Below, piece by piece: positions 1-64,000 of a DNA stretch of 64,000 nt. How positions within the stretch are numbered: position 1 is the stretch's first letter; each line of letters starts with the position of its first letter. The notes beneath the pieces were generated by a model that ran no database searches, had not been told where the DNA came from, and saw only the letters and a program-made list of their open reading frames with translations. Source of the stretch: Mycobacterium sp. Root265 (lineage in GTDB: Bacteria; Actinomycetota; Actinomycetes; Mycobacteriales; Mycobacteriaceae); NCBI RefSeq assembly GCF_001428895.1, contig NZ_LMJA01000001.1:452485-516484 (forward strand), in the 5' to 3' direction. A program made the position numbers and the translations under genes.

Positions 1-752
1 TCGGTGCCCGCGCCGAGCATCATGGCCGCCACCAACGCCACCGAGAACAACGACACCTCGATCACACCGGAACCGCCCAGCGCCGCGGCGATCGGCCGCG
101 CGACGCCCAGTGCCAATCCCACCGAGAACAACGGGATGAACGCCGCAGCGAGGGAGCGGTAGACCACGAGCAACAGCAACAGGATGAGCCCGACGGTGGC
201 CGCCGTGATCATCAGCATCTGCCGGTCGATCGCGGTGAATTCGTCGACGATCGTCGCGCCCGGCCCGGTGACGAACGCCTGCAGGCCGGCCGGCGGATTC
301 GCGGCGTCAACGGCGGCGCGGACCGCATGTACCGCTTCGGCTGCCGGCGTGGTGCCCAGCACCCCGGCAAGCCGCAGCATCATCGTGACCGCCCGCCCGT
401 CGGCGCTGACGGCGAACGATTCGGTCAGTGGGTCCGACCAGAGGTCGGTGACGGTGCGGACATGCGCGGTATCGGCGCGCAGTGCGGCGACAAGCCGGTC
501 GTAGTAGTCGCGGTCTGCACCGCCGAGCGGACCGCCGGTACGCTCCAGCACCACATAGTTGAGGTTGTTGTCGGTCGACGCCCCGAACAGTTCCGCCGAC
601 CGCACGGCCGCCACCGAACTCGGCGCGCCCGCCGGCATGAACGATCGGGCGTGCTCGTGCACCACCGTCTCCAGCTGTGGTATCGCAAGATTCGCCGCGC
701 CCGCGAGGGCGAGCCACAGCCCGACGATCAACACCGCTGCACGCCACCCCAT
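1..752 (-). CDS. MmpL/RND-family transporter, N-terminal part (runs off the window)
   Basis: Reading the minus strand from an ATG at 752 gives an open frame to the window edge (about 250 residues, C-terminal part missing). It has a first membrane segment (AAVLIVGLWLALAGAANLA), a long extracytoplasmic loop containing FVTGPGATIVDEF, then membrane segments with LILLLLLVVYRSLAAAFIPL and VSLFSVALVAAMM. This order of TM1, periplasmic porter domain and clustered helices is that of the MMPL family of proton-driven lipid or drug exporters of the mycobacterial envelope. An in-frame stop lies nine codons upstream of 752, which fixes the start region. It diverges from the histidine kinase gene, so the two-component pair may regulate it; that is inference. 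The substrate cannot be told from this fragment. Confidence 0.8.
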   Translation of the reverse strand, partial: MGWRAAVLIVGLWLALAGAANLAIPQLETVVHEHARSFMPAGAPSSVAAVRSAELFGASTDNNLNYVVLERTGGPLGGADRDYYDRLVAALRADTAHVRTVTDLWSDPLTESFAVSADGRAVTMMLRLAGVLGTTPAAEAVHAVRAAVDAANPPAGLQAFVTGPGATIVDEFTAIDRQMLMITAATVGLILLLLLVVYRSLAAAFIPLFSVGLALGVARPIAAALGGSGVIEVSLFSVALVAAMMLGAGT

Positions 753-887
753 GAAGGAAACGCTAGGGACAGCGGCGCCCCCACCGCGTCATGCCGGCGG
801 CCCATACCGCGCCTCCTACCGTGGGAGGAGCGTCAACCCGCCCGCAGCATGATGGTTTTGGTGGTGTTTCGGACCTACCATTGGCCG

Positions 888-2084
888 ATGCGCTTCGCCG
901 TGCCCGAATTCCTGCGTACGCGTTTCGCGCGGCACGGTGAGCTCAACGAGCTCGGTTGGAGCTGGGTGTTCGTCGTCACCACCGATACCGCACTGGCATT
1001 GATCGCCGTGGTGTCGACGCTGCAGCGCCCCGCCTCCGACCATCTGGTCGCGGTGCCGGTGGGCATCATGGTCGCGATGTGCCCGCTGGTCGTCTTCTTT
1101 GCTGCCGGGGCCTCGTTCAACCCGTTGCTCATCTGGGGTGCCTGGTCCGGTGCCGCGGCGATCTTCCTGTTCGGGACGTCGACCCCGATCGAGTTCGATT
1201 TCGCCCCGCTGATCCTGGTGCTCATGGTGGGTGTGGTGGGGGCGATGACACCGCTGGCCGGCAGCCTGGCCGCGACCGGGTCGGCGGCCGCCATGTTGGC
1301 TGTTGCGGCCGCGTCCCACCGGCTCGACGGTGTCTGGCTGTATCTGAGCGTGCTGGGCATGGGCTGGCTGGTGGGGTATCTGATGCGGATTCAGCAGCAG
1401 CTGATCGTCGCGCAGCGCGACGCCCAGGAAGCGCTCTCCGAGCACGCCGCCGCCGACGAGCGGCGCCGGATCGCGCGCGAGGTGCATGACGTCATCGCGC
1501 ATTCGCTGTCGGTCACGCTGCTGCACCTCACCGGTGCACGGCGGGCACTGCAGGAGGATCGCGATATCGATGACGCCGTCGACGCGCTGGAGGACGCCGA
1601 GAAACTCGGCCGTGAGGCAATGGCCGATATCCGGCGCACCGTCGGGCTGCTCGACGTCGCGCCCATGAAAATCGCACCCGAACCCGGCGTCGAGGACATT
1701 GCCCGGCTCAGCGACGATTTCGCCCGCGCCGGCCTGGCCGTGACACTGCGCACCGAGGGGTCGACCACCCGTATCTCCCCGGCGGTCGGCCTGGCGCTGT
1801 ACCGGATCGCGCAGGAATCGCTGGCCAATGTCGCCAAGCACGCCCCGGAATCACGCTCGACGGTCACCCTGGCGGTCATCGGGGACCATGCCGAGCTCTC
1901 GGTCCGCAACGAGATGCCGGTGGCCGTCTCGGCGAGCCGTCGCCGCGCGCCCGATGGCCGCGGTGTCCGCGGTATGCGGCAGCGCGTCGAATTGCTGGGC
2001 GGTGTCATCGATATCGGCCCGACCCGCGAGGGGTGGACGGTGCACGCGGAGCTACCGCTGGGCGAATCCCGCTGCGGGGGCTGA
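888..2084 (+). CDS. NarL/DesK-type sensor histidine kinase
   Basis: The 398-residue membrane kinase has four to six hydrophobic segments (about residues 24-165), a short coiled linker, and a HisKA_3 dimerisation/phosphoacceptor box RRRIAREVHDVIAHSLS with His200 as the likely phosphorylated residue. A HATPase_c domain follows, with the N-box region YRIAQESLANVAKHA and a GRGVRGMRQRVELLGG glycine-rich lid. Extra in-frame ATGs at 849 and 852 exist; 888 was chosen because MRFAVP begins the conserved-looking protein, but the start is not certain. The response regulator starts three bases after its stop, so they form one operon. The N-terminal helices carry no recognisable ligand domain; the signal is probably sensed in or at the membrane. 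Confidence 0.88.
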   Translation: MRFAVPEFLRTRFARHGELNELGWSWVFVVTTDTALALIAVVSTLQRPASDHLVAVPVGIMVAMCPLVVFFAAGASFNPLLIWGAWSGAAAIFLFGTSTPIEFDFAPLILVLMVGVVGAMTPLAGSLAATGSAAAMLAVAAASHRLDGVWLYLSVLGMGWLVGYLMRIQQQLIVAQRDAQEALSEHAAADERRRIAREVHDVIAHSLSVTLLHLTGARRALQEDRDIDDAVDALEDAEKLGREAMADIRRTVGLLDVAPMKIAPEPGVEDIARLSDDFARAGLAVTLRTEGSTTRISPAVGLALYRIAQESLANVAKHAPESRSTVTLAVIGDHAELSVRNEMPVAVSASRRRAPDGRGVRGMRQRVELLGGVIDIGPTREGWTVHAELPLGESRCGG

Positions 2085-2087
2085 GCG

Positions 2088-2771
2088 GTGGGATACCGGG
2101 GCGAGCGCAGCGACGGGGGATTGAGCGATATCGCGGTACTGCTCGTCGACGACCAGGATCTGGTGCGTTCCGGGTTGCGCCGGATCCTGCGCCGCAAGGA
2201 CGGATTCGTGGTCGTCGCCGAATGTTCGGACGGTGACGAGGTACTCGACGCGCTGGCCGAGCAGTCCGTCGACGTGGTGGTGATGGATCTGCGGATGAAA
2301 CGGGTCGACGGTATCGAGGCCACCCGGCGACTCGCCGAGGCGGGCGGACCGCCGGTCCTGGCGTTGACCACCTTCAACGAGGACGATCTGCTGTCCGGGG
2401 TGCTGCGGGCCGGTGCGGCGGGTTTCGTGCTCAAGGATTCCTCGGCCGAGGAGCTCATCCGGGCCGTCCGGGCCGTCGCCCACGGCGACAGCTATCTGGA
2501 TCCGGCAGTCACCGCCAGGGTCCTCAACACCTACCGCAAGTCCGCCGAGGGCCGGCACCAGGTTCAGGTCAGCGAGCTCACCGGGCGCGAACTGGATGTG
2601 CTGACGCTGATCGGACGAGGCCACACGAACGCCGAGATCGCCGCGGAACTGTTCATCTCCGGTGTGACGGTGAAGAGCCATATCGGGCGCATCTTCGACA
2701 AGCTCCGGCTGCGGGACCGCGCCGCCGCGATCGTCTATGCCTACGACCACGGCATCGTCGCTCCCCAGTAG
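2088..2771 (+). CDS. NarL/FixJ-family response regulator
   Basis: The protein is a two-domain DNA-binding regulator of up to 227 residues. The receiver domain has the acidic pair in LLVDDQDLVRSG, the phosphoacceptor Asp in VVVMDLRMKRVDG (residue 67 from the GTG), the T of ALTTFNEDD and the K of GFVLKDSS. The C-terminal LuxR-type helix-turn-helix reads LTGRELDVLTLIGRGHTNAEIAAELFISGVTVKSHI in two halves. The frame opens at GTG 2088; a TTG at 2121 (LSDIAVLLVDD) would give a more usual length and is an alternative start. It is the cognate partner of the kinase immediately upstream. Likely targets include the divergent MmpL transporter gene, by analogy with similar layouts only. Confidence 0.9.
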   Translation: MGYRGERSDGGLSDIAVLLVDDQDLVRSGLRRILRRKDGFVVVAECSDGDEVLDALAEQSVDVVVMDLRMKRVDGIEATRRLAEAGGPPVLALTTFNEDDLLSGVLRAGAAGFVLKDSSAEELIRAVRAVAHGDSYLDPAVTARVLNTYRKSAEGRHQVQVSELTGRELDVLTLIGRGHTNAEIAAELFISGVTVKSHIGRIFDKLRLRDRAAAIVYAYDHGIVAPQ

Positions 2772-2834
2772 CGGCCGCCGGTCCCAAGTGGGCATGGCCG
2801 CAAGACCCGGCAGACACTGTGCGACGATGCGGAA

Positions 2835-3647
2835 ATGAGTGCGCGTCCGTTCCATTTCACCCAGACCGAGCACGACACCTACGCGCCCAGCACGTACGCG
2901 CAGAGTCACTGGGGTCCCGACCACCTCAACGGCCCGGCCCTGGTCGGGCTGGTCGCACGCGCGCTGGAGACCGGCTTCGGTGATCCGGAGTTCCTGCCGT
3001 CGCGGCTCACCGTCGACCTGTTCAAGGCGGCCCGCGGGGTTCCGACGATCACCAAACTGACCCTGGTGCGCGACGGCCGGCGGGTGCGCAACGCGGAATG
3101 CGAACTGATCCAGGACGGTGTGACGGTGGTGCGGGCGACGCTGGTCCAGTACCGGCTCTCGGCACCGCCGCGGGGCACCGAATGGGTCTCGCCCGCCGAG
3201 TTCGTCGGCCCGCCCGATCGCGACGAGAGCCGCGGTATCGGGATCGGTAGTGACGAGATCGGCTGGACGGGCGCCATCGCCGATCACCAGAATGCGTCCC
3301 GCAAACGCTTCCTCAATCGCACCATCGACGTCGTCGACGGTTACCGCAACACGCCGTTCGTGCGGGCCGCCATGGCTGCCGAGGGGACCAGCCTCGTCAC
3401 CAATCTGGGTACCGCGGGCGTCGGGTACATCAACGGTGATCTGACGGTCGCGCTGGCCCGGCTGCCGCGCGACGAGTGGATCGGCGTGCAGGCCGACTCC
3501 CATTGGGCTGCCGACGGAATCGCGGTCGGGACCTCGACACTGTTCGACAGCGAGGGCGCCATCGGTTCCGGGATGGTCACCGCCGTGAGCAACCCGGACG
3601 CACAGATCGACTTCCGCAATGATCCGTTCCCCGACCGCACCCGCTGA
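2835..3647 (+). CDS. Acyl-CoA thioesterase-like (double hotdog) protein
   Basis: The 270-residue soluble protein has the pattern of the actinobacterial thioesterase-family proteins with two hotdog halves: an N-terminal half with WGPDHLNGPALVGLVARALE and LPSRLTVDLFKAARG, followed by a beta-rich stretch, and a C-terminal half with YINGDLTVALARLPRDEWIGV and SHWAADGIAVGTSTLFDSEGAIG, which matches the repeated hotdog helix and strand pattern. The expected activity is hydrolysis of a CoA thioester; the substrate is unknown. It overlaps the next gene by 29 bases, suggesting coupled translation. No active-site residue was assigned with certainty. Confidence 0.75.
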   Translation: MSARPFHFTQTEHDTYAPSTYAQSHWGPDHLNGPALVGLVARALETGFGDPEFLPSRLTVDLFKAARGVPTITKLTLVRDGRRVRNAECELIQDGVTVVRATLVQYRLSAPPRGTEWVSPAEFVGPPDRDESRGIGIGSDEIGWTGAIADHQNASRKRFLNRTIDVVDGYRNTPFVRAAMAAEGTSLVTNLGTAGVGYINGDLTVALARLPRDEWIGVQADSHWAADGIAVGTSTLFDSEGAIGSGMVTAVSNPDAQIDFRNDPFPDRTR

Positions 3648-4434
3648 TCGCGCCGCGGCGCTGGTTCTTGCCGTCACGCTGGCCGTGACCGGCTGTGGTT
3701 CCGGCCCGGCCGCACCCGCCACCGACCCGATCTATTACGTGTCCATCGGGGACTCCTATGCCACCGGTGACGGTCCGAACGGCACGTCCCGTGACGGGTT
3801 CGCATATCTGACCGAAGAGGCCCTGCAGCACAACGACAATCCGGGATGGCGGCTGATCAACTTCGGCTGCTCGGGAGCCACCGCCCAGCAGATTGCCCGT
3901 CGGTCCGGCTGCGATGCCGGTGCCCGGGCGCAGGACGGCCCCGAATATCCCGATCTGTCACAGGCGGACGCGGCCGCCCGTTTCGTCGCCGAGCATCGCG
4001 ATCAGGTGGGTCTGGTGACCGTGGTCGCCGGAGGTAACGATGTCGCGCCCTGTATCGCCGAGGCGGCATCTGGCGGCGCACCCGCCTGCGCCGAGTCCGC
4101 CAGCGCATCCGCTGCGTCCGCCCTCGACGACATGCTGGGCAAGCTCGGGGGAGTGCTCGACGCCGGCGTTCCGGTGGTCGGCGTGTCCTACCTGAACGTG
4201 TTCCTCGCCGGCGAGCACGCCGATATCGCGGCCACTGTCTTCGACGAGAAGTTCAATCCGGCCTTGCGGCAGACGTATTCGCGGTCCGGCGCGCTGTTCG
4301 CCGACTCTCCGGTCGGCTCCGCGGCCGACGTGTGCGCGCTGAGCTACTGGTGCAGCGATCACGATGTGCACCCCAACCGCGCCGGACACCAGCGGATCGC
4401 CGATCAGATCCTGGGAAAACTCGTGGACAGCTGA
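3619..4434 (+). CDS. SGNH/GDSL-type hydrolase lipoprotein
   Basis: The 271-residue exported esterase begins with a lipoprotein signal peptide, MIRSPTAPADRAAALVLAVT followed by lipobox LAVTGC (Cys26). SGNH hydrolase blocks follow in order: GDSYATG with the nucleophile Ser46, the INFGCSGATA glycine block, VVAGGNDVAP for the GxND block and SDHDVHPNRAGHQ for the catalytic Asp-x-x-His block. It is therefore a surface-anchored lipase/esterase acting on an unknown ester. Cysteine pairs (for example CSG...SGC and CIAE...CAES) suggest disulphides, as in secreted actinobacterial SGNH lipases. It overlaps the thioesterase gene upstream and lies 25 bases before the EamA exporter, so the three may be co-transcribed. 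Confidence 0.9.
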   Translation: MIRSPTAPADRAAALVLAVTLAVTGCGSGPAAPATDPIYYVSIGDSYATGDGPNGTSRDGFAYLTEEALQHNDNPGWRLINFGCSGATAQQIARRSGCDAGARAQDGPEYPDLSQADAAARFVAEHRDQVGLVTVVAGGNDVAPCIAEAASGGAPACAESASASAASALDDMLGKLGGVLDAGVPVVGVSYLNVFLAGEHADIAATVFDEKFNPALRQTYSRSGALFADSPVGSAADVCALSYWCSDHDVHPNRAGHQRIADQILGKLVDS

Positions 4435-4459
4435 CCGCGGGGCACCGTTGAATGCAGTG

Positions 4460-5320
4460 ATGGTGACGAACGGAGCACGCAGCGGTGCGTTCATGGCCGT
4501 TGCTGCGATGTGTTCGGTGCAGTTGGGCGCCGCCATCGCGGTGGGGCTGATCGACGATATCGGCGCGGTGGGCGCGGCCTGGCTGCGCCTGTTCTGGGCG
4601 GGGATCCTGCTGCTGATCATCGTCCGTCCGCGGCCGTCGTCGTTCACCCGCTCCGCGTTCGTCGCCGCCGCGCTGCTCGGAGTCGTGACCGCGGGCATCA
4701 CCGTGCTGTTCATGATGTCGGTGGAACGCATCCCGCTGGGTACCGCCAGCGCGCTGGAGTTCCTCGGGCCGCTCGGTGTCGCTGTGCTGCGCGGCTCGGG
4801 TCGTCACCGCTTCGTCTGGCCGGGCCTCGCCGCGATCGGCGTGCTGCTCCTGACCGAGCCGTGGTCGGGCAGTTTCGACCCGCTCGGGGTGGGTTACGCG
4901 CTGAGCGCCGGATTATGCTGGGGCGCCTATATTCTGCTGACCCAGCGCGTCGGCGAGCAGCTCACCGGGCTCAACGGGCTCGCGGTGTCGATGCCGGTTG
5001 CCGCCCTGGTCGCCTCGGCGGTCGCGGGCCCGGCGGTGTTCACCGCGATGACCCCGCAGCTGTGGCTGATCGGCATCGGCCTGGCCATCCTGCTGCCGGT
5101 CGTCCCGTTCGCCCTGGAACTGCTGTCGTTACGGCGACTGACCGCGGCAGCGTTCGGCACCCTGATGAGCCTGGAGCCCGGCTTCGCCATGTTGATGGGA
5201 TGGCTGATCCTGCACCAGGTTCCCGCGCTCATCGGCCTGCTCGGCCTCGGCTTCGTCGTCGCCGCCGGTATCGGGGCCGCGCGCCACGGGGCGCGCGAAC
5301 CCATCACCGCACCGGTCTGA
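4460..5320 (+). CDS. EamA/RhtA-type amino-acid or metabolite exporter
   Basis: The protein has 286 residues and about ten hydrophobic helices, arranged as two EamA (DMT superfamily) repeats of five. Motifs typical of the RhtA threonine/homoserine exporters are visible: GAVGAAWLRLFWAGI near the end of helix 2, VERIPLGTASALEFLGPLGVAV in the first repeat and LRRLTAAAFGTLMSLEPGFAMLMG in the second. The start is ATG 4460, immediately after an in-frame GTG at 4457; either could be used. It probably works at the inner membrane as a drug/metabolite efflux carrier. Its stop lies four bases from the stop of the convergent ABC permease gene, leaving no room for a separate terminator. Confidence 0.85.
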   Translation: MVTNGARSGAFMAVAAMCSVQLGAAIAVGLIDDIGAVGAAWLRLFWAGILLLIIVRPRPSSFTRSAFVAAALLGVVTAGITVLFMMSVERIPLGTASALEFLGPLGVAVLRGSGRHRFVWPGLAAIGVLLLTEPWSGSFDPLGVGYALSAGLCWGAYILLTQRVGEQLTGLNGLAVSMPVAALVASAVAGPAVFTAMTPQLWLIGIGLAILLPVVPFALELLSLRRLTAAAFGTLMSLEPGFAMLMGWLILHQVPALIGLLGLGFVVAAGIGAARHGAREPITAPV

Positions 5321-5324
5321 CCGC

Positions 5325-6179
5325 CTAGATGACGACCTTCTTGCGGCGGTACAGGGTGCCTGCCGCCAGCAGCAGCAGGCTGACCACCAGGATTGCCGTG
5401 GCCAGCACGTTGATCTGCGGTGGCACAGCGGCTTTGACCGCCGCGTTGACGTACAGCGGATAGGTGACGGTGGATCCGCTGACGAAGTAGGTGACGATGA
5501 AATCGTCGAGTGACAACGCGAACGACAGCATGCCCGCCGCCACGATGCCCGGCACGATCAGCGGCAGCGTCACCTTGAAGAACGTCCGGGTCGGGTTGGC
5601 GCCCAGATCCAGCGACGCATCCTCCAATGTCCAGTCGAAACCGCGCACCCGGGCCCGCACCGTCATCGCGATGAAACTGACCTCGAAGGCGACGTGTGCG
5701 ATCAGGATGGTGGTGTAGCCGGCGGCCCAGCCGAAGTCCAGGAACAACGTCAGCAGCGAGGCCCCCATCACCACCTCGGGAGCGGTCAGCGGCAGGATCA
5801 TGAACGTGTCCACCGCCCGGTACCCGCGGAAACGCTGGCGCACCAGGGCGATCGCCAGCAACGTGCCCAGCACCAGCGCGATGAGCGTGGACACCAAGGC
5901 GATGTTGAGGCTGAGTTTCAGCGCCTCGGTGAGCGCCGGGTACTTGAACGGGTCGGCCCAGTTGTCCAGGGTGAAGCCCTGCCAGGTGTAGTTGAACTTG
6001 CCCGCCGGATCGTTGAACGAGAACAGCACGATCACCAGGATCGGCATGAACAGGTACAGCAGTACCAGTCCGGCCACGATGCGCAGTGAGACGTCGCCCC
6101 ACTTCGGCCGGGTCCGAACGCGTTTCGGCGCCGCCGGCCGCTCGGCAACGCGCTTCGGCGTCGCCCCGATCGCGGTCAT
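5325..6179 (-). CDS. potC: Polyamine-type ABC transporter permease (PotC-like)
   Basis: The 284-residue inner-membrane permease has six predicted helices and carries the BPD_transp_1 signature EDASLDLGANPTRTFFKVTLPLIVPGI, which includes the EAA loop that docks on the ATPase. PotC-type features include the short N-terminal tail before the first helix (VSLRIVAGLVLLYLFMPILV) and FNDPAGKFNYTWQGFTLDNW, characteristic of spermidine/putrescine permeases. Its start codon overlaps the stop of the PotB-like gene (ATGA), indicating translational coupling. It is the last gene of the potA-D-B-C operon. It forms the pore with the PotB-like protein and imports a polyamine or similar cationic substrate. Confidence 0.9.
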   Translation of the reverse strand: MTAIGATPKRVAERPAAPKRVRTRPKWGDVSLRIVAGLVLLYLFMPILVIVLFSFNDPAGKFNYTWQGFTLDNWADPFKYPALTEALKLSLNIALVSTLIALVLGTLLAIALVRQRFRGYRAVDTFMILPLTAPEVVMGASLLTLFLDFGWAAGYTTILIAHVAFEVSFIAMTVRARVRGFDWTLEDASLDLGANPTRTFFKVTLPLIVPGIVAAGMLSFALSLDDFIVTYFVSGSTVTYPLYVNAAVKAAVPPQINVLATAILVVSLLLLAAGTLYRRKKVVI

Positions 6180-7051
6180 ACGAGGTCCTCCGTACCCAGC
6201 GCCCGGGTGTACATCAGCACCCCGACCAGAATGAGACCCATCAGCCCCAGGCTCAGCGCGGCGGCAGCGGGGTAGTCCTTGACCACCAGGAACTGTTTCT
6301 GGATCACGTTGCCGATCATCGTGGTCTGGGTACTGCCCAGGTAGTCGGCGTTGATGAAATCACCGACCGCGGGGATGAACACCAGCAGGCTGCCCGCGAG
6401 CAGGCCCGGCAGCGCCAGCGGGAAGATCACCTTCCGGAAACTGCGGGTGCCACCGGAATACAGGTCGCGGGCGGCCTCCAGCAGCCGCGGATCGATCTTC
6501 TCCAGGCTGACGTACAGCGGCAGGATCATGAAGATGATCCAGTTGTAGGTCAGCCCGCCGATCACCGCCCAGCTCGTCGAGAGCAGCCGGCCCTCCTCCG
6601 GAAGCAACCCGATCGTGCCCAGTGCGCTGACCACCCAGCCCTCGTCGGCGAGGATCGTCTTCCAGGCGATGGTGCGGATCAGGAATGTCACGAAGAACGG
6701 CAGGATCACCAACCCGAGGATCAGGTTCTTGAACCGGCCGGCCTTGAACGCGATCACATAGGCCAGCGGGAACGCCAACAGCATGCACAGCACGGTCGCC
6801 GCCGCCGCATAACCGAACGACCGCAGGATGGGGTCCTGGTAGAGCCTGAACGCATCGACGAAGTTCGCGAAGTTCCAGTCGAACGTCAGTGTCGGCAGGT
6901 ACACCGAACCGCCCGATGAGGACAGCGATGTCCGGGCCAACGAGAAGAACGGCACCACGAAGAACACTGCGAGATAAGCCAGCGCGGGCAAGATCATCAG
7001 GTACGGGGCGATCTTGCTCCGCTGCCGGCTGCTGGCTGCGACTCCAGCCAT
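6176..7051 (-). CDS. potB: Polyamine-type ABC transporter permease (PotB-like)
   Basis: The 291-residue permease has six predicted helices. The EAA loop LLEAARDLYSGGTRSFRKVIFPLALPGLLAG (shown across the line at about residues 190-220) and the region FLIRTIAWKTILADEGWV are typical of PotB/PotH proteins. The first periplasmic segment (SLSSSGGSVYLPTLTFDWNF) is also family-like. It starts at ATG 7051, 31 bases downstream of the binding-protein stop, with GGGAG upstream. It couples to the PotC-like gene by a 4-base overlap. In the membrane it should pair with the PotC-like subunit and receive substrate from the lipoprotein encoded next to it. Confidence 0.9.
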   Translation of the reverse strand: MAGVAASSRQRSKIAPYLMILPALAYLAVFFVVPFFSLARTSLSSSGGSVYLPTLTFDWNFANFVDAFRLYQDPILRSFGYAAAATVLCMLLAFPLAYVIAFKAGRFKNLILGLVILPFFVTFLIRTIAWKTILADEGWVVSALGTIGLLPEEGRLLSTSWAVIGGLTYNWIIFMILPLYVSLEKIDPRLLEAARDLYSGGTRSFRKVIFPLALPGLLAGSLLVFIPAVGDFINADYLGSTQTTMIGNVIQKQFLVVKDYPAAAALSLGLMGLILVGVLMYTRALGTEDLV

Positions 7052-7082
7052 TTATGCTCCCTGCGTTCGCTGTGCCATCGAC

Positions 7083-8270
7083 CTAGCCACCGGTGACGGC
7101 GGCGTACAGGGTGTTGAACTCCAGGGTCTGCTCATCGGTGAGCGCAGCCCACGACTTCAGGTTCGCCTGCACCTCGGGAGACGGATTGATCAGCGGATTC
7201 TCCGCCGATGCCGGATCGACCTTGGCGAGTTCGTCGGTCATGTCCGAGAGCGCAGGCACGAACTGGGTGAAGGCGACCAGCTTCGCGTAGTTGGCCCGGT
7301 CGTAGACGTAGTCGATCCACGCCTCGGCGGCCTTCTGGTTCTGCGTGGTGTACGGGATCACCATGGTGTCGATGAACCAGTCGCCACCGGATTCGGGAAC
7401 GATGAACTGCAGATCGGGATTGTCGGCCTGCAGCTGCACGACGTCACCCGAATATGCCTGTGCGACAGCGATATTGCCGGCCGCCAGATCGTCGGCGTAG
7501 TCGTTGCCGGTGAAGCGGCGGATCTGCCCCTTGTCCTTCTGCTCGCGGACCAGATTCACCGCCTGGGTGATGGATTCCGTCGTCGGGTCCTCCGGGGAGT
7601 TGCCCTGGGACAGCATGATCATGCCGAGGCCGTCCTGGACGTCGGAGAACAGGCTGACCCGGCCCTTGAACGCCGGATCCCACAGGTCGTCGATAGTTCT
7701 GATGTCGCGCCCGGTGGCCGCCCTGTTGTAGGCAAGGCCCACCATGCCCGTCATGTACGGCGCGGTGAACTTGCGGCCCTCATCGACCTTGGAGTCCAAC
7801 AGATCCTGTCGCAGATTCTTGCGGTTGGGCACGCCGGCGTCGCTGATCTCGTTCAGCCAGCCAAGACCCTTGACGCGGGCGGCCATGAACTCGGTGGGAA
7901 CCACCAGGTCGGCGCCGATGTCCTGCTTGCGCGACAGCGGTTCCTTCACCTTGGCGAACCACTGCTCGTTGTCGTTGAAGTCTTCCTTGTAGTCGACGGT
8001 CAGACCCGATGCCGTCTGGAACGCGGCGATGAAACCGTCGGCCATGTAGAGCGGCCAGTTCGACACGCGCAGTGTGCCACTGGCGGGTCCACCGTCATCC
8101 TGAGTGCTCGACGAACCGGTGCTGCTGCTGTCGGATCCGCACGCGGCGAGGAACGAGGAGCCAAGGATCGCCGCCGCGGCCGTGGCGGCGCTGCCGCCGA
8201 TGAACCGTCGCCGGCTGGTGCGGTTGGCAGCCAGTCGGGACAGTAGCCGGGGATCGATCTCGTTGGACAT
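7083..8270 (-). CDS. potD: Polyamine-type ABC transporter substrate-binding lipoprotein (PotD-like)
   Basis: The 395-residue extracytoplasmic solute-binding protein starts with a Tat-like signal: TSRRRFIGGSAATAAAAIL has the twin arginines, and LAAC is the lipobox, so the mature protein is probably exported folded and lipid-anchored. The mature part has the SBP_bac family 1/PotD layout (LRVSNWPLYMADGFIAAFQ at the N-terminus, SLFSDVQDGLGMIMLSQG near the hinge and FIVPESGGDWFIDTMVIP for the second lobe). ATG 8270 was chosen because it starts the signal peptide; the upstream open frame is the out-of-frame tail of the ATPase gene. It is second in the operon, 40 bases after the ATPase stop. Confidence 0.9.
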   Translation of the reverse strand: MSNEIDPRLLSRLAANRTSRRRFIGGSAATAAAAILGSSFLAACGSDSSSTGSSSTQDDGGPASGTLRVSNWPLYMADGFIAAFQTASGLTVDYKEDFNDNEQWFAKVKEPLSRKQDIGADLVVPTEFMAARVKGLGWLNEISDAGVPNRKNLRQDLLDSKVDEGRKFTAPYMTGMVGLAYNRAATGRDIRTIDDLWDPAFKGRVSLFSDVQDGLGMIMLSQGNSPEDPTTESITQAVNLVREQKDKGQIRRFTGNDYADDLAAGNIAVAQAYSGDVVQLQADNPDLQFIVPESGGDWFIDTMVIPYTTQNQKAAEAWIDYVYDRANYAKLVAFTQFVPALSDMTDELAKVDPASAENPLINPSPEVQANLKSWAALTDEQTLEFNTLYAAVTGG

Positions 8271-8310
8271 GCGGTGCCTTTCGTGAGGGAGGGGAGCGAA
8301 CGCGAGGAGA

Positions 8311-9519
8311 TCAGGATTCGTCGAGCATCTCTTCGAGATCTTCGGTGGTGGGGATGTCCGCGGCAGGCAGGACCAGGGAGGCCTCCGGGGACCAGCTGGC
8401 ATAGACCTCGTCACCCGGGCGCAGCAGCGGCAGGCTCTGTTCGGGGCCGACATGCGCGACCACGGTCGAGTCGTCGGCCGCCGCGAGCGACAGCCGCACC
8501 ACCGGACCCTGGAAGGTGAGGTCCCGCACGGTCGTGCGGACCACCGCGAGATCACCGGTGGGCTGCTCGGTGGAGACCTGGACGCGTTCGGGCCGGATCA
8601 TCAGCGTGGCCTGCCCACCGGATTCGATGGCGGTGTCGCCGGGCCGCGATTTCAGGGTGGTGCCGAGCACCTCGATCTCGACGAAGTCGCGGTTGGCCCG
8701 GCCGGTCTGCTTACCGGCCCACAAGTTGGCCTGCCCGATGAACCCCGCGACGAAGACCGAGGCGGGACGATCATAGATATCGGCCGGGCTACCGATCTGC
8801 TCCACGTTGCCGGCGTTCATGACCGCGATGCGGTCACTCATCGTCAGCGCCTCCTCCTGGTCGTGGGTGACGTAGATGAAGGTGATGCCGATCTCGCGCT
8901 GGATGCGTTTCAGCTCGAACTGCATCGCGTGCCGCAATTTGAGGTCCAGCGCGCCGAGCGGTTCGTCGAGCAGCAGTGCGCTGGGGTAATTGACGAGGGC
9001 GCGGGCCAGGGCGACGCGCTGCTGCTGACCGCCGGACAGCTGGGCGGGTTTGCGTTTGGCGAAGTCGGTCAGCCGGACGATCTCGATGATCTCGTCGACG
9101 CGCCGTTTGACCTCCCCTTTGCCTTTCGTCTTGTCGATCTTCATGCTGCGCGGGCCGTAGGCGATGTTGTCCCACACCGTCATGTGCGGGAACAGTGCGT
9201 AGTGCTGGAAGACGGTGTTGACGTTGCGCTTGTGCGGCGGCACCCGCGACACGTCGACGCCCTGCAGGCGGATCGCACCGGCGGTCGGCGTCTCGAACCC
9301 GGCAATCATCCGCAGGGTGGTTGTCTTACCGCAGCCCGATGGCCCCAGCATGGAGAAGAACTCTCCCGCGGCGATCGTGAAATCGGCATCGGCCACGGCG
9401 ACGTAGTCGTCGAAGCGTTTGACCACATGGTCGATCTCGATCACGGGCTCGCCCTTGCGCAGGGTCGTCCCGTCCTCGCCGACGATCTGGTCAGTGGCGG
9501 TGGCGTGTGTACCGGTCAG
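8311..9519 (-). CDS. potA: Polyamine-type ABC transporter ATP-binding protein (PotA-like)
   Basis: The nucleotide-binding subunit has Walker [11 protein letters not shown], a Q-loop in [18 protein letters not shown] signature [15 protein letters not shown], Walker [13 protein letters not shown] and switch His in [12 protein letters not shown]-terminal TOBE_2 domain (about 120 residues, [10 protein letters not shown] onward) is the regulatory domain of PotA/MalK ATPases. GTG 9444 would give 377 residues starting VIEIDHV. An in-frame CTG at 9519 adds 25 residues ([13 protein letters not shown]...) and is preceded at seven bases by GAGGAGG, the only strong ribosome-binding site here, so the longer form is preferred. 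It is first in the operon and energises import by the PotB/PotC-like pore. Confidence 0.88.
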
Positions 9520-9606
9520 GGCGGAGCCTCCTCGAGCATTGCGGTGGTCGTGATCAACAATTGCCGATCACCACCACCTTCGCAAGCGATTCCGCAACGA
9601 ATTTAC

Positions 9607-9622
9607 ATTCCGACAATGGAAT
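9607..9622. promoter_or_regulatory. Operator-like palindrome in the potA/permease divergent region
   Basis: ATTCC-GACAAT-GGAAT is a perfect 5-bp inverted repeat with a 6-bp spacer, in the roughly 200-bp space between the divergent ABC operon and the NCS1 permease gene. Related half-sites (GATTCCGC and GAATCCGC) flank it. It may bind a shared regulator; no regulator gene lies next to it. Chance occurrence cannot be excluded. Confidence 0.3.
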
Positions 9623-9735
9623 CCATAGCTTGTTCGCGGCATCTGAGACAGAATCCGCTGCGCCGATGTGTTGACAGGCACGGCCATCGGAGGTGGGGGC
9701 CCGGACGGACCGGGGTGGCGTGATCGAATACTCGC

Positions 9736-11154
9736 ATGACCGGCGGCGCAGCAAGTGGCTCTCAAGCATCGAATCGAACGATTGATTCGCCGTCGTTCAG
9801 CGGCAGATCCCCGGCCGGGGCCGGTGATCTCTCGGTCGAGACCCATGGCATAGCGCCCGTCGCGGCGGACCGCCGCTACGGCACGCCCGCACGACTGTTC
9901 ACCGTGTGGTTCGCACCCCAGGTCAACATGACCGGCGTCTTCACCGGCACCCTGGCCATCCTGCTGGGCCTCGGCTTCTGGCTGGGACTGCTGGCCATGG
10001 TCATCGGCACCGTGCTGGGCGGACTGGTGGTGGCCTATCTGTCCACCTGGGGACCGCGCACCGGCACCGCGCAGCTGCCGTCGGCGCGCCTGGCCTTCGG
10101 CCCGGGTGTGGCCCTACCGGCCGCACTGCAGTGGCTGTCCTCCATCGCGTGGGACGCGCTGGTCGGCCTGTTCGGCGGACAGGCACTGGCCCTGCTGCTC
10201 GGCATCCCGTTCTGGGTGGCCGTGCTGATCGTGCTCGCCGTGCAGGGCGCCGTCGGGTTCGTCGGCTACGAACTCATCCACCGGCTGCAGGCCGTCCTGA
10301 CGGTGGTGCTGTTCGCCACCTTCGTGGTGTTCGCGGTCAAACTCGTCGAAGGCCACGATGTCGTGACCCCGGCAGCGCTGACCGGTGCCGATCTCATCGG
10401 CGCGTTCGTGCTCGAGGTGACGATCGCGCTCAGCCTGACGATCTCCTGGGCCAGCTACGCCGCGGACTTCAGCCGCTACCTGCCGGTCGACTCACCGAAG
10501 GCGAAGGTGTTCGGCTACACGTTCGGCGGAATGGTACTGGCGTACATCTTCGTCCAGGGCATCGGGATCGCCGCGGCCGATGTCATCGGCGCCCACACCG
10601 CCGAGGGGGTGCGCGATGTGATGGGCGGCGGCGCGTTGGGCGCGATCGCGCTGCTGATCATCGCCCTGGCCTCGGTGGGCTCCGGTGTCATGAACGACTA
10701 CAGCGGTTCACTGGCACTGCAGACTCTCGGCGTACGGGTACGCCGACCGGTGTCCGCGGTCGTGGTGACCGTCCTTGCCTTCTTCCTCATCCTGTGGCTC
10801 GAGGGCGCCGACACCTCGACGAAATTCCTCGACGTCCTGCTGCTCATCGGGTACTGGATTCCGGCCTTCGTGGCCATCATCGGTATCGACTGGGCGCTGC
10901 GTACCCGCGGCGCAGGCCCTGCTGTCGATGTGGCCTCGGCGTTCACCGAACGCCGGCACGCCATCGCCGCGCTCGCGGTCTTCGTGGTCTCCTATGCCGC
11001 GGCGATGCCGTTCATGAACACCACGCTGATCAAGGGGCCGGTGGCGGTTGCCTGGCACGGCGCGGATATCGCGTACTTCGTCAATTTCGTTGTGGCCGCG
11101 CTGCTTTACGGCGGTTACCGGTGGCTCACCGCACCGTCGCGAAAAATGCCCTGA
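9736..11154 (+). CDS. NCS1-family cytosine/purine permease
   Basis: The 472-residue protein has about twelve hydrophobic helices. After a hydrophilic tail, GTPARLFTVWFAPQVNMTGVF carries the first-helix Asn of the NCS1 family (written here across 21 residues at about positions 54-74). It is followed by GPRTGTAQLPSARLAFG, LQWLSSIAWDALVGLFGG and SWASYAADFSRYLP, all typical of CodB-like cytosine and purine/allantoin symporters. It acts in the plasma membrane, taking up a nucleobase or related ring with a cation. Its placement divergent from a polyamine ABC operon suggests a shared nitrogen-source theme, which is inference. The 3' end overlaps the convergent epoxide hydrolase gene by 29 bases. Confidence 0.85.
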   Translation: MTGGAASGSQASNRTIDSPSFSGRSPAGAGDLSVETHGIAPVAADRRYGTPARLFTVWFAPQVNMTGVFTGTLAILLGLGFWLGLLAMVIGTVLGGLVVAYLSTWGPRTGTAQLPSARLAFGPGVALPAALQWLSSIAWDALVGLFGGQALALLLGIPFWVAVLIVLAVQGAVGFVGYELIHRLQAVLTVVLFATFVVFAVKLVEGHDVVTPAALTGADLIGAFVLEVTIALSLTISWASYAADFSRYLPVDSPKAKVFGYTFGGMVLAYIFVQGIGIAAADVIGAHTAEGVRDVMGGGALGAIALLIIALASVGSGVMNDYSGSLALQTLGVRVRRPVSAVVVTVLAFFLILWLEGADTSTKFLDVLLLIGYWIPAFVAIIGIDWALRTRGAGPAVDVASAFTERRHAIAALAVFVVSYAAAMPFMNTTLIKGPVAVAWHGADIAYFVNFVVAALLYGGYRWLTAPSRKMP

Positions 11155-12259
11155 CATCTTCGACGAGCAGCTCCGGTTGTTCGAAGGCGGCGAAATGCCC
11201 GCCGCGCGGCATCGTGGTCCATCGGGTGATGTTGTAGTGCGGCTCGCACCAGGGACGCGGCGAGCGCAGGATCTCCTTGGGGAATTCGGCGACACCGGTG
11301 GGCAGCAGCACCGGTTCGCGCTTGCCGAAGGCGCTGAAACTCTCCCAGTACAGCCGTGCCGATGACGCGCCGGTGCCGGTCAGCCAGTACAGCATCACGT
11401 TGTCGAGGAGTTCGTCGCGGCTGAACACGTTCTCCGGGTGCCCGTCGCAGTCACTCCAGGACCAGAATTTCTCCACGATCCAGGCCATCTGGGCCACTGG
11501 CGAATCGACCAGACCGTAACCCAGTGTCTGCGGCCGGGTGGACTGCTGCTTGGAGTAGCCCGCTTCCCATGTGCGGTAGTGCTTCATCGCCGCGAAAGCC
11601 CGCTGATCGTCCTCGGTCGGGCTCTGCAGGCTCTCGGCAGCGGGTTGCCCGATCGGCATGTTGGTGTGAATCGCGCAGCAGCCGCGACCATTTCGCCCAA
11701 TCTGCGTGGTCACGGCCGCACCCCAGTCCCCGCCCTGGGCTCCGTATCGCCGATAACCCAGTCGGCCCATCAGGGTGTCCCAGGCCGACGCGATGCGCTC
11801 GACACCCCATCCGGTGGTGGCGGGCTTACCGGAGAAGCCGTAGCCGGGCAGTGACGGGCACACGACATGGAACGCATCCTCGGCGCGCCCGCCGTGCGCG
11901 GTGGGATCGGTCAGTGGCGCGATGATCTTCTGGAACTCGACGATCGATCCCGGCCAGCCGTGGGTGATGACCAACGGGAACGCGTCCTCGTGCGGGGAAC
12001 GCTGGTGGATGAAATGGATGTCCAGGTCGTCGATGGCGGTGATGAACTGCGGGAAGCGATTCAGTTCGGACTCCCGCGCCCGCCAGTCGTATCCGTCGGC
12101 CCAGTAGCCGGCGAGCTCCTGGGCGTAAGCCAGCGGCATGCCCTGGCTCCAGTCGTCGACGCATTCGGCCTCGGGCCAGCGGGTGTTCGCCAGCCGGCGC
12201 TTCAGGTCGTCCAGCTGATCGTCGGTCACCGCGATGCGGAAGGGCGCAATGTCGCTCAT
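11126..12259 (-). CDS. Epoxide hydrolase (microsomal/EHN type)
   Basis: The 377-residue protein has an N-terminal EHN domain (FRIAVTDDQLDDLKRRLANT, WPEAE) that leads into an alpha/beta-hydrolase fold. Key motifs are HGWPGS (oxyanion hole), GGDWGAAVTTQIG with the nucleophile Asp, PGYGFSGKP, and a C-terminal MPRGGHFAAFEQPE carrying the catalytic His. The length and the EHN domain match the juvenile-hormone/microsomal epoxide hydrolase-like group that is abundant in actinobacteria. It opens epoxides to diols with water. The start is ATG 12259 (MSDIAPF), since the upstream extension belongs to the frame overlapping the cyclase 3' end. The adenylate cyclase gene ends 28 bases upstream on the same strand. 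Confidence 0.88.
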   Translation of the reverse strand: MSDIAPFRIAVTDDQLDDLKRRLANTRWPEAECVDDWSQGMPLAYAQELAGYWADGYDWRARESELNRFPQFITAIDDLDIHFIHQRSPHEDAFPLVITHGWPGSIVEFQKIIAPLTDPTAHGGRAEDAFHVVCPSLPGYGFSGKPATTGWGVERIASAWDTLMGRLGYRRYGAQGGDWGAAVTTQIGRNGRGCCAIHTNMPIGQPAAESLQSPTEDDQRAFAAMKHYRTWEAGYSKQQSTRPQTLGYGLVDSPVAQMAWIVEKFWSWSDCDGHPENVFSRDELLDNVMLYWLTGTGASSARLYWESFSAFGKREPVLLPTGVAEFPKEILRSPRPWCEPHYNITRWTTMPRGGHFAAFEQPELLVEDVRAFFATVR

Positions 12260-12287
12260 TGGTTGACGATTCGCTCGCAAGCTTCGC

Positions 12288-13772
12288 TCATGGCGACCAT
12301 CGTGGCACGTGCACATCCGTCGGTTCGGAACGCCCGCGCAATGTCACCTCTCCGTGGCTGTCCCAATGCCCGACTTCGTCACCGGCCCGCTGCACGGCGG
12401 CACCGGAACAGGCGATCCGCCCCGTCAGTGTCTTGGCGAAATCGGCCAGCCGCGCAGCTTCATTGACGGGATCTCCGATGACGGTGTACTCATAGCGGTT
12501 CTCCGCGCCGATATTGCCCGCGAACGCAGGTCCGGCCGACACCCCGATGCCGTAATCCAGTTCCTGACGCCCGAGGGCGGCCCCCAGCGTCCGGGCCGCA
12601 GCCAGCGCGGACGCGGCCGCCGTCTCCGAGGCGATCGGTGCGCCGAACACGGCCAGCGCGGCGTCGCCCTGGAACTTGTTGATCAGCCCGTGGTGTGCGT
12701 CGACGGCCGCCACCACGATCCGGAAGAAGTCGTTGAAGACATCGGCCACCTCGGCCGGTGTGCGGGTCATCGCCAGTGCGGTGGAGCCGGTCACGTCGAC
12801 GAACAGCACGGCCACCTCGCGCACCTCGCCGGACAGCACGTCCTCGGCCACGGCTCCCGTGCGGATCGCCAGGCTGGCCACGTCCGGGCCGACGTGGCGG
12901 CCGAACAGGTCGCGCAGCCGGTCGCGTTCTTGCAGTCCCGCCACCATCCGGTTGAATCCGTTCTGCAGCCGGCCGATCTCGGACTGCTCGTACACATCGA
13001 CCTGCTTGCCGATGCGGCCCTGTTCGACGTCGGCCATGGCGTCGATGATCTCCCGCAGGGGATCGGAGATGGAGATCGAGACCAGCATCAGGGTGCGCAA
13101 CCCGAGAAACACCGAGACCAACGAGAGCAGCACCACCGGAACGTCCACCGAAGCCGATTCCGGGATCAGCCACCCGTTGGCCCGGCACACGATCATGACG
13201 ACGATCGTGATGCTGGGCAACGCGGTGGTGAGTGTCCACATCAGGATGAGCCGGGCCTGCACTCCCGGTGCGGTGACGCGGCCCTCGAAATCCCTTGACG
13301 CCGCGGCCACCACGGGCCGAGTCACCCGCTGGGTGAACAGCAGGCTGCTGCTGGCGGTGGCGATGCCGGCGAACAGCACCGACGCCACGATCAGCAGGAC
13401 CGGCACCCATCCGGTGACATCGCCGATGACGATGAAGATCGCGCCACTGAGCAGCCAGATCGACACCAGCAGCACCGACTGTCCCCGGACCATGTTGATC
13501 GCCGCGCGACGCTGCCGGACGTCCGGTTCGGCCCCGGCGTCGAACCAGCGCAGCGACGGCGCGATGATGCGGTAGCCACCGACCGCCGCGAGCACGGTGC
13601 CCACCAGCACCACGATCAGCAACGCCACCGGGTCGGCCTCGGGGACCAACGACTGTGCACCGCTGGGACTCTGGCGGCCGAGGGAGATCAGGACGGTGAC
13701 GACCTCGGCGGAGGTCAGCAAATGCGCGAAGACCAGACCGGCGGTGAAGCGGACCGCTCTATTGAGGGACAT
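12288..13772 (-). CDS. Membrane-bound class III adenylate cyclase with HAMP domain
   Basis: The 494-residue protein has about six hydrophobic segments in its first 230 residues, then a HAMP linker (SISISDPLREIIDAMADVEQG), and a C-terminal cyclase catalytic domain. All catalytic residues look present: metal Asp in VLFVDVTGST, second metal Asp in KFQGDAALAVFG, base-specifying Asp in YTVIGDPVNEAARL and the transition-state Asn/Arg of the same motif. The layout (membrane domain, HAMP, cyclase) matches the Rv1318c/Rv3645 group of M. tuberculosis. It makes cAMP at the membrane in response to an unknown signal. It overlaps the preceding lipoprotein gene by 14 bases, so the two are probably co-transcribed. 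Confidence 0.92.
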   Translation of the reverse strand: MSLNRAVRFTAGLVFAHLLTSAEVVTVLISLGRQSPSGAQSLVPEADPVALLIVVLVGTVLAAVGGYRIIAPSLRWFDAGAEPDVRQRRAAINMVRGQSVLLVSIWLLSGAIFIVIGDVTGWVPVLLIVASVLFAGIATASSSLLFTQRVTRPVVAAASRDFEGRVTAPGVQARLILMWTLTTALPSITIVVMIVCRANGWLIPESASVDVPVVLLSLVSVFLGLRTLMLVSISISDPLREIIDAMADVEQGRIGKQVDVYEQSEIGRLQNGFNRMVAGLQERDRLRDLFGRHVGPDVASLAIRTGAVAEDVLSGEVREVAVLFVDVTGSTALAMTRTPAEVADVFNDFFRIVVAAVDAHHGLINKFQGDAALAVFGAPIASETAAASALAAARTLGAALGRQELDYGIGVSAGPAFAGNIGAENRYEYTVIGDPVNEAARLADFAKTLTGRIACSGAAVQRAGDEVGHWDSHGEVTLRGRSEPTDVHVPRWSP

Positions 13773-14397
13773 CGGTGTACACCGCGGTGAATCCCTCGGC
13801 CGAGAAGGTGAACCCCTTGCCGCTCGATTCGCTACCGCAGGACACCCCGGTGGCTTCCTGGACGTTGCACCGGAATCCGGCGACCTGCAGCACCTTGCCG
13901 AACGGCAGCGTGACGATCGGCGCCCCGGTTCCGGTTCCCGTGTCAGTGTCGGTCACTGTCTCGACGAACCGGACATCGGAGCCGCGATCGATGGTGATGG
14001 TGTTCGGCGCGGTGGGTTCGCCGTCGGCGCCGGGTACCGCTGTCGGCGCGCCGGTGATGCCCAGCGTCGACGAGGTGGCCGGTCGGCAGCCCGCCGAGGC
14101 GTGCGGGACGATCTCGCATTGCCAGCGACCACTGGGGGTGACGAAGCGATACACCTTGGCCTCGCCGGAGACGTCGTAGAACTCCGAGGCGTCGGCCAGG
14201 GTCCGGTTCGAGGTGTGTTCCGGCAGTCCCGGTGCTGGTGCGGGAGTTTCGACCGGGGTCCACGGTTCGCCGGTGTTGACGATGGTGGGGGAGCCACAGC
14301 CGGCAAGTGCGGCCGTCACGAAAGCCGCACCCAGCGCCATCCGCGCGGCGGCATGGACCCGACCAGGGTTCTCGTCGTCGTTGCCGGTGTGGGTCAC
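13759..14397 (-). CDS. Putative secreted lipoprotein of unknown function
   Basis: The predicted lipoprotein has a hydrophobic signal (MALGAAFVTAALAGC) and a lipobox ending in Cys, followed by a Pro/Thr-rich linker and a domain with four cysteines (WQCEIV, GCRPA, FRCNVQ, VSCGSES) that could form two disulphides. Starts are possible at GTG 14397 (212 residues) or ATG 14340 (193 residues, a shorter and more typical signal peptide). A longer frame up to 14514 would overlap the divergent monooxygenase gene and was not used. It is not recognised as a named family. It overlaps the adenylate cyclase gene, so it could supply an extracytoplasmic sensing partner; that is speculation. Confidence 0.7.
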   Translation of the reverse strand: MTHTGNDDENPGRVHAAARMALGAAFVTAALAGCGSPTIVNTGEPWTPVETPAPAPGLPEHTSNRTLADASEFYDVSGEAKVYRFVTPSGRWQCEIVPHASAGCRPATSSTLGITGAPTAVPGADGEPTAPNTITIDRGSDVRFVETVTDTDTGTGTGAPIVTLPFGKVLQVAGFRCNVQEATGVSCGSESSGKGFTFSAEGFTAVYTDVPQ

Positions 14398-14479
14398 CGC
14401 CTCAGGGTAAGGCCCCGGCAATCGGATCCGGCTGAATGCAACCGGTGACGTGTCCCGGTGGGCAGCGAAAGCTGGCGGG

Positions 14480-15931
14480 GTGACCCGAGTGATTCGCTTC
14501 AACGCCTTCGACATGAACTGCGTCGCCCATCAGTCCCCGGGACTGTGGAAGCACCCCGACGATCAGTCGTGGCGGTACAAGGACCTCGAATACTGGACCG
14601 AGCTGGCCAAGCTGCTCGAGCGCGGCCGGTTCGACGGCCTGTTCATCGCCGACGTGCTCGGCACGTACGACGTCTACGGCGCCAGCGACGAGGCCGCGAT
14701 CCGGCAGGCGGCCCAGATCCCGGTCAACGATCCGCTGCTGCTGGTCTCGGCCATGGCCCTGGTCACCGAGAACCTCGGATTCGGCATCACCACCGGCACC
14801 GGGTTCGAGCATCCCTACCCCTTCGCCCGGCGCATCTCCACCCTCGACCATCTCACCAAGGGCCGCGTCGGCTGGAACGTCGTGACCGGGTATCTGCCCG
14901 CCGCGGCGCGCAACATGGGCCAGACCGATCAGCCCGCGCACGACACCCGCTACGACCACGCCGACGAGTACCTCGAGGTGCTCTACAAACTGTGGGAAGG
15001 CTCCTGGGAGGACGATGCCGTCATCCGCGACAAGGAGCGCGGGGTCTTCACCGATCCGGACAAGGTCCACCACATCGGCCACCAGGGCACCCATTTCAGC
15101 GTTCCCGGCGTGCACCTGTCCGAGCCGTCGCCGCAACGCACCCCGGTCATCTTCCAGGCCGGATCGTCACCGCGCGGGGTCCGCTTCGCCGCCGAGAATG
15201 CCGAAGCCATCTTCACGGCGGCACCGACGAAGGCGATTCTGCGCGAGACCGTGACCACGATCCGCCGCGAGCTCGAGATCGCCGGCCGCGATCCGTACGC
15301 GGTGAAGATCTTCAACCTGTCGACGGTGGTCACCGCCGCCACCGAGGAGGAGGCGCACGCCAAGCACGCCGAGTACCTGTCCTTCGGCGACCCGGAGGGC
15401 GCCTTGACGTTCATGTCCGGCTGGATGGGTGTGGACCTGGCCCGGTACGGGTTCGACGAGCCGGTGGGCAATGTCGACTCCAATGCCATCCTGTCGGCGG
15501 TGGCGGCGTTCCAGTCCGCGGATCCCGACGGCGGGGAGTGGCAGATCAAGGACATCGCGGAGTGGGGCAAGATCGGCGGGCTCGGACCCCGCTTCGTCGG
15601 ATCCGGCGCGCAGGTGGCAGATTCGTTGCAGGAGTGGGTCGAGGAGACCGACGTCGACGGGTTCAACTTCGCCTACGCGGTGACCCCGGGATCGTTCTCC
15701 GACATCGTCGACCACGTGATTCCCGAACTCACCGCGCGCGGTGCCTATCAGGATGTCTACGCGCCGGGCACGTTGCGCAACAAGCTGCTCGGCAAGGGTG
15801 ATCGACTGCCCGACGAGCATCGCGGCGCCAGCTACCGGGTGGGCGGGGTGAACTCGACGATCATCGACCGGCCGTCCACGCTGCCGTCGTCCTCGGCATC
15901 GCTGGCCTCGCAACCGACTCGGGGACGCTAG
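14480..15931 (+). CDS. NtaA/SnaA/DszA-family FMN-dependent monooxygenase
   Basis: The 483-residue luciferase-like monooxygenase has the features of the NtaA/SnaA/DszA group: FNAFDMNCVAHQSPGLWKHP at the N-terminus, FDGLFIADVLGTYDVYGAS, the GRVGWNVVTGYLPAAARNMG stretch, HDTRYDHADEYLEVLYKLWEGSW and IFQAGSSPRGVRFAAENAEA. Members oxidise small organic nitrogen or sulphur compounds with reduced FMN supplied by a separate reductase, which is not seen next to it. GTG 14480 was chosen because VTRVIRFNAFDMNC begins the conserved part; the upstream 10 codons overlap the divergent gene's promoter region. The substrate cannot be predicted. Confidence 0.88.
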   Translation: MTRVIRFNAFDMNCVAHQSPGLWKHPDDQSWRYKDLEYWTELAKLLERGRFDGLFIADVLGTYDVYGASDEAAIRQAAQIPVNDPLLLVSAMALVTENLGFGITTGTGFEHPYPFARRISTLDHLTKGRVGWNVVTGYLPAAARNMGQTDQPAHDTRYDHADEYLEVLYKLWEGSWEDDAVIRDKERGVFTDPDKVHHIGHQGTHFSVPGVHLSEPSPQRTPVIFQAGSSPRGVRFAAENAEAIFTAAPTKAILRETVTTIRRELEIAGRDPYAVKIFNLSTVVTAATEEEAHAKHAEYLSFGDPEGALTFMSGWMGVDLARYGFDEPVGNVDSNAILSAVAAFQSADPDGGEWQIKDIAEWGKIGGLGPRFVGSGAQVADSLQEWVEETDVDGFNFAYAVTPGSFSDIVDHVIPELTARGAYQDVYAPGTLRNKLLGKGDRLPDEHRGASYRVGGVNSTIIDRPSTLPSSSASLASQPTRGR

Positions 15932-15950
15932 CCGCGGTTAGGCTCGGCGG

Positions 15951-16400
15951 GTGAAGATTCGCCGGGCCACCGATGCCGACCGGCCCGCCGTGCAGCGGCT
16001 CGTCGACGTGTCGTTCACGCCGTATATCGAGCGGATCGGGCGACCGCCGGGCCCGATGACGGCCGATTACGGCCGCGCACTGGCAGATTCGCGGGTCTGG
16101 GTCATCGACGGAGACGGCGGCCTGGACGCCGTGTTGGTACTCGAAGAGCACACCGACCACCTGCTGGTCGATGTCATCGCCGTCGACCCCGCGGCGCAGG
16201 GCCGCGGGGTCGGTACGGTGCTCCTCGATCGGGCCGAGGCCGACGCCCGCGAGCTCGGTCTGACCGAGCTGCGCCTCTACACCAACGAAGCCATGACGGA
16301 GAATCTGCTCTACTACCCGCGTCGCGGGTTCGAGGAGACCGGCCGTCGCACCGAGGACGGCTTCCGGCGGGTGTACTACCGCAAGGCTGTGGTGATCTAG
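15951..16400 (+). CDS. GNAT-family N-acetyltransferase
   Basis: The 149-residue protein fits the single-domain GNAT fold. The acetyl-CoA binding motif A is VDVIAVDPAAQGRGVGTVLL (with Q-x-x-G-x-G), preceded by the N-terminal MKIRRATDADRPAVQRLVD and followed by ELRLYTNEAMTENLLYYPRRGFEETGRR, the C-terminal beta strand and Tyr region that closes over CoA. The start is GTG 15951, 19 bases after the monooxygenase stop, so they may share a transcript. The acceptor substrate is unknown. Confidence 0.88.
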   Translation: MKIRRATDADRPAVQRLVDVSFTPYIERIGRPPGPMTADYGRALADSRVWVIDGDGGLDAVLVLEEHTDHLLVDVIAVDPAAQGRGVGTVLLDRAEADARELGLTELRLYTNEAMTENLLYYPRRGFEETGRRTEDGFRRVYYRKAVVI

Positions 16401-16409
16401 GGCTGCGCC

Positions 16410-16470
16410 CGCGAGATTGCGGTTATCGCGCCTGCTACTCGAAAAACCTTACAAAAACGGCAATCTCGCG
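16410..16470. terminator. Inverted repeat between convergent genes
   Basis: CGCGAGATTGC (16410-16420) and GCAATCTCGCG (16460-16470) are perfect 11-bp complementary arms separated by 39 bases that include an A-rich stretch (CGAAAAACCTTACAAAAAC). It lies between the convergent acetyltransferase and alkaline phosphatase genes, so a shared terminator or transcript-end structure is likely. The large loop is unusual for a simple intrinsic terminator. Confidence 0.45.
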
Positions 16471-16492
16471 GCCTGAGGGTCAAGCGCCGTGG

Positions 16493-17809
16493 TCAATTGC
16501 CGAACAACTCCGTCACGACGTCGTAGACGTGCGTGTTGTGGTGCACGCCGGTGAACCGCTCCGCGAGCGGGCCTGCGGCGGTCACCGGCACCATCGTCCC
16601 GGTGTGCTCCGCAGTCGTCCAGTCCACCTTGAACTGACGGTCGGTGCCCTTGATGGTGAACGGACCGCTGCGCTTGGGCACGCCGCCGCCCGGTAACGGC
16701 ATGTTCTCCGGCGTTTCGGACCAATAGGGCACCGGGTCGTCGGCGATCTGGTCACTGTTGGGTTCTGGCTCACCGTCATCGAGCACGTTCTCGATGGCCA
16801 TGCCGCCGGTCTCGTGGTCGGCGGTGACGATCAGCAGAACATCGGGATGCTCCTTCTGGTACTCGGTGATCACCTCGACCATTGCGTTCATGGATTCGCC
16901 GGCCAGCATCATGTTCTGGGCGTCGTGCTCGTGGCCGTCGGAATCCAGGTCGTCACTCTCGATGACGAGGAAGAAGCCCTTGTCGTTCTGCCCCAGGATG
17001 TCCAGCGCCTTGGCGACCAGCTTCTCCGGCGCCACGTAGTACGGGTCGTCCCGGTAGTCATAGCCTTCGATCTCGGTGGCGCGCCGCTTGGCGCTGTCCT
17101 GTACCAGGGCCAGCGCCTTGGGCCCGGCCAGTGCGTCGAAGGTGTCACGGTCGTAGGCGTAGCCGTAGCCGAGTTCCTCGGCGCGCTGCACCAGATTCGA
17201 CGCGCCTTCGCTGGCATCGTCTTCACCCGCATCGGGAATCCTGCCGGCGTCTCCCGCGGGATACCAGTATTTTTCGCCCCCACCGAACAGCACGTCGACA
17301 CCGCGGTCGAGATAGCCCTCGGCGATCTCGACCTTGAGGTCCCGGTCGGGAACCGGTGCGCCGAACGCCGCGAGGGTGGCGTTGGTGACGTCATGGTCGT
17401 CCACCAGACCCGTCGACATACCGCGTTCTCTGGCCAGGTCGAGCAGGTTCGGCACCGACTCCCCGTCCGGGCCCAGACCCGTGGTGCCGTTGGGAACCTT
17501 CTTACCGATTGCCCACGCGGTGGCACCTGCGGCCGAATCGGTGACCGCGTACTCGGGATCGCCCGGGACCGTGTCCAGCATGCCCGCGAAGGGCAGCGCG
17601 TCCATCGGCTGACGCTCGTCGAGCCCGTAGGAGTGGTACTGGATCGCGGTGCGCTGCTGTGAACCCATCCCGTCGCCACTGAGGATGATGACGCTGGGAT
17701 TCTCGGGCAGCGCATCGGATTCGGAGGCGGAGTCACTGCAGGCGCTCAGGGTGAGGACGCCGACGGCGACCAGCGAGAGCAGTGGGACGACACGATGGGT
17801 GGCGGGCAT
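16493..17809 (-). CDS. Alkaline phosphatase (PhoA-like), lipoprotein
   Basis: The 438-residue surface phosphatase has a lipoprotein signal (LLSLVAVGVLTLSAC, Cys24), so it is probably anchored outside the membrane. The alkaline phosphatase fold is shown by IILSGDGMGSQQ (metal Asp), the nucleophile serine in VTDSAAGATAWAIGKK (Ser92), LVDDHDVTNATLAAFG, VIESDDLDSDGHEHD and TADHETGG (metal ligands). It releases phosphate from phosphomonoesters. The start is ATG 17809; a 12-codon upstream extension lacks a signal peptide-like start. No Pho-box could be identified by eye. The divergent/convergent neighbours give no further clue. Confidence 0.92.
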   Translation of the reverse strand: MPATHRVVPLLSLVAVGVLTLSACSDSASESDALPENPSVIILSGDGMGSQQRTAIQYHSYGLDERQPMDALPFAGMLDTVPGDPEYAVTDSAAGATAWAIGKKVPNGTTGLGPDGESVPNLLDLARERGMSTGLVDDHDVTNATLAAFGAPVPDRDLKVEIAEGYLDRGVDVLFGGGEKYWYPAGDAGRIPDAGEDDASEGASNLVQRAEELGYGYAYDRDTFDALAGPKALALVQDSAKRRATEIEGYDYRDDPYYVAPEKLVAKALDILGQNDKGFFLVIESDDLDSDGHEHDAQNMMLAGESMNAMVEVITEYQKEHPDVLLIVTADHETGGMAIENVLDDGEPEPNSDQIADDPVPYWSETPENMPLPGGGVPKRSGPFTIKGTDRQFKVDWTTAEHTGTMVPVTAAGPLAERFTGVHHNTHVYDVVTELFGN

Positions 17810-17875
17810 GCGAGGACCCTGGCAGCGATGCAATGCCGCCACCACACCGCAGAATGAACGCTGGGCGAACAGTTC

Positions 17876-18301
17876 TCAGTACACGGATGCGGCGTTGGAC
17901 CGGACCCATTCGCGTTCGGCCTCCGAACCCGCCGGTGGCGGGATGAGCCCGTTGATCATCCACAGTTCCTCGCTGGTCTCATCGACGTGGAACTCCCAGT
18001 GCAATCCCTCGTGCCGGTCGAGGTAGGGCTCCAGGATCGACTTGATCCAGCGACTGGTGCGCTGCCTGCCCGCGGAATCCACGCTGCTGCGGGCGATGTG
18101 TTCAATGACGACGCGCACCCCGACCGGCGTCGGCTCGCCGCCGACGTACAGGTTCGAGGGTGTCGTCTCGCTGAAGACGACGACCACGTAGAAGCGCGGC
18201 AGCCCGATCTTCTCGTAGTGATCGGTGATGCGCGACGCGAGTTCGCGCTTCTCGGTATCGGCGAAGATGCCCGGGGTGTGGTGAATGGTCCAAAGCGGCA
18301 T
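17876..18301 (-). CDS. Tautomerase-superfamily protein (cis-CaaD-like)
   Basis: The 141-residue protein starts Met-Pro-Leu-Trp, so removal of Met exposes the catalytic Pro1 of the tautomerase superfamily. The length, roughly twice a 4-OT subunit, and the pattern PLWTIHHTPGIFADTEKREL, FYVVVVFSE, YVGGEP and a conserved Arg-rich helix (RQRTSRWIKSILEPYL) fit the cis-3-chloroacrylic acid dehalogenase-like (Tautomerase_3) group. It could act as a tautomerase, dehalogenase or hydratase on small enol acids; the true substrate is unknown. It lies between the phosphatase and an SDR gene on the same strand, 28 bases after the SDR stop, so it may be co-transcribed with the SDR. Confidence 0.8.
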   Translation of the reverse strand: MPLWTIHHTPGIFADTEKRELASRITDHYEKIGLPRFYVVVVFSETTPSNLYVGGEPTPVGVRVVIEHIARSSVDSAGRQRTSRWIKSILEPYLDRHEGLHWEFHVDETSEELWMINGLIPPPAGSEAEREWVRSNAASVY

Positions 18302-18329
18302 GAGTTTCAGCTTTCCTGAGGTACCCCGG

Positions 18330-19031
18330 TCAGTGCGCCAGGTCGAAGACGAGGTCCTCGACGGGCCCGGACAGTTTGGCCTTCACCGCGGCGGTCACCT
18401 CGTCGACCAGGACCTCGTGGGCGCCGGCCTCCAGGGCGTCGATCACGGTGGCGGCGACGTCGGCCGGAGCGGTCTTGGGCAGGCCGACCTCGGACACCAT
18501 CTCGGTGTCGATGAACCCGACGTGTACGCCGAGCACCTGGGTGCCCTGGGCGCTCAACTCGGCGCGCAGCGAGTTGGTCAGCGACCAGATGGCGGCCTTG
18601 GAGGCACCGTAGGCGCCGCTGCCACCCAGCCAGGACAGCACCGAATGCACGTTCACCAGCGCACCGCCGCCGTTGGCGGCCAGTATCGGCGCCAGCGCCC
18701 GGGTGACCCGCAGCGGACCGAGGGTGTTGATGTCGAACGTCGTGGTGATGTCGTCGAAATCTCCGGTCAGCAGTGCGCCCGGCAGCAGGATCCCGGCGTT
18801 GTTGATGACGATGTCGACATCGGTGGCGATCGCGGCCAGCTCGCTGACCGACTGCGCGTTCCGCACCTCGAGGGGGAGGCTGACCACTCCGGTGCGACCA
18901 TCCGAATACTGCTCGCGGGCAGTCGAATACACCTTCGCCGCACCGCGGGAGAGTACCTCGTCGACCAGCGCCGAGCCGAGACCGCGACGGCCCCCGGTCA
19001 CCAATACCGTTTTTCCATTTACTGCCACCAT
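18330..19031 (-). CDS. Short-chain dehydrogenase/reductase
   Basis: The 233-residue classical SDR has the cofactor motif TVLVTGGRRGLGSALVDE near the N-terminus, NNAG in VDIVINNAGILLPGA, and catalytic residues Ser in VHSVLSWLGGS and Tyr-x-x-x-Lys in AYGASKAAIWSL. It starts at ATG 19031 behind GGGAGG at eight bases; an upstream in-frame extension would overlap the operator and is not used. It diverges from the HxlR regulator gene, and two operator-like palindromes occupy the space between them, so the SDR is very probably the regulator's main target. The tautomerase follows downstream on the same strand. The substrate is unknown. Confidence 0.88.
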   Translation of the reverse strand: MVAVNGKTVLVTGGRRGLGSALVDEVLSRGAAKVYSTAREQYSDGRTGVVSLPLEVRNAQSVSELAAIATDVDIVINNAGILLPGALLTGDFDDITTTFDINTLGPLRVTRALAPILAANGGGALVNVHSVLSWLGGSGAYGASKAAIWSLTNSLRAELSAQGTQVLGVHVGFIDTEMVSEVGLPKTAPADVAATVIDALEAGAHEVLVDEVTAAVKAKLSGPVEDLVFDLAH

Positions 19032-19049
19032 GGCCGTTCCTCCCGGCTG

Positions 19050-19067
19050 AATAACGTTTACGTTAGT
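19050..19067. promoter_or_regulatory. HxlR-type operator, site 1 (SDR side)
   Basis: AATAACGTTTACGTTAGT contains the perfect repeat TAACG-TTTA-CGTTA. It fits the consensus ACTAACG-N4-CRTTAGT shared with site 2, and lies 19 bases upstream of the SDR start codon. Its position suggests repression of the SDR/tautomerase transcript. Confidence 0.6.
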
Positions 19068-19089
19068 GAGATACAAGCACGACTAGCTG

Positions 19090-19107
19090 ACTAACGCAAG
19101 CATTAGT
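19090..19107. promoter_or_regulatory. HxlR-type operator, site 2 (regulator side)
   Basis: ACTAACGCAAGCATTAGT is a 7+4+7 palindrome with one mismatch. Its centre is 40 bp from the centre of site 1, close to four helical turns, so two dimers would sit on the same face of the DNA. It lies just upstream of the HxlR gene and suggests autoregulation. Confidence 0.6.
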
Positions 19108-19125
19108 TACACTGGAGTGATGGCG

Positions 19126-19593
19126 ATGACATTCGAGCGGCGGCTCCAGGACCGTGAGTCCTGGACCGTCGGTGAACGCTGTTCGGCGGCCAAGGTGCTG
19201 GATTTGCTCAGCACCAAGACGGCGTTTCTCGCTGTCCGTGAATGCTTTTATGGCACAAGGCGTTTCGAAGCCTTTGTGGATCGGATAGGCAGCTCCGCAC
19301 CCGCCGTGTCACGCGCACTGAAGCAGCTGGAGGCCGCCGGCGTGGTCCAGCGGGCGCCCTACCGCGAACCCGGCAGCCGGGTGCGCGACGAATATCACCT
19401 CACCCCGGCGGGGGAGGACCTGCTGCCGGTCTTCCTGTCGCTGATGCAGTGGGGTGACGCGCACCTGCAGGACGGCAAGCCGCCGCTGTCCTTTCTCGAT
19501 CAGCGGGGACGGCCGGTCCGGGTACGGGTCACGGCCGACACCGAAAGCCCCGCGGTGCACTCGGGTGACCTCGAGATCCGCTACAACAGGTGA
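19126..19593 (+). CDS. HxlR-family transcriptional regulator
   Basis: The 155-residue protein has a winged helix-turn-helix domain of the HxlR type: WTVGERCSAAKVLDLLSTKTAFLAVRECFYGTRRFEAFVDRIG (about residues 13-55), SSAPAVSRALKQLEAAGVVQRAPY as the recognition region and YHLTPAGEDLLPVFLSLMQWGD as the wing and last helix. HxlR regulators usually sense electrophiles or redox stress and control a divergent enzyme. GTG 19117 and ATG 19120 are also in frame; ATG 19126 is eight bases after GGAG and is preferred. Two palindromes in the intergenic region towards the SDR gene are its probable binding sites. The single early cysteine (GERCSAAK) is where HxlR proteins often carry the sensing Cys. Confidence 0.88.
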   Translation: MTFERRLQDRESWTVGERCSAAKVLDLLSTKTAFLAVRECFYGTRRFEAFVDRIGSSAPAVSRALKQLEAAGVVQRAPYREPGSRVRDEYHLTPAGEDLLPVFLSLMQWGDAHLQDGKPPLSFLDQRGRPVRVRVTADTESPAVHSGDLEIRYNR

Positions 19594-19621
19594 CGAGGTG
19601 GGGCGCGGTTAAACTGCGCAC

Positions 19622-21205
19622 GTGACGCAGGTGACCGATAGGGACGATCCTGCGCTGAAGCCGTTCTCGGTGTTCGCACTGCTCTACACCATTGCCATCG
19701 TCATGGAACTCGGCGAGCAGTGGATCGATCCGTGGTTCACCGGCGGCTTCATCCTGGTCGCCGGCGCCGCCATCGCCACCGGGATCACCCGGCTCAAATT
19801 CCTGGTGTTACTGGTGGCCTCGACGACCTACTTTCTGCTCTTCCGATTCCCGGATGTCGCCAACCACGTCAACCTGGTGCTGTGCCTGAACCTGGCGATG
19901 ATCCTGGTGCTCGCGCACTCACTGATTCGGCGCCGGCAGGCACCCGATCACGACTACACCGCGATGCTCCCCGTGCTGCGGGTCGGTTTGATCCTGGTCT
20001 ACGTCATCGCCGGCTTCGACAAGCTCAACTCCGACTTCTTCGACCCCGCTGCCTCGTGCGCGGCAGGGATGCTGCAATCGATCATCGACGCCTTGCAGAC
20101 CCGCTTCCTGGGAATGCCGCTGGTGCTTCCGGTCGCGGTCGTGCTGGCGTATCTCGGATTTCGGTTGCTGCGACGAGGGAGATTCGGCACCGCGGGCAAC
20201 CGGGTGTTCACCGCGGTGGTGGTCGGTCTCGCCGCCGCGGGTCTCGCGGCCGTACTGCTGGTGCTCTTCGCGCCGCGGCACGGCGCATTGGCGCCCGCGA
20301 TCGGTGTCATCGCGGCGGTATCGGTGATCGGGTGGGAGCTCGGTGGCGGTCTGCTGCTGTCCGTCCCGCGGTTGCAGGCGGCCATCCTGGCGTTCTCGCT
20401 GACCATGCACGCCGCCCTCGCGTTGATCGGGTTCGTCGACTTCGGAGCGCTGGCCGTCGCCCTGCTGTTCACCTTCGTGCCCGCGAGCCACCTACAGCTG
20501 CTGACCGTCGCCCGGGGGACGGCTGCCCCACGGGTACGGGCCTACACCGGGATCTGCTTCGGGATCGCGCTGGTGTGTGGGTGGAGCGCTCACGTCCACC
20601 GGATACCGGAGCTGACGCTGCTCACCGGACTGGCCTTCGACGCCGCCGTCGGCATCGCGATCTGGCCGCTGCTGGCGGCGGTGTTCTCGACAGATCGCGG
20701 CCCCCGCTGGGAGGGCGTGCGTGTCCTGGACAGGCGGATGCCTGCGCTGCTCTACGCCTTCCCGATCCTGCTGGTCTTCATCGGTCTGACGCCGTATCTG
20801 GGGCTGCGCACCGCGGGCAATTTCTCGATGTTCAGCAATCTGCGCACCGAGGGGGAGTCGTCCAACCACTTTCTGCTGGGCAGCAATCCGATCAAAATAT
20901 GGGGCTACCAGGAGGACGTGGTCTGGATCCTCGATATCGATGATCGCTACGGCGACGTCATCTATCACTTCGACGGTTCCCCTCGTGGTTACGCACTGCC
21001 GGTCGTGGAGTTCCGCAAGTGGATCCACGCGTGGGGGCAGGCCGGTTACAGGGTGCCGATGACGTACGCCCATGACGGGTACCGCTACGCCACCGAGGAC
21101 ATCGTCACCGATCCGGCCTGGCGCACCGACGATCTCAGCCCAGCGATGTATCTGATGGACTTCCGCTACGTCCAACCGGGGCAACCCAACTACTGCCGGT
21201 GGTGA
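19622..21205 (+). CDS. HTTM-like polytopic membrane protein
   Basis: The 527-residue protein has about eleven hydrophobic segments. LRVGLILVYVIAGFDKLNSDFFDPAASCA resembles the conserved stretch of the HTTM (horizontally transferred transmembrane, vitamin K-dependent gamma-carboxylase-like) domain, as does the late FSMFSNLRTEGESSNHFLLG followed by a soluble C-terminal domain of about 120 residues (IWGYQEDVVWILDIDD onward). The function of bacterial HTTM proteins is not established. The start is GTG 19622, 28 bases after the HxlR stop. Assignment rests on motif resemblance only; another large membrane family is possible. Confidence 0.6.
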   Translation: MTQVTDRDDPALKPFSVFALLYTIAIVMELGEQWIDPWFTGGFILVAGAAIATGITRLKFLVLLVASTTYFLLFRFPDVANHVNLVLCLNLAMILVLAHSLIRRRQAPDHDYTAMLPVLRVGLILVYVIAGFDKLNSDFFDPAASCAAGMLQSIIDALQTRFLGMPLVLPVAVVLAYLGFRLLRRGRFGTAGNRVFTAVVVGLAAAGLAAVLLVLFAPRHGALAPAIGVIAAVSVIGWELGGGLLLSVPRLQAAILAFSLTMHAALALIGFVDFGALAVALLFTFVPASHLQLLTVARGTAAPRVRAYTGICFGIALVCGWSAHVHRIPELTLLTGLAFDAAVGIAIWPLLAAVFSTDRGPRWEGVRVLDRRMPALLYAFPILLVFIGLTPYLGLRTAGNFSMFSNLRTEGESSNHFLLGSNPIKIWGYQEDVVWILDIDDRYGDVIYHFDGSPRGYALPVVEFRKWIHAWGQAGYRVPMTYAHDGYRYATEDIVTDPAWRTDDLSPAMYLMDFRYVQPGQPNYCRW

Positions 21206-21213
21206 CCGCCCTT

Positions 21214-23888
<2,675 letters not shown>

Positions 23889-23892
<4 letters not shown>

Positions 23893-25121
23893 CCCGGCTG
23901 CACCTGCTCGCCGGCCTCGGCGGTCTCGGCAACGGCTGTCTGGTTGCCCAGCAGCAAGAACAAGGCACCGCCGGCGAACGCGGCAACACCGGTGAACACC
24001 AGAAAGCCGTTGAAGCTCTCGCTCACCTGCAATGTCCTGCTGAGGATGAAGGCGCCGAGCGCCGAGGAGACCCCGATGACCGCGGACAGGATGCTCAGCA
24101 CGGTGCTGTACAGGGTCAGATCGAAACGCCGGGCCACCAGATAGGCGATGACATCGCCTTCGGCGCCCCATGCTGCACCCAGGCAGCAGACCGCGACGAC
24201 CAGCACCGTGAAGCTGTCCCACGGGGAGGCAATGAACAGGCATCCCAGGCCGGGCAGTGCCATCGCGAGGGCCGCCACCCGTTGCGCCGGAAAGCGGTCC
24301 AGCGCAACGCCGCACACGAATCGCCCGACGATCACTGCGGTGGCGAAGATGGAGATCAGCAACGCGACCTCGCCTCCGGCGCCGAGTGAATCGCCGAGGA
24401 CGACGCCGAGTTGGGTGGTGGTGACGGTGTGGTACAGGTTGCACAGCAGCACGCCGGCCAACAGAATCCAGAACACCGGGGTGCGCCCGATGAGCCGGTA
24501 GTCCTTGCCGGTCTCGCCTTCTCGCCGGGTGCGCCGGGCGTCGGGCCCGCCTGCCGGGATCAGCCACAGTGCGAGGCTGCCGATCACCGCGATCGTCACG
24601 GCGACCGCCAGGCAGCCCACCCGCCAGCCGTAGGCGCGGTTGATGACCTCGAGCACCGGCGCGCCGACCGCACCGAGCAGCGGTGGGCCGGAAATCGCGA
24701 TGGCCAGCGCCAGACCGCGTGCCTTGTCGAAACAGGTTGCCACGATTCGGCTGTAGATGGCCGGGGTCGTCGTGACACCCAGACCGATCAGCACGACGTT
24801 GATCGCGAAGTACTGCCAGATGGGCCCTGACATCAACGCGTAGCCGGCCCAGCACAGGGGGAGTCCGATGACGCCGATGAAGGCGATACGACGGACGCCG
24901 AACAGGTCGGTGAGGCGACCGTAGATGGGCAGGAACACGAAGGTGAGCAAGGTGATGACACCGGTCAGCACGAAATCCGAACGATTCCAGCCGAATTCCT
25001 GCAGGAACTCCGGGGCCATGGCGGCATTGGTGTACGCGCTGAGGCTCAGTCCGGCACTCAAACCGGCCGTTGCCGCCGCCAATGGCTGCCAGTTGGTCCG
25101 AAGCTCACCGAGGTAGCTCAT
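23889..25121 (-). CDS. MFS transporter (oxalate/formate antiporter-like)
   Basis: The 410-residue protein has twelve predicted transmembrane segments. Features include the A-like loop GRLTDLFGVRR between helices 2 and 3, GLGVTTTPAIYSRIVATCFDKARGLALAIAISGPPL in helices 4-5 (typical of the OxlT/monocarboxylate group), a charged central loop with DARRTRREGE and VGRFVCGVALDRFPAQR in the second half. ATG 25121 (MSYLGEL) was chosen; an upstream GTG at 25142 region would add seven residues. It likely moves an organic anion across the plasma membrane. It is divergent from the dihydrodipicolinate-reductase-like gene and might serve that pathway; inference only. Confidence 0.82.
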
Positions 25122-25261
25122 GCCGCTCACGTTACGTGTCACACCGAAAGTGTCAGCCCGGCGGCAGGGTGGCGACGTTCGGATAGTGCCTCGCCACTCA
25201 TGCCGTCATAGGTACTGTAAGCAATTCGGTTGACATCGGGACAAGCTTCGAGGAGCCATCC

Positions 25262-26338
25262 ATGCGCAGAGTGGTCCAGTTCTCCACCGGCAATGTCGGT
25301 CGCCACGCACTGCGGGCCCTCATCGGGCGGCCCGATATGCAACTCGTCGGGCTGCATGCGTCCGGACCGGACAAAATCGGACGCGACGCCGCCGACGTGT
25401 GCGGCCTGCCGACGCCGACCGGCGTCATCGCCACCGACGACATCGACGCACTCATCGACCTCGCACCGGATTGCGTCGTCTACACCGCGCTCGCCGAGAC
25501 CCGGCCGGTGCAGGCCATCGACGAGCTGACCAGGTTTCTCGGCGCCGGGATCAACGTCGTGGGCACCTCGCTGGTCTGGATGGCGGCGCCACGTCACGCC
25601 GAGAGCTGGGTGAAGGAGCCCCTGCAGGCCGCATGCGAGGCGGGCAGTGCCTCGCTCTACATCAACGGGATCGACCCCGGCTACTCCGGAGACACCCTCG
25701 TCCACACGGCGGCGAGTCTGGCAACCCGCGTCAGTACCATCACCGTGCAGGAGATCTTTGACTATGGGAACTACGACGATGCCGAATTCACTGGTGCATC
25801 AATGGGGTTCGGCACAGCCGAATCAGACGAGCCACCCCCACTCCTGCTTCCCGGCGTGGTCGAATCGCTGTGGGGTCCGCAGGTGCGTGGGCTGGCGGCC
25901 AATCTCGGTGTGACGCTCGACGAGGTCCGGCAGCGGACCGAACGGTGGTTCACCCCGGAGCCCATCGAGTGCACCATGATGTCGGTGCGGCCCGGCCAGA
26001 TGGCCGCCATCCGGTTCGCCACCGAGGGCGTGCTGGACGGACGCACCGTGATCACTCTGGAGCATGTCAACCGCCTGACCACCGCGGCCGCGCCGGAGTG
26101 GGACTTTCCACCGGACGGGCATGTGGGGGTGCACCGGGTCGTCGTCGATGGTGATCCCCGCGTGGAACTCAATACCCACCTGTCACACCCGGTCCTCGAT
26201 CCCACCGATGCCGGTTGCATCTCGACGGCGGCACGCGTCGTGAACACGATCGACTGGGTGTGCGATGCGCCGGCCGGAGTGATCGCCGTCGAGGACATCC
26301 CGCAGTCCGCGCTCATGCGTGGCCTGCTCTGGAGTTGA
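25262..26338 (+). CDS. Dihydrodipicolinate reductase-like NAD(P)-dependent dehydrogenase
   Basis: The 358-residue protein has an N-terminal Rossmann motif (VVQFSTGNVGRHALRALIG), followed by HASGPDKIGRDAADVCGLP and VVYTALAET. These match the large actinobacterial group annotated as DapB-like or NAD(P)H-dependent amine dehydrogenase-family proteins, which are longer than true DapB and are found in catabolic clusters. The C-terminal part (GIDPGYSGDTLVHTAASL, MMSVRPGQMAAIRF, GDPRVELNTHLSHPV) belongs to the same family. ATG 25262 follows GAGGAG at six bases. The P450 operon starts 180 bases downstream with its own promoter-like sequence. It may reduce a carbonyl or imine in the pathway. Confidence 0.75.
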   Translation: MRRVVQFSTGNVGRHALRALIGRPDMQLVGLHASGPDKIGRDAADVCGLPTPTGVIATDDIDALIDLAPDCVVYTALAETRPVQAIDELTRFLGAGINVVGTSLVWMAAPRHAESWVKEPLQAACEAGSASLYINGIDPGYSGDTLVHTAASLATRVSTITVQEIFDYGNYDDAEFTGASMGFGTAESDEPPPLLLPGVVESLWGPQVRGLAANLGVTLDEVRQRTERWFTPEPIECTMMSVRPGQMAAIRFATEGVLDGRTVITLEHVNRLTTAAAPEWDFPPDGHVGVHRVVVDGDPRVELNTHLSHPVLDPTDAGCISTAARVVNTIDWVCDAPAGVIAVEDIPQSALMRGLLWS

Positions 26339-26430
26339 GTCCCGCGGGCAGCCTCGCCGAAACCCGATATTTGGTCGACCCCGTGGTGCTGCGGACACGT
26401 TAGACCGCAAACCGCACGTCAGTTCGGTCG

Positions 26431-26460
26431 TTGACCGCACAGCGGAACAACCATTAGGGT
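26431..26460 (+). promoter_or_regulatory. Promoter candidate for the P450/AveC operon
   Basis: TTGACC (26431-26436), an 18-base spacer and TAGGGT (26455-26460) resemble a SigA-type promoter (-10 form TANNNT). It would start transcription around 26467, about 50 bases upstream of the first P450 start codon, in a region with no gene. Confidence 0.45.
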
Positions 26461-26519
26461 GCTGTGCAACAAACTTTAGGTTTCATGGCTGTTGCCACCG
26501 AATCGATCAGGAGCGTGCG

Positions 26520-27788
26520 GTGACCGACTTCGACACAGTGGACTACTTCACCGACGAGTCGCTGGTGCCGGACCCCTACCCGTACTTCGACCATCTGCGC
26601 GCGAAGAGTCCGGTGGCACCGGCGACACCGTTCAACGTCGTGGCGATCACCGGTTACGACGAAGCGCTCGCGGTGTACAAGAACCCGGCATTCTCGTCGT
26701 GCAACTCGGTGGCCGGTCCGTTCGCCGGCCTACCGTTCGGCCCCGGCGACAGCGATGACGTCAGCGAGCTCATCGAGCAGCACCGCAATCAGGTACCGAT
26801 GGCCGAACACATCACCTCGCAGGATGCGCCGCTGCACACCCGCACCCGCGGCTTGTTGAGCCGGCTGATCACACCGAAACGCCTCAAGGAGAACGAGGAC
26901 TTCATGTGGCGGCTCGCCGACCGACAGCTCGACACCTTCCTCGCGCGGGGGAGTGCGGAGTTCCTGGCCGATTACGCAAAGCCGTTCTCGCTGCTGGTCA
27001 TCGCTGATCTGCTGGGGGTGCCGGAGCAGGACCATGCGGAATTCAAGGCGGTCTTCGCGCTCGAGACCGTCGGCGAACTCGGCAAGGAAGCGCCGACCAC
27101 GCACAACCCACTGCAGTGGCTGAACGAGAAGTTCTTCGGCTACATCGAGGATCGCCGACGAACACCCCGCGAGGATGTGCTGACCGAACTCGCGCAGGCC
27201 AAGCATGAGGACGGGTCGACACCCGATATCGAGGATGTGATGAACCTGTCGACGTTCCTGTTCGCCGCCGGCACCGAGACGACGACGAAGCTGGTGAGTT
27301 CGGCGGTACGGTTCATCGGGGACAACCCCGGTTTCGAAAAGCTGCTGCGCGACGACCGCAGCAAGATCCCGGCATTCCTGGAAGAGACACTGCGGCTGGA
27401 GAGCCCGGTGAAATCCCATTTCCGGATGGCGAGCGCGTCCACGACGGTCGGCGACGTCAACATCCCAGCGGGAACGACCGTCATGGTCTTGCCGGGAGCG
27501 TGCAATCGGGATGCCCGAAAGTTTGCCAATCCCAATGAATTCCAGACCGATCGACCCAACGTGCGTGAGCAGATCGCCTTCATCCGCGGCGCGCACTCCT
27601 GCCCCGGGGCGCCGCTGGCCCGAGCGGAGGGCCGCATCTCGCTCGAGCGGATCCTGGACCGCATGCGCGACATCACGATCTCCGAGGAGCATCACGGCCC
27701 CGCCGAGGACCGCCGCTACGGATACGAGCCCACCTTCATCATGCGCGGGCTCAGCGACCTGCACATCACCTTCACGCCGGCAGCCTGA
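26520..27788 (+). CDS. Cytochrome P450 monooxygenase (first of two)
   Basis: The 422-residue soluble bacterial P450 has the I-helix oxygen-activation motif FAAGTETTTKLVSS, the K-helix E-x-x-R in FLEETLRLES, and the haem-binding loop FIRGAHSCPGAPLARAEG with Cys361 as thiolate ligand. GTG 26520 follows AGGAG at six bases; the frame stays open upstream across the end of the previous gene but has no better start. It uses electrons from a ferredoxin system not encoded here. It is the first gene of a tight five-gene operon; the SDR begins 17 bases downstream. The CYP family cannot be assigned without alignment. A hydroxylation role on a lipid, terpenoid or steroid substrate is inferred from its neighbours. 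Confidence 0.92.
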   Translation: MTDFDTVDYFTDESLVPDPYPYFDHLRAKSPVAPATPFNVVAITGYDEALAVYKNPAFSSCNSVAGPFAGLPFGPGDSDDVSELIEQHRNQVPMAEHITSQDAPLHTRTRGLLSRLITPKRLKENEDFMWRLADRQLDTFLARGSAEFLADYAKPFSLLVIADLLGVPEQDHAEFKAVFALETVGELGKEAPTTHNPLQWLNEKFFGYIEDRRRTPREDVLTELAQAKHEDGSTPDIEDVMNLSTFLFAAGTETTTKLVSSAVRFIGDNPGFEKLLRDDRSKIPAFLEETLRLESPVKSHFRMASASTTVGDVNIPAGTTVMVLPGACNRDARKFANPNEFQTDRPNVREQIAFIRGAHSCPGAPLARAEGRISLERILDRMRDITISEEHHGPAEDRRYGYEPTFIMRGLSDLHITFTPAA

Positions 27789-27805
27789 CGAGAGGATCAG
27801 AAAAG

Positions 27806-28684
27806 ATGCCCGGAAAACTCGAAGGCAAGGTCGCCTTCATCACCGGCGCCGCTCGGGGGCAGGGCCGCGCCCATGCGATCGCGATGGCACGAGAAGGCGC
27901 CGACATCATCGCCGTCGACATCTGCCGCGACATCCCTTCCAACCCTTACCCGTTAGCCACTCCCGAGGATCTCGCCGAGACCGAACGTTGCGTCAAGGGG
28001 TTGGGCCGACGGATACTGGCCCGCATCGCCGATGTGCGTGAGCGCCACGAACTGCGCGATGCGGTCGAGGCGGGCGTGGCCGACTTCGGAAAGATCGACA
28101 TCGTCGTTGCCAACGCCGGCATCCTCCCGATGGCCATGGGCAACCCCGACCCGATGGGCTTCGTGGATGCCTCCGATGTCGACCTGCTCGGCGTGATGAA
28201 CACTGTGGCAGTGGCCATTCCACACCTGCCCGACGGGGCGTCGATCATCGTGACCGGATCCACCGCGGGCATGATTCGCGGCACCACCACCAGCCCGGAC
28301 ATGGGGCCCGGCGGCGCCGGGTACGGCTGGAGCAAGCGCATCGTCATGGAATATGTCGATGAGATGTGTCTGCACCTGGCGCCGAGAATGATCCGGGTCA
28401 ACGCCGTGCACCCGACGAACTGCAACACCCATCTGCTGCAGAACGAGGGCATGTACGGGGTGTTCCGCCCCGACCTGAAGGCGGAGGGCAAGATCGCCAC
28501 CCGGGAGGACGCCGAGCCGCTGTTCAATTTGTTCCAGGCGATGCCCATCCCGTACATCGAACCCGAGGACATGGCCAACCTGGGCGTGTTCCTGGCAAGC
28601 GACGAGAGCCGCTACATCACCGGCCAACACATCCGGGTGGATGCCGGATCACTCCTCAAGTGGCCCAACGGACCTGGCGGCTAG
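27806..28684 (+). CDS. Mycofactocin-coupled SDR-family oxidoreductase
   Basis: The 292-residue SDR starts LEGKVAFITGAARGQGRAHA, the extended Gly-rich motif of the mycofactocin-coupled SDR family, with a characteristic insertion after strand 2 (VDICRDIPSNPYPLATPEDL). Further features are VVANAGILP, the catalytic Ser in VTGSTAGMIRGTT, Tyr-x-x-x-Lys in GYGWSKRIVMEY and the C-terminal YITGQHIRVDAGSLLKWPN. These enzymes keep NAD(H) tightly bound and pass electrons to the peptide-derived cofactor mycofactocin, oxidising alcohols. In this operon it would oxidise the alcohol made by the P450. The start is ATG 27806 with GAGAGGA upstream. The mycofactocin biosynthesis genes are not in this window. Confidence 0.9.
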   Translation: MPGKLEGKVAFITGAARGQGRAHAIAMAREGADIIAVDICRDIPSNPYPLATPEDLAETERCVKGLGRRILARIADVRERHELRDAVEAGVADFGKIDIVVANAGILPMAMGNPDPMGFVDASDVDLLGVMNTVAVAIPHLPDGASIIVTGSTAGMIRGTTTSPDMGPGGAGYGWSKRIVMEYVDEMCLHLAPRMIRVNAVHPTNCNTHLLQNEGMYGVFRPDLKAEGKIATREDAEPLFNLFQAMPIPYIEPEDMANLGVFLASDESRYITGQHIRVDAGSLLKWPNGPGG

Positions 28685-28695
28685 GGGGAGGTGTC

Positions 28696-28812
28696 GTGGG
28701 ACAACTCATCATGCTCGGAACGTTGTTCGGACTGATCATGGTGATCTTCGGACTCGTCTGGTATTTCGATCCCGAAGCACGAGGCAACGGCCCTCGGGAG
28801 AGTGATCGATGA
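28696..28812 (+). CDS. 38-residue single-pass membrane peptide
   Basis: GTG 28696 follows a strong GGGGGAGG ribosome-binding site and encodes VGQLIMLGTLFGLIMVIFGLVWYFDPEARGNGPRESDR (in two pieces: a membrane helix, residues 2-24, and an acidic/polar tail). It sits 11 bases after the SDR stop, and its TGA overlaps the ATG of the AveC-like gene (ATGA), so translation of the next gene is coupled to it. No known family is recognised. It is too short for most gene finders. It may be a small accessory subunit that helps the AveC-like membrane enzyme, or a leader that serves coupling only. Confidence 0.7.
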   Translation: MGQLIMLGTLFGLIMVIFGLVWYFDPEARGNGPRESDR

Positions 28813-29597
28813 ACACCCAGCTGACGCCCGCCCTCGTTGTCGGCCTCTCCTTTGCCTACATCGGGGGAGCGCTGTTCCTGGCGTACGGGGTGTACTTGAG
28901 CTACCGGCGTGGCCGCCTGCATCCTCTGCTGCTGGTGTCCATCTCGGCCATTTCGTTCTCCTGGATCGAAGCGCCGTATGACTGGGCGATGTACGCGCAG
29001 TTCCCGCCTGCACTCCCGCGCATGCCGTCATGGTGGCCGATGAATTTCACCTGGGGCGGCGGACTGCCATCGGCGGTGCCGATTGGCTACATCGCCTACT
29101 TCGTGTTGCCCGCGGTGATCGGCGCCGCACTCGGCCGGTGGGTGATCCGACGGTTCGGGTGGCGGAGGCCGCAGACCCTGCTCGTCGTGGGGTTGCTCGT
29201 CGGCTTCTGCTGGGCGTTGTTCTTCAATGCCTTCTTTGGGCCGCGGTTCGGAGTCTTCTACTACGGCTTGGTGATTCCGGGGCTCGCGATCTTCGAGGGC
29301 ACCAGGTACCAGTACCCGATCTACGACGCCATCGCCATGGCGGTGCAGATGATGGTGTTCACCTATCTGCTCGGGCGTACCGACGGGCAGGGCCGCAATG
29401 TCGTTGAGGTGTGGTCGGACAACCGGTCGAAGAGTCGTACCGGATCCGCCCTGTTGTCCGTCGCGGCCATGATCGTGGCCGGGCATCTCGCCTACGGCGC
29501 CGTATTCGCCCCGCACCTGGCAACGAAGCTCGGTGGCCACGTCACCTCAGGTCCGACAGAACAGTTGTTTCCCGGTGTACCCAACCAGCCAAGATAG
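28809..29597 (+). CDS. AveC-family (spirocyclase-like) integral membrane protein
   Basis: The 262-residue protein has about seven hydrophobic segments. The sequence SWIEAPYDWAMYAQFPPALPRMPSWWPMNFTWGGGLPSAVPIGY (residues about 58-101) is the strongly conserved core of the AveC spirocyclase family, and FGVFYYGLVIPGLAIFEGTRYQYPIYDA is a second conserved block. AveC of the avermectin pathway shapes the spiroketal; mycobacterial homologues have no established function. It follows the 38-residue peptide with an overlapping stop/start and precedes the second P450 by nine bases. In this setting it may isomerise, cyclise or dehydrate an oxygenated lipid or terpenoid in the membrane. Confidence 0.82.
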   Translation: MNTQLTPALVVGLSFAYIGGALFLAYGVYLSYRRGRLHPLLLVSISAISFSWIEAPYDWAMYAQFPPALPRMPSWWPMNFTWGGGLPSAVPIGYIAYFVLPAVIGAALGRWVIRRFGWRRPQTLLVVGLLVGFCWALFFNAFFGPRFGVFYYGLVIPGLAIFEGTRYQYPIYDAIAMAVQMMVFTYLLGRTDGQGRNVVEVWSDNRSKSRTGSALLSVAAMIVAGHLAYGAVFAPHLATKLGGHVTSGPTEQLFPGVPNQPR

Positions 29598-29606
29598 GTC
29601 TCCGCT

Positions 29607-30806
29607 GTGACCATTGATCCCAGTGTCGAGCTGTATTACGACCCGTTCGACAACGACATCGACGACGATCCCTATCCGATCTGGAAGCGGATGCGCGACG
29701 AGGCGCCGCTGTACTACAACGAGAAGTACAACTTCTACGCACTGAGCCGCTACGAAGATGTCGCTCCGGCACTGCCGAACTGGCAGACGTATCGATCGGG
29801 CCACGGCACCACCGCCGACATTCTGTTCAGCGGTATCGAAGTGCCGCCCGGCATTCTGCTCTTCGAGGACCCGCCGCTGCACGACCTGCATCGCAAGCTG
29901 CTGTCGCGGGTGTTCACGCCCCGACGGATGCTGGCGGTCGAGGATCTGGTGCGCGAATTCTGTTCGCGCGCCCTGGATCCGATCGTCGGATCAGATCGCT
30001 TCGACTTCGTCGTCGACCTGGGTGCCATCATGCCGATGCGCACCATCGGCTACCTGTTGGGCATTCCCGAGGATGCCCAACAACTCATCCGCGACCGCAA
30101 CGACACCCGGATCACCGTCGACTCGAGCCCGGACGGCGATATCAGCCCGTCGATCTTCCAGGACGCGATCGCCGAGTTCGTGGAATACATCGAATGGCGG
30201 GCCACGCACCCTTCCGACGATTTGATGACCGAACTGCTCAACGCCGAGATCGAGGAGACCGGCGGCAACCGTCGCAAGCTCGAACGCGGTGAAGTACTGG
30301 CGTACACCGCGATGATCGCCGGAGCGGGTAACGAAACCACCGCGCGTCTGATCGGCGCGATGGGGCAGCTGCTCGCCGAGCATCCCGAGCAGCGGAGGCA
30401 GCTCGTCGCCGACCCGTCGCTGATCCCCGGCGCCGTCGAGGAGACGCTGCGTTTCGAGCCGCCGTCACCGGTTCAGGCCCGCTACGTGGCCCGCGATGTC
30501 GAACACTACGGCCAGACCATCAGTGCGGGGTCCTACCTGCTGTTGCTCAACGCGTCCGCCGATCGGGATCCTGCGCGACACCCCGACCCTGACCGGTTCG
30601 ACATCCACCGCAAGGCACCGCATCTGGGCTTCGGTCAGGGCATTCACTTCTGCCTGGGCTCGGCGCTCGCGCGCCTGGAAGCGCGGGTGGCGTTCGAGGA
30701 GGTGCTCAAGCGCTGGACCGACTGGGATGTCGACTACGACAACGCGCGCCGCGCACACACCTCCAGTGTGCGCGGCTGGGCACAGTTACCGGTCCGCACC
30801 CGCTGA
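29607..30806 (+). CDS. Cytochrome P450 monooxygenase (second of two)
   Basis: The 399-residue P450 has the I-helix motif MIAGAGNETTARLIG, the K-helix E-x-x-R in AVEETLRFEPPS, and the haem loop LGFGQGIHFCLGSALARLEA with Cys349. It differs clearly from the first P450 of the operon in sequence and length, so the two probably act at different steps. GTG 29607 is nine bases after the AveC-like stop, at the end of the operon. Redox partners are not in the window. The downstream convergent gene is an SRPBCC protein, a fold that often binds hydrophobic ligands. Confidence 0.92.
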   Translation: MTIDPSVELYYDPFDNDIDDDPYPIWKRMRDEAPLYYNEKYNFYALSRYEDVAPALPNWQTYRSGHGTTADILFSGIEVPPGILLFEDPPLHDLHRKLLSRVFTPRRMLAVEDLVREFCSRALDPIVGSDRFDFVVDLGAIMPMRTIGYLLGIPEDAQQLIRDRNDTRITVDSSPDGDISPSIFQDAIAEFVEYIEWRATHPSDDLMTELLNAEIEETGGNRRKLERGEVLAYTAMIAGAGNETTARLIGAMGQLLAEHPEQRRQLVADPSLIPGAVEETLRFEPPSPVQARYVARDVEHYGQTISAGSYLLLLNASADRDPARHPDPDRFDIHRKAPHLGFGQGIHFCLGSALARLEARVAFEEVLKRWTDWDVDYDNARRAHTSSVRGWAQLPVRTR

Positions 30807-30900
30807 GTTCAGCTGCGGCCGGCTTCGGCGCGGAAGCCATGCGCCTCCTCGTGGGTGATCTGCCGGCGACGGTCGCCATGATCGAAGCCTGACTGCGCGG

Positions 30901-31356
30901 TCAGCCTTGTTCGACGTAATCCTTGATGCGGTTCAGCGTCGTGGTCATGTCCCGGACGTTGCGGCGGCGGCGCAGGAAGTACAGCGGCTCAAAGGGTCGC
31001 ACCAATGCCGGGAGCGGCAGGAAGAAGGATTCGGTCACCTTCGTCGACGTCGCGCCGTTGGGCTCGAATCGGTAATGCCAGTTGTTGACCGCGCGATCGC
31101 CGATGAGGACCTCGAAGCCGAACTCCTTGCCCGGTTGGCAGGCCGTCACGCGGCAGGTCGTCCAGTAGATCGGTCCGATCTCGTTGCGCTTGACGTGCCC
31201 GCGGAACTTCGCGCCGAGCGCCGGTCCGGTTGCTCCGTCGAGCCACTCCGCCTCGAAGACCTCGGGGGAGAACTTGCCGGTGTTGCGGATATCGGACACC
31301 ACGTTCCACACATCGATGGCAGGGACATCAATGACAAGTGTGGCGGAATCACGCAT
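30901..31356 (-). CDS. SRPBCC (START/polyketide cyclase-like) family protein
   Basis: The 151-residue protein has the helix-grip pattern: ATLVIDVPAIDVWNVVSDIRNTGKF at the N-terminus, LGAKFRGHVKRNEIGPIYWTT and a long C-terminal helix (FLRRRRNVRDMTTTLNRIKDYV). Such proteins bind hydrophobic ligands in an internal cavity; some are cyclases or aromatases, others carriers. It ends 95 bases after the second P450 on the opposite strand. A role with the P450/AveC products is possible but not shown. The start is ATG 31356. Confidence 0.82.
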   Translation of the reverse strand: MRDSATLVIDVPAIDVWNVVSDIRNTGKFSPEVFEAEWLDGATGPALGAKFRGHVKRNEIGPIYWTTCRVTACQPGKEFGFEVLIGDRAVNNWHYRFEPNGATSTKVTESFFLPLPALVRPFEPLYFLRRRRNVRDMTTTLNRIKDYVEQG

Positions 31357-31382
31357 AGCGCGACCGTATCAGTGCCACCAGA

Positions 31383-32732
31383 TCATTTGCCCGTGATCGC
31401 CTGATAGCGGCGCAGAGCCTCGGCCCGTTCCTGGCTGTGATCCACGATCGGCTCCGGGTAGCCCTGCGGGCGCTGGCCCTTCTTCAGGTGCGGGTCGTCG
31501 GCGTCGACCAGTTCGGGAACCCAGCGCCGGATGTAATCGCCTGCGGGATCGAACTTTTGCCCCTGCGTGGTCGGATTGAACACCCGGAAGTAGGGCGCGG
31601 CATCGGTGCCGCTGCCCGCACACCATTGCCACCCGTGCTGATTGCTCGCCATGTCCCCGTCGACCAGCTGTTCCAGGAACCAGCGGGCACCCCACTGCCA
31701 GGGCAGGTGGAGGTCTTTGACCAGGAATGAGGCGGTGATCATCCGGACCCTGTTGTGCATGAAACCGGAATCTCGCAGCTGGCGCATGCCGGCGTCGACG
31801 ATCGGAAAGCCGGTCTCACCGGCCTTCCACGCCGCGAACAAATGCTCGGCATCGGACCCGTCGTCGATCTCGATCGCGTCGAAGTCGGCGTTCCAATTCC
31901 ACCAGACGCTGCGGGGCCAGTGATTGAGTACGTCGGCGTAGAAGTCGCGAAATGCCAACTCGCGCAGGTACGCAGCATCGCCCTTGCGGCGCGCATTGAG
32001 GTCGGCGGCCATGGTGCGCGGGTGGATCGTGCCGAACTTCAGCGGGCCGGACATCCGACTGGTGCGGGCAAGGTCGGGGCGGTTGCGGTCCTCCTCATAG
32101 TTCTGCAGGTCGTCGTCGACGAAGTTCTTCCACTGCTCCAGGGCGGCGGCTTCGCCGGCGGTGACGTCCATATCCGCGCCCGGGTCCGGAATCTGCACAG
32201 GTCGCAGCGTCTTGTGCGACAGATCCGCAGGATCGAGCCAGCGCGCCGATCTCGCGGTCGACGTGGCGGGATCCCGCCAGCCGTGTTCATTCCACCGGCG
32301 GAAGAACGGGGTGAAGACCTTATAGGGGCTGTCGTCGTCCTTGAGGATCCGGCCGGGAGACACCAGGTAAGGCGAACCGGTGGCCACCAACGGGATGTCG
32401 TCGAGCGCGTTCTGCACCTGTTCGTCGCGACGTCGGCCGTACGGTGTGAAGTCACCGGAGATGTGCACTGCATCCGCGCCGATATCCTTGGCGATCAACG
32501 GAATCTGTTTCTCGGCAGATCCGCGGACCACGAGCAGCCGGCCGTCCAGTTCGCCCTGCAGGTGGCGCAGGCTGTCGCCGAGGTACTGCAGACGCCGGGG
32601 ACCCGAGGACGCCTCCAGTCGGGGGTCGAGGACGAAACAGCCGAGCACATCGCCGTCACCGTCTGCGGCGGCCAGCAATGAGGGCAGATCGGTCAACCGG
32701 AGATCACGACGGAACCACAACACGGACGGCAT
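31383..32732 (-). CDS. Deoxyribodipyrimidine photolyase
   Basis: The 449-residue protein follows the class I CPD photolyase layout: an N-terminal alpha/beta antenna domain (VLWFRRDLRLTDLPSLLAA), a linker, and an FAD-binding helical domain with GETGFPIVDAGMRQLRDSGFMHNRVRM, HLPWQWGARWFLEQLVDGDMASNQHGWQWCAGSGTDAAPYFRVFNP and the terminal region EPIVDHSQERAEAL. The tryptophans of the electron-transfer chain (WNWNADF, WQWGARWF, WQWC) are present. It repairs cyclobutane pyrimidine dimers using blue light. ATG 32732 (MPSVLWFRR) is the normal photolyase start; upstream in-frame extension is rejected. It diverges from the 13E12 gene. Confidence 0.93.
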   Translation of the reverse strand: MPSVLWFRRDLRLTDLPSLLAAADGDGDVLGCFVLDPRLEASSGPRRLQYLGDSLRHLQGELDGRLLVVRGSAEKQIPLIAKDIGADAVHISGDFTPYGRRRDEQVQNALDDIPLVATGSPYLVSPGRILKDDDSPYKVFTPFFRRWNEHGWRDPATSTARSARWLDPADLSHKTLRPVQIPDPGADMDVTAGEAAALEQWKNFVDDDLQNYEEDRNRPDLARTSRMSGPLKFGTIHPRTMAADLNARRKGDAAYLRELAFRDFYADVLNHWPRSVWWNWNADFDAIEIDDGSDAEHLFAAWKAGETGFPIVDAGMRQLRDSGFMHNRVRMITASFLVKDLHLPWQWGARWFLEQLVDGDMASNQHGWQWCAGSGTDAAPYFRVFNPTTQGQKFDPAGDYIRRWVPELVDADDPHLKKGQRPQGYPEPIVDHSQERAEALRRYQAITGK

Positions 32733-32886
32733 CCGGTTATTCTGCCCCGATTGCGCCACGGCCAAACTCCGCGCGCCTCTTACTCCTCGAAATCGCTGTG
32801 CGCCAATGGTTTCAGCAGATCTGTGGATGGTTTCAACGCAGTGGATAACCGATCCGGATGTCACCTTTCGGCGGTAGAATTCGAAC

Positions 32887-34437
32887 ATGCTTGCGAATGT
32901 GGTAGCGGATCGAGAGGCCGTAACGGCGGCTTTCGATGCCTACGACGCCGCCTGCGAGCGACTGGCCGAACTGAATTTCACCCGCATGGATCCGGCCGAA
33001 TTGTTCGCGCTGCAAAGCCGCCGCGAACACCGCACCCGCACTACGGCCGCCGTGGACCACCGGATCCTGGCCGCACTGCAGGCCCAGGCGACCCCGAAAG
33101 ACGTCGGAGCGCGCACCTGGGTCCAGATTCTCGCCACCCGCCTGCGGATCTCAGAAGCCGAGGCGCAGCGCCGGGTTCGAGATGCTCGCGACCTCGGGCC
33201 GCGCTACAGCATGGACGGCCAGACCCTGGACCCGGAATTGGCGGTGTGTGCGGCGGCGCTGGCCGACGGCAGCATCAACAGCGGCCATGTCGACGAGATC
33301 CGGGGCGCGGTCGCAGCCGCGGCCAAGTACGCCACCCCGACGAAATGTGCACAGCTTGAACGAGACCTGGTCGACGCGGCGACCGGGATCAGCCCGCGGA
33401 CTCTGCGTGAAGTCGCCACCTACGCACTGTGTGTCCTCAACCAGGACGGTGACAGCCCGGATGTGGCCGCCCACACACGCGGCATCACCCTGGGACGCCA
33501 GGACGCAGACGGATTGATCCGGGTCACCGGATGGGTGGACCCGGAACTGGGCGCCTACCTCAAAACCGTGAACCAGGTCTGGGGCGCACCAGGGGTCAAC
33601 AATCCCGTCGACACGGAACCGATCAACAACCCGACACCCAACCCACTCCAGGACAACGATGAGTTGCCGGCACCGGAGCCGGTAGCGCCGCCGGCCGGGC
33701 CCGATGACCCGACTGTCGCGCCCGGGCCCGTGACAGTCCCCGCACAGGACGCCGACCAATCCGCCGTGTCCGACGAGGCGCTGGACGAGCGCCGTGCGCT
33801 GCTCGACGTCGAGCCGGACTGTGCGGCGTCCCGGGATGACCGCTCCGCCGCCCAGCGCAACCACGATGCACTCAAAGCGGTCGTGCGTAACGCGCTGATG
33901 TCCAAGGAACTCGGTCAGCACAACGGATTACCGGTCACCGTGGTCGTCTCCACCACCCTGGCCGAGTTGCAGTCCGGTGCCGGACTTGCGACCACCTCGG
34001 CCGGGACGAGGATGCCGATTCGGGACTTGATCCGGCTCGCCGAGCACGCCTACCACTACCTGCTGGTCTACCGGCACCACACCGCCGAGCCGCTGTACCT
34101 CGGCCGCACCAAACGGCTGGCGAATAAGGCGCAACGGCTGGTGATGATCTCTCGGGACAGGGGCTGCACAATGCCCGGCTGCCCGGCGGCGGGCGCGGAT
34201 TGTCAGGGAATGCACGCCGAGCTGGACTGGGAAGCCGGCGGCCGGACCGATATCACCGGCCTCGGGCTCGGCTGTGGATGGGACAACCGGCTGGCCTACG
34301 AAACCGGATGGACCAACAGCATCGACGCAAACGGCCGCATCCACTGGCACCCACCGCCGCTGCTGGACACCGGCCAGCCAACACTCAACTACTTCCATCA
34401 CCCGGAAGATCTCCTCAGACCACCTGAGGATGACTGA
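32887..34437 (+). CDS. DUF222/13E12-repeat family protein with HNH nuclease domain
   Basis: The 516-residue protein begins with the DUF222 region (LNFTRMDPAELFALQSRREH, AQATPKDVGARTWVQILATRLRISEAEAQRRVR), continues with a Pro/acidic linker (about residues 240-300), and ends with an HNH region: RGCTMPGCPAAGADCQGMHAELDWEAGGRTDITGLGLGCGWDNRLAYETGW, then HWHPPPLLDTGQPTLNYFHHPEDLL. Relatives are the REP13E12 repeat proteins of M. tuberculosis. In the usual motif the first zinc/metal part has two adjacent His and a central Asn; here they read Met-His and Gly, so activity is uncertain. The ATG 32887 opens the frame without overlap. Members often lie in multiple copies and serve as phage integration sites. 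Confidence 0.88.
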   Translation: MLANVVADREAVTAAFDAYDAACERLAELNFTRMDPAELFALQSRREHRTRTTAAVDHRILAALQAQATPKDVGARTWVQILATRLRISEAEAQRRVRDARDLGPRYSMDGQTLDPELAVCAAALADGSINSGHVDEIRGAVAAAAKYATPTKCAQLERDLVDAATGISPRTLREVATYALCVLNQDGDSPDVAAHTRGITLGRQDADGLIRVTGWVDPELGAYLKTVNQVWGAPGVNNPVDTEPINNPTPNPLQDNDELPAPEPVAPPAGPDDPTVAPGPVTVPAQDADQSAVSDEALDERRALLDVEPDCAASRDDRSAAQRNHDALKAVVRNALMSKELGQHNGLPVTVVVSTTLAELQSGAGLATTSAGTRMPIRDLIRLAEHAYHYLLVYRHHTAEPLYLGRTKRLANKAQRLVMISRDRGCTMPGCPAAGADCQGMHAELDWEAGGRTDITGLGLGCGWDNRLAYETGWTNSIDANGRIHWHPPPLLDTGQPTLNYFHHPEDLLRPPEDD

Positions 34438-34440
34438 CGT

Positions 34441-34827
34441 TCAGTCGGGATCACCCGAATAGTCGCGCAACACCCGCGCTTGGCGGCGCAGTACTTCGGC
34501 AGCCTCGCCGTGGCCGGTGGATTCGTAGCGTTCCGCCTCGTCGAGGTACTCGGCGACGACCGCGCTCACCACCGATTGCATATCGGCGACCGTGAGGACG
34601 CGCCGCGCAACCTCGCTGGAGCCCAGTCCGGCCGTCGCGCCGGCCACCGGCCCGTCTGGCGCGCAAGCGGGCAGCGCACTCGTGTCGACCGCCTCGGCGT
34701 TGTCGATCGCGGCGATGGCGGTCCGCAACGCCGCGACGGTCTCGGTGTCGCGGGCCTTGAGTGCGACGACGAGGTCACGTCTCATCGCGACCCGGAGATC
34801 GTCGGCACTGCCGTATTGCGTCGTCAT
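34441..34827 (-). CDS. GatB/YqeY-like protein
   Basis: The 128-residue soluble protein has DDLRVAMRRDLVVALKARDTETVAALRTAIAAIDNAEAV, the start of the YqeY (GatB/YqeY tail) domain, and a C-terminal helical part with VVAEYLDEAERYESTGHGEAAEVLRRQARVL. YqeY-like proteins are related to the tail of the GatB subunit of tRNA amidotransferase, but free-standing ones have no firm function. ATG 34827 was chosen for fit to the family; an in-frame extension to 34923 lacks support. It lies 46 bases after the nitronate monooxygenase stop on the same strand. Confidence 0.78.
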   Translation of the reverse strand: MTTQYGSADDLRVAMRRDLVVALKARDTETVAALRTAIAAIDNAEAVDTSALPACAPDGPVAGATAGLGSSEVARRVLTVADMQSVVSAVVAEYLDEAERYESTGHGEAAEVLRRQARVLRDYSGDPD

Positions 34828-34873
34828 CACCCCGTCCACTGTGTACGACCGACCGAAGCGCGTGCAAGCAATT

Positions 34874-35908
34874 TCAGCCGGCCAGCGCCGCGAGGATCGT
34901 TGCGGTCGACTCATCGCGGACATGCCGGTAACCGGTGCCCGCCCACAGGTGCACCAGATCGGCTTCTCCGGCAGCAGCGGCTGCCTTACGCAGCGGGCTG
35001 GTCAGGTGGTGGATGGCCGGATAGCCCAGCGGAGCGATCGGCTCGAAACGGTCGATGAAGCTGTTGCGCAGGCCGCGCGCGGGACGTCCGGTGAACGCGC
35101 GGGTGAGGGTGGTCTCGGTGCGCGACGGATCGATCAGCGCGGCCTTGTGGGTTGCCGACGCGCCGCTTTCGTCGGCGCGCAGCAGCACCGTGCCCACGGC
35201 GGCGGCCACCGCGCCGGCATCCAGGACGCCGGCTACTGCTTCCGGTGTGGCCAGACCGCCCGCGGCAATCAGGGGGAGACCCACGCCGGTGCTGATCTGC
35301 CCGATCAGATCTCCGATCGGCACCGGTGCCGGCATCCGGTCCGGGGTGAACGTTCCGGAATGGCCTCCGGCGACGCTGGCCTGGACCGCGAGCATATCGG
35401 CGCCCGCTTCGGCCGCCAGTTCGGCTTCGGGCAGCGTGGTCACCGTCTGGATGACCACCGTGCCGGCCTTCTGTAGGGCCCTGATGACATCGTTGCCCGG
35501 CAGCCCGAAGGTGAAGCTGACCGCCGGGACGGGGTTCGACAACAGCACCTCGATCTTGGCGCCGAAAGCGTCATCGTCATCGACGGGATGCGCGGGCAAG
35601 GTGAGCCCGAATCGGTCCGCCTCCGCGTGCAGCGCATCCGCGTAGTGGCGGTACGCCTCGTCGGTGATGGGGACGGCGTTGGGTACGAAGACGTTGACCC
35701 CGAATGGGATCGAGGCGTCACGCACCGCGGCGATCTCGGATTCCAGGTTCTGCGCGCTCTTGTACCCGGCCGCCAGGAACCCGAGCGCGCCGGCGCGGAA
35801 CGCCGCGATCACCATGGCGGGCGTGGTGGCACCGCCGGCCATCGGGGCGGCGATCAGCGGGATTGTCAGACCGAGGCCGGCCAGTGCGGAGTTCTTCGGT
35901 GTCGTCAT
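34874..35908 (-). CDS. Nitronate monooxygenase/2-nitropropane dioxygenase family protein
   Basis: The 344-residue TIM-barrel flavoprotein has LTIPLIAAPMAGGATTPAMVIAA at the N-terminus, FGVNVFVPNAVPI, QASVAGGHSGTFTPD (A-G-G-H with the catalytic His of nitronate monooxygenases) and LPLIAAGGLATPEAV as phosphate-binding part for FMN. It oxidises nitronates or similar anions with FMN and oxygen. ATG 35908 follows GGAG at about six bases. It diverges from an alpha/beta hydrolase gene with 197 bases between the starts. It may be co-transcribed with the YqeY-like gene downstream. Confidence 0.9.
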   Translation of the reverse strand: MTTPKNSALAGLGLTIPLIAAPMAGGATTPAMVIAAFRAGALGFLAAGYKSAQNLESEIAAVRDASIPFGVNVFVPNAVPITDEAYRHYADALHAEADRFGLTLPAHPVDDDDAFGAKIEVLLSNPVPAVSFTFGLPGNDVIRALQKAGTVVIQTVTTLPEAELAAEAGADMLAVQASVAGGHSGTFTPDRMPAPVPIGDLIGQISTGVGLPLIAAGGLATPEAVAGVLDAGAVAAAVGTVLLRADESGASATHKAALIDPSRTETTLTRAFTGRPARGLRNSFIDRFEPIAPLGYPAIHHLTSPLRKAAAAAGEADLVHLWAGTGYRHVRDESTATILAALAG

Positions 35909-36105
35909 GGCTGCTCCTCGATATCGGCCTTGGTAGGCCATTCTGACGGATGTGGCCTTTGGTGAAACGATTCTGCCGTCTGAGCCATCCGCCGCGGCAG
36001 GACTGGTTTCCTCCCTGTCAGGAGACACAGACTCCCACTGCGGCAGGAGCGGGTACTGTCCGCAGCAGACGGACCGATCCGTCCACCTAGTGGCCGGAGA
36101 CGCCG

Positions 36106-36978
36106 ATGCCGAACGAAGCTCTGCCAGACGGTTTCACCCGCGACAAGGTGTCGGTGGGCGACGTCGGAATCGACTACGCGATCGGTGGGTCCGGTCCGAC
36201 ATTGGTTCTGCTGCACGGCTATCCGCAGACCTGGTACGAGTGGCGTCACATCATGCCGGCGCTGTCCGAGCATTACACGGTAATCGCGCCCAGCCTGCGC
36301 GGAGCGGGCCGCAGTGATGCGCCGCCCACCGGCTACGAGAAGACGACCCTGGCCGACGATATTCACCGCCTGCTCGTCGAGCTCGGCCATGACGCGGACA
36401 TCCGCTTGGTCGGCCACGACATCGGCACCATGGTCGCCTACGCCTACGCCGCCGCCCATCCCCACGACGTGCACAAACTGGTTCTCAGTGAGGCGCCGAT
36501 CCCCGACGAGAGCATCTACAGCTTTCAATCTCTGACCCCTCAGGGCCCGGGCGCGTGGCACTTCGGGTTCTTCAGTTTGATGAACGGGTTTGCCGAAGAG
36601 ATGATCGCGGGGCGGGAAGCGCTCTGGATCAGCAAGTTCACCGACGCCCTCGAAGTGGTCAAGGGCTCTGTCACCGCCGAGGACATCGCCGTCTACGCCG
36701 GCTACCTGAGCGAGCCCGCGCACCTCCGGGCGAACCTCGCCTGGTTTCGCACCCTTCCACTCGATATGGCGGCCACCGCGCAAACGAAGAAGACCAAGCT
36801 CGGCATGCCGGTCCTGGCGGTCGGCGCCGAAGGCAGCCTGGGGGAGTTCGTCGGGACGCAGGTCCGGGAATACGCCGATCACGTCACCGCCATCGTTGTC
36901 GGCGACTGCGGGCACTGGCTCTACGAGGAACGGCCCGAGGAAATGACGCAGCAGCTGCTGGCCTTTCTCGATTCCTGA
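36106..36978 (+). CDS. Alpha/beta hydrolase (epoxide hydrolase/haloacid dehalogenase-like)
   Basis: The 290-residue hydrolase has the oxyanion motif LVLLHGYPQTWYEWR, APSLRGAGRSDAPPTGYEK, the nucleophile elbow LVGHDIGTMVAYAYAA with Asp (not Ser) as nucleophile, and the His motif GDCGHWLYEERPEEM. An Asp nucleophile points to epoxide hydrolases, haloalkane or fluoroacetate dehalogenases rather than esterases. It starts at ATG 36106. The convergent MBL gene ends 16 bases downstream of its stop. The exact substrate is not predictable. Confidence 0.88.
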   Translation: MPNEALPDGFTRDKVSVGDVGIDYAIGGSGPTLVLLHGYPQTWYEWRHIMPALSEHYTVIAPSLRGAGRSDAPPTGYEKTTLADDIHRLLVELGHDADIRLVGHDIGTMVAYAYAAAHPHDVHKLVLSEAPIPDESIYSFQSLTPQGPGAWHFGFFSLMNGFAEEMIAGREALWISKFTDALEVVKGSVTAEDIAVYAGYLSEPAHLRANLAWFRTLPLDMAATAQTKKTKLGMPVLAVGAEGSLGEFVGTQVREYADHVTAIVVGDCGHWLYEERPEEMTQQLLAFLDS

Positions 36979-36993
36979 ACCCTCGGCCCGTCA

Positions 36994-37803
36994 TCAGGGA
37001 GCCGGCAACGCCCACCTGCCGGCGCTGTAGGGAACGAGGCGGTCGGCGATACCGGCCTCGCTGAATGCGGTGCGGACGTCATCGAAAGTCTCGCTGTAGA
37101 TCGACCAACCCTCGATGTGCGCGATCACCACCCGGGGGACCGCCAGCACGGTGGCGATATCGGCGGCGCGAGGGCCCGTCGAGGTCAGGGGACGGCCCTG
37201 ATTCTTCGTCGCCAGCCGCGATGCGCCGGCGAAGAGCACGGCAATATCGATTGCCGGAAAGCGCTGCGCGATCTGACTGGCCGGCAGCATCGAGGCGTTG
37301 TCACCGCTGACATACACCGTCGGAAGTGCCTCGGACTGCAGGATGAAACCGGTGACCTCGGCGTTGACGTGCCCGGAGTCATCGCGGGTGCCGTCCAGCG
37401 GCCCGTGTACGGCGGGCACGGCGGTGACGGTGATGGTGCCCTGACCGTCTGCACGATCAAGTTCGGTTGTCTGCCAGGTCGATAGACCGATGGCGGGTGA
37501 CCCCAGCCGACGAGCGGCGCCCGGGCCGGTGATGATCAGCGGCACCGCGGTGGTCGCCCATTCGCGGCCGGCGATATCGAGATTGTCGCTGTGATCGTCG
37601 TGGCTCAGCAGCACGGCATTGACGTTCCCGAGATCGGAAACCGGCACGGCCGGTGGTGTCAGCTTGGCCATCGCACCGTAGTCACGGGGTTCGTCGAAGG
37701 TGGGGTCGGTCACCAAACGCGTTCCGCCGTAATCGATCACCACCGTGGGACCACCGATGACACCGATCGCCAGATCGTGGCGCGCCGCCCCGATCGCGGT
37801 CAT
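36994..37803 (-). CDS. MBL-fold (UlaG-like) metallohydrolase
   Basis: The 269-residue protein has the metallo-beta-lactamase fold of the UlaG/YtnP type: VVIDYGGTRLVTDPTFD, VNAVLLSHDDHSDNLDIAG with the metal-binding His and Asp, TVTAVPAVHGP (next metal His) and VYVSGDNASMLPA (bridging Asp). A C-terminal VVIAHIEGWSIYSE keeps the last His. It hydrolyses an ester, lactone or phosphodiester of unknown identity. Its ATG overlaps the stop of the enoyl-CoA hydratase gene (ATGA), so they are translated together. Confidence 0.87.
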   Translation of the reverse strand: MTAIGAARHDLAIGVIGGPTVVIDYGGTRLVTDPTFDEPRDYGAMAKLTPPAVPVSDLGNVNAVLLSHDDHSDNLDIAGREWATTAVPLIITGPGAARRLGSPAIGLSTWQTTELDRADGQGTITVTAVPAVHGPLDGTRDDSGHVNAEVTGFILQSEALPTVYVSGDNASMLPASQIAQRFPAIDIAVLFAGASRLATKNQGRPLTSTGPRAADIATVLAVPRVVIAHIEGWSIYSETFDDVRTAFSEAGIADRLVPYSAGRWALPAP

Positions 37804-38657
37804 CGCGCCGGGGCCGGGTCGGCGCCGAGCAGACCTACGTGATGGCCGAGGCGGGTCTCAACGTCTCCGGGCTGGTGGAATCCGCGTTCGAAGAGGGTCT
37901 GGATGCGGGCTTGCGCGGCGGGGCGTTGCAGTGCGCCGAGGAAGGCATCCCATTCGGGGGCGATCTCCTCATCGGACGGCAGGCTGTTGATGTTCACCAG
38001 GCGTTTGGTCTCGGCGAGCGCCTGCTTGTCGAACGACGCGATCCGGGTGGCCAGCGCGTCGACGAAGGCGTCCAGTTCGACGTCGGGGAGCGCGCGGTTG
38101 ACGTAGCCGTACCGTTCGGCCAGTTCACCGTCGATGTCGTCGGCTCCCAGCAGCACTTCGAGCGCGCGTCCGCGTCCGATCAAGCGCGGCAGCCGAGCCA
38201 TCGGCCCGCCTCCGGGCACCAGGCCGGCGCCCACCTCCCACTGCGACAGGATGGCCTTCTCGCGGCTGGCGAAGCGCATGTCGCTGGCCAGGGCCAGTTC
38301 GCTGCCGACCCCGGTGGCGCGGCCGCGGATCGCGGCGATCGATACCACCGATGCGCGGCTCAACCGCACGAGCATGTCGGGCAGCGCCTGCAGGCCGGTT
38401 TTGCCGGCGGGGTAGCTCGTCGAGTCCTCCAGCGGCGCGACGAAGTTGTAGTGGGTCAGAAAAAACCCGTCGACGTCGCTGTCGAAGACGACGACCTTCA
38501 CCTGGTCGTCGGTCTCCAGGGCCGTGACGACTGCATCGAGTTGCGGCAGCGTCTCCGGGCCGAAGATGTTCAGCGGCGGGTTGGTGAACGTCACCCGCCA
38601 ATACGCCGGTGAATGCTTGGTCAGCACGACCTGCTGGGTGTGTACCGAGGCGGTCAT
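37800..38657 (-). CDS. Enoyl-CoA hydratase/isomerase family protein
   Basis: The 285-residue crotonase-fold protein has WRVTFTNPPLNIFGPETLPQLDAVV at the N-terminus, VVVFDSDVDGFFLTHYNF, the oxyanion-loop region SIAAIRGRATGVGSELALASDMRFAS and GLVPGGGPMARLPRLIGRGRALEVLL. The second glutamate of classical hydratases (E164) lies where VPGGGPMARL is found, so hydratase activity is not certain; isomerase or hydrolase roles are possible. ATG 38657 follows AGAGGAA. It lies 117 bases downstream of the TetR gene, in the same direction. Confidence 0.85.
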   Translation of the reverse strand: MTASVHTQQVVLTKHSPAYWRVTFTNPPLNIFGPETLPQLDAVVTALETDDQVKVVVFDSDVDGFFLTHYNFVAPLEDSTSYPAGKTGLQALPDMLVRLSRASVVSIAAIRGRATGVGSELALASDMRFASREKAILSQWEVGAGLVPGGGPMARLPRLIGRGRALEVLLGADDIDGELAERYGYVNRALPDVELDAFVDALATRIASFDKQALAETKRLVNINSLPSDEEIAPEWDAFLGALQRPAAQARIQTLFERGFHQPGDVETRLGHHVGLLGADPAPAR

Positions 38658-38774
38658 GACGGTTCCTCTCGACGGCGAGTGGTGCTGGCTCAATACTGGG
38701 CCTCGCCGCCACACCCGTCGATGCCGCTGGCGTCCATCCACACTGGGGGATAACCGGAAGAGCGCGGCCCGACA

Positions 38775-39374
38775 TCACTGCGTCGGCGCGAGACCGTTCA
38801 TGATGAGGTCGATGACCTGTTGTGCGACTTCGTGTTCGGTCTTCTCGGATGCGATGACATTGTGTAACAGCGCCGTCATCATCATGGCGCCGAAGATGCT
38901 GATCGCATCGCTCTGCGGGTCGCCGACCACCTTGAGAGACCCGTCCTCGGCGCCGGCCCGCAGTACCCGGGCCAGCGGTTCGTAGAAGGCCTGCTGGACC
39001 GCCGATGTGAGCTCGGGCAGCCTGATGGCACGCCCGAGGTCGCCGACGAGCGCCCGGCTGGTGCCCGGCCGTTTCATGGTGTGCGCGATCTGGGCGGTGA
39101 TCACCGCGGCGAGCCGGTCGCTGCCGCGGCCGGGGGAGTCGGCGGCCTGTGCCACCTCCTCGGCGAGCTCTCCGAGTGAATCCCGCAGCAGGAAGGCGAG
39201 GATGTCGTCCTTGCCGGTGAAGTAGTAGTACAGGGTGGCCTTCGGAACACCGGAGGCCGCCGCGATCTCCTCGATCTTGGTGTTCTCCAGGCCTTTGGTG
39301 GCGATCAGCTCGGCTGCCGCATAGAGCTTCCCGGCCACGGCCGTGGGTACCGTGCGCCCCGTCTGTTCAGCCAC
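38775..39374 (-). CDS. TetR-family regulator
   Basis: The 199-residue protein has an N-terminal helix-turn-helix (AAAELIATKGLENTKIEEIAAASGVPKATLYYYFTGKDDILAFLL) and a helical ligand-binding domain. The start is GTG 39374 (VAEQTGRT). It diverges from the FAD-binding dehydrogenase gene and precedes the hydratase/MBL pair. An inverted repeat TTGTAC-N5-GTACAA lies between the divergent genes and is the probable operator. It likely senses an acyl-CoA or steroid-type ligand, by analogy with TetR regulators of such gene sets. Confidence 0.88.
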   Translation of the reverse strand: MAEQTGRTVPTAVAGKLYAAAELIATKGLENTKIEEIAAASGVPKATLYYYFTGKDDILAFLLRDSLGELAEEVAQAADSPGRGSDRLAAVITAQIAHTMKRPGTSRALVGDLGRAIRLPELTSAVQQAFYEPLARVLRAGAEDGSLKVVGDPQSDAISIFGAMMMTALLHNVIASEKTEHEVAQQVIDLIMNGLAPTQ

Positions 39375-39409
39375 GCCCGCAGTCTACGTCGCTGACATGA
39401 ACTCATATG

Positions 39410-39426
39410 TTGTACTTTGAGTACAA
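39410..39426. promoter_or_regulatory. TetR-type operator between regulator and flavoprotein gene
   Basis: TTGTAC-TTTGA-GTACAA is a perfect 6-bp inverted repeat, 35 bases from the TetR start and 31 bases upstream of the flavoprotein ATG. A second, outer repeat ACTCA (39401-39405) with TGAGT (39418-39422) overlaps it. It differs from the known KstR and KstR2 motifs as far as I recall them. Confidence 0.5.
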
Positions 39427-39457
39427 ACTACTGGTCCGAGAACTGGACGGGGGCGCT

Positions 39458-41050
39458 ATGGAGTGGGATGAGTCGGCGGACATCGTCGTGGTCGGGTACG
39501 GGGCCGCGGGGGTCTGCGCTGCACTGGAAGCGCGGGACAGGGGAGCGGACGTCCTGGCCATCGATCGCTTCAACGGCGGCGGTGCCACTCAGGTATCCGG
39601 CGGCATCATCTACGCCGGCGGTGGGACCTGGGTGCAGCGCGATGCCGGCATCCGGGACACCGCCGACGGAATGTACGCCTACCTGCAGGCGGAGATCGGT
39701 GACGCGGTACAGCCCGAAACACTGCGCCGGTTCGTGGATTCCAGCCCGGCAATGATCGACTGGCTCAGTGGGCACGGTGTGCCCTTCGAGGCGTCGGTGT
39801 GCCCGTATAAGACGTCCTACCCGAACAACAAGTACTACCTGTACTTTTCCGGGAGCGAGAATTCCGGCCGGTTCCGGGCGATCACGCCACCGGTGCAACG
39901 CGGCCACCGGGCCAAAGGGCCGGGCGCCTCGGGCAAGCAGATCTATCAGCCGCTGGCCGCGTCGGCGAAACGCCGTGGGGTTCGCACCAAGTTCCTGACT
40001 CGAGCGGTGTCACTGCTGACCGATCCGACGGGCCGGGTGGTCGGCGTGCGCACCAGCACGCTCGACGAGGCCCCGTCCTGGGTGCAACGCCGCTACCGGG
40101 GGTACGCCGCGCTGGCCGTCAAGCCGGGGATCTACTACCCACCGCTGCGGGCAGCCATGGACACACTCCTGCGGCGCTTGGAATCTCGGTACGCACGCAC
40201 GGTCGACGTGCAGGCACGCCGCGCAGTCATTCTCAGCGCGGGCGGCTATATCGCCAATCGGGAGTGGATCGCCGAGCACGCGCCGGCCTACCGTGACGGA
40301 CTGCAACTCGGCACCAGCGCCGACGACGGCAGCGGCATCCGGCTCGGCGCGGAACTCGGCGCGGCCGTGGACCGGTTGGACAATGTGTCGGCATGGCGCT
40401 TCATCACTCCACCCAGTGCCTTCCTGGGCTCACTCGTGGTGAATGCGCAGGGGCAACGATTCATCGATGAGACGCGCTATGGCGCAGCGGTCGGGCACGC
40501 CATGGTGCAAGATCACGACGGCCGTGCCTGGATCCTGGCCGATGATCGGTTGCTCAAGCAGGCGCGCACTCAACTGCCTGAGCAGGCCATCTGGTTTCAG
40601 CGGCTCCAGATGGAGGCCATGCTGCGTACCGACCGAGTCCAGGCCGACACGTTGGACGAGGTCGCGCTCAAAGCCGGTGTCGACCCGGTGGGTCTGCGTG
40701 CCACCGTCGCCGCCCATAACGACGCGGCCGCCGCCGGCGCACCCGATCCGATGGGCAAACCGGCCGACTTCGTGGAACCCGTTGGGCAGGGCCCGTTCTC
40801 ATTGATCTCGATCTCGGTCAAGCCGAGCCTGATCAATCCGTGTCCGATGTTCACCCTTGGTGGACTCACCGTCGATGAGCCGACAGGTGCGGTGCAGACC
40901 CCGTCGGGATCCACGATCCCGGGCCTGTTCGCCGCCGGCCGCACCGCGGTGGGGATCTGCGCCAACTCCTATGTCAGCGGTCTGTCGTTGGCCGATTGCG
41001 TGTTCTCCGGACGACGCGCCGCGGAACACGCGACGCGCCAACCTGATTGA
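39458..41050 (+). CDS. FAD-binding dehydrogenase, 3-ketosteroid dehydrogenase/fumarate reductase-like
   Basis: The 530-residue flavoprotein starts with ADIVVVGYGAAGVCAALEARDRGADVLAIDRF, the dinucleotide-binding motif, followed by GGGATQVSGGIIYAGGGT, the Gly-rich stretch of the FAD_binding_2 family. The C-terminal part has VKPSLINPCPMFTLGGLTVDEP and TIPGLFAAGRTAVGICANSYVSGLSLADCVFSGRRAAEHA, the FAD-binding close. It is related to 3-ketosteroid dehydrogenases and soluble fumarate reductases, but the substrate is not determined by motif. ATG 39458 was preferred because the frame upstream (to 39407) contains the operator. It is divergent from a TetR regulator. Confidence 0.85.
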   Translation: MEWDESADIVVVGYGAAGVCAALEARDRGADVLAIDRFNGGGATQVSGGIIYAGGGTWVQRDAGIRDTADGMYAYLQAEIGDAVQPETLRRFVDSSPAMIDWLSGHGVPFEASVCPYKTSYPNNKYYLYFSGSENSGRFRAITPPVQRGHRAKGPGASGKQIYQPLAASAKRRGVRTKFLTRAVSLLTDPTGRVVGVRTSTLDEAPSWVQRRYRGYAALAVKPGIYYPPLRAAMDTLLRRLESRYARTVDVQARRAVILSAGGYIANREWIAEHAPAYRDGLQLGTSADDGSGIRLGAELGAAVDRLDNVSAWRFITPPSAFLGSLVVNAQGQRFIDETRYGAAVGHAMVQDHDGRAWILADDRLLKQARTQLPEQAIWFQRLQMEAMLRTDRVQADTLDEVALKAGVDPVGLRATVAAHNDAAAAGAPDPMGKPADFVEPVGQGPFSLISISVKPSLINPCPMFTLGGLTVDEPTGAVQTPSGSTIPGLFAAGRTAVGICANSYVSGLSLADCVFSGRRAAEHATRQPD

Positions 41051-41053
41051 CGG

Positions 41054-41776
41054 CTAGACCGGCGCTGGTGACCGCACCAGCCTGCTGATGGTGAAGGCCG
41101 CCGCCTGGTCGACCATTCCGTTGACGCCGTACTGCTGATGAGGTGCGCTCGATCCGGACGGCGGCGCGCCCGAGCAGACGGTGTCACCGGGAGCGCAGAA
41201 CTCCAGGGCCTTGGCGGCGTAGGCGGGTCCGACGTCGATCACCGGGGCGCCGTACTTCTCCGCCGACCAACCCGCCGGCGTCCCGAACAGGACGACCGCG
41301 GCGACATTGTCGACGGCATCGGCGGGCAGCGGCAGGGGAGCAGTCCCCGACGCGACACCCGCGGGTACCACACCGGAGGTGGCAAGAGCGGTCACGACCG
41401 CCCCCTGCGAGTACCCGCCGAGCACCATCTGGGTGCCCGGGCACACCGAGGTCACGCCCTGCACATGGATGGACTCGTCGCGCACACCTTCGACGACGTT
41501 CATCTGGAATGCCGGGCCGCCGGTGAAGTTGTCACTCGCCGGATAATTGACGCCGTGTACACCCACCGTTCGCGGAAATGCTTGTGCGCGTAGCGCTTCG
41601 ACAAATCGTTGTCCGACACCGCCGACGCCGGGCGGCTCCGAGGTGCCCCTGGCGAACACGACTCCGATATCGGGGCACGACTGCGAGCCGGCAGTCGGCA
41701 CCATGACGGGCAACGCCGCCGCCGCCAGGACAGTCGCCGCGACCAGGCGACTGACGATTCGCACACCAGTGACCAA
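41054..41776 (-). CDS. Secreted cutinase-family serine hydrolase
   Basis: The protein has about 240 residues and an N-terminal signal peptide (LVAATVLAAAALPVMVPTAGS) with likely cleavage before QSCPDIG. The cutinase fold is shown by IGVVFARGTSEPPGVG, the nucleophile serine in VLGGYSQGAVVTALA, Asp in FCAPGDTVCSG and His in APHQQYGVNG. Cysteines in SCPD and SVCPGT would form the usual disulphide. Cutinase-like proteins of mycobacteria hydrolyse esters, lipids or phospholipids outside the cell. TTG 41776 follows GGGGAGGG at six bases and is preferred to a TTG at 41791 and a GTG at 41764. It lies downstream of a PhoD-like phosphatase gene with a hairpin between. Confidence 0.88.
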   Translation of the reverse strand: MVTGVRIVSRLVAATVLAAAALPVMVPTAGSQSCPDIGVVFARGTSEPPGVGGVGQRFVEALRAQAFPRTVGVHGVNYPASDNFTGGPAFQMNVVEGVRDESIHVQGVTSVCPGTQMVLGGYSQGAVVTALATSGVVPAGVASGTAPLPLPADAVDNVAAVVLFGTPAGWSAEKYGAPVIDVGPAYAAKALEFCAPGDTVCSGAPPSGSSAPHQQYGVNGMVDQAAAFTISRLVRSPAPV

Positions 41777-41823
41777 TTGAACCCTCCCCAAACAGCCCTG
41801 CGCAGACTGTGCCAGACCCCCGT

Positions 41824-41853
41824 GGCAGGCGGCGGTATTTTCGCCCGCCTGCC
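41824..41853. terminator. Hairpin between PhoD-like and cutinase genes
   Basis: GGCAGGCGG (41824-41832) and CCGCCTGCC (41845-41853) are perfect 9-bp arms with a 12-base loop. It lies downstream of the PhoD-like gene (minus strand) and upstream of the cutinase gene. There is no U tract, so it may be a mycobacterial-type hairpin terminator or an mRNA-stabilising structure. Confidence 0.5.
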
Positions 41854-41927
41854 CTGAACGTGTTCCTCAAGCGAGGCACCGCTCATGTCATCGCAGCCGT
41901 GCGTGGTTGCGTTACGACACGGTCGGC

Positions 41928-43550
41928 TCAGTCGGTCAGCGAGATTTCAGTCACGGTCGCCAACTCACTGTTTTCCCGGGGCTGTTCGAAAACCACTCGC
42001 GCGGTGCGCCCCGCCGTCTCCAGGGTGGCGATGGTATTGCCGAACAGCGGGCCGCTCAGGTTGCGCCACGACATCGGCAGATCGGGCGCCCCGTGACGAC
42101 GCGCCCACCGTCGGGCAACCCGGGCCGCTCGCGGCGACCAGCCCAGCTTGAACACCGGCTTGACGAAGAACGGGACGTAGTTGTGGACGGGGGAGCAGAC
42201 CAGCTGGTGTACCCGGGCAGCGGAGTCACCCGGGAAGTGTGCCCGCGCCGCGTAGCTGTGGTGGACATCGCCGGAGAGCACGCTGACCGTCGCCGGCCCA
42301 GCCTCAGAACTGCTGGCTGCTTCGATGATGAGTTCGCTCAACCGCAGGAATGACTTCAAGAACGCCGGCCAGTGCTCGAAATCCGCTGTCTGTCTGATCT
42401 TCTCGGCCACCGCACCGTGCAAGCCCGACCGTTCGGCCGCGAACTCGTTGACGGTCTGCATGTCACCGATCGCCGGCGGCAACAGCCACGGCAGCGAGGA
42501 CGCGAGAATCAGATGGTCAAGGCCCTCCAGACCCTCGTTGACATGCTTCTCCAGCCAGCTGAACTCCGCGTCGCCCAACATCTTCCGGTTCCCGCCGTCA
42601 AGGATCCGGGAATTTCGCGAGTCGACCATGATCAGCCTGCTGCGCCCCAGATCCCAGCGAAAACTGAACCGCAGGCCTTTCTCCCCGTCGACCTCCCGGT
42701 CTGCGCGGTCGGCAAGTTCGGCGAGCAGCGGCCAGCAGTCACCGGCGTTGGCCAGCACCTGCTGATAGTCCGCATCCTGCTCCAGCTGCTGCGGGCTCAA
42801 ATTGCCGATGTGCTGATAGACCCAGTAGGACGCCAGGCCGGCACGGATCCGGTCCCGCCACCACGGCTTCTTGTTGACGGCTGCCCGCCACGCCGCAGAC
42901 GTGTTCCAATCGTCACGGATGTCGTGGTCGTCGAAGATCATCGCGGTGGGCAGCGTCGACATCACCCAGCGGATCTCGGGATCGCCCCAGGTGTGCCGGT
43001 ACAGGCCCACGTACTCGCCGAAACTGACCACCTCGTCCGGTGGACGCTTCTTGTTGGTGCGCCGGCCGGTGATCTGCTGGCGCGCTTCCGGAGTCAACTC
43101 ATCGGCGTAGACCTGATCGCCGAGCAGGATCAGCACGTCGGGCCAATCCTCGTGCGGCTGCGAGGTCAGTCGTTCCGCATAGCAGTCCAGGGCGTCCTCA
43201 CCGAGCTTCTTGTCGATCTTGGCATCGCCGGTCTTCGGATACCGGCACGAACCGAAGATCAGCCGCAACCGGTCAGATGCCGCCGGGCCCCGGGTGCGGA
43301 TGACGCTCGGCGGGAATTCGGAGTCGGGCTCTGGCCAGACCTGCGTGCCGTTGATGCGCACCTGGTACTCGGTGGTCGAATCCGGGGTCAGTCCCTGCAC
43401 CGGAACCAGCGCGTAATGCTGGTCCTGCACCTGGAAGGTGCGCGCCGAGCACCCCAGGACTTCGACCTCGGTGGGTTCGTCGGTCTCCACCCAGACCATC
43501 GCGGTGGTTTCGCCGACGTGGCGCAGCACGGGACCGAGCAGAAGTTTCAC
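41928..43550 (-). CDS. PhoD-like metallophosphatase/alkaline phosphatase D family
   Basis: The 540-residue protein has an N-terminal beta domain (GPVLRHVGETTAMVWVETDEPTEVEV) and a metallophosphoesterase core: RLIFGSCRYPK, DVLILLGDQVYADE (metal Asp), TAMIFDDHDIRDDWN, MVDSRNSR and VSVLSGDVHHSYAARA (metal Asp and His). No signal peptide is visible, so it may be cytoplasmic or exported otherwise. It hydrolyses phosphomono- or diesters with Ca/Fe-type metals in related enzymes. It starts at ATG 43550 and is followed by a strong hairpin at 41824-41853. Confidence 0.85.
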   Translation of the reverse strand: MKLLLGPVLRHVGETTAMVWVETDEPTEVEVLGCSARTFQVQDQHYALVPVQGLTPDSTTEYQVRINGTQVWPEPDSEFPPSVIRTRGPAASDRLRLIFGSCRYPKTGDAKIDKKLGEDALDCYAERLTSQPHEDWPDVLILLGDQVYADELTPEARQQITGRRTNKKRPPDEVVSFGEYVGLYRHTWGDPEIRWVMSTLPTAMIFDDHDIRDDWNTSAAWRAAVNKKPWWRDRIRAGLASYWVYQHIGNLSPQQLEQDADYQQVLANAGDCWPLLAELADRADREVDGEKGLRFSFRWDLGRSRLIMVDSRNSRILDGGNRKMLGDAEFSWLEKHVNEGLEGLDHLILASSLPWLLPPAIGDMQTVNEFAAERSGLHGAVAEKIRQTADFEHWPAFLKSFLRLSELIIEAASSSEAGPATVSVLSGDVHHSYAARAHFPGDSAARVHQLVCSPVHNYVPFFVKPVFKLGWSPRAARVARRWARRHGAPDLPMSWRNLSGPLFGNTIATLETAGRTARVVFEQPRENSELATVTEISLTD

Positions 43551-43598
43551 CGAGACAGCCTATGCGCTCGGGCGCCCAGCGAGATGAGCCTGGGTGCG

Positions 43599-44957
43599 CT
43601 ACACGCCGCCGCGGCGCAGCATCCGGCCCTGAGCGGTCTGGAAGTCAATCTTCCTGCCACGCAACCAGGTACTCGTCACCACACCGGCAAGTGCGCGCCC
43701 GTCGTACGGGCTGACCGGGTTCTTGTGGTGCAGCTTGTGCACGTCGACGACCTGCGCGGACTCGGGCTCGAAGATCGCGAAATCGGCGTCGTAGCCAAGG
43801 GCGATCTTGCCCTTGGTGTTCAGTCCGGCGAGTTCGGCGGGTTTGGCCGCCATCCACTCGAGCACCTGCGTGAGTTCGATGCCGCGACGCTTGGCCTCGG
43901 TCCAGATCAGCGACAGGCCGAGCTGCAGCGACGCGACGCCACCCCACGCCACGCCGAAGTCGCCGTTCTCGACGTCCTTCAGGTCCACCGTCGACGGTGA
44001 GTGGTCAGAGACGATGCAGTCGATCGTGCCGTCGAGCAGGCCCTGCCACAGCAGTTCGCGGTTCGACGCCTCCCGGATCGGTGGACAGCACTTGAATGCG
44101 GTCGCGCCGTTCGGGATCTCCTCGGCCAGCAGGGTCAGGTAGTGCGGGCAGGTCTCGACGGTGATCTTGACGCCGTCGCGCTTGGCAGTGGCGAGCATGG
44201 GCAGGGCGTCCGACGACGAGAGGTGCAGGATGTGCGCGCGGACGCCGGTCCACCGCGCGCGTTCGATGACTTCCGCGATCGCCACGTTCTCGGCGCCGCG
44301 CGGCCGCGACGCGAGGAAGCGCTCGTACTTGTTGCCCTCGGCCGAGGGAGCTCGGTCGATGGCGCGGGAGTCCTCGGCGTGCACGATCATCATGGAGTCG
44401 AACCCGGCCAGTACGGCCATGTCCTTCTCCATCTCGTCGGCGTCGAGATGGGGGAACTCGTCGACGCCGGAGTGCAGCAGGAAGCACTTGAAGCCGAAGA
44501 CGCCATCGTCATGCAGGCCGCGCAGGTCGCCGGTGTTGCCGGGGATGGCGCCGCCCCAGAAGCCGACGTCGATGTGCGTCTTGCCAGATGCCGCCGCGCG
44601 CTTGGCGTTCAGTGCGTCGACGTTGACCGTCGGCGGAATCGAGTTGAGCGGCATGTCGATCAGCGTGGTCACACCGCCCGCGGCCGCCGCACGGGTGGCG
44701 GAGTCGAACCCCTCCCACTCGGTGCGTCCCGGCTCGTTGACGTGCACGTGTGTATCGACCAACCCGGGGATCATCACCTGGTCGTCGCTGAGTCCGACGA
44801 CCTCCGTGCCGGTGAGGCCGCTGCCCAGCGGCTCGATCGCGACAACGCGACCGTCGCGGATGCCGATTTCGCGAGCGACGATCCCCGCCGTTGTCAGCGT
44901 GCGTTCGCCGCGGACCACCAGGTCGAAATCAGAATGGTCGGGGGTATCGGCGGTCAT
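43599..44957 (-). CDS. allB: Allantoinase
   Basis: The 452-residue amidohydrolase has the metal centre of the dihydroorotase/allantoinase group: His70 and His72 in GLVDTHVHVNEPGRTEWEGF, carboxylated Lys157 in FGFKCFLLHSG, His193 in VHAEDS, His245 in ILHLSSS and Asp318 in IVSDHSPSTVDLK. EPGRTEWEGF is typical of allantoinases rather than dihydroorotases. It converts allantoin to allantoate in the cytoplasm. It starts at ATG 44957 with GGAGAG upstream; an operator for the IclR regulator lies 28 bases before it. It diverges from the permease gene. An allantoate amidohydrolase (allC) is not found in the neighbourhood. Confidence 0.92.
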   Translation of the reverse strand: MTADTPDHSDFDLVVRGERTLTTAGIVAREIGIRDGRVVAIEPLGSGLTGTEVVGLSDDQVMIPGLVDTHVHVNEPGRTEWEGFDSATRAAAAGGVTTLIDMPLNSIPPTVNVDALNAKRAAASGKTHIDVGFWGGAIPGNTGDLRGLHDDGVFGFKCFLLHSGVDEFPHLDADEMEKDMAVLAGFDSMMIVHAEDSRAIDRAPSAEGNKYERFLASRPRGAENVAIAEVIERARWTGVRAHILHLSSSDALPMLATAKRDGVKITVETCPHYLTLLAEEIPNGATAFKCCPPIREASNRELLWQGLLDGTIDCIVSDHSPSTVDLKDVENGDFGVAWGGVASLQLGLSLIWTEAKRRGIELTQVLEWMAAKPAELAGLNTKGKIALGYDADFAIFEPESAQVVDVHKLHHKNPVSPYDGRALAGVVTSTWLRGRKIDFQTAQGRMLRRGGV

Positions 44958-44984
44958 CGGCAGCTCTCCGTTGCTTGAGCGAAA

Positions 44985-44999
44985 TTCCTCATCGTGGAA
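44985..44999. promoter_or_regulatory. AllR-type (IclR) operator in front of allB
   Basis: TTCCTC-ATC-GTGGAA is a 15-bp palindrome with one mismatch per arm pair. It lies downstream of a minus-strand promoter candidate (TTGACT at 45050-45045, 17-base spacer, TAGAGT at 45027-45022) and so would block transcript start or elongation. It shares the TTCCNC-N3-GNGGAA form with three other sites of this locus. Confidence 0.6.
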
Positions 45000-45021
45000 C
45001 TTGAACTCCATTTCTGGGGCG

Positions 45022-45050
45022 ACTCTAGGTGTGAGCGCTGACACAGTCAA
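45022..45050 (-). promoter_or_regulatory. allB promoter candidate
   Basis: On the minus strand TTGACT (45050-45045) and TAGAGT (45027-45022) are separated by 17 bases, a good fit to a SigA-type promoter. Transcription would start near 45015, giving a leader of about 60 bases that contains the operator at 44985-44999. Confidence 0.5.
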
Positions 45051-45063
45051 TCGTCCGAAAAGC

Positions 45064-45094
45064 TTGACACGGGGCGTGCCGATGCGACTAACTT
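45064..45094 (+). promoter_or_regulatory. Allantoin permease promoter candidate
   Basis: TTGACA (45064-45069), a perfect -35 box, is followed after 19 bases by TAACTT (45089-45094), a TANNNT-type -10. The spacer is one or two bases longer than ideal. The operator at 45116-45130 lies just downstream, mirroring the allB arrangement. Confidence 0.45.
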
Positions 45095-45115
45095 GTCGAA
45101 TCCGTGGAATCTTAC

Positions 45116-45130
45116 TTCCACACAGTGGAT
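45116..45130. promoter_or_regulatory. AllR-type (IclR) operator in front of the permease gene
   Basis: TTCCAC-ACA-GTGGAT is a 15-bp near-perfect palindrome of the same form as the sites before allB, DUF6986 and the regulator gene. It lies 50 bases before the permease start. A further TCCGTGGAA half-site at about 45101 overlaps upstream. Confidence 0.6.
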
Positions 45131-45180
45131 TATTTGCGGCGGCGCCAAGCGCCGGCGCACCGACCGTGACAGGCGTATCC

Positions 45181-46686
45181 ATGAGCACAGAGTCCACCGG
45201 GCTCATCGGCGACTCCAGTCGTCGTGATGTAACCCCGTTCGCCGACGTGAGTCCTCATCTGTACAACCCCGACCTCGCGCCCACCAAGCGCGAAGGCCGA
45301 CGGTGGAGCGCGTACAACATCTTCACGTTGTGGGCGAACGATGTACACAGCCTGGGCAACTACTCGTTCGCCATCGGACTGTTCGCCCTGGGCCTCGGTG
45401 GGTGGCAGATCCTGTTGGCGCTCGGACTCGGCGGCGTCTTCCTCTTCTTACTGCTCAACCTGTCCGGGTTCATGGGGGAGAAGACCGGCGTCCCGTTCCC
45501 GGTGATGAGCCGCATTTCGTTCGGCACCCTCGGAGCGCAGATCCCCGCCCTCATCCGCGGCGCGGTCGCGATCGCCTGGTTCGGCATCCAGACCTATCTC
45601 GCGTCCGTAGTGCTGCGCATCATGATCATCGCGCTCGTGCCGTCCGCCCAGACCCTCGACACCAACAGCTTCCTGGGATTGTCGACGCTCGGCTGGATCT
45701 CGTTCGTCGTCCTCTGGGTGATCCAGGTGATCATCGTCAGTTACGGCATGGAGATGATCCGCAGGTACGAGGCATTCGCGGGTCCGGTCATCCTGTTCAC
45801 GATGATCGCGCTCGCGGTCTGGATGCTCAGCAACGCCGATTGGACCATCGCGTGGACGACCCCCGACTCGCTGACCGGCGTCGACATGTGGTTGCAGATC
45901 GTCGGCGGCGCCAGCCTTTGGGTCGCGATCTATGGCACGTTCGTCCTCAACTTCTGCGACTTCACCCGTAACGCGACGTCGAAGCGGGCCATCGTGAAGG
46001 GCAACTTCTGGGGTATCCCGCTCAACATGCTGGTGTTCGGCGCCATCGTCATCACGCTGGCCGGCGCTCAGTTCCGCATCGACGGACGCATCATCGAAGC
46101 GCCCGCCGACATCGTCCAAGAAGTGCCGAACACCCTGCTGCTGGTGCTCGCCGCACTTGCGCTGCTGATTTTGACCGTCGCGGTGAACCTGATGGCGAAC
46201 TTCGTCGCCCCCATCTATGCGCTCAACAACCTGTTCCCGAAGCAATTGAACTTTCGTCGTGCAGCATTCATCTCGGCCGTCATTGGTCTGGTGATCCTGC
46301 CGTGGAACCTGTACAACTCGCCTGCTGTCATCAACTACTTCCTCGGTGGGCTCGGTGCCATCCTCGGGCCGCTGTTCGGCATCATCATGGCCGACTACTG
46401 GCTGGTGCGTCGTTCCAAGATCAACGTTCCAGCCCTGTTCACCACCGATGCGGACGGCGAATACCAGTACACGAGGGGCGTCAACGTGCGGGCCGTGGTT
46501 GCTCTCGTCATCACCGCGGTGGCGGCACTGCTGATGGCGTTCGTTCCGGCATTCAAGATCGTCTCGGAGTTCTCGTGGTTCATCGGTGCGGGGCTCGGGG
46601 CGATCGTGTACCTGGTGGTCGCCGACCGCCGGGGGCCCTTCAACGACGTCTCCGGCGAGTCCATTGCCGTGGCGAGCACTCACTAG
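45181..46686 (+). CDS. NCS1-family allantoin/uracil-type permease
   Basis: The 501-residue protein has about twelve hydrophobic helices. The NCS1 hallmarks are the first-helix region YNIFTLWANDVHSLGNYSFAIGL, GEKTGVPFPVMSRISFGTLGAQIPALIRGAVAIAWFGIQTYLAS (residues about 90-135), NFCDFTRNATSKR and the late GGLGAILGPLFGIIMADYWLVRRSK. The PucI/FurD-type allantoin importers carry the same blocks. It supplies allantoin to the adjacent allantoinase. The start is ATG 45181 (MSTESTG); the frame is open far upstream through the antisense of allB, but that has no start support. The racemase gene follows after 12 bases. Confidence 0.9.
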   Translation: MSTESTGLIGDSSRRDVTPFADVSPHLYNPDLAPTKREGRRWSAYNIFTLWANDVHSLGNYSFAIGLFALGLGGWQILLALGLGGVFLFLLLNLSGFMGEKTGVPFPVMSRISFGTLGAQIPALIRGAVAIAWFGIQTYLASVVLRIMIIALVPSAQTLDTNSFLGLSTLGWISFVVLWVIQVIIVSYGMEMIRRYEAFAGPVILFTMIALAVWMLSNADWTIAWTTPDSLTGVDMWLQIVGGASLWVAIYGTFVLNFCDFTRNATSKRAIVKGNFWGIPLNMLVFGAIVITLAGAQFRIDGRIIEAPADIVQEVPNTLLLVLAALALLILTVAVNLMANFVAPIYALNNLFPKQLNFRRAAFISAVIGLVILPWNLYNSPAVINYFLGGLGAILGPLFGIIMADYWLVRRSKINVPALFTTDADGEYQYTRGVNVRAVVALVITAVAALLMAFVPAFKIVSEFSWFIGAGLGAIVYLVVADRRGPFNDVSGESIAVASTH

Positions 46687-46698
46687 TAGGGACCACCC

Positions 46699-47421
46699 AT
46701 GAGGATTCTCGTCGCCAACGTCAACACCACGGCCTCGATGACCGATGCGATCGCCGAGTCGGCGCGCGGTGTCGCGTCGCCGGGTACTGAGATCGTCGGC
46801 ATCACGCCACGATTCGGTGCGGACTCGTGCGAAGGGAACTTCGAGAGCTATCTCGCGGCCATCGCCGTCATGGACGCGATCACCTCGTACTCCGAACCGT
46901 TCGACGCCGTGATCCAGGCCGGCTACGGCGAGCACGGCCGGGAAGGTCTGCAGGAGTTGCTCGACGTCCCGGTGGTCGACATCACCGAGGCGGCGGCGTC
47001 GACGGCGATGTATCTCGGACACAAGTATTCGGTGGTCACCACCCTCGACCGCACCGTCCCCCTGATCGAAGACCGTCTCAAGCTCGCGGGACTCGATGCA
47101 CGATGCGCGTCGGTGCGGGCGTCGGGCCTCGGTGTGCTCGAACTCGAGTCGGATCCGGACCGGGCGGTCGAGGCGATCGTCCGCCAGGCACGCGAGGCAG
47201 TCGAGAACGATCACGCCGAGGTGATCTGCCTCGGCTGCGGCGGCATGGCCGAACTCGAGGAGAAGGTGACGGCCGCGACCGGCGTCCCGATCGTCGACGG
47301 AGTCCGCGCCGCGGTCACCATCGCCGAAGGGCTGGTCCGGATGGGCCTGTCCACATCGAAGGTCCGTACCTACGCGAACCCCCGCAAGAAGACGGTCATC
47401 GGGTGGCCATTCCAGTTGTAG
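46699..47421 (+). CDS. Asp/Glu/hydantoin racemase family protein (allantoin racemase candidate)
   Basis: The 240-residue protein has ILVANVNTTASMTDAIAESA at the N-terminus (NPNT-type phosphate/substrate loop), then AVIQAGYGEHGREGLQELLDVPVVDITEAA and VICLGCGGMAELEEKV. Family enzymes racemise hydantoins or allantoin using two Cys; the second Cys is present in CLGCGGM, whereas the first usually lies in a CFxDPG-like motif, here AGYGEHG without Cys. Cluster context points to allantoin racemisation, since allantoinases are stereospecific. It lies 12 bases after the permease stop and is the last gene of that transcript. Convergent AllE-like gene ends 10 bases away. Confidence 0.82.
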   Translation: MRILVANVNTTASMTDAIAESARGVASPGTEIVGITPRFGADSCEGNFESYLAAIAVMDAITSYSEPFDAVIQAGYGEHGREGLQELLDVPVVDITEAAASTAMYLGHKYSVVTTLDRTVPLIEDRLKLAGLDARCASVRASGLGVLELESDPDRAVEAIVRQAREAVENDHAEVICLGCGGMAELEEKVTAATGVPIVDGVRAAVTIAEGLVRMGLSTSKVRTYANPRKKTVIGWPFQL

Positions 47422-47430
47422 CCCAACGTC

Positions 47431-48246
47431 TTAGAGCATGATCTGCCGGTTGACGTCCTTGTACAGCAGGTAGCGGAAGTTTGACGGCCCGCCCGCGTAG
47501 CACGCCTGCGGACAGAAGGCGCGCAGCGAGAGGAAGTCGCCTTCCTGGACCTCCACCCAGTCACCGTTGAGGTGATAGACGGCTTTGCCTTCGAGCATCA
47601 GGAGGCCGTGTTCCATCACGTGGGTCTCGGCGAACGGAATGGTCGCGCCGGGCTCGAAGGTGACGATGTTGACGTGCATGTCGTACGCGAGATCCTGTGG
47701 GTCGAGCATGCGCGTCGTACGCCATTTGCCGTCGGTCCCGGGCATGGCCGACGGCGCGATGTCCTGCTCGTTACCGAACTTGACGGATGCCGTGTGGCCC
47801 GCGACGGCTTCATAGCGCTTGCGGATCCAGACGAACGTCGCGTCGGCGTCGCCCGTGTTGTGGGCCGACCAGTCGGTGCCCGCGGGAAGGTAGGCGAATC
47901 CGCCCTCGGTGAGTGTCTGCGACTGACCTGCCGCGTCGACGGTGAGCGCACCGGACGTAACGAACAGGAAGCTCTGCACCTCCGGTTGCGGCTCGGGTTG
48001 CTGCGCCCCACCACCCGGCTTGACCTCGACGATCGCCTGGTAGTACGTCGTCGCGCCGCCGGCGACCGGACGGTTGATAATCCATGCCCGCGTATCGGTC
48101 CACTCCGGAAGCACCGAGGTGACGATGTCGGAGAGGACGCCACGCGGGATCACCGTATAGGCCTCGGTGACGATGGCGCGGTCGGTCAGCAGATCGGTCT
48201 GCGGGGGCAGTCCGCCGCGGGGCGTGTAGTACGACGCAGTGGTCAC
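47431..48246 (-). CDS. allE: (S)-ureidoglycine aminohydrolase
   Basis: The 271-residue bicupin has the UGHY features: SYYTPRGGLPPQTDLLTDRAIVTEAYTVIPRGVLSDIV at the start, LFVTSGALTVDAAGQ (first cupin), and a metal-binding second cupin FAETHVMEHGLLMLEGKAVYHLNGDWVEVQEGDFLSLRAFCPQACYAGG with Glu and His ligands. It hydrolyses (S)-ureidoglycine to (S)-ureidoglycolate and ammonia, the step after allantoate amidohydrolase in the ureide pathway. Its ATG overlaps the stop of the DUF6986 gene (ATGA), so it is translated with it. The start is ATG 48246. Confidence 0.9.
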   Translation of the reverse strand: MTTASYYTPRGGLPPQTDLLTDRAIVTEAYTVIPRGVLSDIVTSVLPEWTDTRAWIINRPVAGGATTYYQAIVEVKPGGGAQQPEPQPEVQSFLFVTSGALTVDAAGQSQTLTEGGFAYLPAGTDWSAHNTGDADATFVWIRKRYEAVAGHTASVKFGNEQDIAPSAMPGTDGKWRTTRMLDPQDLAYDMHVNIVTFEPGATIPFAETHVMEHGLLMLEGKAVYHLNGDWVEVQEGDFLSLRAFCPQACYAGGPSNFRYLLYKDVNRQIML

Positions 48247-49520
48247 TGATTGCTCCTGGTTGTGCGGCCGAGCGCGATATCACGCACGGTGGAGATCGGG
48301 AGATCGGTAGCTGCCTCGATCTCGTCGACGGTCAGGGCGCCGCACACGCTGCCACGGTGGATCACGTTGCCGAGTGCGCGAGCGGTGGCCGGTTCGTCCA
48401 TGACGGTCGAGTCGAGTTGATGGACGTAGTTGCGCAGGCGCGTCGCGGCGGGCGCAAAGGCATCACGGTAGAACGCGTAGGTCGCCAGGTAGCGGGTGAC
48501 GAGTTGGGCGGGATGCATGTCCCAGCCCTGGTAGATACCGCGTTCCAGGTGTCGCCGGACGAGGCGCGCGTGCAGCTTCCACGCCGTGGCCATGTTGTCG
48601 GGGTCACCGACCGGGAGGATGTTGGTCGAGCCATCGGACAGGTGCACGCCGGTGCCGGCGACGGCGAGTTGCATGACGTTCTTGGCGTGGTCGGCCGCGG
48701 GATGCTCCATCGACTGGTAGGCGGCGGCGATACCGAGGGACGCCGAGTAGTCGTAGGTCCCGTAGTGCAGCGAGCTGACGCGGCCCTGGCCGGCGTGGAT
48801 GAACCGGGCAACGGGTGCGCGGCCGTCGGCGTCGAGGATCGCCTGCGGTGTTTCGACCTGCACCTCGAAGCGGATGCGGCCGGCCGGCAGTCCGTTCGCC
48901 CCTTCAAGGGCGCTCGCGACCGCGACCATCGCTTCGACCTGGTCGACGGAGGTCACCTTGGGGAGGGTGAGGGTGAGGCCATCGGGGAGGCCGCCGGAGT
49001 CGACGAGTCCGCTGACGAACATGTCGAGCGTGCGCAATCCGCGCGCCCGGGTGCCCGCTTCGAAGCACTTGAAGCGGGTGCCGACGAACGGCGTGGAGGT
49101 ACCTGCGTCGAGCGCGATCCGCAGCGCGGCGATCGCCTGTGCGACATCGGCGTCCTCGGTCGCATCGTCGAAGGTGCCGTAGCCGTCCTCGAAGTCGATG
49201 CGGAGGTCTTCGATCGGCTCGGTGGTCAGCTTGTTCTCGACAAGGGCTGCGAGAGTCTCCGGAGCGCAGTCGGTTCCGCTGCTCGCACCGACGAGCGAGG
49301 CCACGGCGTCGAGGCCGCCGGCGTTCTCCGCGGCTGCGAGAGCGGCGGATCCCCAATTGGCGGGCATCGTTGCCGAGTACCGGTTGCCCGGGATGTAAAC
49401 GGTGTGGACGGGCTGTCGACGGCCGTCATCGCCGGGGTATCGGGTGCCCAATTGAGCATCGGCGTTCGAGAGGCGGCGGTCGACGTCGGCCAGCACCGCA
49501 CCGTCGAGGCGTCGAGTCAC
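48243..49520 (-). CDS. DUF6986-family aldolase/citrate lyase-like protein
   Basis: The 425-residue protein has the acid-motif pattern of the HpcH/HpaI and CitE-type lyases: DLRIDFEDGYGTFDDATEDADV (metal-binding acids), FVGTRFKCFEAGTRARGLRTLDMFV, GLTLTLPKVTSVDQVEAMV, IRFEVQVETPQAILD and VSSLHYGTYDYSASLGIAA. It belongs to a family seen together with AllE in purine-degradation clusters; its chemistry is not established, but glyoxylate from ureidoglycolate is a natural partner substrate for an aldolase or malate-synthase-like reaction. GTG 49520 (VTRRLDG) follows GGAAAGGGG; an operator lies 42 bases upstream. Its stop overlaps the allE start. Confidence 0.8.
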   Translation of the reverse strand: MTRRLDGAVLADVDRRLSNADAQLGTRYPGDDGRRQPVHTVYIPGNRYSATMPANWGSAALAAAENAGGLDAVASLVGASSGTDCAPETLAALVENKLTTEPIEDLRIDFEDGYGTFDDATEDADVAQAIAALRIALDAGTSTPFVGTRFKCFEAGTRARGLRTLDMFVSGLVDSGGLPDGLTLTLPKVTSVDQVEAMVAVASALEGANGLPAGRIRFEVQVETPQAILDADGRAPVARFIHAGQGRVSSLHYGTYDYSASLGIAAAYQSMEHPAADHAKNVMQLAVAGTGVHLSDGSTNILPVGDPDNMATAWKLHARLVRRHLERGIYQGWDMHPAQLVTRYLATYAFYRDAFAPAATRLRNYVHQLDSTVMDEPATARALGNVIHRGSVCGALTVDEIEAATDLPISTVRDIALGRTTRSNQ

Positions 49521-49561
49521 AGGTGCCCCTTTCCTGGCTGGAAGTCTCCGCGCCAAATAAA

Positions 49562-49576
49562 TTCCACCATGTGGAG
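49562..49576. promoter_or_regulatory. AllR-type (IclR) operator in front of the DUF6986-allE operon
   Basis: TTCCAC-CAT-GTGGAG is a 15-bp palindrome with one mismatch, 42 bases upstream of the GTG of the DUF6986 gene. It has the same form as the other three operators of the locus and lies in an A/T-rich divergent region. Confidence 0.6.
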
Positions 49577-49627
49577 TTTAACGCGCGGCTCCGGGCTCCG
49601 GTTGCATGTTCTTCCAATGGTTACTTA

Positions 49628-49642
49628 TTCCGTATTGCGGAA
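49628..49642. promoter_or_regulatory. AllR-type (IclR) operator in front of the regulator gene
   Basis: TTCCGT-ATT-GCGGAA is a 15-bp palindrome with one mismatch, 54 bases upstream of the IclR ATG. It would allow autoregulation. The GCGGAA arm is the closest of the four to the form recalled for AllR-type regulators. Confidence 0.6.
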
Positions 49643-49695
49643 CTCTTTTTGAGTGTGTTGGATGGAACGAAATTCATCGGCGGGAAGTGGTTCGT

Positions 49696-50457
49696 ATGGC
49701 GGAGAGATCGGGCGGCGTCCAATCGGTGGAGCGCGCGTTCGAGCTGATGGAATTGATCGGACGGGCGGGAGGGGAGTGCTCACTGACGGAATTGTCGGCG
49801 GAGTCTCCGCTGCCGCCACCGACGATCCACCGCCTCCTGCGCACGCTGGTCGGACTCGGTTACGTGCGTCAACTACCGAATCGCCGTTACGCCCTGGGGC
49901 CGAGGCTGATTCGACTCGGCGAAGTGGCGAACCGACAGTTGGGCGCGGTCGCCGATCCGGTGCTGCAGTCGTTGGTCGACGAACTGTCAGAGACGGCGAG
50001 TCTCGCGGTGCTCGACGGTGACATGGTGATCTATACCGGACAGGTTCTGTCTTCGGAGCGGACGCGGACGCACAATGAAGTCGGCAAGCGCATCGGCCTT
50101 CATACGTCTGGCGTGGGTAAGGCTGTGTTGAGCGAATTGGACGATGCCCGAATTTTGAAACTGGTGACGCAGTCCGGACTTCCCGCACCGACCGAGAACA
50201 GTGCGGCGACTCTTTCTGCGGTGTTCGCGAACGTCGAACGCGTGCGCACCGACGGCTACGCGATCGATAATGAGGAGCACGAGGTCGGCGTTCGCTCCAT
50301 CGCGATGGCGGTGCCAGGGGCCCCGACCCCGATGGCGATCGGCATTTCCGGCGCATCGAGTCATGTCGACGAGGATGTGATCGCTCGCGCTATTCCCGCA
50401 CTGCAGAAGGCAACCAGCGTCATCTCTGAAGCGTTGATCGGCGCTCGGGAGCAGTAA
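49696..50457 (+). CDS. IclR-family regulator of the allantoin locus (AllR-like)
   Basis: The 253-residue regulator has an N-terminal winged helix (GGVQSVERAFELMELIGRAGGECSLTELSAESPLPPPTIHRLLRTLVGLGYVRQLPNRRYALG) and a C-terminal effector domain (GRIGLHTSGVGKAVLSELDDAR region, ending in VHDEDVIARAIPALQKA-like helices). IclR regulators of this kind, such as AllR, bind glyoxylate or allantoate-type effectors and repress allantoin genes. ATG 49696 (MAERSGGV) was chosen; upstream frame to 49606 crosses its own operator. It diverges from the DUF6986-allE unit. Four 15-bp palindromes at the four transcription units of this locus are its likely targets. Confidence 0.88.
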   Translation: MAERSGGVQSVERAFELMELIGRAGGECSLTELSAESPLPPPTIHRLLRTLVGLGYVRQLPNRRYALGPRLIRLGEVANRQLGAVADPVLQSLVDELSETASLAVLDGDMVIYTGQVLSSERTRTHNEVGKRIGLHTSGVGKAVLSELDDARILKLVTQSGLPAPTENSAATLSAVFANVERVRTDGYAIDNEEHEVGVRSIAMAVPGAPTPMAIGISGASSHVDEDVIARAIPALQKATSVISEALIGAREQ

Positions 50458-50508
50458 CTCTCTTCGACTGGAATGCCTTGTGCAGGAGGATGCTTCGTCT
50501 CCGTGACT

Positions 50509-51147
50509 CTATGACCTGGTTGCGACGCGAGTGTCGACGTCGACATCCACGTCGTCGTCGGCGCCAGCCGGCGTCCGGATGTCGAACGAGTACCGCTGGC
50601 GGCCGTCGTCGAACTCAAGCGCCCACGATTCGACCGACCCGGGCACCAGCGCGGTCGCAAGGCCCAATGCGTCCGCCGGGTCGAGCTTCCGCGGGTCGAC
50701 AGCCACCGGAGCCGATGACTCCTGATCTCGCTCGTCGGCGATCACCCGCGCGGAGTTCGCATCGATCTTGATCTCGCGCTGCTCAGTGTTGTTCTGCGAG
50801 TCGATTTTCCACACCCAGGCATTCGCGGGCCGGTCGAACTCAAGCTCGATTTTGGTAATGGTGCCGCCGGGCGCGGTTTCATCGGCCACCGCGAGCGCAC
50901 GATTGAGGTCGACGGGGAACGTCGCCGTGGCGAGGTCGACGTCGGGCCCCGGCGTCGCTGCGGCCGCTGTCGTCGATGTGCCGGTCGCCGAAGGAGCGCC
51001 GGTCGATGTCGACTCCGAGCTCGACGTTGCGTTCGTGGCCGGGTCGGCGTTCGTGCCGCCGCCATCGGACGAACATCCTGAAAGCAGTAGGACGCCGGCG
51101 GAAGCCAGCGCTATCAGCGATGCGCCTGACACGGCATGCGTAGTCAT
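50509..51147 (-). CDS. PepSY-domain lipoprotein
   Basis: The 212-residue lipoprotein has a signal peptide (ALASAGVLLLSGC lipobox), a Ser/Thr/Ala-rich linker (about residues 35-70) and two PepSY-like repeats: FPVDLNRALAVADETAPGGTITKIELEFDRPANAWVWKIDSQNNTEQREIKIDANSARVI and LDPADALGLATALVPGSVESWALEFDDGRQRYSFDIRT. PepSY domains are thought to bind or inhibit peptidases or sense ions at the cell surface. It stands alone, transcribed towards the IclR gene. Upstream lies a 620-base gene-free region. Confidence 0.83.
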   Translation of the reverse strand: MTTHAVSGASLIALASAGVLLLSGCSSDGGGTNADPATNATSSSESTSTGAPSATGTSTTAAAATPGPDVDLATATFPVDLNRALAVADETAPGGTITKIELEFDRPANAWVWKIDSQNNTEQREIKIDANSARVIADERDQESSAPVAVDPRKLDPADALGLATALVPGSVESWALEFDDGRQRYSFDIRTPAGADDDVDVDVDTRVATRS

Positions 51148-51204
51148 CCTTTGCGTATATCCGGAGAACGTGTCTCACAAACGGGCGAGTACCTGGATCC
51201 TTTT

Positions 51205-51215
51205 GTCACAGTGAC
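51205..51215. repeat. GTCACAGTGAC palindrome, copy 1
   Basis: This 11-bp sequence has perfect 5-bp arms around a single central base. An identical copy lies 252 bases away at 51457-51467. A protein-binding site is the simplest reading. Confidence 0.45.
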
Positions 51216-51455
51216 GTTTTGCGGGCTCACGTGCCCAGCTGGACGAACCGCCGCCGGTCTGCTGCGAGGATCAACCGGGGGATAGCCGACGGTCGCGACG
51301 GGCGTCCGCACCGTGTGGGGCGATGATCCGAATGGTGGCCGCGTATCTGTCGGACCTGGACAGCGACCGTTTCGTCGGCCGGGACTTACGCACCCCGAAA
51401 CCCGCCTTCGTCACCGTTCTTCGTTGTCGGCCACTCCCGGCCCAAGGGGCATTAT

Positions 51456-51468
51456 CGTCACAGTGACG
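51456..51468. repeat. CGTCACAGTGACG palindrome, copy 2
   Basis: This copy has 6-bp perfect arms. Identity with copy 1 over 11 bases in non-coding DNA makes chance less likely than for a single site. Confidence 0.45.
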
Positions 51469-51770
51469 AATGCCCCGAGAGCGGCTGCCAGGGCGCTTGC
51501 GGAAGGCACGGTTTTCGGTCGCTGCGATCGGGGCCCGAAACCCCGGGCAGTCGCGGAATTGGGCCTCGGTTTCACCATGTCCGGTTGACCCATGTTGAAA
51601 GTGCCGCAACGCGAACACGCGGGTTACGGGGGTAGCAGTCGAGCTTTCCCGATGTGCGCCAACCGGTTCCGGCCGGACAGCAGCACCTCTCGAACGTTCA
51701 CCCAGTTCAGATTTATGCCGATAATCTACATTATGTCAAGTTAAGTGCGCCGTGTTCATCAGACGTCGCG

Positions 51771-52544
51771 TCAGACGAGTTCGATCACGTCGGCGATGGA
51801 TTCGAACACCCGGCTGGGCCGGAACGGATAGCGCTCGATCTCCTCGCGCGTCGTCGAGCCGGTGAGAATCAGGATCGTCTCCAGCCCGGCCTCGATGCCC
51901 GCAACCACGTCGGTGTCCATCCGATCGCCGATCATTACGGTGCCTTCCGAATGGGCATCGATGCGGTTCATCGCGCTGCGGAACATCATCGGATTCGGCT
52001 TGCCGACGAAGTAGGGCTCCCTGCCGGTCGCCTTGGTGATCAGCGCGGCGACCGAGCCCGTGGCAGGCAGCGGACCCTCCGCCGACGGACCGCTCACGTC
52101 GGGGTTGGTGGCGATGAAACGCGCCCCGCCGAGAATCAGGCGGATCGCCTTGGTGATGGCCTCGAACGAGTACGTGCGCGTCTCTCCCAGCACGACGAAG
52201 TCCGGGCCGACGTCTGTCAACGTGTAGCCCACGTGGTGCAGCGCCGTGGTCAGGCCGGCCTCGCCGATCACATAGGCCGAGCCGCCCGGCAGCTGGTCGT
52301 GCAGGAAGGCCGCCGTCGCAAGGGCCGAGGTCCAGATCGACTCCTCGGGCACAATCAGGCCCGACCGCGCCAACCGGGCCGCCAGGTCACGTGGCGTGAA
52401 GATCGAGTTGTTGGTGAGTACCAGGAAGGGCCGCTGCCGGTCGCTGAGCGCCTGGAGGAACTCCGCGGCCCCTGGCAGGGCGTGCTCCTCCCGGACCAAG
52501 ACGCCATCCATGTCGGTCAGCCAGCACTGCGGTGTGGTACTCAT
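51771..52544 (-). CDS. HAD-IIA family phosphatase (NagD-like)
   Basis: The 257-residue phosphatase has the HAD nucleophile motif [36 protein letters not shown] (motif II), the Lys-containing [10 protein letters not shown] (motif III) and [27 protein letters not shown] (motif IV). The cap insertion is the C2a type of the NagD group. It dephosphorylates small phosphate esters such as nucleotides, sugar or glycerol phosphates; the substrate is not predicted. It starts at ATG 52544. No operon partner is evident. Confidence 0.9.
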
Positions 52545-52739
52545 ACGTCCAGTCTCGCAGGTACTACCGCCGCGTCTGATGTGGTCAAAGAAGTCACAAG
52601 ATCCTCATCAGCGCTGTTTTCGCACAGCAGCGGCAACGCCAATGGCGCCTACCCGCCGACAACCCCGGTGTGGCCCTTCAGCGAACAGAGCACGCGCATC
52701 CGGATCGTCTCGTACATCGCTCGCATTGACCCCTGCTTG

Positions 52740-53039
52740 TCAGTCGAGATCGAACGCGTGCTGGATCGCCGTTGTCAGCGATTCCTCTTGATCAGGAAGA
52801 AAGAAGCCAATCTGACGGCCCAGTGCCGCAGCCGGGATCGTGACAATGTTGTCGACGCTGACGACGGAATCTTTCTCGAGCCCGTTACGCACACCTACTG
52901 GAACTTCGGTCGACAGGCCGCGAACTGTTCCGGTGATCGGTGCCACGGTGACCCTGGTGAGGTGGGGCCGCACGAGCTCCCGAGTCAGGATCAGAACCGG
53001 CCGAGCCTTGTCGAGCTGGGCGACGTGTATTGGTCTCAA
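52740..53039 (-). CDS. MazF/PemK-type mRNA interferase toxin
   Basis: The 99-residue protein has the PemK fold: RPIHVAQLDKARPVLILTREL, TRVTVAPITGTVRGLSTEVPVG, GLEKDSVVSVDNIVTIPAAALG. The Arg in TVRGL and Thr/Ser positions fit the catalytic pocket of the mycobacterial MazF6/7-type toxins. It cleaves single-stranded RNA at short motifs when free of antitoxin. Its start codon overlaps the stop of the antitoxin gene (53036-53039), the usual order of antitoxin first. Confidence 0.87.
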   Translation of the reverse strand: MRPIHVAQLDKARPVLILTRELVRPHLTRVTVAPITGTVRGLSTEVPVGVRNGLEKDSVVSVDNIVTIPAAALGRQIGFFLPDQEESLTTAIQHAFDLD

Positions 53040-53272
53040 TCGATATCCAGCTCGAAGGTGGACGTATGAGCAGCGAGCTCGTCGAAGTCATCGTCCGCGG
53101 TGGTGGGCTTGGCGAGAATCGCCGCATCGCGAGCAGCGATCAGACGGCGACGCTCGCGTTCGAGCGCTTTGAGCACAAATGATGCGCGGCTCTCGACGTG
53201 CCGTTGGTCCACTTCCCTGTCAATGAAATCGACGACTTCGTCCGGAAGCCGAACGGCAATCTGCTTGCTCAC
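53036..53272 (-). CDS. MazE-type ribbon-helix-helix antitoxin
   Basis: The 78-residue protein has an N-terminal ribbon-helix-helix motif (KQIAVRLPDEVVDFIDREVDQRHVESRASFVLKALERERRR), which binds the operon promoter, and a disordered acidic tail (TTADDDFDELAAHTSTFELDID) that would wrap around the toxin. It starts at GTG 53272; no good ribosome-binding site is visible, so the mRNA may be leaderless. It should repress its own operon and neutralise the MazF-type toxin. Confidence 0.87.
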   Translation of the reverse strand: MSKQIAVRLPDEVVDFIDREVDQRHVESRASFVLKALERERRRLIAARDAAILAKPTTADDDFDELAAHTSTFELDID

Positions 53273-53426
53273 AGCGCAATGGTACCGATGTGGGATGCAG
53301 AACGCTACCGCTGATTACCGAAGACAAGCCCAACCATGCCTTTGGCCGCGATATCTACCACCATTTGCCGCGGTAGGACAACTGACTGACGGACGGAGCG
53401 ATCCACTCGCGCCGTAGGCTCACGGC

Positions 53427-53636
53427 GTGCCCAACGTGACCCTGGCCAGCCCCGCGTCAACGGCGGCTCTGACGGTCGGGCTGATGGCCTATGCAGCGTT
53501 GATCCTCGCCGGTATCGCGGTCGCGATCTTCTACGCACGTCGGCATCACCGGCAGCGGGCGATCGCCGCCGCGGCGATGGTCGGGGTGCTCACCCTGGGC
53601 GGGCTGGTTATCGCGATCGTCAGCAGTGTCGCGTGA
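53427..53636 (+). CDS. Small two-helix membrane protein
   Basis: The 69-residue protein has two hydrophobic segments (AALTVGLMAYAALILAGIAVAIFYA and AAAAMVGVLTLGGLVIAIVSSVA) separated by a basic turn RRHHRQRAI, so both ends are probably outside. The family is not recognised. The start is GTG 53427. It is isolated, between the toxin-antitoxin pair and the DUF3297 gene. Confidence 0.6.
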   Translation: MPNVTLASPASTAALTVGLMAYAALILAGIAVAIFYARRHHRQRAIAAAAMVGVLTLGGLVIAIVSSVA

Positions 53637-53678
53637 CCCGTTACTCCCCCACGGAGCGCGAGACGTCCGCCATTCCGC

Positions 53679-53927
53679 TCAGCGGAAATAAGGTTCTACC
53701 GTGCCGCTGAGCTTGACGACCATGGGATTTCCGCGGCGATCCTTCGCGGTAGGGACTTCAACGCGCACCCATCCCTCGGCCACGTTGTATTCGTGAACGT
53801 TGGTTTTCTCGACGCCATTGAAGCGAATACCCACGTCGCGGCGAAGCGCCTCTTCGCTATAGAAGGCACTGCGCGGATCGATCGAAAGGTGGTTCGGTGG
53901 AACGTCTGTGCTCTGGTCCTCGGACAT
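53679..53927 (-). CDS. DUF3297-family small protein
   Basis: The 82-residue soluble protein PPNHLSIDPRSAFYSEEALRRDVGIRFNGVEKTNVHEYNVAEGWVRVEV...KLSGTVEPYFR matches the pattern of DUF3297 proteins, which are common in actinobacteria and proteobacteria and have no known function. No membrane or signal segment is present. It starts at ATG 53927 behind a short untranslated region. Confidence 0.8.
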   Translation of the reverse strand: MSEDQSTDVPPNHLSIDPRSAFYSEEALRRDVGIRFNGVEKTNVHEYNVAEGWVRVEVPTAKDRRGNPMVVKLSGTVEPYFR

Positions 53928-54041
53928 GATGGCCTTCGTTGAATAGTGCTTCAGGTGCTCGGACTGTTCTCAGAGAATCTACGCGACCGGCCGGCAAGCA
54001 AGCTGGCCGCCATCAGCACAGCCATGACCTGACCCAGCGCG

Positions 54042-54674
54042 TCAGGACCAGAACGGATCCCTGCCATTCCAGGCAACGAGGCGGTCGATGCGAGGGGCGT
54101 CGTCGGAGATCGGGACAGCCTCGGCGAACGGGACGGCGACCGCGTCGAGGCCCCTTGCAGCCGAGATCTGCTCGTAGAGAGCCCGGCGATTCTCGGCCGG
54201 CAAGATCCGGCGAGCGCCGTCGAGCGCCGCGACGACCACTGTGTCGTCCCAGTCGGGCTGCTGACCGGTCGCCGTCGCAAGGTCCCACGTGTGGACGGTC
54301 AGCTCGGAGAAGTAGGAAGCCAGCACTTCGGCGCCGCCACCTTCGATCCACGGCAGTGCCATGGGTCGTTCGAGCACGGCGTCATCGCTCCAGGCATCGG
54401 CGGCGCGTCTCCCCGACTCCCGCCACACATCGCGCCAGCGATCCTCGGCCACAGGGGTGTCGGTGACCGCGAGCGGATCTGCGCCGTCGCCGAGCGCGGC
54501 AACTCGGTCAAGCACGCCGACGAGGTGGGCGAGCAGTGCTCGCACGTCCATGTCTGGGCAGGGCGTCGGGTCCGCGAGTTGCTCCGGCCGCACGCCGGCG
54601 ACGACGGACCCGCCGGTAGTGATGGCACGGGCGAGAATCGGGCGGGGGTCCGTGGTGCTGGTGGGTGTGTTCAT
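54042..54674 (-). CDS. TIGR03086-family metal-binding protein (mycothiol-dependent maleylpyruvate isomerase-like)
   Basis: The 210-residue DinB/MDMPI-fold protein has MDVRALLAHLVGVLDRVAALGDG with the first metal His, a middle helix with WRDVWRESGRRAADAW and YFSELTVHTWDLATATGQQPDWDD with the second metal-binding part (Glu and His). This is the layout of the TIGR03086 family, related to mycothiol-dependent enzymes. It may use mycothiol or act as a metal-dependent transferase. ATG 54674 was chosen; an in-frame extension to 54704 overlaps the operator. It is divergent from the WYL regulator and is the likely target of that regulator. Confidence 0.85.
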   Translation of the reverse strand: MNTPTSTTDPRPILARAITTGGSVVAGVRPEQLADPTPCPDMDVRALLAHLVGVLDRVAALGDGADPLAVTDTPVAEDRWRDVWRESGRRAADAWSDDAVLERPMALPWIEGGGAEVLASYFSELTVHTWDLATATGQQPDWDDTVVVAALDGARRILPAENRRALYEQISAARGLDAVAVPFAEAVPISDDAPRIDRLVAWNGRDPFWS

Positions 54675-54693
54675 GGCGCGATTGTGCCGACCT

Positions 54694-54718
54694 AAACCGG
54701 TCACCTTGTGGCCGGTTT
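54694..54718. promoter_or_regulatory. WYL-regulator operator between divergent genes
   Basis: AAACCGGTCAC (54694-54704), CTT and GTGGCCGGTTT (54708-54718) form an 11+3+11 palindrome with a single mismatch. It lies 20 bases from both the TIGR03086 and WYL start codons. It should be the regulator's binding site and would control both genes. Confidence 0.65.
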
Positions 54719-54737
54719 GATGTGGGAGTGTGGTTGC

Positions 54738-55685
54738 ATGCGAGCCGACCGGCTAGTGGCTGTCCTCCTCCTGCTGCAACGGCGCGAGCGCGTCACAGCA
54801 TCGGAGGTCGCTCTCGAGTTGGAGGTGTCCGAGCGCACCGCCCGCCGCGACCTCGAAGCGTTGAGCAGCGCCGGGGTGCCTGTGTACGCCGTGCCGGGCC
54901 GAGGGGGCGGGTGGCGCATGCTGGGCGGCGCTCGCACCGATCTGTCTGGGCTGACAGCGAGCGAGGCTCGCGCGCTGTTTCTGGTTGCCGGACCCGCCTC
55001 GACCGCCACCCCGAACGTGAAGGCAGCTCTGCGCAAACTCGTACGCGCGCTGCCCGAGCCCTTCCGCGAGCAGGCCGAGACCGCAGCGGCATCCGTCGTC
55101 GTAGACCCGCGGCACTGGGGAGCCGGCCAGCCCGAGCCTCCGCCACCCCGGTTCCTGGAGGAACTTCAGGAAGCGGTGATCCGCGGTGTCCAGGTAAGAC
55201 TCGGCTACGTCGACCGCATGGGCTCGGAGACCGAGCGGACCGTGCACCCACTGGGCATCGTGGCCAAGAGGCCGACGTGGTACCTGGTCTCCCAGACGGA
55301 GGCCGGTCGACGGACCTTCCGGATCGACCGTGTCTTCTCAATCGAGTTGACCGACGACGCCGTGAACCGACCAGACGGATTCGACCTTGCCGAGAGTTGG
55401 CGAGAGATCGCCGACGAGGTCGATCGAAAGCGGACTCCCCTCGCGGCCCGGGCCATGTGCGCTCCCGACGGGCTCAGCCTGCTCCGGATGGTGCTCGGGA
55501 CCCGCCTCGAGGTGGGTGGTTCCACGCCCGACGGCCGGATCGAGATCGTGATCCGTGGCCGCGACGAGTACGCCCTCGCGGGCGAACTTGCCTGGCTCAC
55601 CGAATGGCTCGAAGTCACCGAACCGCAGGGCGTGCGCGATCACCTCGCTTCGATCGGCGGCGCGCTTGTGGCGCGCTACAGCTGA
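54738..55685 (+). CDS. YafY/DeoR-like transcriptional regulator with WYL domain
   Basis: The 315-residue regulator has an N-terminal winged helix (MRADRLVAVLLLLQRRERVTASEVALELEVSERTARRDLEAL), a linker and a WYL domain (GYVDRMGSETERTVHPLGIVAKRPTWYLVSQTEAGRRTFRIDRVFSIELTDD), with Trp-Tyr-Leu in PTWYLV and a C-terminal WCX region. WYL domains bind nucleic acid or small ligands. ATG 54738 was preferred over 54708, which would put the operator into the coding region. It is divergent from the TIGR03086 gene. Confidence 0.88.
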   Translation: MRADRLVAVLLLLQRRERVTASEVALELEVSERTARRDLEALSSAGVPVYAVPGRGGGWRMLGGARTDLSGLTASEARALFLVAGPASTATPNVKAALRKLVRALPEPFREQAETAAASVVVDPRHWGAGQPEPPPPRFLEELQEAVIRGVQVRLGYVDRMGSETERTVHPLGIVAKRPTWYLVSQTEAGRRTFRIDRVFSIELTDDAVNRPDGFDLAESWREIADEVDRKRTPLAARAMCAPDGLSLLRMVLGTRLEVGGSTPDGRIEIVIRGRDEYALAGELAWLTEWLEVTEPQGVRDHLASIGGALVARYS

Positions 55686-55816
55686 GCCGGGCGGCACCCG
55701 CTGCGCGACAGCGAACTGCGCTCTGCTCGGCTGACGAATCATCCCGAACTGTGCAGATGGGAATGGTTTCGCACTGAAGGCGTTTTGCAATCCACTTCGT
55801 CGGGCAAGATCAACTC

Positions 55817-56050
55817 ATGCGAAATCTTCTACGCCGTTCCACCATCGCCATTCTTGCGGCCGCCCCGATCGCTGCCGGCTCGCTGTTCGGAGCCGGGATC
55901 GGATCGGCAGAACCCCCGAATTGTGTCAACGGACAATTCTGGGATCCGATCACCAACACCTGCCAGACGCCACGTCCGGCGGAGAACTGTGCGCCCGGTC
56001 AGTATTGGAACGCCCTGTCCAATGTCTGCCGGCCGCTGGGCCAACTGTAG
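55817..56050 (+). CDS. Secreted 77-residue protein with a repeated Cys motif
   Basis: A signal peptide (LLRRSTIAILAAAPIAAGSLFGAGIGSAEP) should be cleaved at about residue 31. The mature part has two copies of a 14-residue motif: CVNGQFWDPITNTC and CAPGQYWNALSNVC, each with two Cys, a G-Q-F/Y-W core and N-T/V-C. These resemble short chitin- or carbohydrate-binding disulphide loops, but no family is claimed. It starts at ATG 55817. It is exported to the periplasm or medium. Confidence 0.75.
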   Translation: MRNLLRRSTIAILAAAPIAAGSLFGAGIGSAEPPNCVNGQFWDPITNTCQTPRPAENCAPGQYWNALSNVCRPLGQL

Positions 56051-56178
56051 CCCTCAATCCTTGACACGCTTGTCATTATCCTCGCGGATATTGGCATTGC
56101 TGCCACTGGAGTGGGTGGATCGTGCGCGAAACACTGGGATAGACCCGCGCGCCCAGAACCACGTTGAGGAACACCTAG

Positions 56179-57186
56179 ATGACTGACTTGATGAAAGCCG
56201 TTGTGCTCGCCCGTTTCGGAGGGCCCGATGCTTTCGAGCTGCGCGAGGTCTCCGTACCGGCCGTCGGTCCCCGCCAGGTACGGGTGCGCGTTCATGCGAC
56301 CGCCGTCAACCCGCTCGACTATCAGATCCGTCGCGGCGACTACGCGGACAATGTGGCGCTACCGGCGATCATCGGGCACGACATCTCCGGCGTGATCGAG
56401 GAGGTCGGATCCCACGTCACCGAGTTCCGCGCCGGTGATGCGGTGTACTACACGCCCCAGATCTTCGGCGGCCCAGGCTCATACGCCGAGCAGCACGTCG
56501 CCGACGTCGACCTCGTCGGCCGCAAGCCGGAGAACATCAGTCACCTTGAGGCGGCGAGCCTGACCCTCGTCGGCGGCACGGTCTGGGAAGCCCTGGTGAC
56601 GCGGGCTCAGCTCGGCGTGGGCGAGACGATCCTCATCCACGGCGGCGCGGGCGGGGTCGGCACGATCGCGATCCAGGTCGCGACGGCGATCGGCGCACGG
56701 GTGATCACCACCGCGAAAGCCGGCGACCACGAGTTCGTGCGCTCACTCGGAGCGGATGCGGCGATCGACCACACGTCGACCGACTACGTGGATGCGGTGG
56801 CCGAGATGACCGCAGGCAACGGGGTCGACGTCGTCTTCGACACGATCGGTGGCGACGCGCTCACCCGCAGTCCGTTGACGCTCGCAGACTTTGGGCGCGT
56901 CGTCAGCATCGTTGACATCGCGCAGCCGCAGAACCTCATCGAGGCGTGGGGCAAGAACGCGGCCTATCATTTCGTCTTCACCCGACAGAACCGAGGAAAG
57001 CTGGACGCGCTCACCACGCTGGTCGAGCGTGGTCTGGTGAAACCGGTCATCGGCGCCACTCTTCCGCTCGCTCGAATGGGTGAGGCTCATGAGCTCATGG
57101 AGAACAGGCGGTCGTATGCACTCCGCGGCAAGGTCGCGATCGACGTGGCCGGTGACACCGCCACGCTCCCCCCTCGCATCTCGTAG
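56179..57186 (+). CDS. Quinone-oxidoreductase-like MDR-family NADP-dependent reductase
   Basis: The 335-residue medium-chain dehydrogenase/reductase has [28 protein letters not shown] at the N-terminus, a GroES-like fold without the zinc-binding cysteines ([19 protein letters not shown]), and the nucleotide motif [28 protein letters not shown]. It fits the zinc-independent NADPH:quinone reductase type. It starts at ATG 56179, 128 bases after the secreted protein. The divergent end meets the GlxA-type gene three bases away; the two may share a functional theme. Confidence 0.88.
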
Positions 57187-57189
57187 CAG

Positions 57190-58137
57190 TCAACTCCGCC
57201 CGGAGAAGGTGGCTCGGTACTCCGACGGGGACACATCGAGCAGCCTCCGAAAGTGCAGTCGCAGATTAGATCCGGTTCCCAGGCCGACCTGCTCCGCGAT
57301 GCGGTCGACCGAAAGCCTGGTGCTCTCCAGGAGTTCGCGGGCGGTGTCGACCCGCGCCCGGAGGATCCACTGCAGCGGGGTGCTGCCGGTCTCTTCGGTG
57401 AAGCGCCGCAGGAACGTTCGGGGCGACATCCGTGCGTGTGCGGCGAGCCCGGCAATCGTGAGCTGTTGGTCGAGCCGGGTCATGGCCCATTCGCGTGTCG
57501 CGGCAAGGGTTTCGCCATGGGCCGCCGAGTTGGTCTTCGGCAGGTACTGGGCCTGACCCCCGGTCCGGTAGGGCGCGGTGACGAGCCCTCGTGCGATCTC
57601 GTTCGCCGCGCTCACGCCGAGGTCGCAGCGAACGATGTGCAGGCACAGGTCGAGACCGGCGGCGGCGCCCGCCGAGGTGAGAATGGATCCCTCGTCGACG
57701 AAGAGCACGTTCGGCTCGACCGTCACGTCCGGGTACCGCGCCGCGAGCTTGTCCGCCGCATCCCAGTGCGTCGTCGCCCGCAGACCGTCGAGCAGCCCGG
57801 CCTCCGCGAGGGCGAACGCGCCGTAGCAGATCGACGCGATGCGCGTCCCGCGAGATGCGGCGCCCTGAAGCGCCTCGCACACCTCCACCGGTATCGGCCG
57901 ACCGGCCGGGGCGTACCCCGGGACGACGATCGTGTCCGCGTCGGCCAGTGCGTCCAGGCCTCGCGGGACGGCGTAGCCGAAGCCCCCGTGCGACGGCACC
58001 GTCCCGGCGGTGACCCCGCAGGCCGACACCTCGTAGGCGAACCCCGTCTCCGGATGGAAGACCTCCGCCGGGATTCCGACATCCAGCGGGAGCGCGCCGT
58101 CGAGTACGAGGACCACCACCTGATGCGGCCGCTGCAT
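57190..58137 (-). CDS. GlxA-family transcriptional regulator (DJ-1/PfpI plus AraC)
   Basis: The 315-residue protein has an N-terminal DJ-1/PfpI domain (VVVLVLDGALPLDVGIPAEVFHP, elbow SICYGAFALAEAGLLDGLRATTHW with Cys) and a C-terminal AraC-type double helix-turn-helix (QQLTIAGLAAHARMSPRTFLRRFTEETGSTPLQWIL, ARELLESTRLSVDRIAEQVGLGTGSNLRLHFRRLLDVSPSEYR). GlxA-type regulators often sense carbonyls or amines and activate divergent or nearby enzymes. The gene converges with the MDR reductase gene, ending three bases away from it. It starts at ATG 58137. Confidence 0.92.
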   Translation of the reverse strand: MQRPHQVVVLVLDGALPLDVGIPAEVFHPETGFAYEVSACGVTAGTVPSHGGFGYAVPRGLDALADADTIVVPGYAPAGRPIPVEVCEALQGAASRGTRIASICYGAFALAEAGLLDGLRATTHWDAADKLAARYPDVTVEPNVLFVDEGSILTSAGAAAGLDLCLHIVRCDLGVSAANEIARGLVTAPYRTGGQAQYLPKTNSAAHGETLAATREWAMTRLDQQLTIAGLAAHARMSPRTFLRRFTEETGSTPLQWILRARVDTARELLESTRLSVDRIAEQVGLGTGSNLRLHFRRLLDVSPSEYRATFSGRS

Positions 58138-58298
58138 CGCCCGACTCCGATCCGGCCGACGCGTGCCGACCGCGTCATCATCCTCGCATATGTAGGCATT
58201 CCTGCCATACGTGCGGCATCGGCCTTCAAGGCTGCGTCGTCGCCACCATGACGTGTCACGTAATCGCTTGGCGATCCGCCAAATGCCAGACTCGGACT

Positions 58299-58712
58299 GT
58301 GGATACCAGGGAGACAGTCAACGAACTGCTGCGGCGCATCGCGGTCGGTGATCCCACGAGCATCGCCGAGCTCTATGCCGAGCAGATCTCGTGGAAACTG
58401 AACTGGCCGACCGGCGACTACGCAGACGTCGTCCCGTGGATTCAACAGCGGTCCACTCGTGGCGGTGTCGAGCAACACTAGCGGCTCATCGCAGAACATC
58501 ACATCACGAAACTCAGTTCCGCCGAGGTGAATTCCGTGCTGGTAGACGGGGCGGACGCTGTCGTACTCGGCGAGCTCCACAACACTGCCGCACCGACTGG
58601 CCGCAGCTACGACGCCGCCTTTGCGTTGCACCTGACTGTGGTGAACGGACTGATCACCCGCCACCACGTGTACGAGGACAGCCTTTCGGTTCTCCGAGCG
58701 TTTGCGGATTGA
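58299..58712 (+). pseudogene. SnoaL/NTF2-like protein gene with one in-frame stop
   Basis: GTG 58299 opens VDTRETVNELLRRIAVGDPTSIAELYAEQISWKLNWPTG..., a typical start of the SnoaL-like (NTF2 fold) family, and reading continues in the same frame as RLIAEHHITKLSSAEVNSVLVDGADAVVLGEL...HHVYEDSLSVLRAFAD to 58712. A single TAG at 58479-58481, at codon 61, splits it. The expected residue there is probably Tyr (TAC or TAT), so one base change would restore a normal 137-residue protein. It could be a recent nonsense mutation or a sequencing error. A partial product restarting downstream is possible but lacks support. Confidence 0.75.
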
Positions 58713-58746
58713 CAACCGCGAACGATCCTCCGCCCGGCTGGTCCTG

Positions 58747-59313
58747 TCAGCCTCTGCTCATACGCAGGATCAGGTCCACCGTGTCCTCCGATTGGCCCCC
58801 CGGGGTCAGCACTTCCTGCAGCAGCAGGCCACGAATCGCGGCAGTGGCCACGGTGGCCATGCTCAGTGCTTGCCTGGTGTCGTGCCCTTCGCTTTCCGCC
58901 AGCGAGACCAGCATCGCGGTCAGGTCGTCGAGTGAGTCGATGAATTCACCAAAGTCCCCCGGGCTGTACGCCGCCAGCCCCACGACGTGGAAGAAACCGC
59001 GTATCCGTGACAGCTGTTCGGGGCGGGTGTAGGTCCGCCAGATCGCGACGACGAGGTCGTCGAAGGTGCCTTGCCGAGCGGTCGCGAGGAGCGCCTCGTT
59101 GTCATGAGCTCGCTGCACCGTGAGCATGGCCGCCAAAACGCCCGGGAGCGAACCGAAGTGGTAGCGCAGCAAGGCGTGGCTGGTCCCGGCCCGGGCGGCG
59201 ACCTCACGCAGCGACACCTCCGGCGAGGGAAGGGCCTGCCCGTAGGCGTCGAGAAGCCGAGCCAGCAGACGGTCGCGCGCGCCGCCTCCGCGTTCCTCAC
59301 TTGACAAGAGCAT
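58747..59313 (-). CDS. TetR-family regulator
   Basis: The 188-residue protein has an N-terminal helix-turn-helix (RDRLLARLLDAYGQALPSPEVSLREVAARAGTSHALLRYHFGSLPGVLAAML) and a C-terminal helical ligand-binding domain. It starts at ATG 59313. A perfect 11-bp inverted repeat operator lies 13 bases upstream of this start, so the gene should be autoregulated. It diverges from an esterase gene 92 bases away, the likely target. Confidence 0.88.
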   Translation of the reverse strand: MLLSSEERGGGARDRLLARLLDAYGQALPSPEVSLREVAARAGTSHALLRYHFGSLPGVLAAMLTVQRAHDNEALLATARQGTFDDLVVAIWRTYTRPEQLSRIRGFFHVVGLAAYSPGDFGEFIDSLDDLTAMLVSLAESEGHDTRQALSMATVATAAIRGLLLQEVLTPGGQSEDTVDLILRMSRG

Positions 59314-59325
59314 GCTTGCAGTTTA

Positions 59326-59352
59326 TCCATTGGATAGTATTTATCCAATGGA
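59326..59352. promoter_or_regulatory. TetR operator between regulator and esterase gene
   Basis: TCCATTGGATA (59326-59336), spacer GTATT and TATCCAATGGA (59342-59352) form a perfect 11-bp inverted repeat. The arms also contain inner palindromes (TCCATTGGA and TCCAATGGA). It occupies the space between the divergent genes and covers the probable -10 region. Confidence 0.75.
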
Positions 59353-59404
59353 AAACCTGCCGAGTCCACCGAGCTGTGAGCCGGCCAAGTTGTGAAGGAC
59401 TTCG

Positions 59405-60259
59405 ATGAGCTCCATGTGGCAAGGCTGTTTGGCCGGCACCGACTATTTCGAGATGCGTTCCCGGGCTGGGCATGACTACGGCGTCTGGGTGACCACGCCG
59501 CCGGGCTACGACCCCGCCACGACCCAGGCACCTGTCTTGTATGTGCTCGACGGCAACTGGGCTGTGGGTCTGACCGCTCCCCTGATCGTGACCCAGATGG
59601 ACCCCATGCAGAAGATCCAGCCCTACATCCAAGTCAGCGTCGGCTACGCAGGCGAGGAAGCACAGGACTGGGATCGGCTGCGCAACAGAGACTTTGTGCC
59701 ACCGGGCGAGCCCATCGCCCGGGAGCTCGTCGATGCCGTGGAAATGGGCCTGCAGGCAGGCGCGCGTACCCGCGAGGAAGCCGACGCCTACCTCGCCGAA
59801 TTACGCGACACCCACGCCGATGTGTTCCTGAGCTTCCTGACGACGGAACTGCACCCAAGGATCGAACGCGACTATGGCACCGCCACAAGCGGTCACGGCC
59901 TTTTCGGCTACTCCTACGGTGGACTGTTCAGTCTCTACGCCTGGCTCACCGGCGCCACGCTCTTCGAGAGCATCGGAGCGGGCAGCCCCGGCGTCATCGC
60001 CGAGAACAGTCAGATCTTCGCCCAGCTCGATGAGATGGACGACAGCCGGCGGGCCACCAAGCTTCACGTCACCTTCAACGACCGAGAGCTTCTCGGAGAC
60101 CTGGCCGTCTACCAGAGTCTCGCGAAGAACACGGCCACGGTCCTTCACCGACTCACCTCGCGCCGCGAATCGGTCACCCGCGAGATCCTGCACGAAACGC
60201 ACGTCACCGGCCTGCAGGCTTCGTTCCTCAGTTACCTCAGAACCTGCCGGCCCCTCTGA
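59405..60259 (+). CDS. Alpha/beta hydrolase, putative esterase (EstD/Fes-like)
   Basis: The 284-residue protein has APVLYVLDGNWAVGLTAPLI at the N-terminus, LFGYSYGGLFSLYAWLTG with a Gly-Tyr-Ser-Tyr-Gly nucleophile elbow, and a catalytic Asp (FNDRELLGDL) and His (ETHVTGLQASF) late in the chain. This is the layout of the putative-esterase family (esterase D-like, IroE/Fes and antigen-85-like fold). No signal peptide is present, so it is cytoplasmic. ATG 59405 is used. It is controlled by the divergent TetR and its operator. Confidence 0.82.
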   Translation: MSSMWQGCLAGTDYFEMRSRAGHDYGVWVTTPPGYDPATTQAPVLYVLDGNWAVGLTAPLIVTQMDPMQKIQPYIQVSVGYAGEEAQDWDRLRNRDFVPPGEPIARELVDAVEMGLQAGARTREEADAYLAELRDTHADVFLSFLTTELHPRIERDYGTATSGHGLFGYSYGGLFSLYAWLTGATLFESIGAGSPGVIAENSQIFAQLDEMDDSRRATKLHVTFNDRELLGDLAVYQSLAKNTATVLHRLTSRRESVTREILHETHVTGLQASFLSYLRTCRPL

Positions 60260-60310
60260 GCGTGGTTCGGGTCGGCGCAAAAAGGGCACCCGCACACCGG
60301 CGAACATTCC

Positions 60311-60327
60311 GGCGGGCCCAGCCCGCC
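60311..60327. terminator. Hairpin downstream of the esterase gene
   Basis: GGCGGGC-CCA-GCCCGCC is a perfect 7-bp stem with a three-base loop, 51 bases after the esterase stop and 22 bases before the start of the small acidic protein gene. It may end the esterase transcript or sit in the leader of the small gene. Confidence 0.45.
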
Positions 60328-60349
60328 ACCGAACCCGGAGGATCCGACG

Positions 60350-60499
60350 ATGACAATGCCCAGTGACGCAGCGGATGCAGTTGAGTCCCAGGGAGCCAAC
60401 GAGGGTCCGCGCGACCACAGCCAGGTCGACACCGATCACGCACCCTATGTCGATGACGAAAATGTCCCGCATCCCGGTGACGTGAACGAGGCTGACTGA
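60350..60499 (+). CDS. 49-residue acidic protein of unknown function
   Basis: ATG 60350 follows GGAGG at nine bases and opens MTMPSDAADAVESQGANEGP and so on, ending in YVDDENVPHPGDVNEAD. The protein is very acidic and has no hydrophobic segment. It lies between the esterase and GMC oxidoreductase genes, in the same direction, and is too short for most automatic calls. The strong ribosome-binding site and lack of better overlapping frames support it. It resembles short actinobacterial disordered proteins but no family is claimed. Confidence 0.55.
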   Translation: MTMPSDAADAVESQGANEGPRDHSQVDTDHAPYVDDENVPHPGDVNEAD

Positions 60500-60589
60500 C
60501 CGCCGGGGCCACCCGTCTATGTGACCGAAGGGTCTCGGTGTCCTCGCACATGTGCGATCGTCGGTTGCCGCACCGACGCATGGAGGAAG

Positions 60590-62266
60590 ATGAGCCCCGC
60601 CACCGAATTCGACTTCGTCATCGTGGGAGCAGGTAGTGCGGGCTGCCTGCTCGCCAACCGTCTCAGCGCCAACCCCGATCACCGCGTGCTGTTGATCGAG
60701 GCCGGCGGCAAAGACGACTGGTTCTGGATCAAGATCCCGGTGGGCTACCTGTACACCATCGCCAACCCCCGCACCGACTGGTGCTTCACCACTGAGGCCG
60801 ACACGGGTCTGGCCGACCGCACCATTCATTACGCGCGCGGCCGCGTCATCGGTGGCAGCTCGTCGATCAACGCCATGATCCACATGCGTGGACAGGCAAC
60901 CGATTACGAGCTGTGGGCCCAAGCCACCGGTGACGACCGTTGGCGGTGGGACGGCTCCGGGGAGACATTGTCGATCTACAAAGAATTGGAAGACTACTTC
61001 GGCGGAGCCGACGACTGGCACGGTGCCGGTGGTGAGATCGCCGTCGAGCGGCCGCGGGTGCGCTGGAAGATCTTGGATGCCTGGCAGGCCGCCGCTGCCC
61101 AGGTGGGCATCGACCCGATCGACGAGTTCAACCGGGGAGACAATTCCGGCAGTGCCTACTTTCATGTCAATCAACGACGCGGCCGTCGCTGGTCGATGGC
61201 CGATGCCTTCCTGCATCCCGTCGCCCACCGACCGAATCTCACCGTCTACACCCACGCTCAAGCCGTAAAGCTGTTGATGGACGACGAGGTCCACGACGAT
61301 CAGCGTCGCGGTGCCTGGATGACGGCTCAGCGCCGCGCCACCGGTGTGCAGCTGCTCAAGGACGGCCAGCTCGTCGACATCCATGCGCGCAGGGAGGTGA
61401 TCCTGAGCGCCGGAGCGATCGGGTCACCGCAGCTCATGCAGGCCTCTGGTCTGGGCCCGGCCGGGCTGCTCACCCAGCACCAGGTGCCGGTGGCCGTCGA
61501 TCTGCCGGGCGTGGGCGAAAACCTCCAGGATCACCTGCAGCTGCGAACGGTCTACCGGGTGCGGGGCGCCCGGACCGTCAACACGCTGTACCGGAACTGG
61601 ATCACCCGTGCAGGCATGGGACTTCAGTACCTGCTGCTGCGTTCAGGACCCATGACCATGCCGCCCTCCACGCTGGGAGCTTTCGCCAAGAGCGATCCCG
61701 CGTTGGCCAGTCCGAATTTGGAGTGGCACGTGCAGCCCTTGTCCCTGACCAAGTTCGGCGAACCGCTGCACCCGTTTGGAGCCATCACTCCCTCGGTCTG
61801 CAATCTGCGACCCAGCTCGCGAGGTCATGTGCGGATAGCCGGTGCCGATCCGCTGACCAACCCCAAGATCACCTGTAACTACCTGTCCACCGACGCCGAT
61901 CGTGAAGTCGCCGTGCGGGGCCTGAGGATGACCCGGCAGATCATGGCGGCGCCCTCGCTGGCCCGGTATCGCCCAGAAGAACTGCTTCCCGGCCCGCAAT
62001 TGGTGACCGACGAAGACCTGCAGCAGGCGGCCCGCGAACTCGGTACCACCATCTTTCATCCGGTGGGCACCTGCGCGATGGGAGCTTTCGACACCCGTGG
62101 TCTGCCGCGGTCGGCCGCCACGGTGCTCGACACCGATTGTCGCGTGTACCGCGTCGCCGGCCTGCGGGTGGTCGATGCGTCGGCCATGCCCACCATCACG
62201 TCCGGGAACACCAACGCGCCGGTCATGCTGATCGCCGAACGCGCCGCGCGGGCAATCCTGGGATGA
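60590..62266 (+). CDS. GMC-family FAD oxidoreductase (choline/alcohol dehydrogenase-like)
   Basis: The 558-residue flavoprotein has FDFVIVGAGSAGCLLANRLS (dinucleotide fold), the GMC signature 1 region ARGRVIGGSSSINAMIHMRGQ, signature 2 ILSAGAIGSPQLMQASGLGP and the active-site His region TIFHPVGTCAMGAFDTRGLP, closing with ITSGNTNAPVMLIAERAARAILG. It fits the choline dehydrogenase/alcohol oxidase group in length. It oxidises an alcohol and passes electrons to a quinone or oxygen. ATG 60590 follows GGAGGAAG closely; no better start is in range. The substrate is not predicted. Confidence 0.92.
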   Translation: MSPATEFDFVIVGAGSAGCLLANRLSANPDHRVLLIEAGGKDDWFWIKIPVGYLYTIANPRTDWCFTTEADTGLADRTIHYARGRVIGGSSSINAMIHMRGQATDYELWAQATGDDRWRWDGSGETLSIYKELEDYFGGADDWHGAGGEIAVERPRVRWKILDAWQAAAAQVGIDPIDEFNRGDNSGSAYFHVNQRRGRRWSMADAFLHPVAHRPNLTVYTHAQAVKLLMDDEVHDDQRRGAWMTAQRRATGVQLLKDGQLVDIHARREVILSAGAIGSPQLMQASGLGPAGLLTQHQVPVAVDLPGVGENLQDHLQLRTVYRVRGARTVNTLYRNWITRAGMGLQYLLLRSGPMTMPPSTLGAFAKSDPALASPNLEWHVQPLSLTKFGEPLHPFGAITPSVCNLRPSSRGHVRIAGADPLTNPKITCNYLSTDADREVAVRGLRMTRQIMAAPSLARYRPEELLPGPQLVTDEDLQQAARELGTTIFHPVGTCAMGAFDTRGLPRSAATVLDTDCRVYRVAGLRVVDASAMPTITSGNTNAPVMLIAERAARAILG

Positions 62267-62267
62267 G

Positions 62268-62870
62268 TTAGAGCCCGGCCGGTACGACCTTGTCGTTGAC
62301 CGTCACCTCGACCTGATCCGTTTTCGCGTCGTACTCGATCTTGCCGTGTTCGAAGGTCGTCACCAGGAGATCGCCGACGGTGTCCTCGTCGCTGGTGGGT
62401 GCGCCCAGCGGACCCACTGAGCCGTTCTCGCCGGTGACCGCAGGCACGCCCTCCGGGTCACGCGGGACATTCCAGGCCTCCCGGATCTTGCCCCAGGTGA
62501 TGTACCCAGGCGTGCCCGCTTCGCCGTTCTTGGCAGTGATTACGCCGCCCTGAAATTGCTGGAACAGCACACCGCTCTCCCGAGCCCCCGCATTGCGGTC
62601 ACCCGTCAGTGGCTTACCGAGAGCCTGCCGCTGATATTCGGTGGCCGATGCGTACTTGGTCGCAATCGGACCGGTCAGCGTCACCTCGACGTCCCGCTCC
62701 CCGATGAGCTTCACTTCGGCGGGCGGGGCTTCGGCCTCGGAGGTGGCGATCAACCCGACCTGCGGCGGCGCCGACGCGTCGACGCTACTGCCATTGCTGC
62801 AGCCCACGGTGATCAATGCGACGACGGCCAAGCCGACGACTGCCTTGTGACGGTATGTGATCGTCATCAT
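62268..62870 (-). CDS. LGFP-repeat lipoprotein
   Basis: The 200-residue lipoprotein has a signal peptide with lipobox (VVGLAVVALITVGC) and a region that fits LGFP-type repeats (RQALGKPLTGDRNAGARESGVLFQQFQGGVITAKN and EAGTPGYITWGKIREAWNVPRDPEGVPAV). LGFP repeats are found in mycobacterial and corynebacterial cell-wall proteins and are thought to anchor or bind the envelope. Starts are ATG 62870 or ATG 62867. The gene ends just after the GMC gene stop, convergent with two bases between. It diverges from the luciferase-like gene. Confidence 0.83.
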   Translation of the reverse strand: MMTITYRHKAVVGLAVVALITVGCSNGSSVDASAPPQVGLIATSEAEAPPAEVKLIGERDVEVTLTGPIATKYASATEYQRQALGKPLTGDRNAGARESGVLFQQFQGGVITAKNGEAGTPGYITWGKIREAWNVPRDPEGVPAVTGENGSVGPLGAPTSDEDTVGDLLVTTFEHGKIEYDAKTDQVEVTVNDKVVPAGL

Positions 62871-63004
62871 GGCCTCACTCTCGCGTCCTTCGTCGGTGTC
62901 GGTCAAATCTGGCTGAACCGTTCGCGTCCCTTCGCGGTCCGGAATAAACACTGGGCCCGGTGAACTTGGCCCAAGAGTCGCCCTCCCCCGACTCAGGAGC
63001 ATCC

Positions 63005-63814
63005 ATGACCCGTCCCATCCGCGTCGCCGTACAGATCCAGCCCGGCGGCACACCCGACTACCGCACCTGGCGCGAGGCTGTCCTGGCCGCCGACGACCTC
63101 GGCGTCGACGTCATCTTCGGCTATGACCATTTCCACCGCCCGGCCATGAAGGGCATCGTCGATGGCAAGCCCGTCATGTTCGACGAGCAGCCCGATGTCG
63201 CGAACTTCGAGGGTTGGACCGCGCTCGCGTCGTGGGGTGAGATCACCTCACACGCTGAGATCGGGCTCCTCGTCACCGGCGTCGGCTACCGCAACGCGGA
63301 CCTGCTCGCCGACATGGCACGCACCGTCGACCACATCAGCGGCGGCCGGCTCATCCTCGGCCTCGGCGCGGGGTGGTATGAAAAGGACTACACGACTTAC
63401 GGTTACGACTTCGGAACCTTCGGCTCCCGTTTCGATCTGTTCGACGAGAGTCTGATCCGCATCGAAAATCGGCTCGCTGAATTGATTCCGCCGCCGGTGC
63501 GCAAGCTGCCGATCCTCATCGGCGGCACGGGACCCAAGCGCTCGCTGCCCGCCGTTGCCCGGCACGCCGACATCTGGCACGCATTCCAGGATCTCGATGC
63601 TTTCCGCAGATCCAGCGAGCGCGTCGATGAGCTGGCAGCGACGTTCGGCCGCAACGGCGCCGATATCGAACGCTCGACGCTCTGGACGAACGCCGGCAGC
63701 GCCGACGCCTTCCGCGAGGTCGGCGTCACGTTGTTCCAGACCGAACTCACCGCCGACGACGGTTATGACCTGACGTCTCTCAAGGAGGTGCTCACCTGGC
63801 GGGACAACGGGTGA
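63005..63814 (+). CDS. LLM-class F420-dependent oxidoreductase
   Basis: The 269-residue TIM-barrel protein has IRVAVQIQPGGTPDYRTWREAVLAADDLGVDVIFGYDH, GLLVTGVGYRNADLLADMARTVDHISGGRLILGLGAGWYEKDYTTYGYDFG and PILIGGTGPKRSLPAVARHADIWH. These motifs are those of the mycobacterial luciferase-like family that uses F420 or FMN; ARTVDHISGGR and LGLGAGW are typical of the F420 group. ATG 63005 follows AGGAG at six bases. The substrate is unknown. Confidence 0.88.
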   Translation: MTRPIRVAVQIQPGGTPDYRTWREAVLAADDLGVDVIFGYDHFHRPAMKGIVDGKPVMFDEQPDVANFEGWTALASWGEITSHAEIGLLVTGVGYRNADLLADMARTVDHISGGRLILGLGAGWYEKDYTTYGYDFGTFGSRFDLFDESLIRIENRLAELIPPPVRKLPILIGGTGPKRSLPAVARHADIWHAFQDLDAFRRSSERVDELAATFGRNGADIERSTLWTNAGSADAFREVGVTLFQTELTADDGYDLTSLKEVLTWRDNG

Positions 63815-63946
63815 GCAGGTAAGCCAACCCTGGCGTTTCGAGTCACGCTGCGAGGGGCAATCCGTCGAGGCGCACAGCCTGCGCACGCTTGCGCGATGCG
63901 GAAGCGAAGGCAATCCCCATGGGGATCACATTGGAAAGAGACTCAC

Positions 63947-64000
63947 ATGGCGCTCGACGACAATGACATCAGCACCTCGCCCGCAGACGGCGGCGAAGGC
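63947..64000 (+). CDS. Start of an acidic, Gly-rich small protein (cut by window end)
   Basis: ATG 63947 follows GGAAAGAG and opens MALDDNDISTSPADGGEG to the window edge. The Asp- and Gly-rich beginning resembles short actinobacterial proteins of the BatC-like or disordered kind. Only 18 codons can be seen, so nothing more can be concluded. Confidence 0.4.
   Translation, partial: MALDDNDISTSPADGGEG

Follow-up and report, generated by a model that had tools for sequence, protein, structure and literature searches.

A single-helix peptide and an AveC-like membrane protein form the conserved core of a P450 operon in Mycobacterium sp. Root265

The lasting core of a five-gene operon of Mycobacterium sp. 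Root265 is the pair of a 38-residue membrane peptide and an AveC-like membrane protein, rather than the five-gene set as a whole. The peptide directly precedes the AveC-like gene in 98 out of 99 intact loci examined, while the gene order of the whole operon is kept in a minority of related loci.

Results

Structure of the operon

The window analyzed here is a stretch of 64,000 nucleotides (contig NZ_LMJA01000001.1, positions 452,485 to 516,484). Its reading frames include five co-directional genes on the + strand encoding a CYP150-like P450 (P450-1), a mycofactocin-type short-chain dehydrogenase/reductase (SDR), the peptide, the AveC-like protein and a second P450 (P450-2) (Table 1). An earlier note on this DNA had described them as one unit with gaps of 17, 11, -4 and 9 bases, and both the gaps and the single unit are borne out by the frames. 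The promoter candidate that it placed at 26431–26460 was not recovered: a simple sigma-70 scan, which is a weak test in mycobacteria, gave 0 hits in 26330–30910 (mean of 0.6 in shuffled sequences). A search of plasmid records revealed no match.

Table 1. Features of the operon (positions within the window).
Feature	Position	Strand	Evidence
P450-1, CYP150-like, 422 aa	26520..27788	+	PF00067; heme-ligand stretch FIRGAHSCPG; 581 bits to CYP150A6 (6dcd)
Mycofactocin-coupled SDR, 292 aa	27806..28684	+	TIGR03971, 330.1 bits; YxxxK stretch YGWSK
SDR-peptide junction, 11 bp	28685..28695		TetR gene and palindromic operator missing; many relatives have both here
Single-helix membrane peptide, 38 aa, GTG start	28696..28812	+	Adjoins AveC in 98/99 intact loci; pN/pS 0.23
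Peptide stop overlapping the AveC start (ATGA)	28809..28812	+	Same 4-base overlap in 48/63 measured loci
AveC_like membrane protein, 262 aa, six long predicted helices	28809..29597	+	PF17198, E 1.1e-75
P450-2, 399 aa	29607..30806	+	PF00067; heme-ligand stretch FGQGIHFCLG

The two P450s are clearly different, as the note had stated. Among solved proteins P450-1 has its clear best match in a CYP150 protein (the next P450 scores 154 bits), in agreement with membership of the CYP150 family, and the best match of P450-2, for which membership of CYP189 would be a guess, is 5vws with 209.5 bits. The SDR exceeds the curated TIGR03971 cut-off of 300 bits and can thus be counted among the mycofactocin-coupled SDRs; its nearest solved relatives carry the name carveol dehydrogenase (3pxx, 281 bits). 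Electron transfer to mycofactocin is putative here. The mycofactocin radical SAM gene is present in 192 out of 198 genomes of the genus, and the remaining six also lack orthologs of AveC, SDR and P450-1; since the gene is nearly universal, its co-loss is uninformative, and co-occurrence was dropped as evidence.

The peptide and the AveC-like protein

The 98 paired loci comprise 64 of 65 named loci, all 27 further loci and all seven others, the latter being six from another actinobacterial family (f19), chosen by profile pattern, and one genus-mate. Two loci of another subtype (L065 and L066, 33–34% identity, no peptide match) and L074, where AveC is broken and the peptide search gave no match, were left out of the 27. 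The variant peptide of L147 is included in the count. The sole exception, L127, retains a shortened peptide remnant, and the same genome has an intact second pair (L150). In L195 (genome G752, family f19) AveC is reduced to a remnant and the peptide is absent.

The peptides of relatives have 30–48 residues, form a single helix and follow the pattern MGAVIMLGTLFGLIVLIFGLVxxFDPEARR. The pN/pS ratio, calculated for 63 distinct sequences over a 28-codon core, points to purifying selection and therefore to a real gene rather than a chance frame. The overlap with AveC was measured in 63 of the 65 named loci, the strict pattern having missed L127 and L147; in ten loci that lack it, the peptide stop lies 5 to 58 bases ahead of the AveC start. 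Where the overlap exists, translation of the AveC-like gene is likely coupled to that of the peptide. The presence of the peptide beside nearly every AveC-like protein of this type suggests a two-part membrane protein.

KdpF and CydX are single-helix microprotein subunits of membrane enzymes, and the peptide is likewise very small, has one membrane helix and is encoded beside a large subunit. No report of a single-helix microprotein paired with an AveC-like protein was found in the literature searched, many subscription papers being outside the reach of that search.

Family and fold of the AveC-like protein

The family assignment proposed earlier is upheld by the match to AveC_like PF17198 (254.5 bits against a cut-off of 26.6), which covers profile positions 2–234 of 234. 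The note had also considered that a mycobacterial oxidative pathway with an AveC-like enzyme and mycofactocin electron flow would be new; AveC-family proteins are already annotated in mycobacteria according to PMC5819568, the one pertinent paper that a literature search on the AveC family brought up, where the protein is a signature-indel entry. Four AveC_like genes are present in this genome. Through PF17198, matched here over almost its entire length, the protein is linked to AveC of the avermectin cluster, a member of this family. Within the AveC_like family the type studied here is distinguished by its short length, the separately encoded helix peptide and an Ala-x3-Asn motif.

This motif was revealed in helix 4 of all members of the orthogroup in two row sets (12/12 and 7/7), in contrast to Asp-x3-Glu in 20 out of 25 distinct other AveC_like rows; four of the remaining rows lack only Asp and one lacks only Glu. 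One gene that stood twice among these rows (L196, L204) was counted once. It should be mentioned that Asp-x3-Glu is our own observation in the sampled rows and not a published criterion. Gly93, Tyr94, Leu124, Pro170 and Gly195 are invariant in a set of 18 sequences, Pro170 and Gly195 also in a wider set.

The predicted model of the AveC-like protein (pLDDT 87.3, pTM 0.85) has six helices, while that of the long paralogue AveC2 has seven, the extra one being N-terminal. Thus, judging from the models, the peptide may supply the seventh helix of the AveC-like fold. Searches of PDB structures with the AveC-like and the second model gave no match with E ≤ 0.001, and TM-scores did not exceed 0.31 among the 50 matches listed for each; the expected kinship with EXPERA or Pyr4-type membrane cyclases was rejected on this ground. 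The idea that the peptide corresponds to the N-terminal helix of long AveC-like proteins, split off as a separate chain, was also rejected, as its profile match was reached by 9 out of 100 shuffles. Homology to the extra helix at the C-terminus of P0012/P0013 was spotted by eye and post hoc; it is weak (reached by 1 out of 200 shuffles) and is kept only as a hint, and the position-specific score of this comparison falls inside the background.

Conservation of the neighborhood

The distribution of the four large genes was surveyed in 108 AveC-ortholog loci of 198 genomes, with identity cut-offs of our own choice (AveC 55%, P450-2 73%, SDR 80%, P450-1 74%); AveC and P450-2 were taken from the matches listed. 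AveC fragments from G120, G008 and G057, either short or broken, are counted among these loci, and kinship is ignored in all locus counts and in the Fisher tests of association.

Strict five-gene synteny, as envisaged in the note, is not observed. Among the matches listed, 20 of the 108 loci show the four large genes in the same order and on one strand; an SDR ortholog was placed at most 10 kb from AveC in 46 loci, and a P450-1 ortholog in 40. In the named loci the order is kept in 14 of 65, seven of these having an opposing TetR gene mid-way. Of the two outcomes that the note had named as contrary to its proposal, a failed AveC profile match did not occur, while independent occurrence of the genes in relatives did. 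The DapB-like and SRPBCC genes, which it regarded as possible members, stand beside the operon in two and three of 65 named loci, respectively, and were dropped as pathway members on such neighborhood counts together with the MFS gene.

After the peptide, P450-2 is the commonest companion of the AveC-like gene among the matches listed: 65 of the 108 loci have its ortholog no more than 10 kb from AveC (37 downstream, 28 divergent) and 43 do not, and 68 out of 69 genomes with a P450-2 ortholog also have AveC. In 14 of the 65 named loci it does not adjoin AveC.

Some relatives carry, next to these genes, a second AveC-like gene and genes for another P450, an aldehyde dehydrogenase, an SDR, a LivK-like binding protein and a CbbQ ATPase. 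Within 9 kb in the 65 named loci we found AveC2 (17), aldehyde dehydrogenase (23), LivK-like protein (23), a third P450 (18) and CbbQ (8). This set of oxidoreductases suggests that the operon belongs to a larger cluster of oxidative and probably catabolic function, the other half of which is located about 28 kb upstream in this genome. At two different sites of the genome, genes for a CbbQ-type ATPase and a VWA-domain protein adjoin AveC-like genes.

A TetR gene and a palindromic site ahead of the peptide

The peptide has a divergent TetR gene ahead of it in 48 of the 65 named loci, nearly always together with a palindromic candidate operator, ATAGTRTSCACTAT. Its relaxed motif was present in 44 out of 47 TetR-bearing and in none of 16 TetR-less named loci; as the motif was first spotted by eye in the same loci, we also counted loci not used to find it (21/23 and 0/4, respectively). 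Searched on either strand of 1.14 Mb from 63 loci, the strict motif occurs 35 times and never outside this intergenic region. TetR-bearing loci without the motif are L104, L141, L142 (where the region is incomplete), L049 and L062. We infer from this distribution that TetR binds the palindromic site.

Among the named loci, 16 of the 17 without TetR have a co-directional P450 or SDR gene upstream, as opposed to 11 of the 48 with TetR. In L112 and L067 TetR is absent and no P450 or SDR was recognised upstream, the genome of L112 having a P450 fragment there. The absence of both TetR and the site at the SDR-peptide junction suggests that the AveC module joined the P450-SDR operon. The difference between two M. 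peregrinum loci resembles one deletion of TetR together with half the site. The TetR label changes 10 times on the tree, at least seven of these changes being forced by the starred branches; they may represent losses or gains.

Discussion

We consider it rather probable that a two-piece peptide/AveC-like module, associated with P450-2, is read here from the upstream CYP150-SDR pair as one operon. The peptide would be translated just before the AveC-like protein, probably in a coupled manner, and the two presumably bind each other; together with P450-2 they would work at the membrane, with a hydrophobic compound as substrate. In many relatives the module has its own divergent TetR gene and palindromic site, whereas in the lineage of the window both are gone and the module follows the CYP150-SDR pair, presumably in one transcript. 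P450-1 is nearest to CYP150A6 of M. marinum among solved proteins, and CYP150A5 of the same species converts beta-ionone, a terpenoid-like substrate, to 4-hydroxy-beta-ionone according to PMC6237146; the same paper places ferredoxin genes close to CYP150A5, while the five-gene operon contains none. P450-1 may hydroxylate a compound of alicyclic or terpenoid-like nature, the SDR would oxidize the alcohol and pass electrons to mycofactocin, the peptide and AveC-like protein might perform an acid-base step in the membrane (dehydration, isomerisation or ring closure), and P450-2 a second oxidation after it. This order of reactions is a guess, and the gene order would also suit a function in transport or anchoring.

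Such a function, with the peptide and the AveC-like protein serving as a carrier, channel or anchor in the membrane that brings a hydrophobic substrate to the P450s instead of catalysing a reaction, is possible, though we think it unlikely. It agrees with a membrane protein of six helices for which no PDB match was obtained, with the link to P450-2, the missing acidic pair and the LivK-like binding protein nearby, but AveC itself, the founding member of the family, is an enzyme according to PMC13303154; the invariant residues are compatible with either role. That source assigns spiroketalisation and dehydration to AveC of S. avermitilis and ties Ser138 and Ala139 to a functional spirocyclase. 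Together with the strong PF17198 match this speaks for a true spirocyclase/dehydratase, making a spiroketal or dehydrated secondary metabolite as in avermectin biosynthesis; however, with Ala-x3-Asn in place of Asp-x3-Glu such chemistry is not to be assumed, and the catabolic-looking oxidoreductases around the genes in part of the relatives, as well as the four AveC_like genes of the genome, also make it improbable. Finally, the frequent stop/start overlap would suit a mere leader whose translation drives re-initiation at AveC and whose product has no role, but the amino-acid sequence is conserved across two actinobacterial families, and in the ten overlap-free loci too, so that we regard this as very improbable.

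Beyond the preferred reading of a two-piece module read from the CYP150-SDR pair, it can be speculated, with considerable doubt, that actinobacterial AveC-like proteins are a class of membrane enzymes with an unsolved seven-helix fold, put together here from two chains, a subunit of six helices and a microprotein contributing one, and perhaps, in view of the adjoining CbbQ and VWA genes, in need of ATP-driven maturation like some metal-bearing enzymes, which perform a membrane step between a P450 and a mycofactocin-SDR in a conserved catabolic cluster.

Thus, the AveC family, familiar from antibiotic biosynthesis, appears as a common part of mycobacterial oxidative clusters, and its two-gene form here includes a conserved microprotein that is easily missed. 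The dependence of the AveC-like protein on the peptide and the predicted TetR site are directly testable, and the repeated loss of a repressor together with its site would offer a natural experiment in operon merging.

Gene Content and Conservation of Order

A reading-frame check confirmed all five reading frames, gaps and strands of the oxidative operon proposed in the earlier note, and the Pfam and NCBIfam profiles agreed with its family assignments: a P450, a mycofactocin-coupled SDR (TIGR03971, 330.1 bits; cut-off 300), an AveC_like protein (PF17198, E 1.1e-75 in the profile search) and a second P450. Among solved proteins, P450-1 is a relative of CYP150A6 (581 bits; runner-up P450, 154 bits) and P450-2 belongs to a different type, as the earlier note had held. 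The nearest relatives of the SDR are proteins named carveol dehydrogenase. The genome has a large P450 complement (66 profile matches, some of them pieces of one gene).

Coordinates of the genes and cluster segments considered (C1, C12: contigs of the window's genome; L035, L036: AveC-like loci elsewhere in this genome)
Feature	Sequence	Position	Strand or orientation
P450-1	window	26520-27788	+
SDR	window	27806-28684	+
38-residue peptide	window	28696-28812	+
AveC-like protein	window	28809-29597	+
P450-2	window	29607-30806	+
DAP_DH_C / 2,4-diaminopentanoate dehydrogenase-like gene, upstream of the operon	window	25262-26338	+ (operon's strand)
First half of larger cluster, left of the window	C1	about 440000-450470	
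Second half of larger cluster	C1	from 479004	
CbbQ-type ATPase and VWA-domain gene between two AveC-like genes	C12, L036	6514-11482	same orientation
CbbQ and CoxE-like VWA gene upstream of AveC2	L035	7000-9610	
Peripla_BP_6 (LivK-like) protein, signal peptide absent by eye	L035	9607-10725	

The expected fixed gene order did not hold across the genus. Among the matches listed for 198 genomes, AveC orthologs were present in 105 (108 loci) and P450-2 orthologs (identity of at least 73%) in 69, 68 of which also had AveC; of the 108 AveC loci, 65 had P450-2 no more than 10 kb away, placed downstream in the same direction in 37 and upstream in divergent orientation in 28. SDR orthologs (at least 80%) were found near AveC in 46/108 loci and P450-1 orthologs (at least 74%) in 40/108. 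Counting the four large genes without the peptide, 20 of the 108 loci had them all on one strand and arranged as in the window. The order occurs in 14 of a set of 65 named loci, and in half of these (7/14) an oppositely directed TetR gene stands between SDR and peptide. In slow growers, M. scrofulaceum and M. nebraskense among them, the locus contains P450-2, TetR, the peptide and AveC and lacks SDR and P450-1. M. frederiksbergense LB 501T, which is the nearest relative, has the entire window neighbourhood. The DapB-like gene (DAP_DH_C / 2,4-diaminopentanoate dehydrogenase-like), suggested as a further operon member, stands upstream of the operon genes in just 2/65 named loci. Proteins resembling its product by eye are encoded near AveC in some other loci (L049, L053, L055).

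A Peptide Paired With the AveC-Like Gene

A one-helix peptide of 30-48 residues is encoded immediately 5' of AveC in 64/65 named loci, in 27/27 further loci and in 7/7 more, six of these last seven belonging to a second actinobacterial family (f19). In 48 of 63 measured loci the peptide's stop and the AveC start share 4 bases, as in the window, and the peptide's codons are under purifying selection (pN/pS 0.23). The single miss among the named loci, one of two M. alsense copies, retains a shortened peptide remnant before AveC; no peptide was found at L074 (genome G057), where AveC is broken, or at L195 (G752), which has an AveC remnant. All three look like decay of the pair.

The AveC-like protein was modelled with six long helices (pLDDT 87.3, pTM 0.85), and AveC2, a long paralogue, with an additional N-terminal helix (pLDDT 75.9); neither model matched the PDB at E 0.001 or better. 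The predicted helix count is thus seven in both cases, one from the peptide plus six, or one plus six within AveC2. Sequence comparison gave no measurable relatedness between the peptide and the N-terminal helix of AveC2, and a weak one to the C-terminal helix of P0012/P0013, AveC_like proteins with an extra helix. Outside the orthogroup of the window's protein, 20 of 25 distinct AveC_like rows carry an Asp-x3-Glu pair in helix 4; the orthogroup has Ala-x3-Asn there (12/12 rows in one set, 7/7 in another) and retains an acidic residue in helix 2. Because of this difference in helix 4, spirocyclase chemistry is not safely transferred to the AveC-like protein.

A TetR Gene, Its Candidate Site and a Proposed Origin of the Operon

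In 48/65 named loci a TetR gene stands before the peptide in divergent orientation, and the region between the two contains the palindrome ATAGTRTSCACTAT. Its relaxed form is present in 44/47 TetR-bearing versus 0/16 TetR-less named loci and, among 27 loci outside the discovery set, in 21/23 versus 0/4; it had no match in the six f19 loci. Across both strands of 63 named loci (1.14 Mb) the strict form occurs 35 times, always within the TetR-peptide intergenic region. The window has neither TetR gene nor palindrome (two 3-mismatch matches versus 2.16 expected). Throughout its genome the palindrome with up to 2 mismatches was not commoner than a reversed control (12 matches versus 8), and a query with the N-terminal 90 residues of the TetR from one relative gave a best match of 49% across some 71 residues.

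On the AveC tree the TetR label needs 10 changes, seven forced by starred branches; these may be gains or losses, and we read them mainly as losses. Two M. peregrinum loci differ by TetR plus half of the palindrome, and their sequences look like the states before and after one deletion of both. A P450 or SDR lies upstream on the same strand in 16/17 TetR-less versus 11/48 TetR-bearing named loci; one additional TetR-less locus (L067) has neither. Taken together, the upstream genes, the label changes and the M. peregrinum pair are read as repeated events in which an upstream P450/SDR operon captured the peptide/AveC module.

The Larger Cluster and a Proposed Pathway

Within 9 kb, the 65 named loci contain AveC2 (17), a third P450 (18), a second SDR (18), aldehyde dehydrogenase (23), a LivK-like protein (23) and CbbQ (8), so at least 17 clusters have two different AveC-like genes. 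A similar block occurs in two f19 loci, L197 and L198, the latter without an aldehyde dehydrogenase match. The CbbQ and VWA genes are a possible maturation system for AveC-like proteins. LivK-like matches near AveC-like genes recur in several genomes (loci L035, L107, L109, L199 and L202), and this Peripla_BP_6 protein may be a cytosolic binding protein. A mycobacterial-type cluster was also seen in a record titled Acidobacteria bacterium isolate UR.bin238 (L146); its AveC groups among mycobacterial ones in the tree, and the contig is possibly wrongly binned.

AveC-family proteins are already annotated in mycobacteria (PMC5819568). The literature searched yielded no paper on their function, and to that extent the microprotein partner and the candidate TetR site are unreported. 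We propose that the peptide and the AveC-like protein form one complex, which would act with P450-2 on a hydrophobic compound prepared by the CYP150 (P450-1) and the SDR. Since CYP150A5 hydroxylates beta-ionone (PMC6237146), a terpenoid-like substrate for this pathway is, by analogy, plausible and no more.
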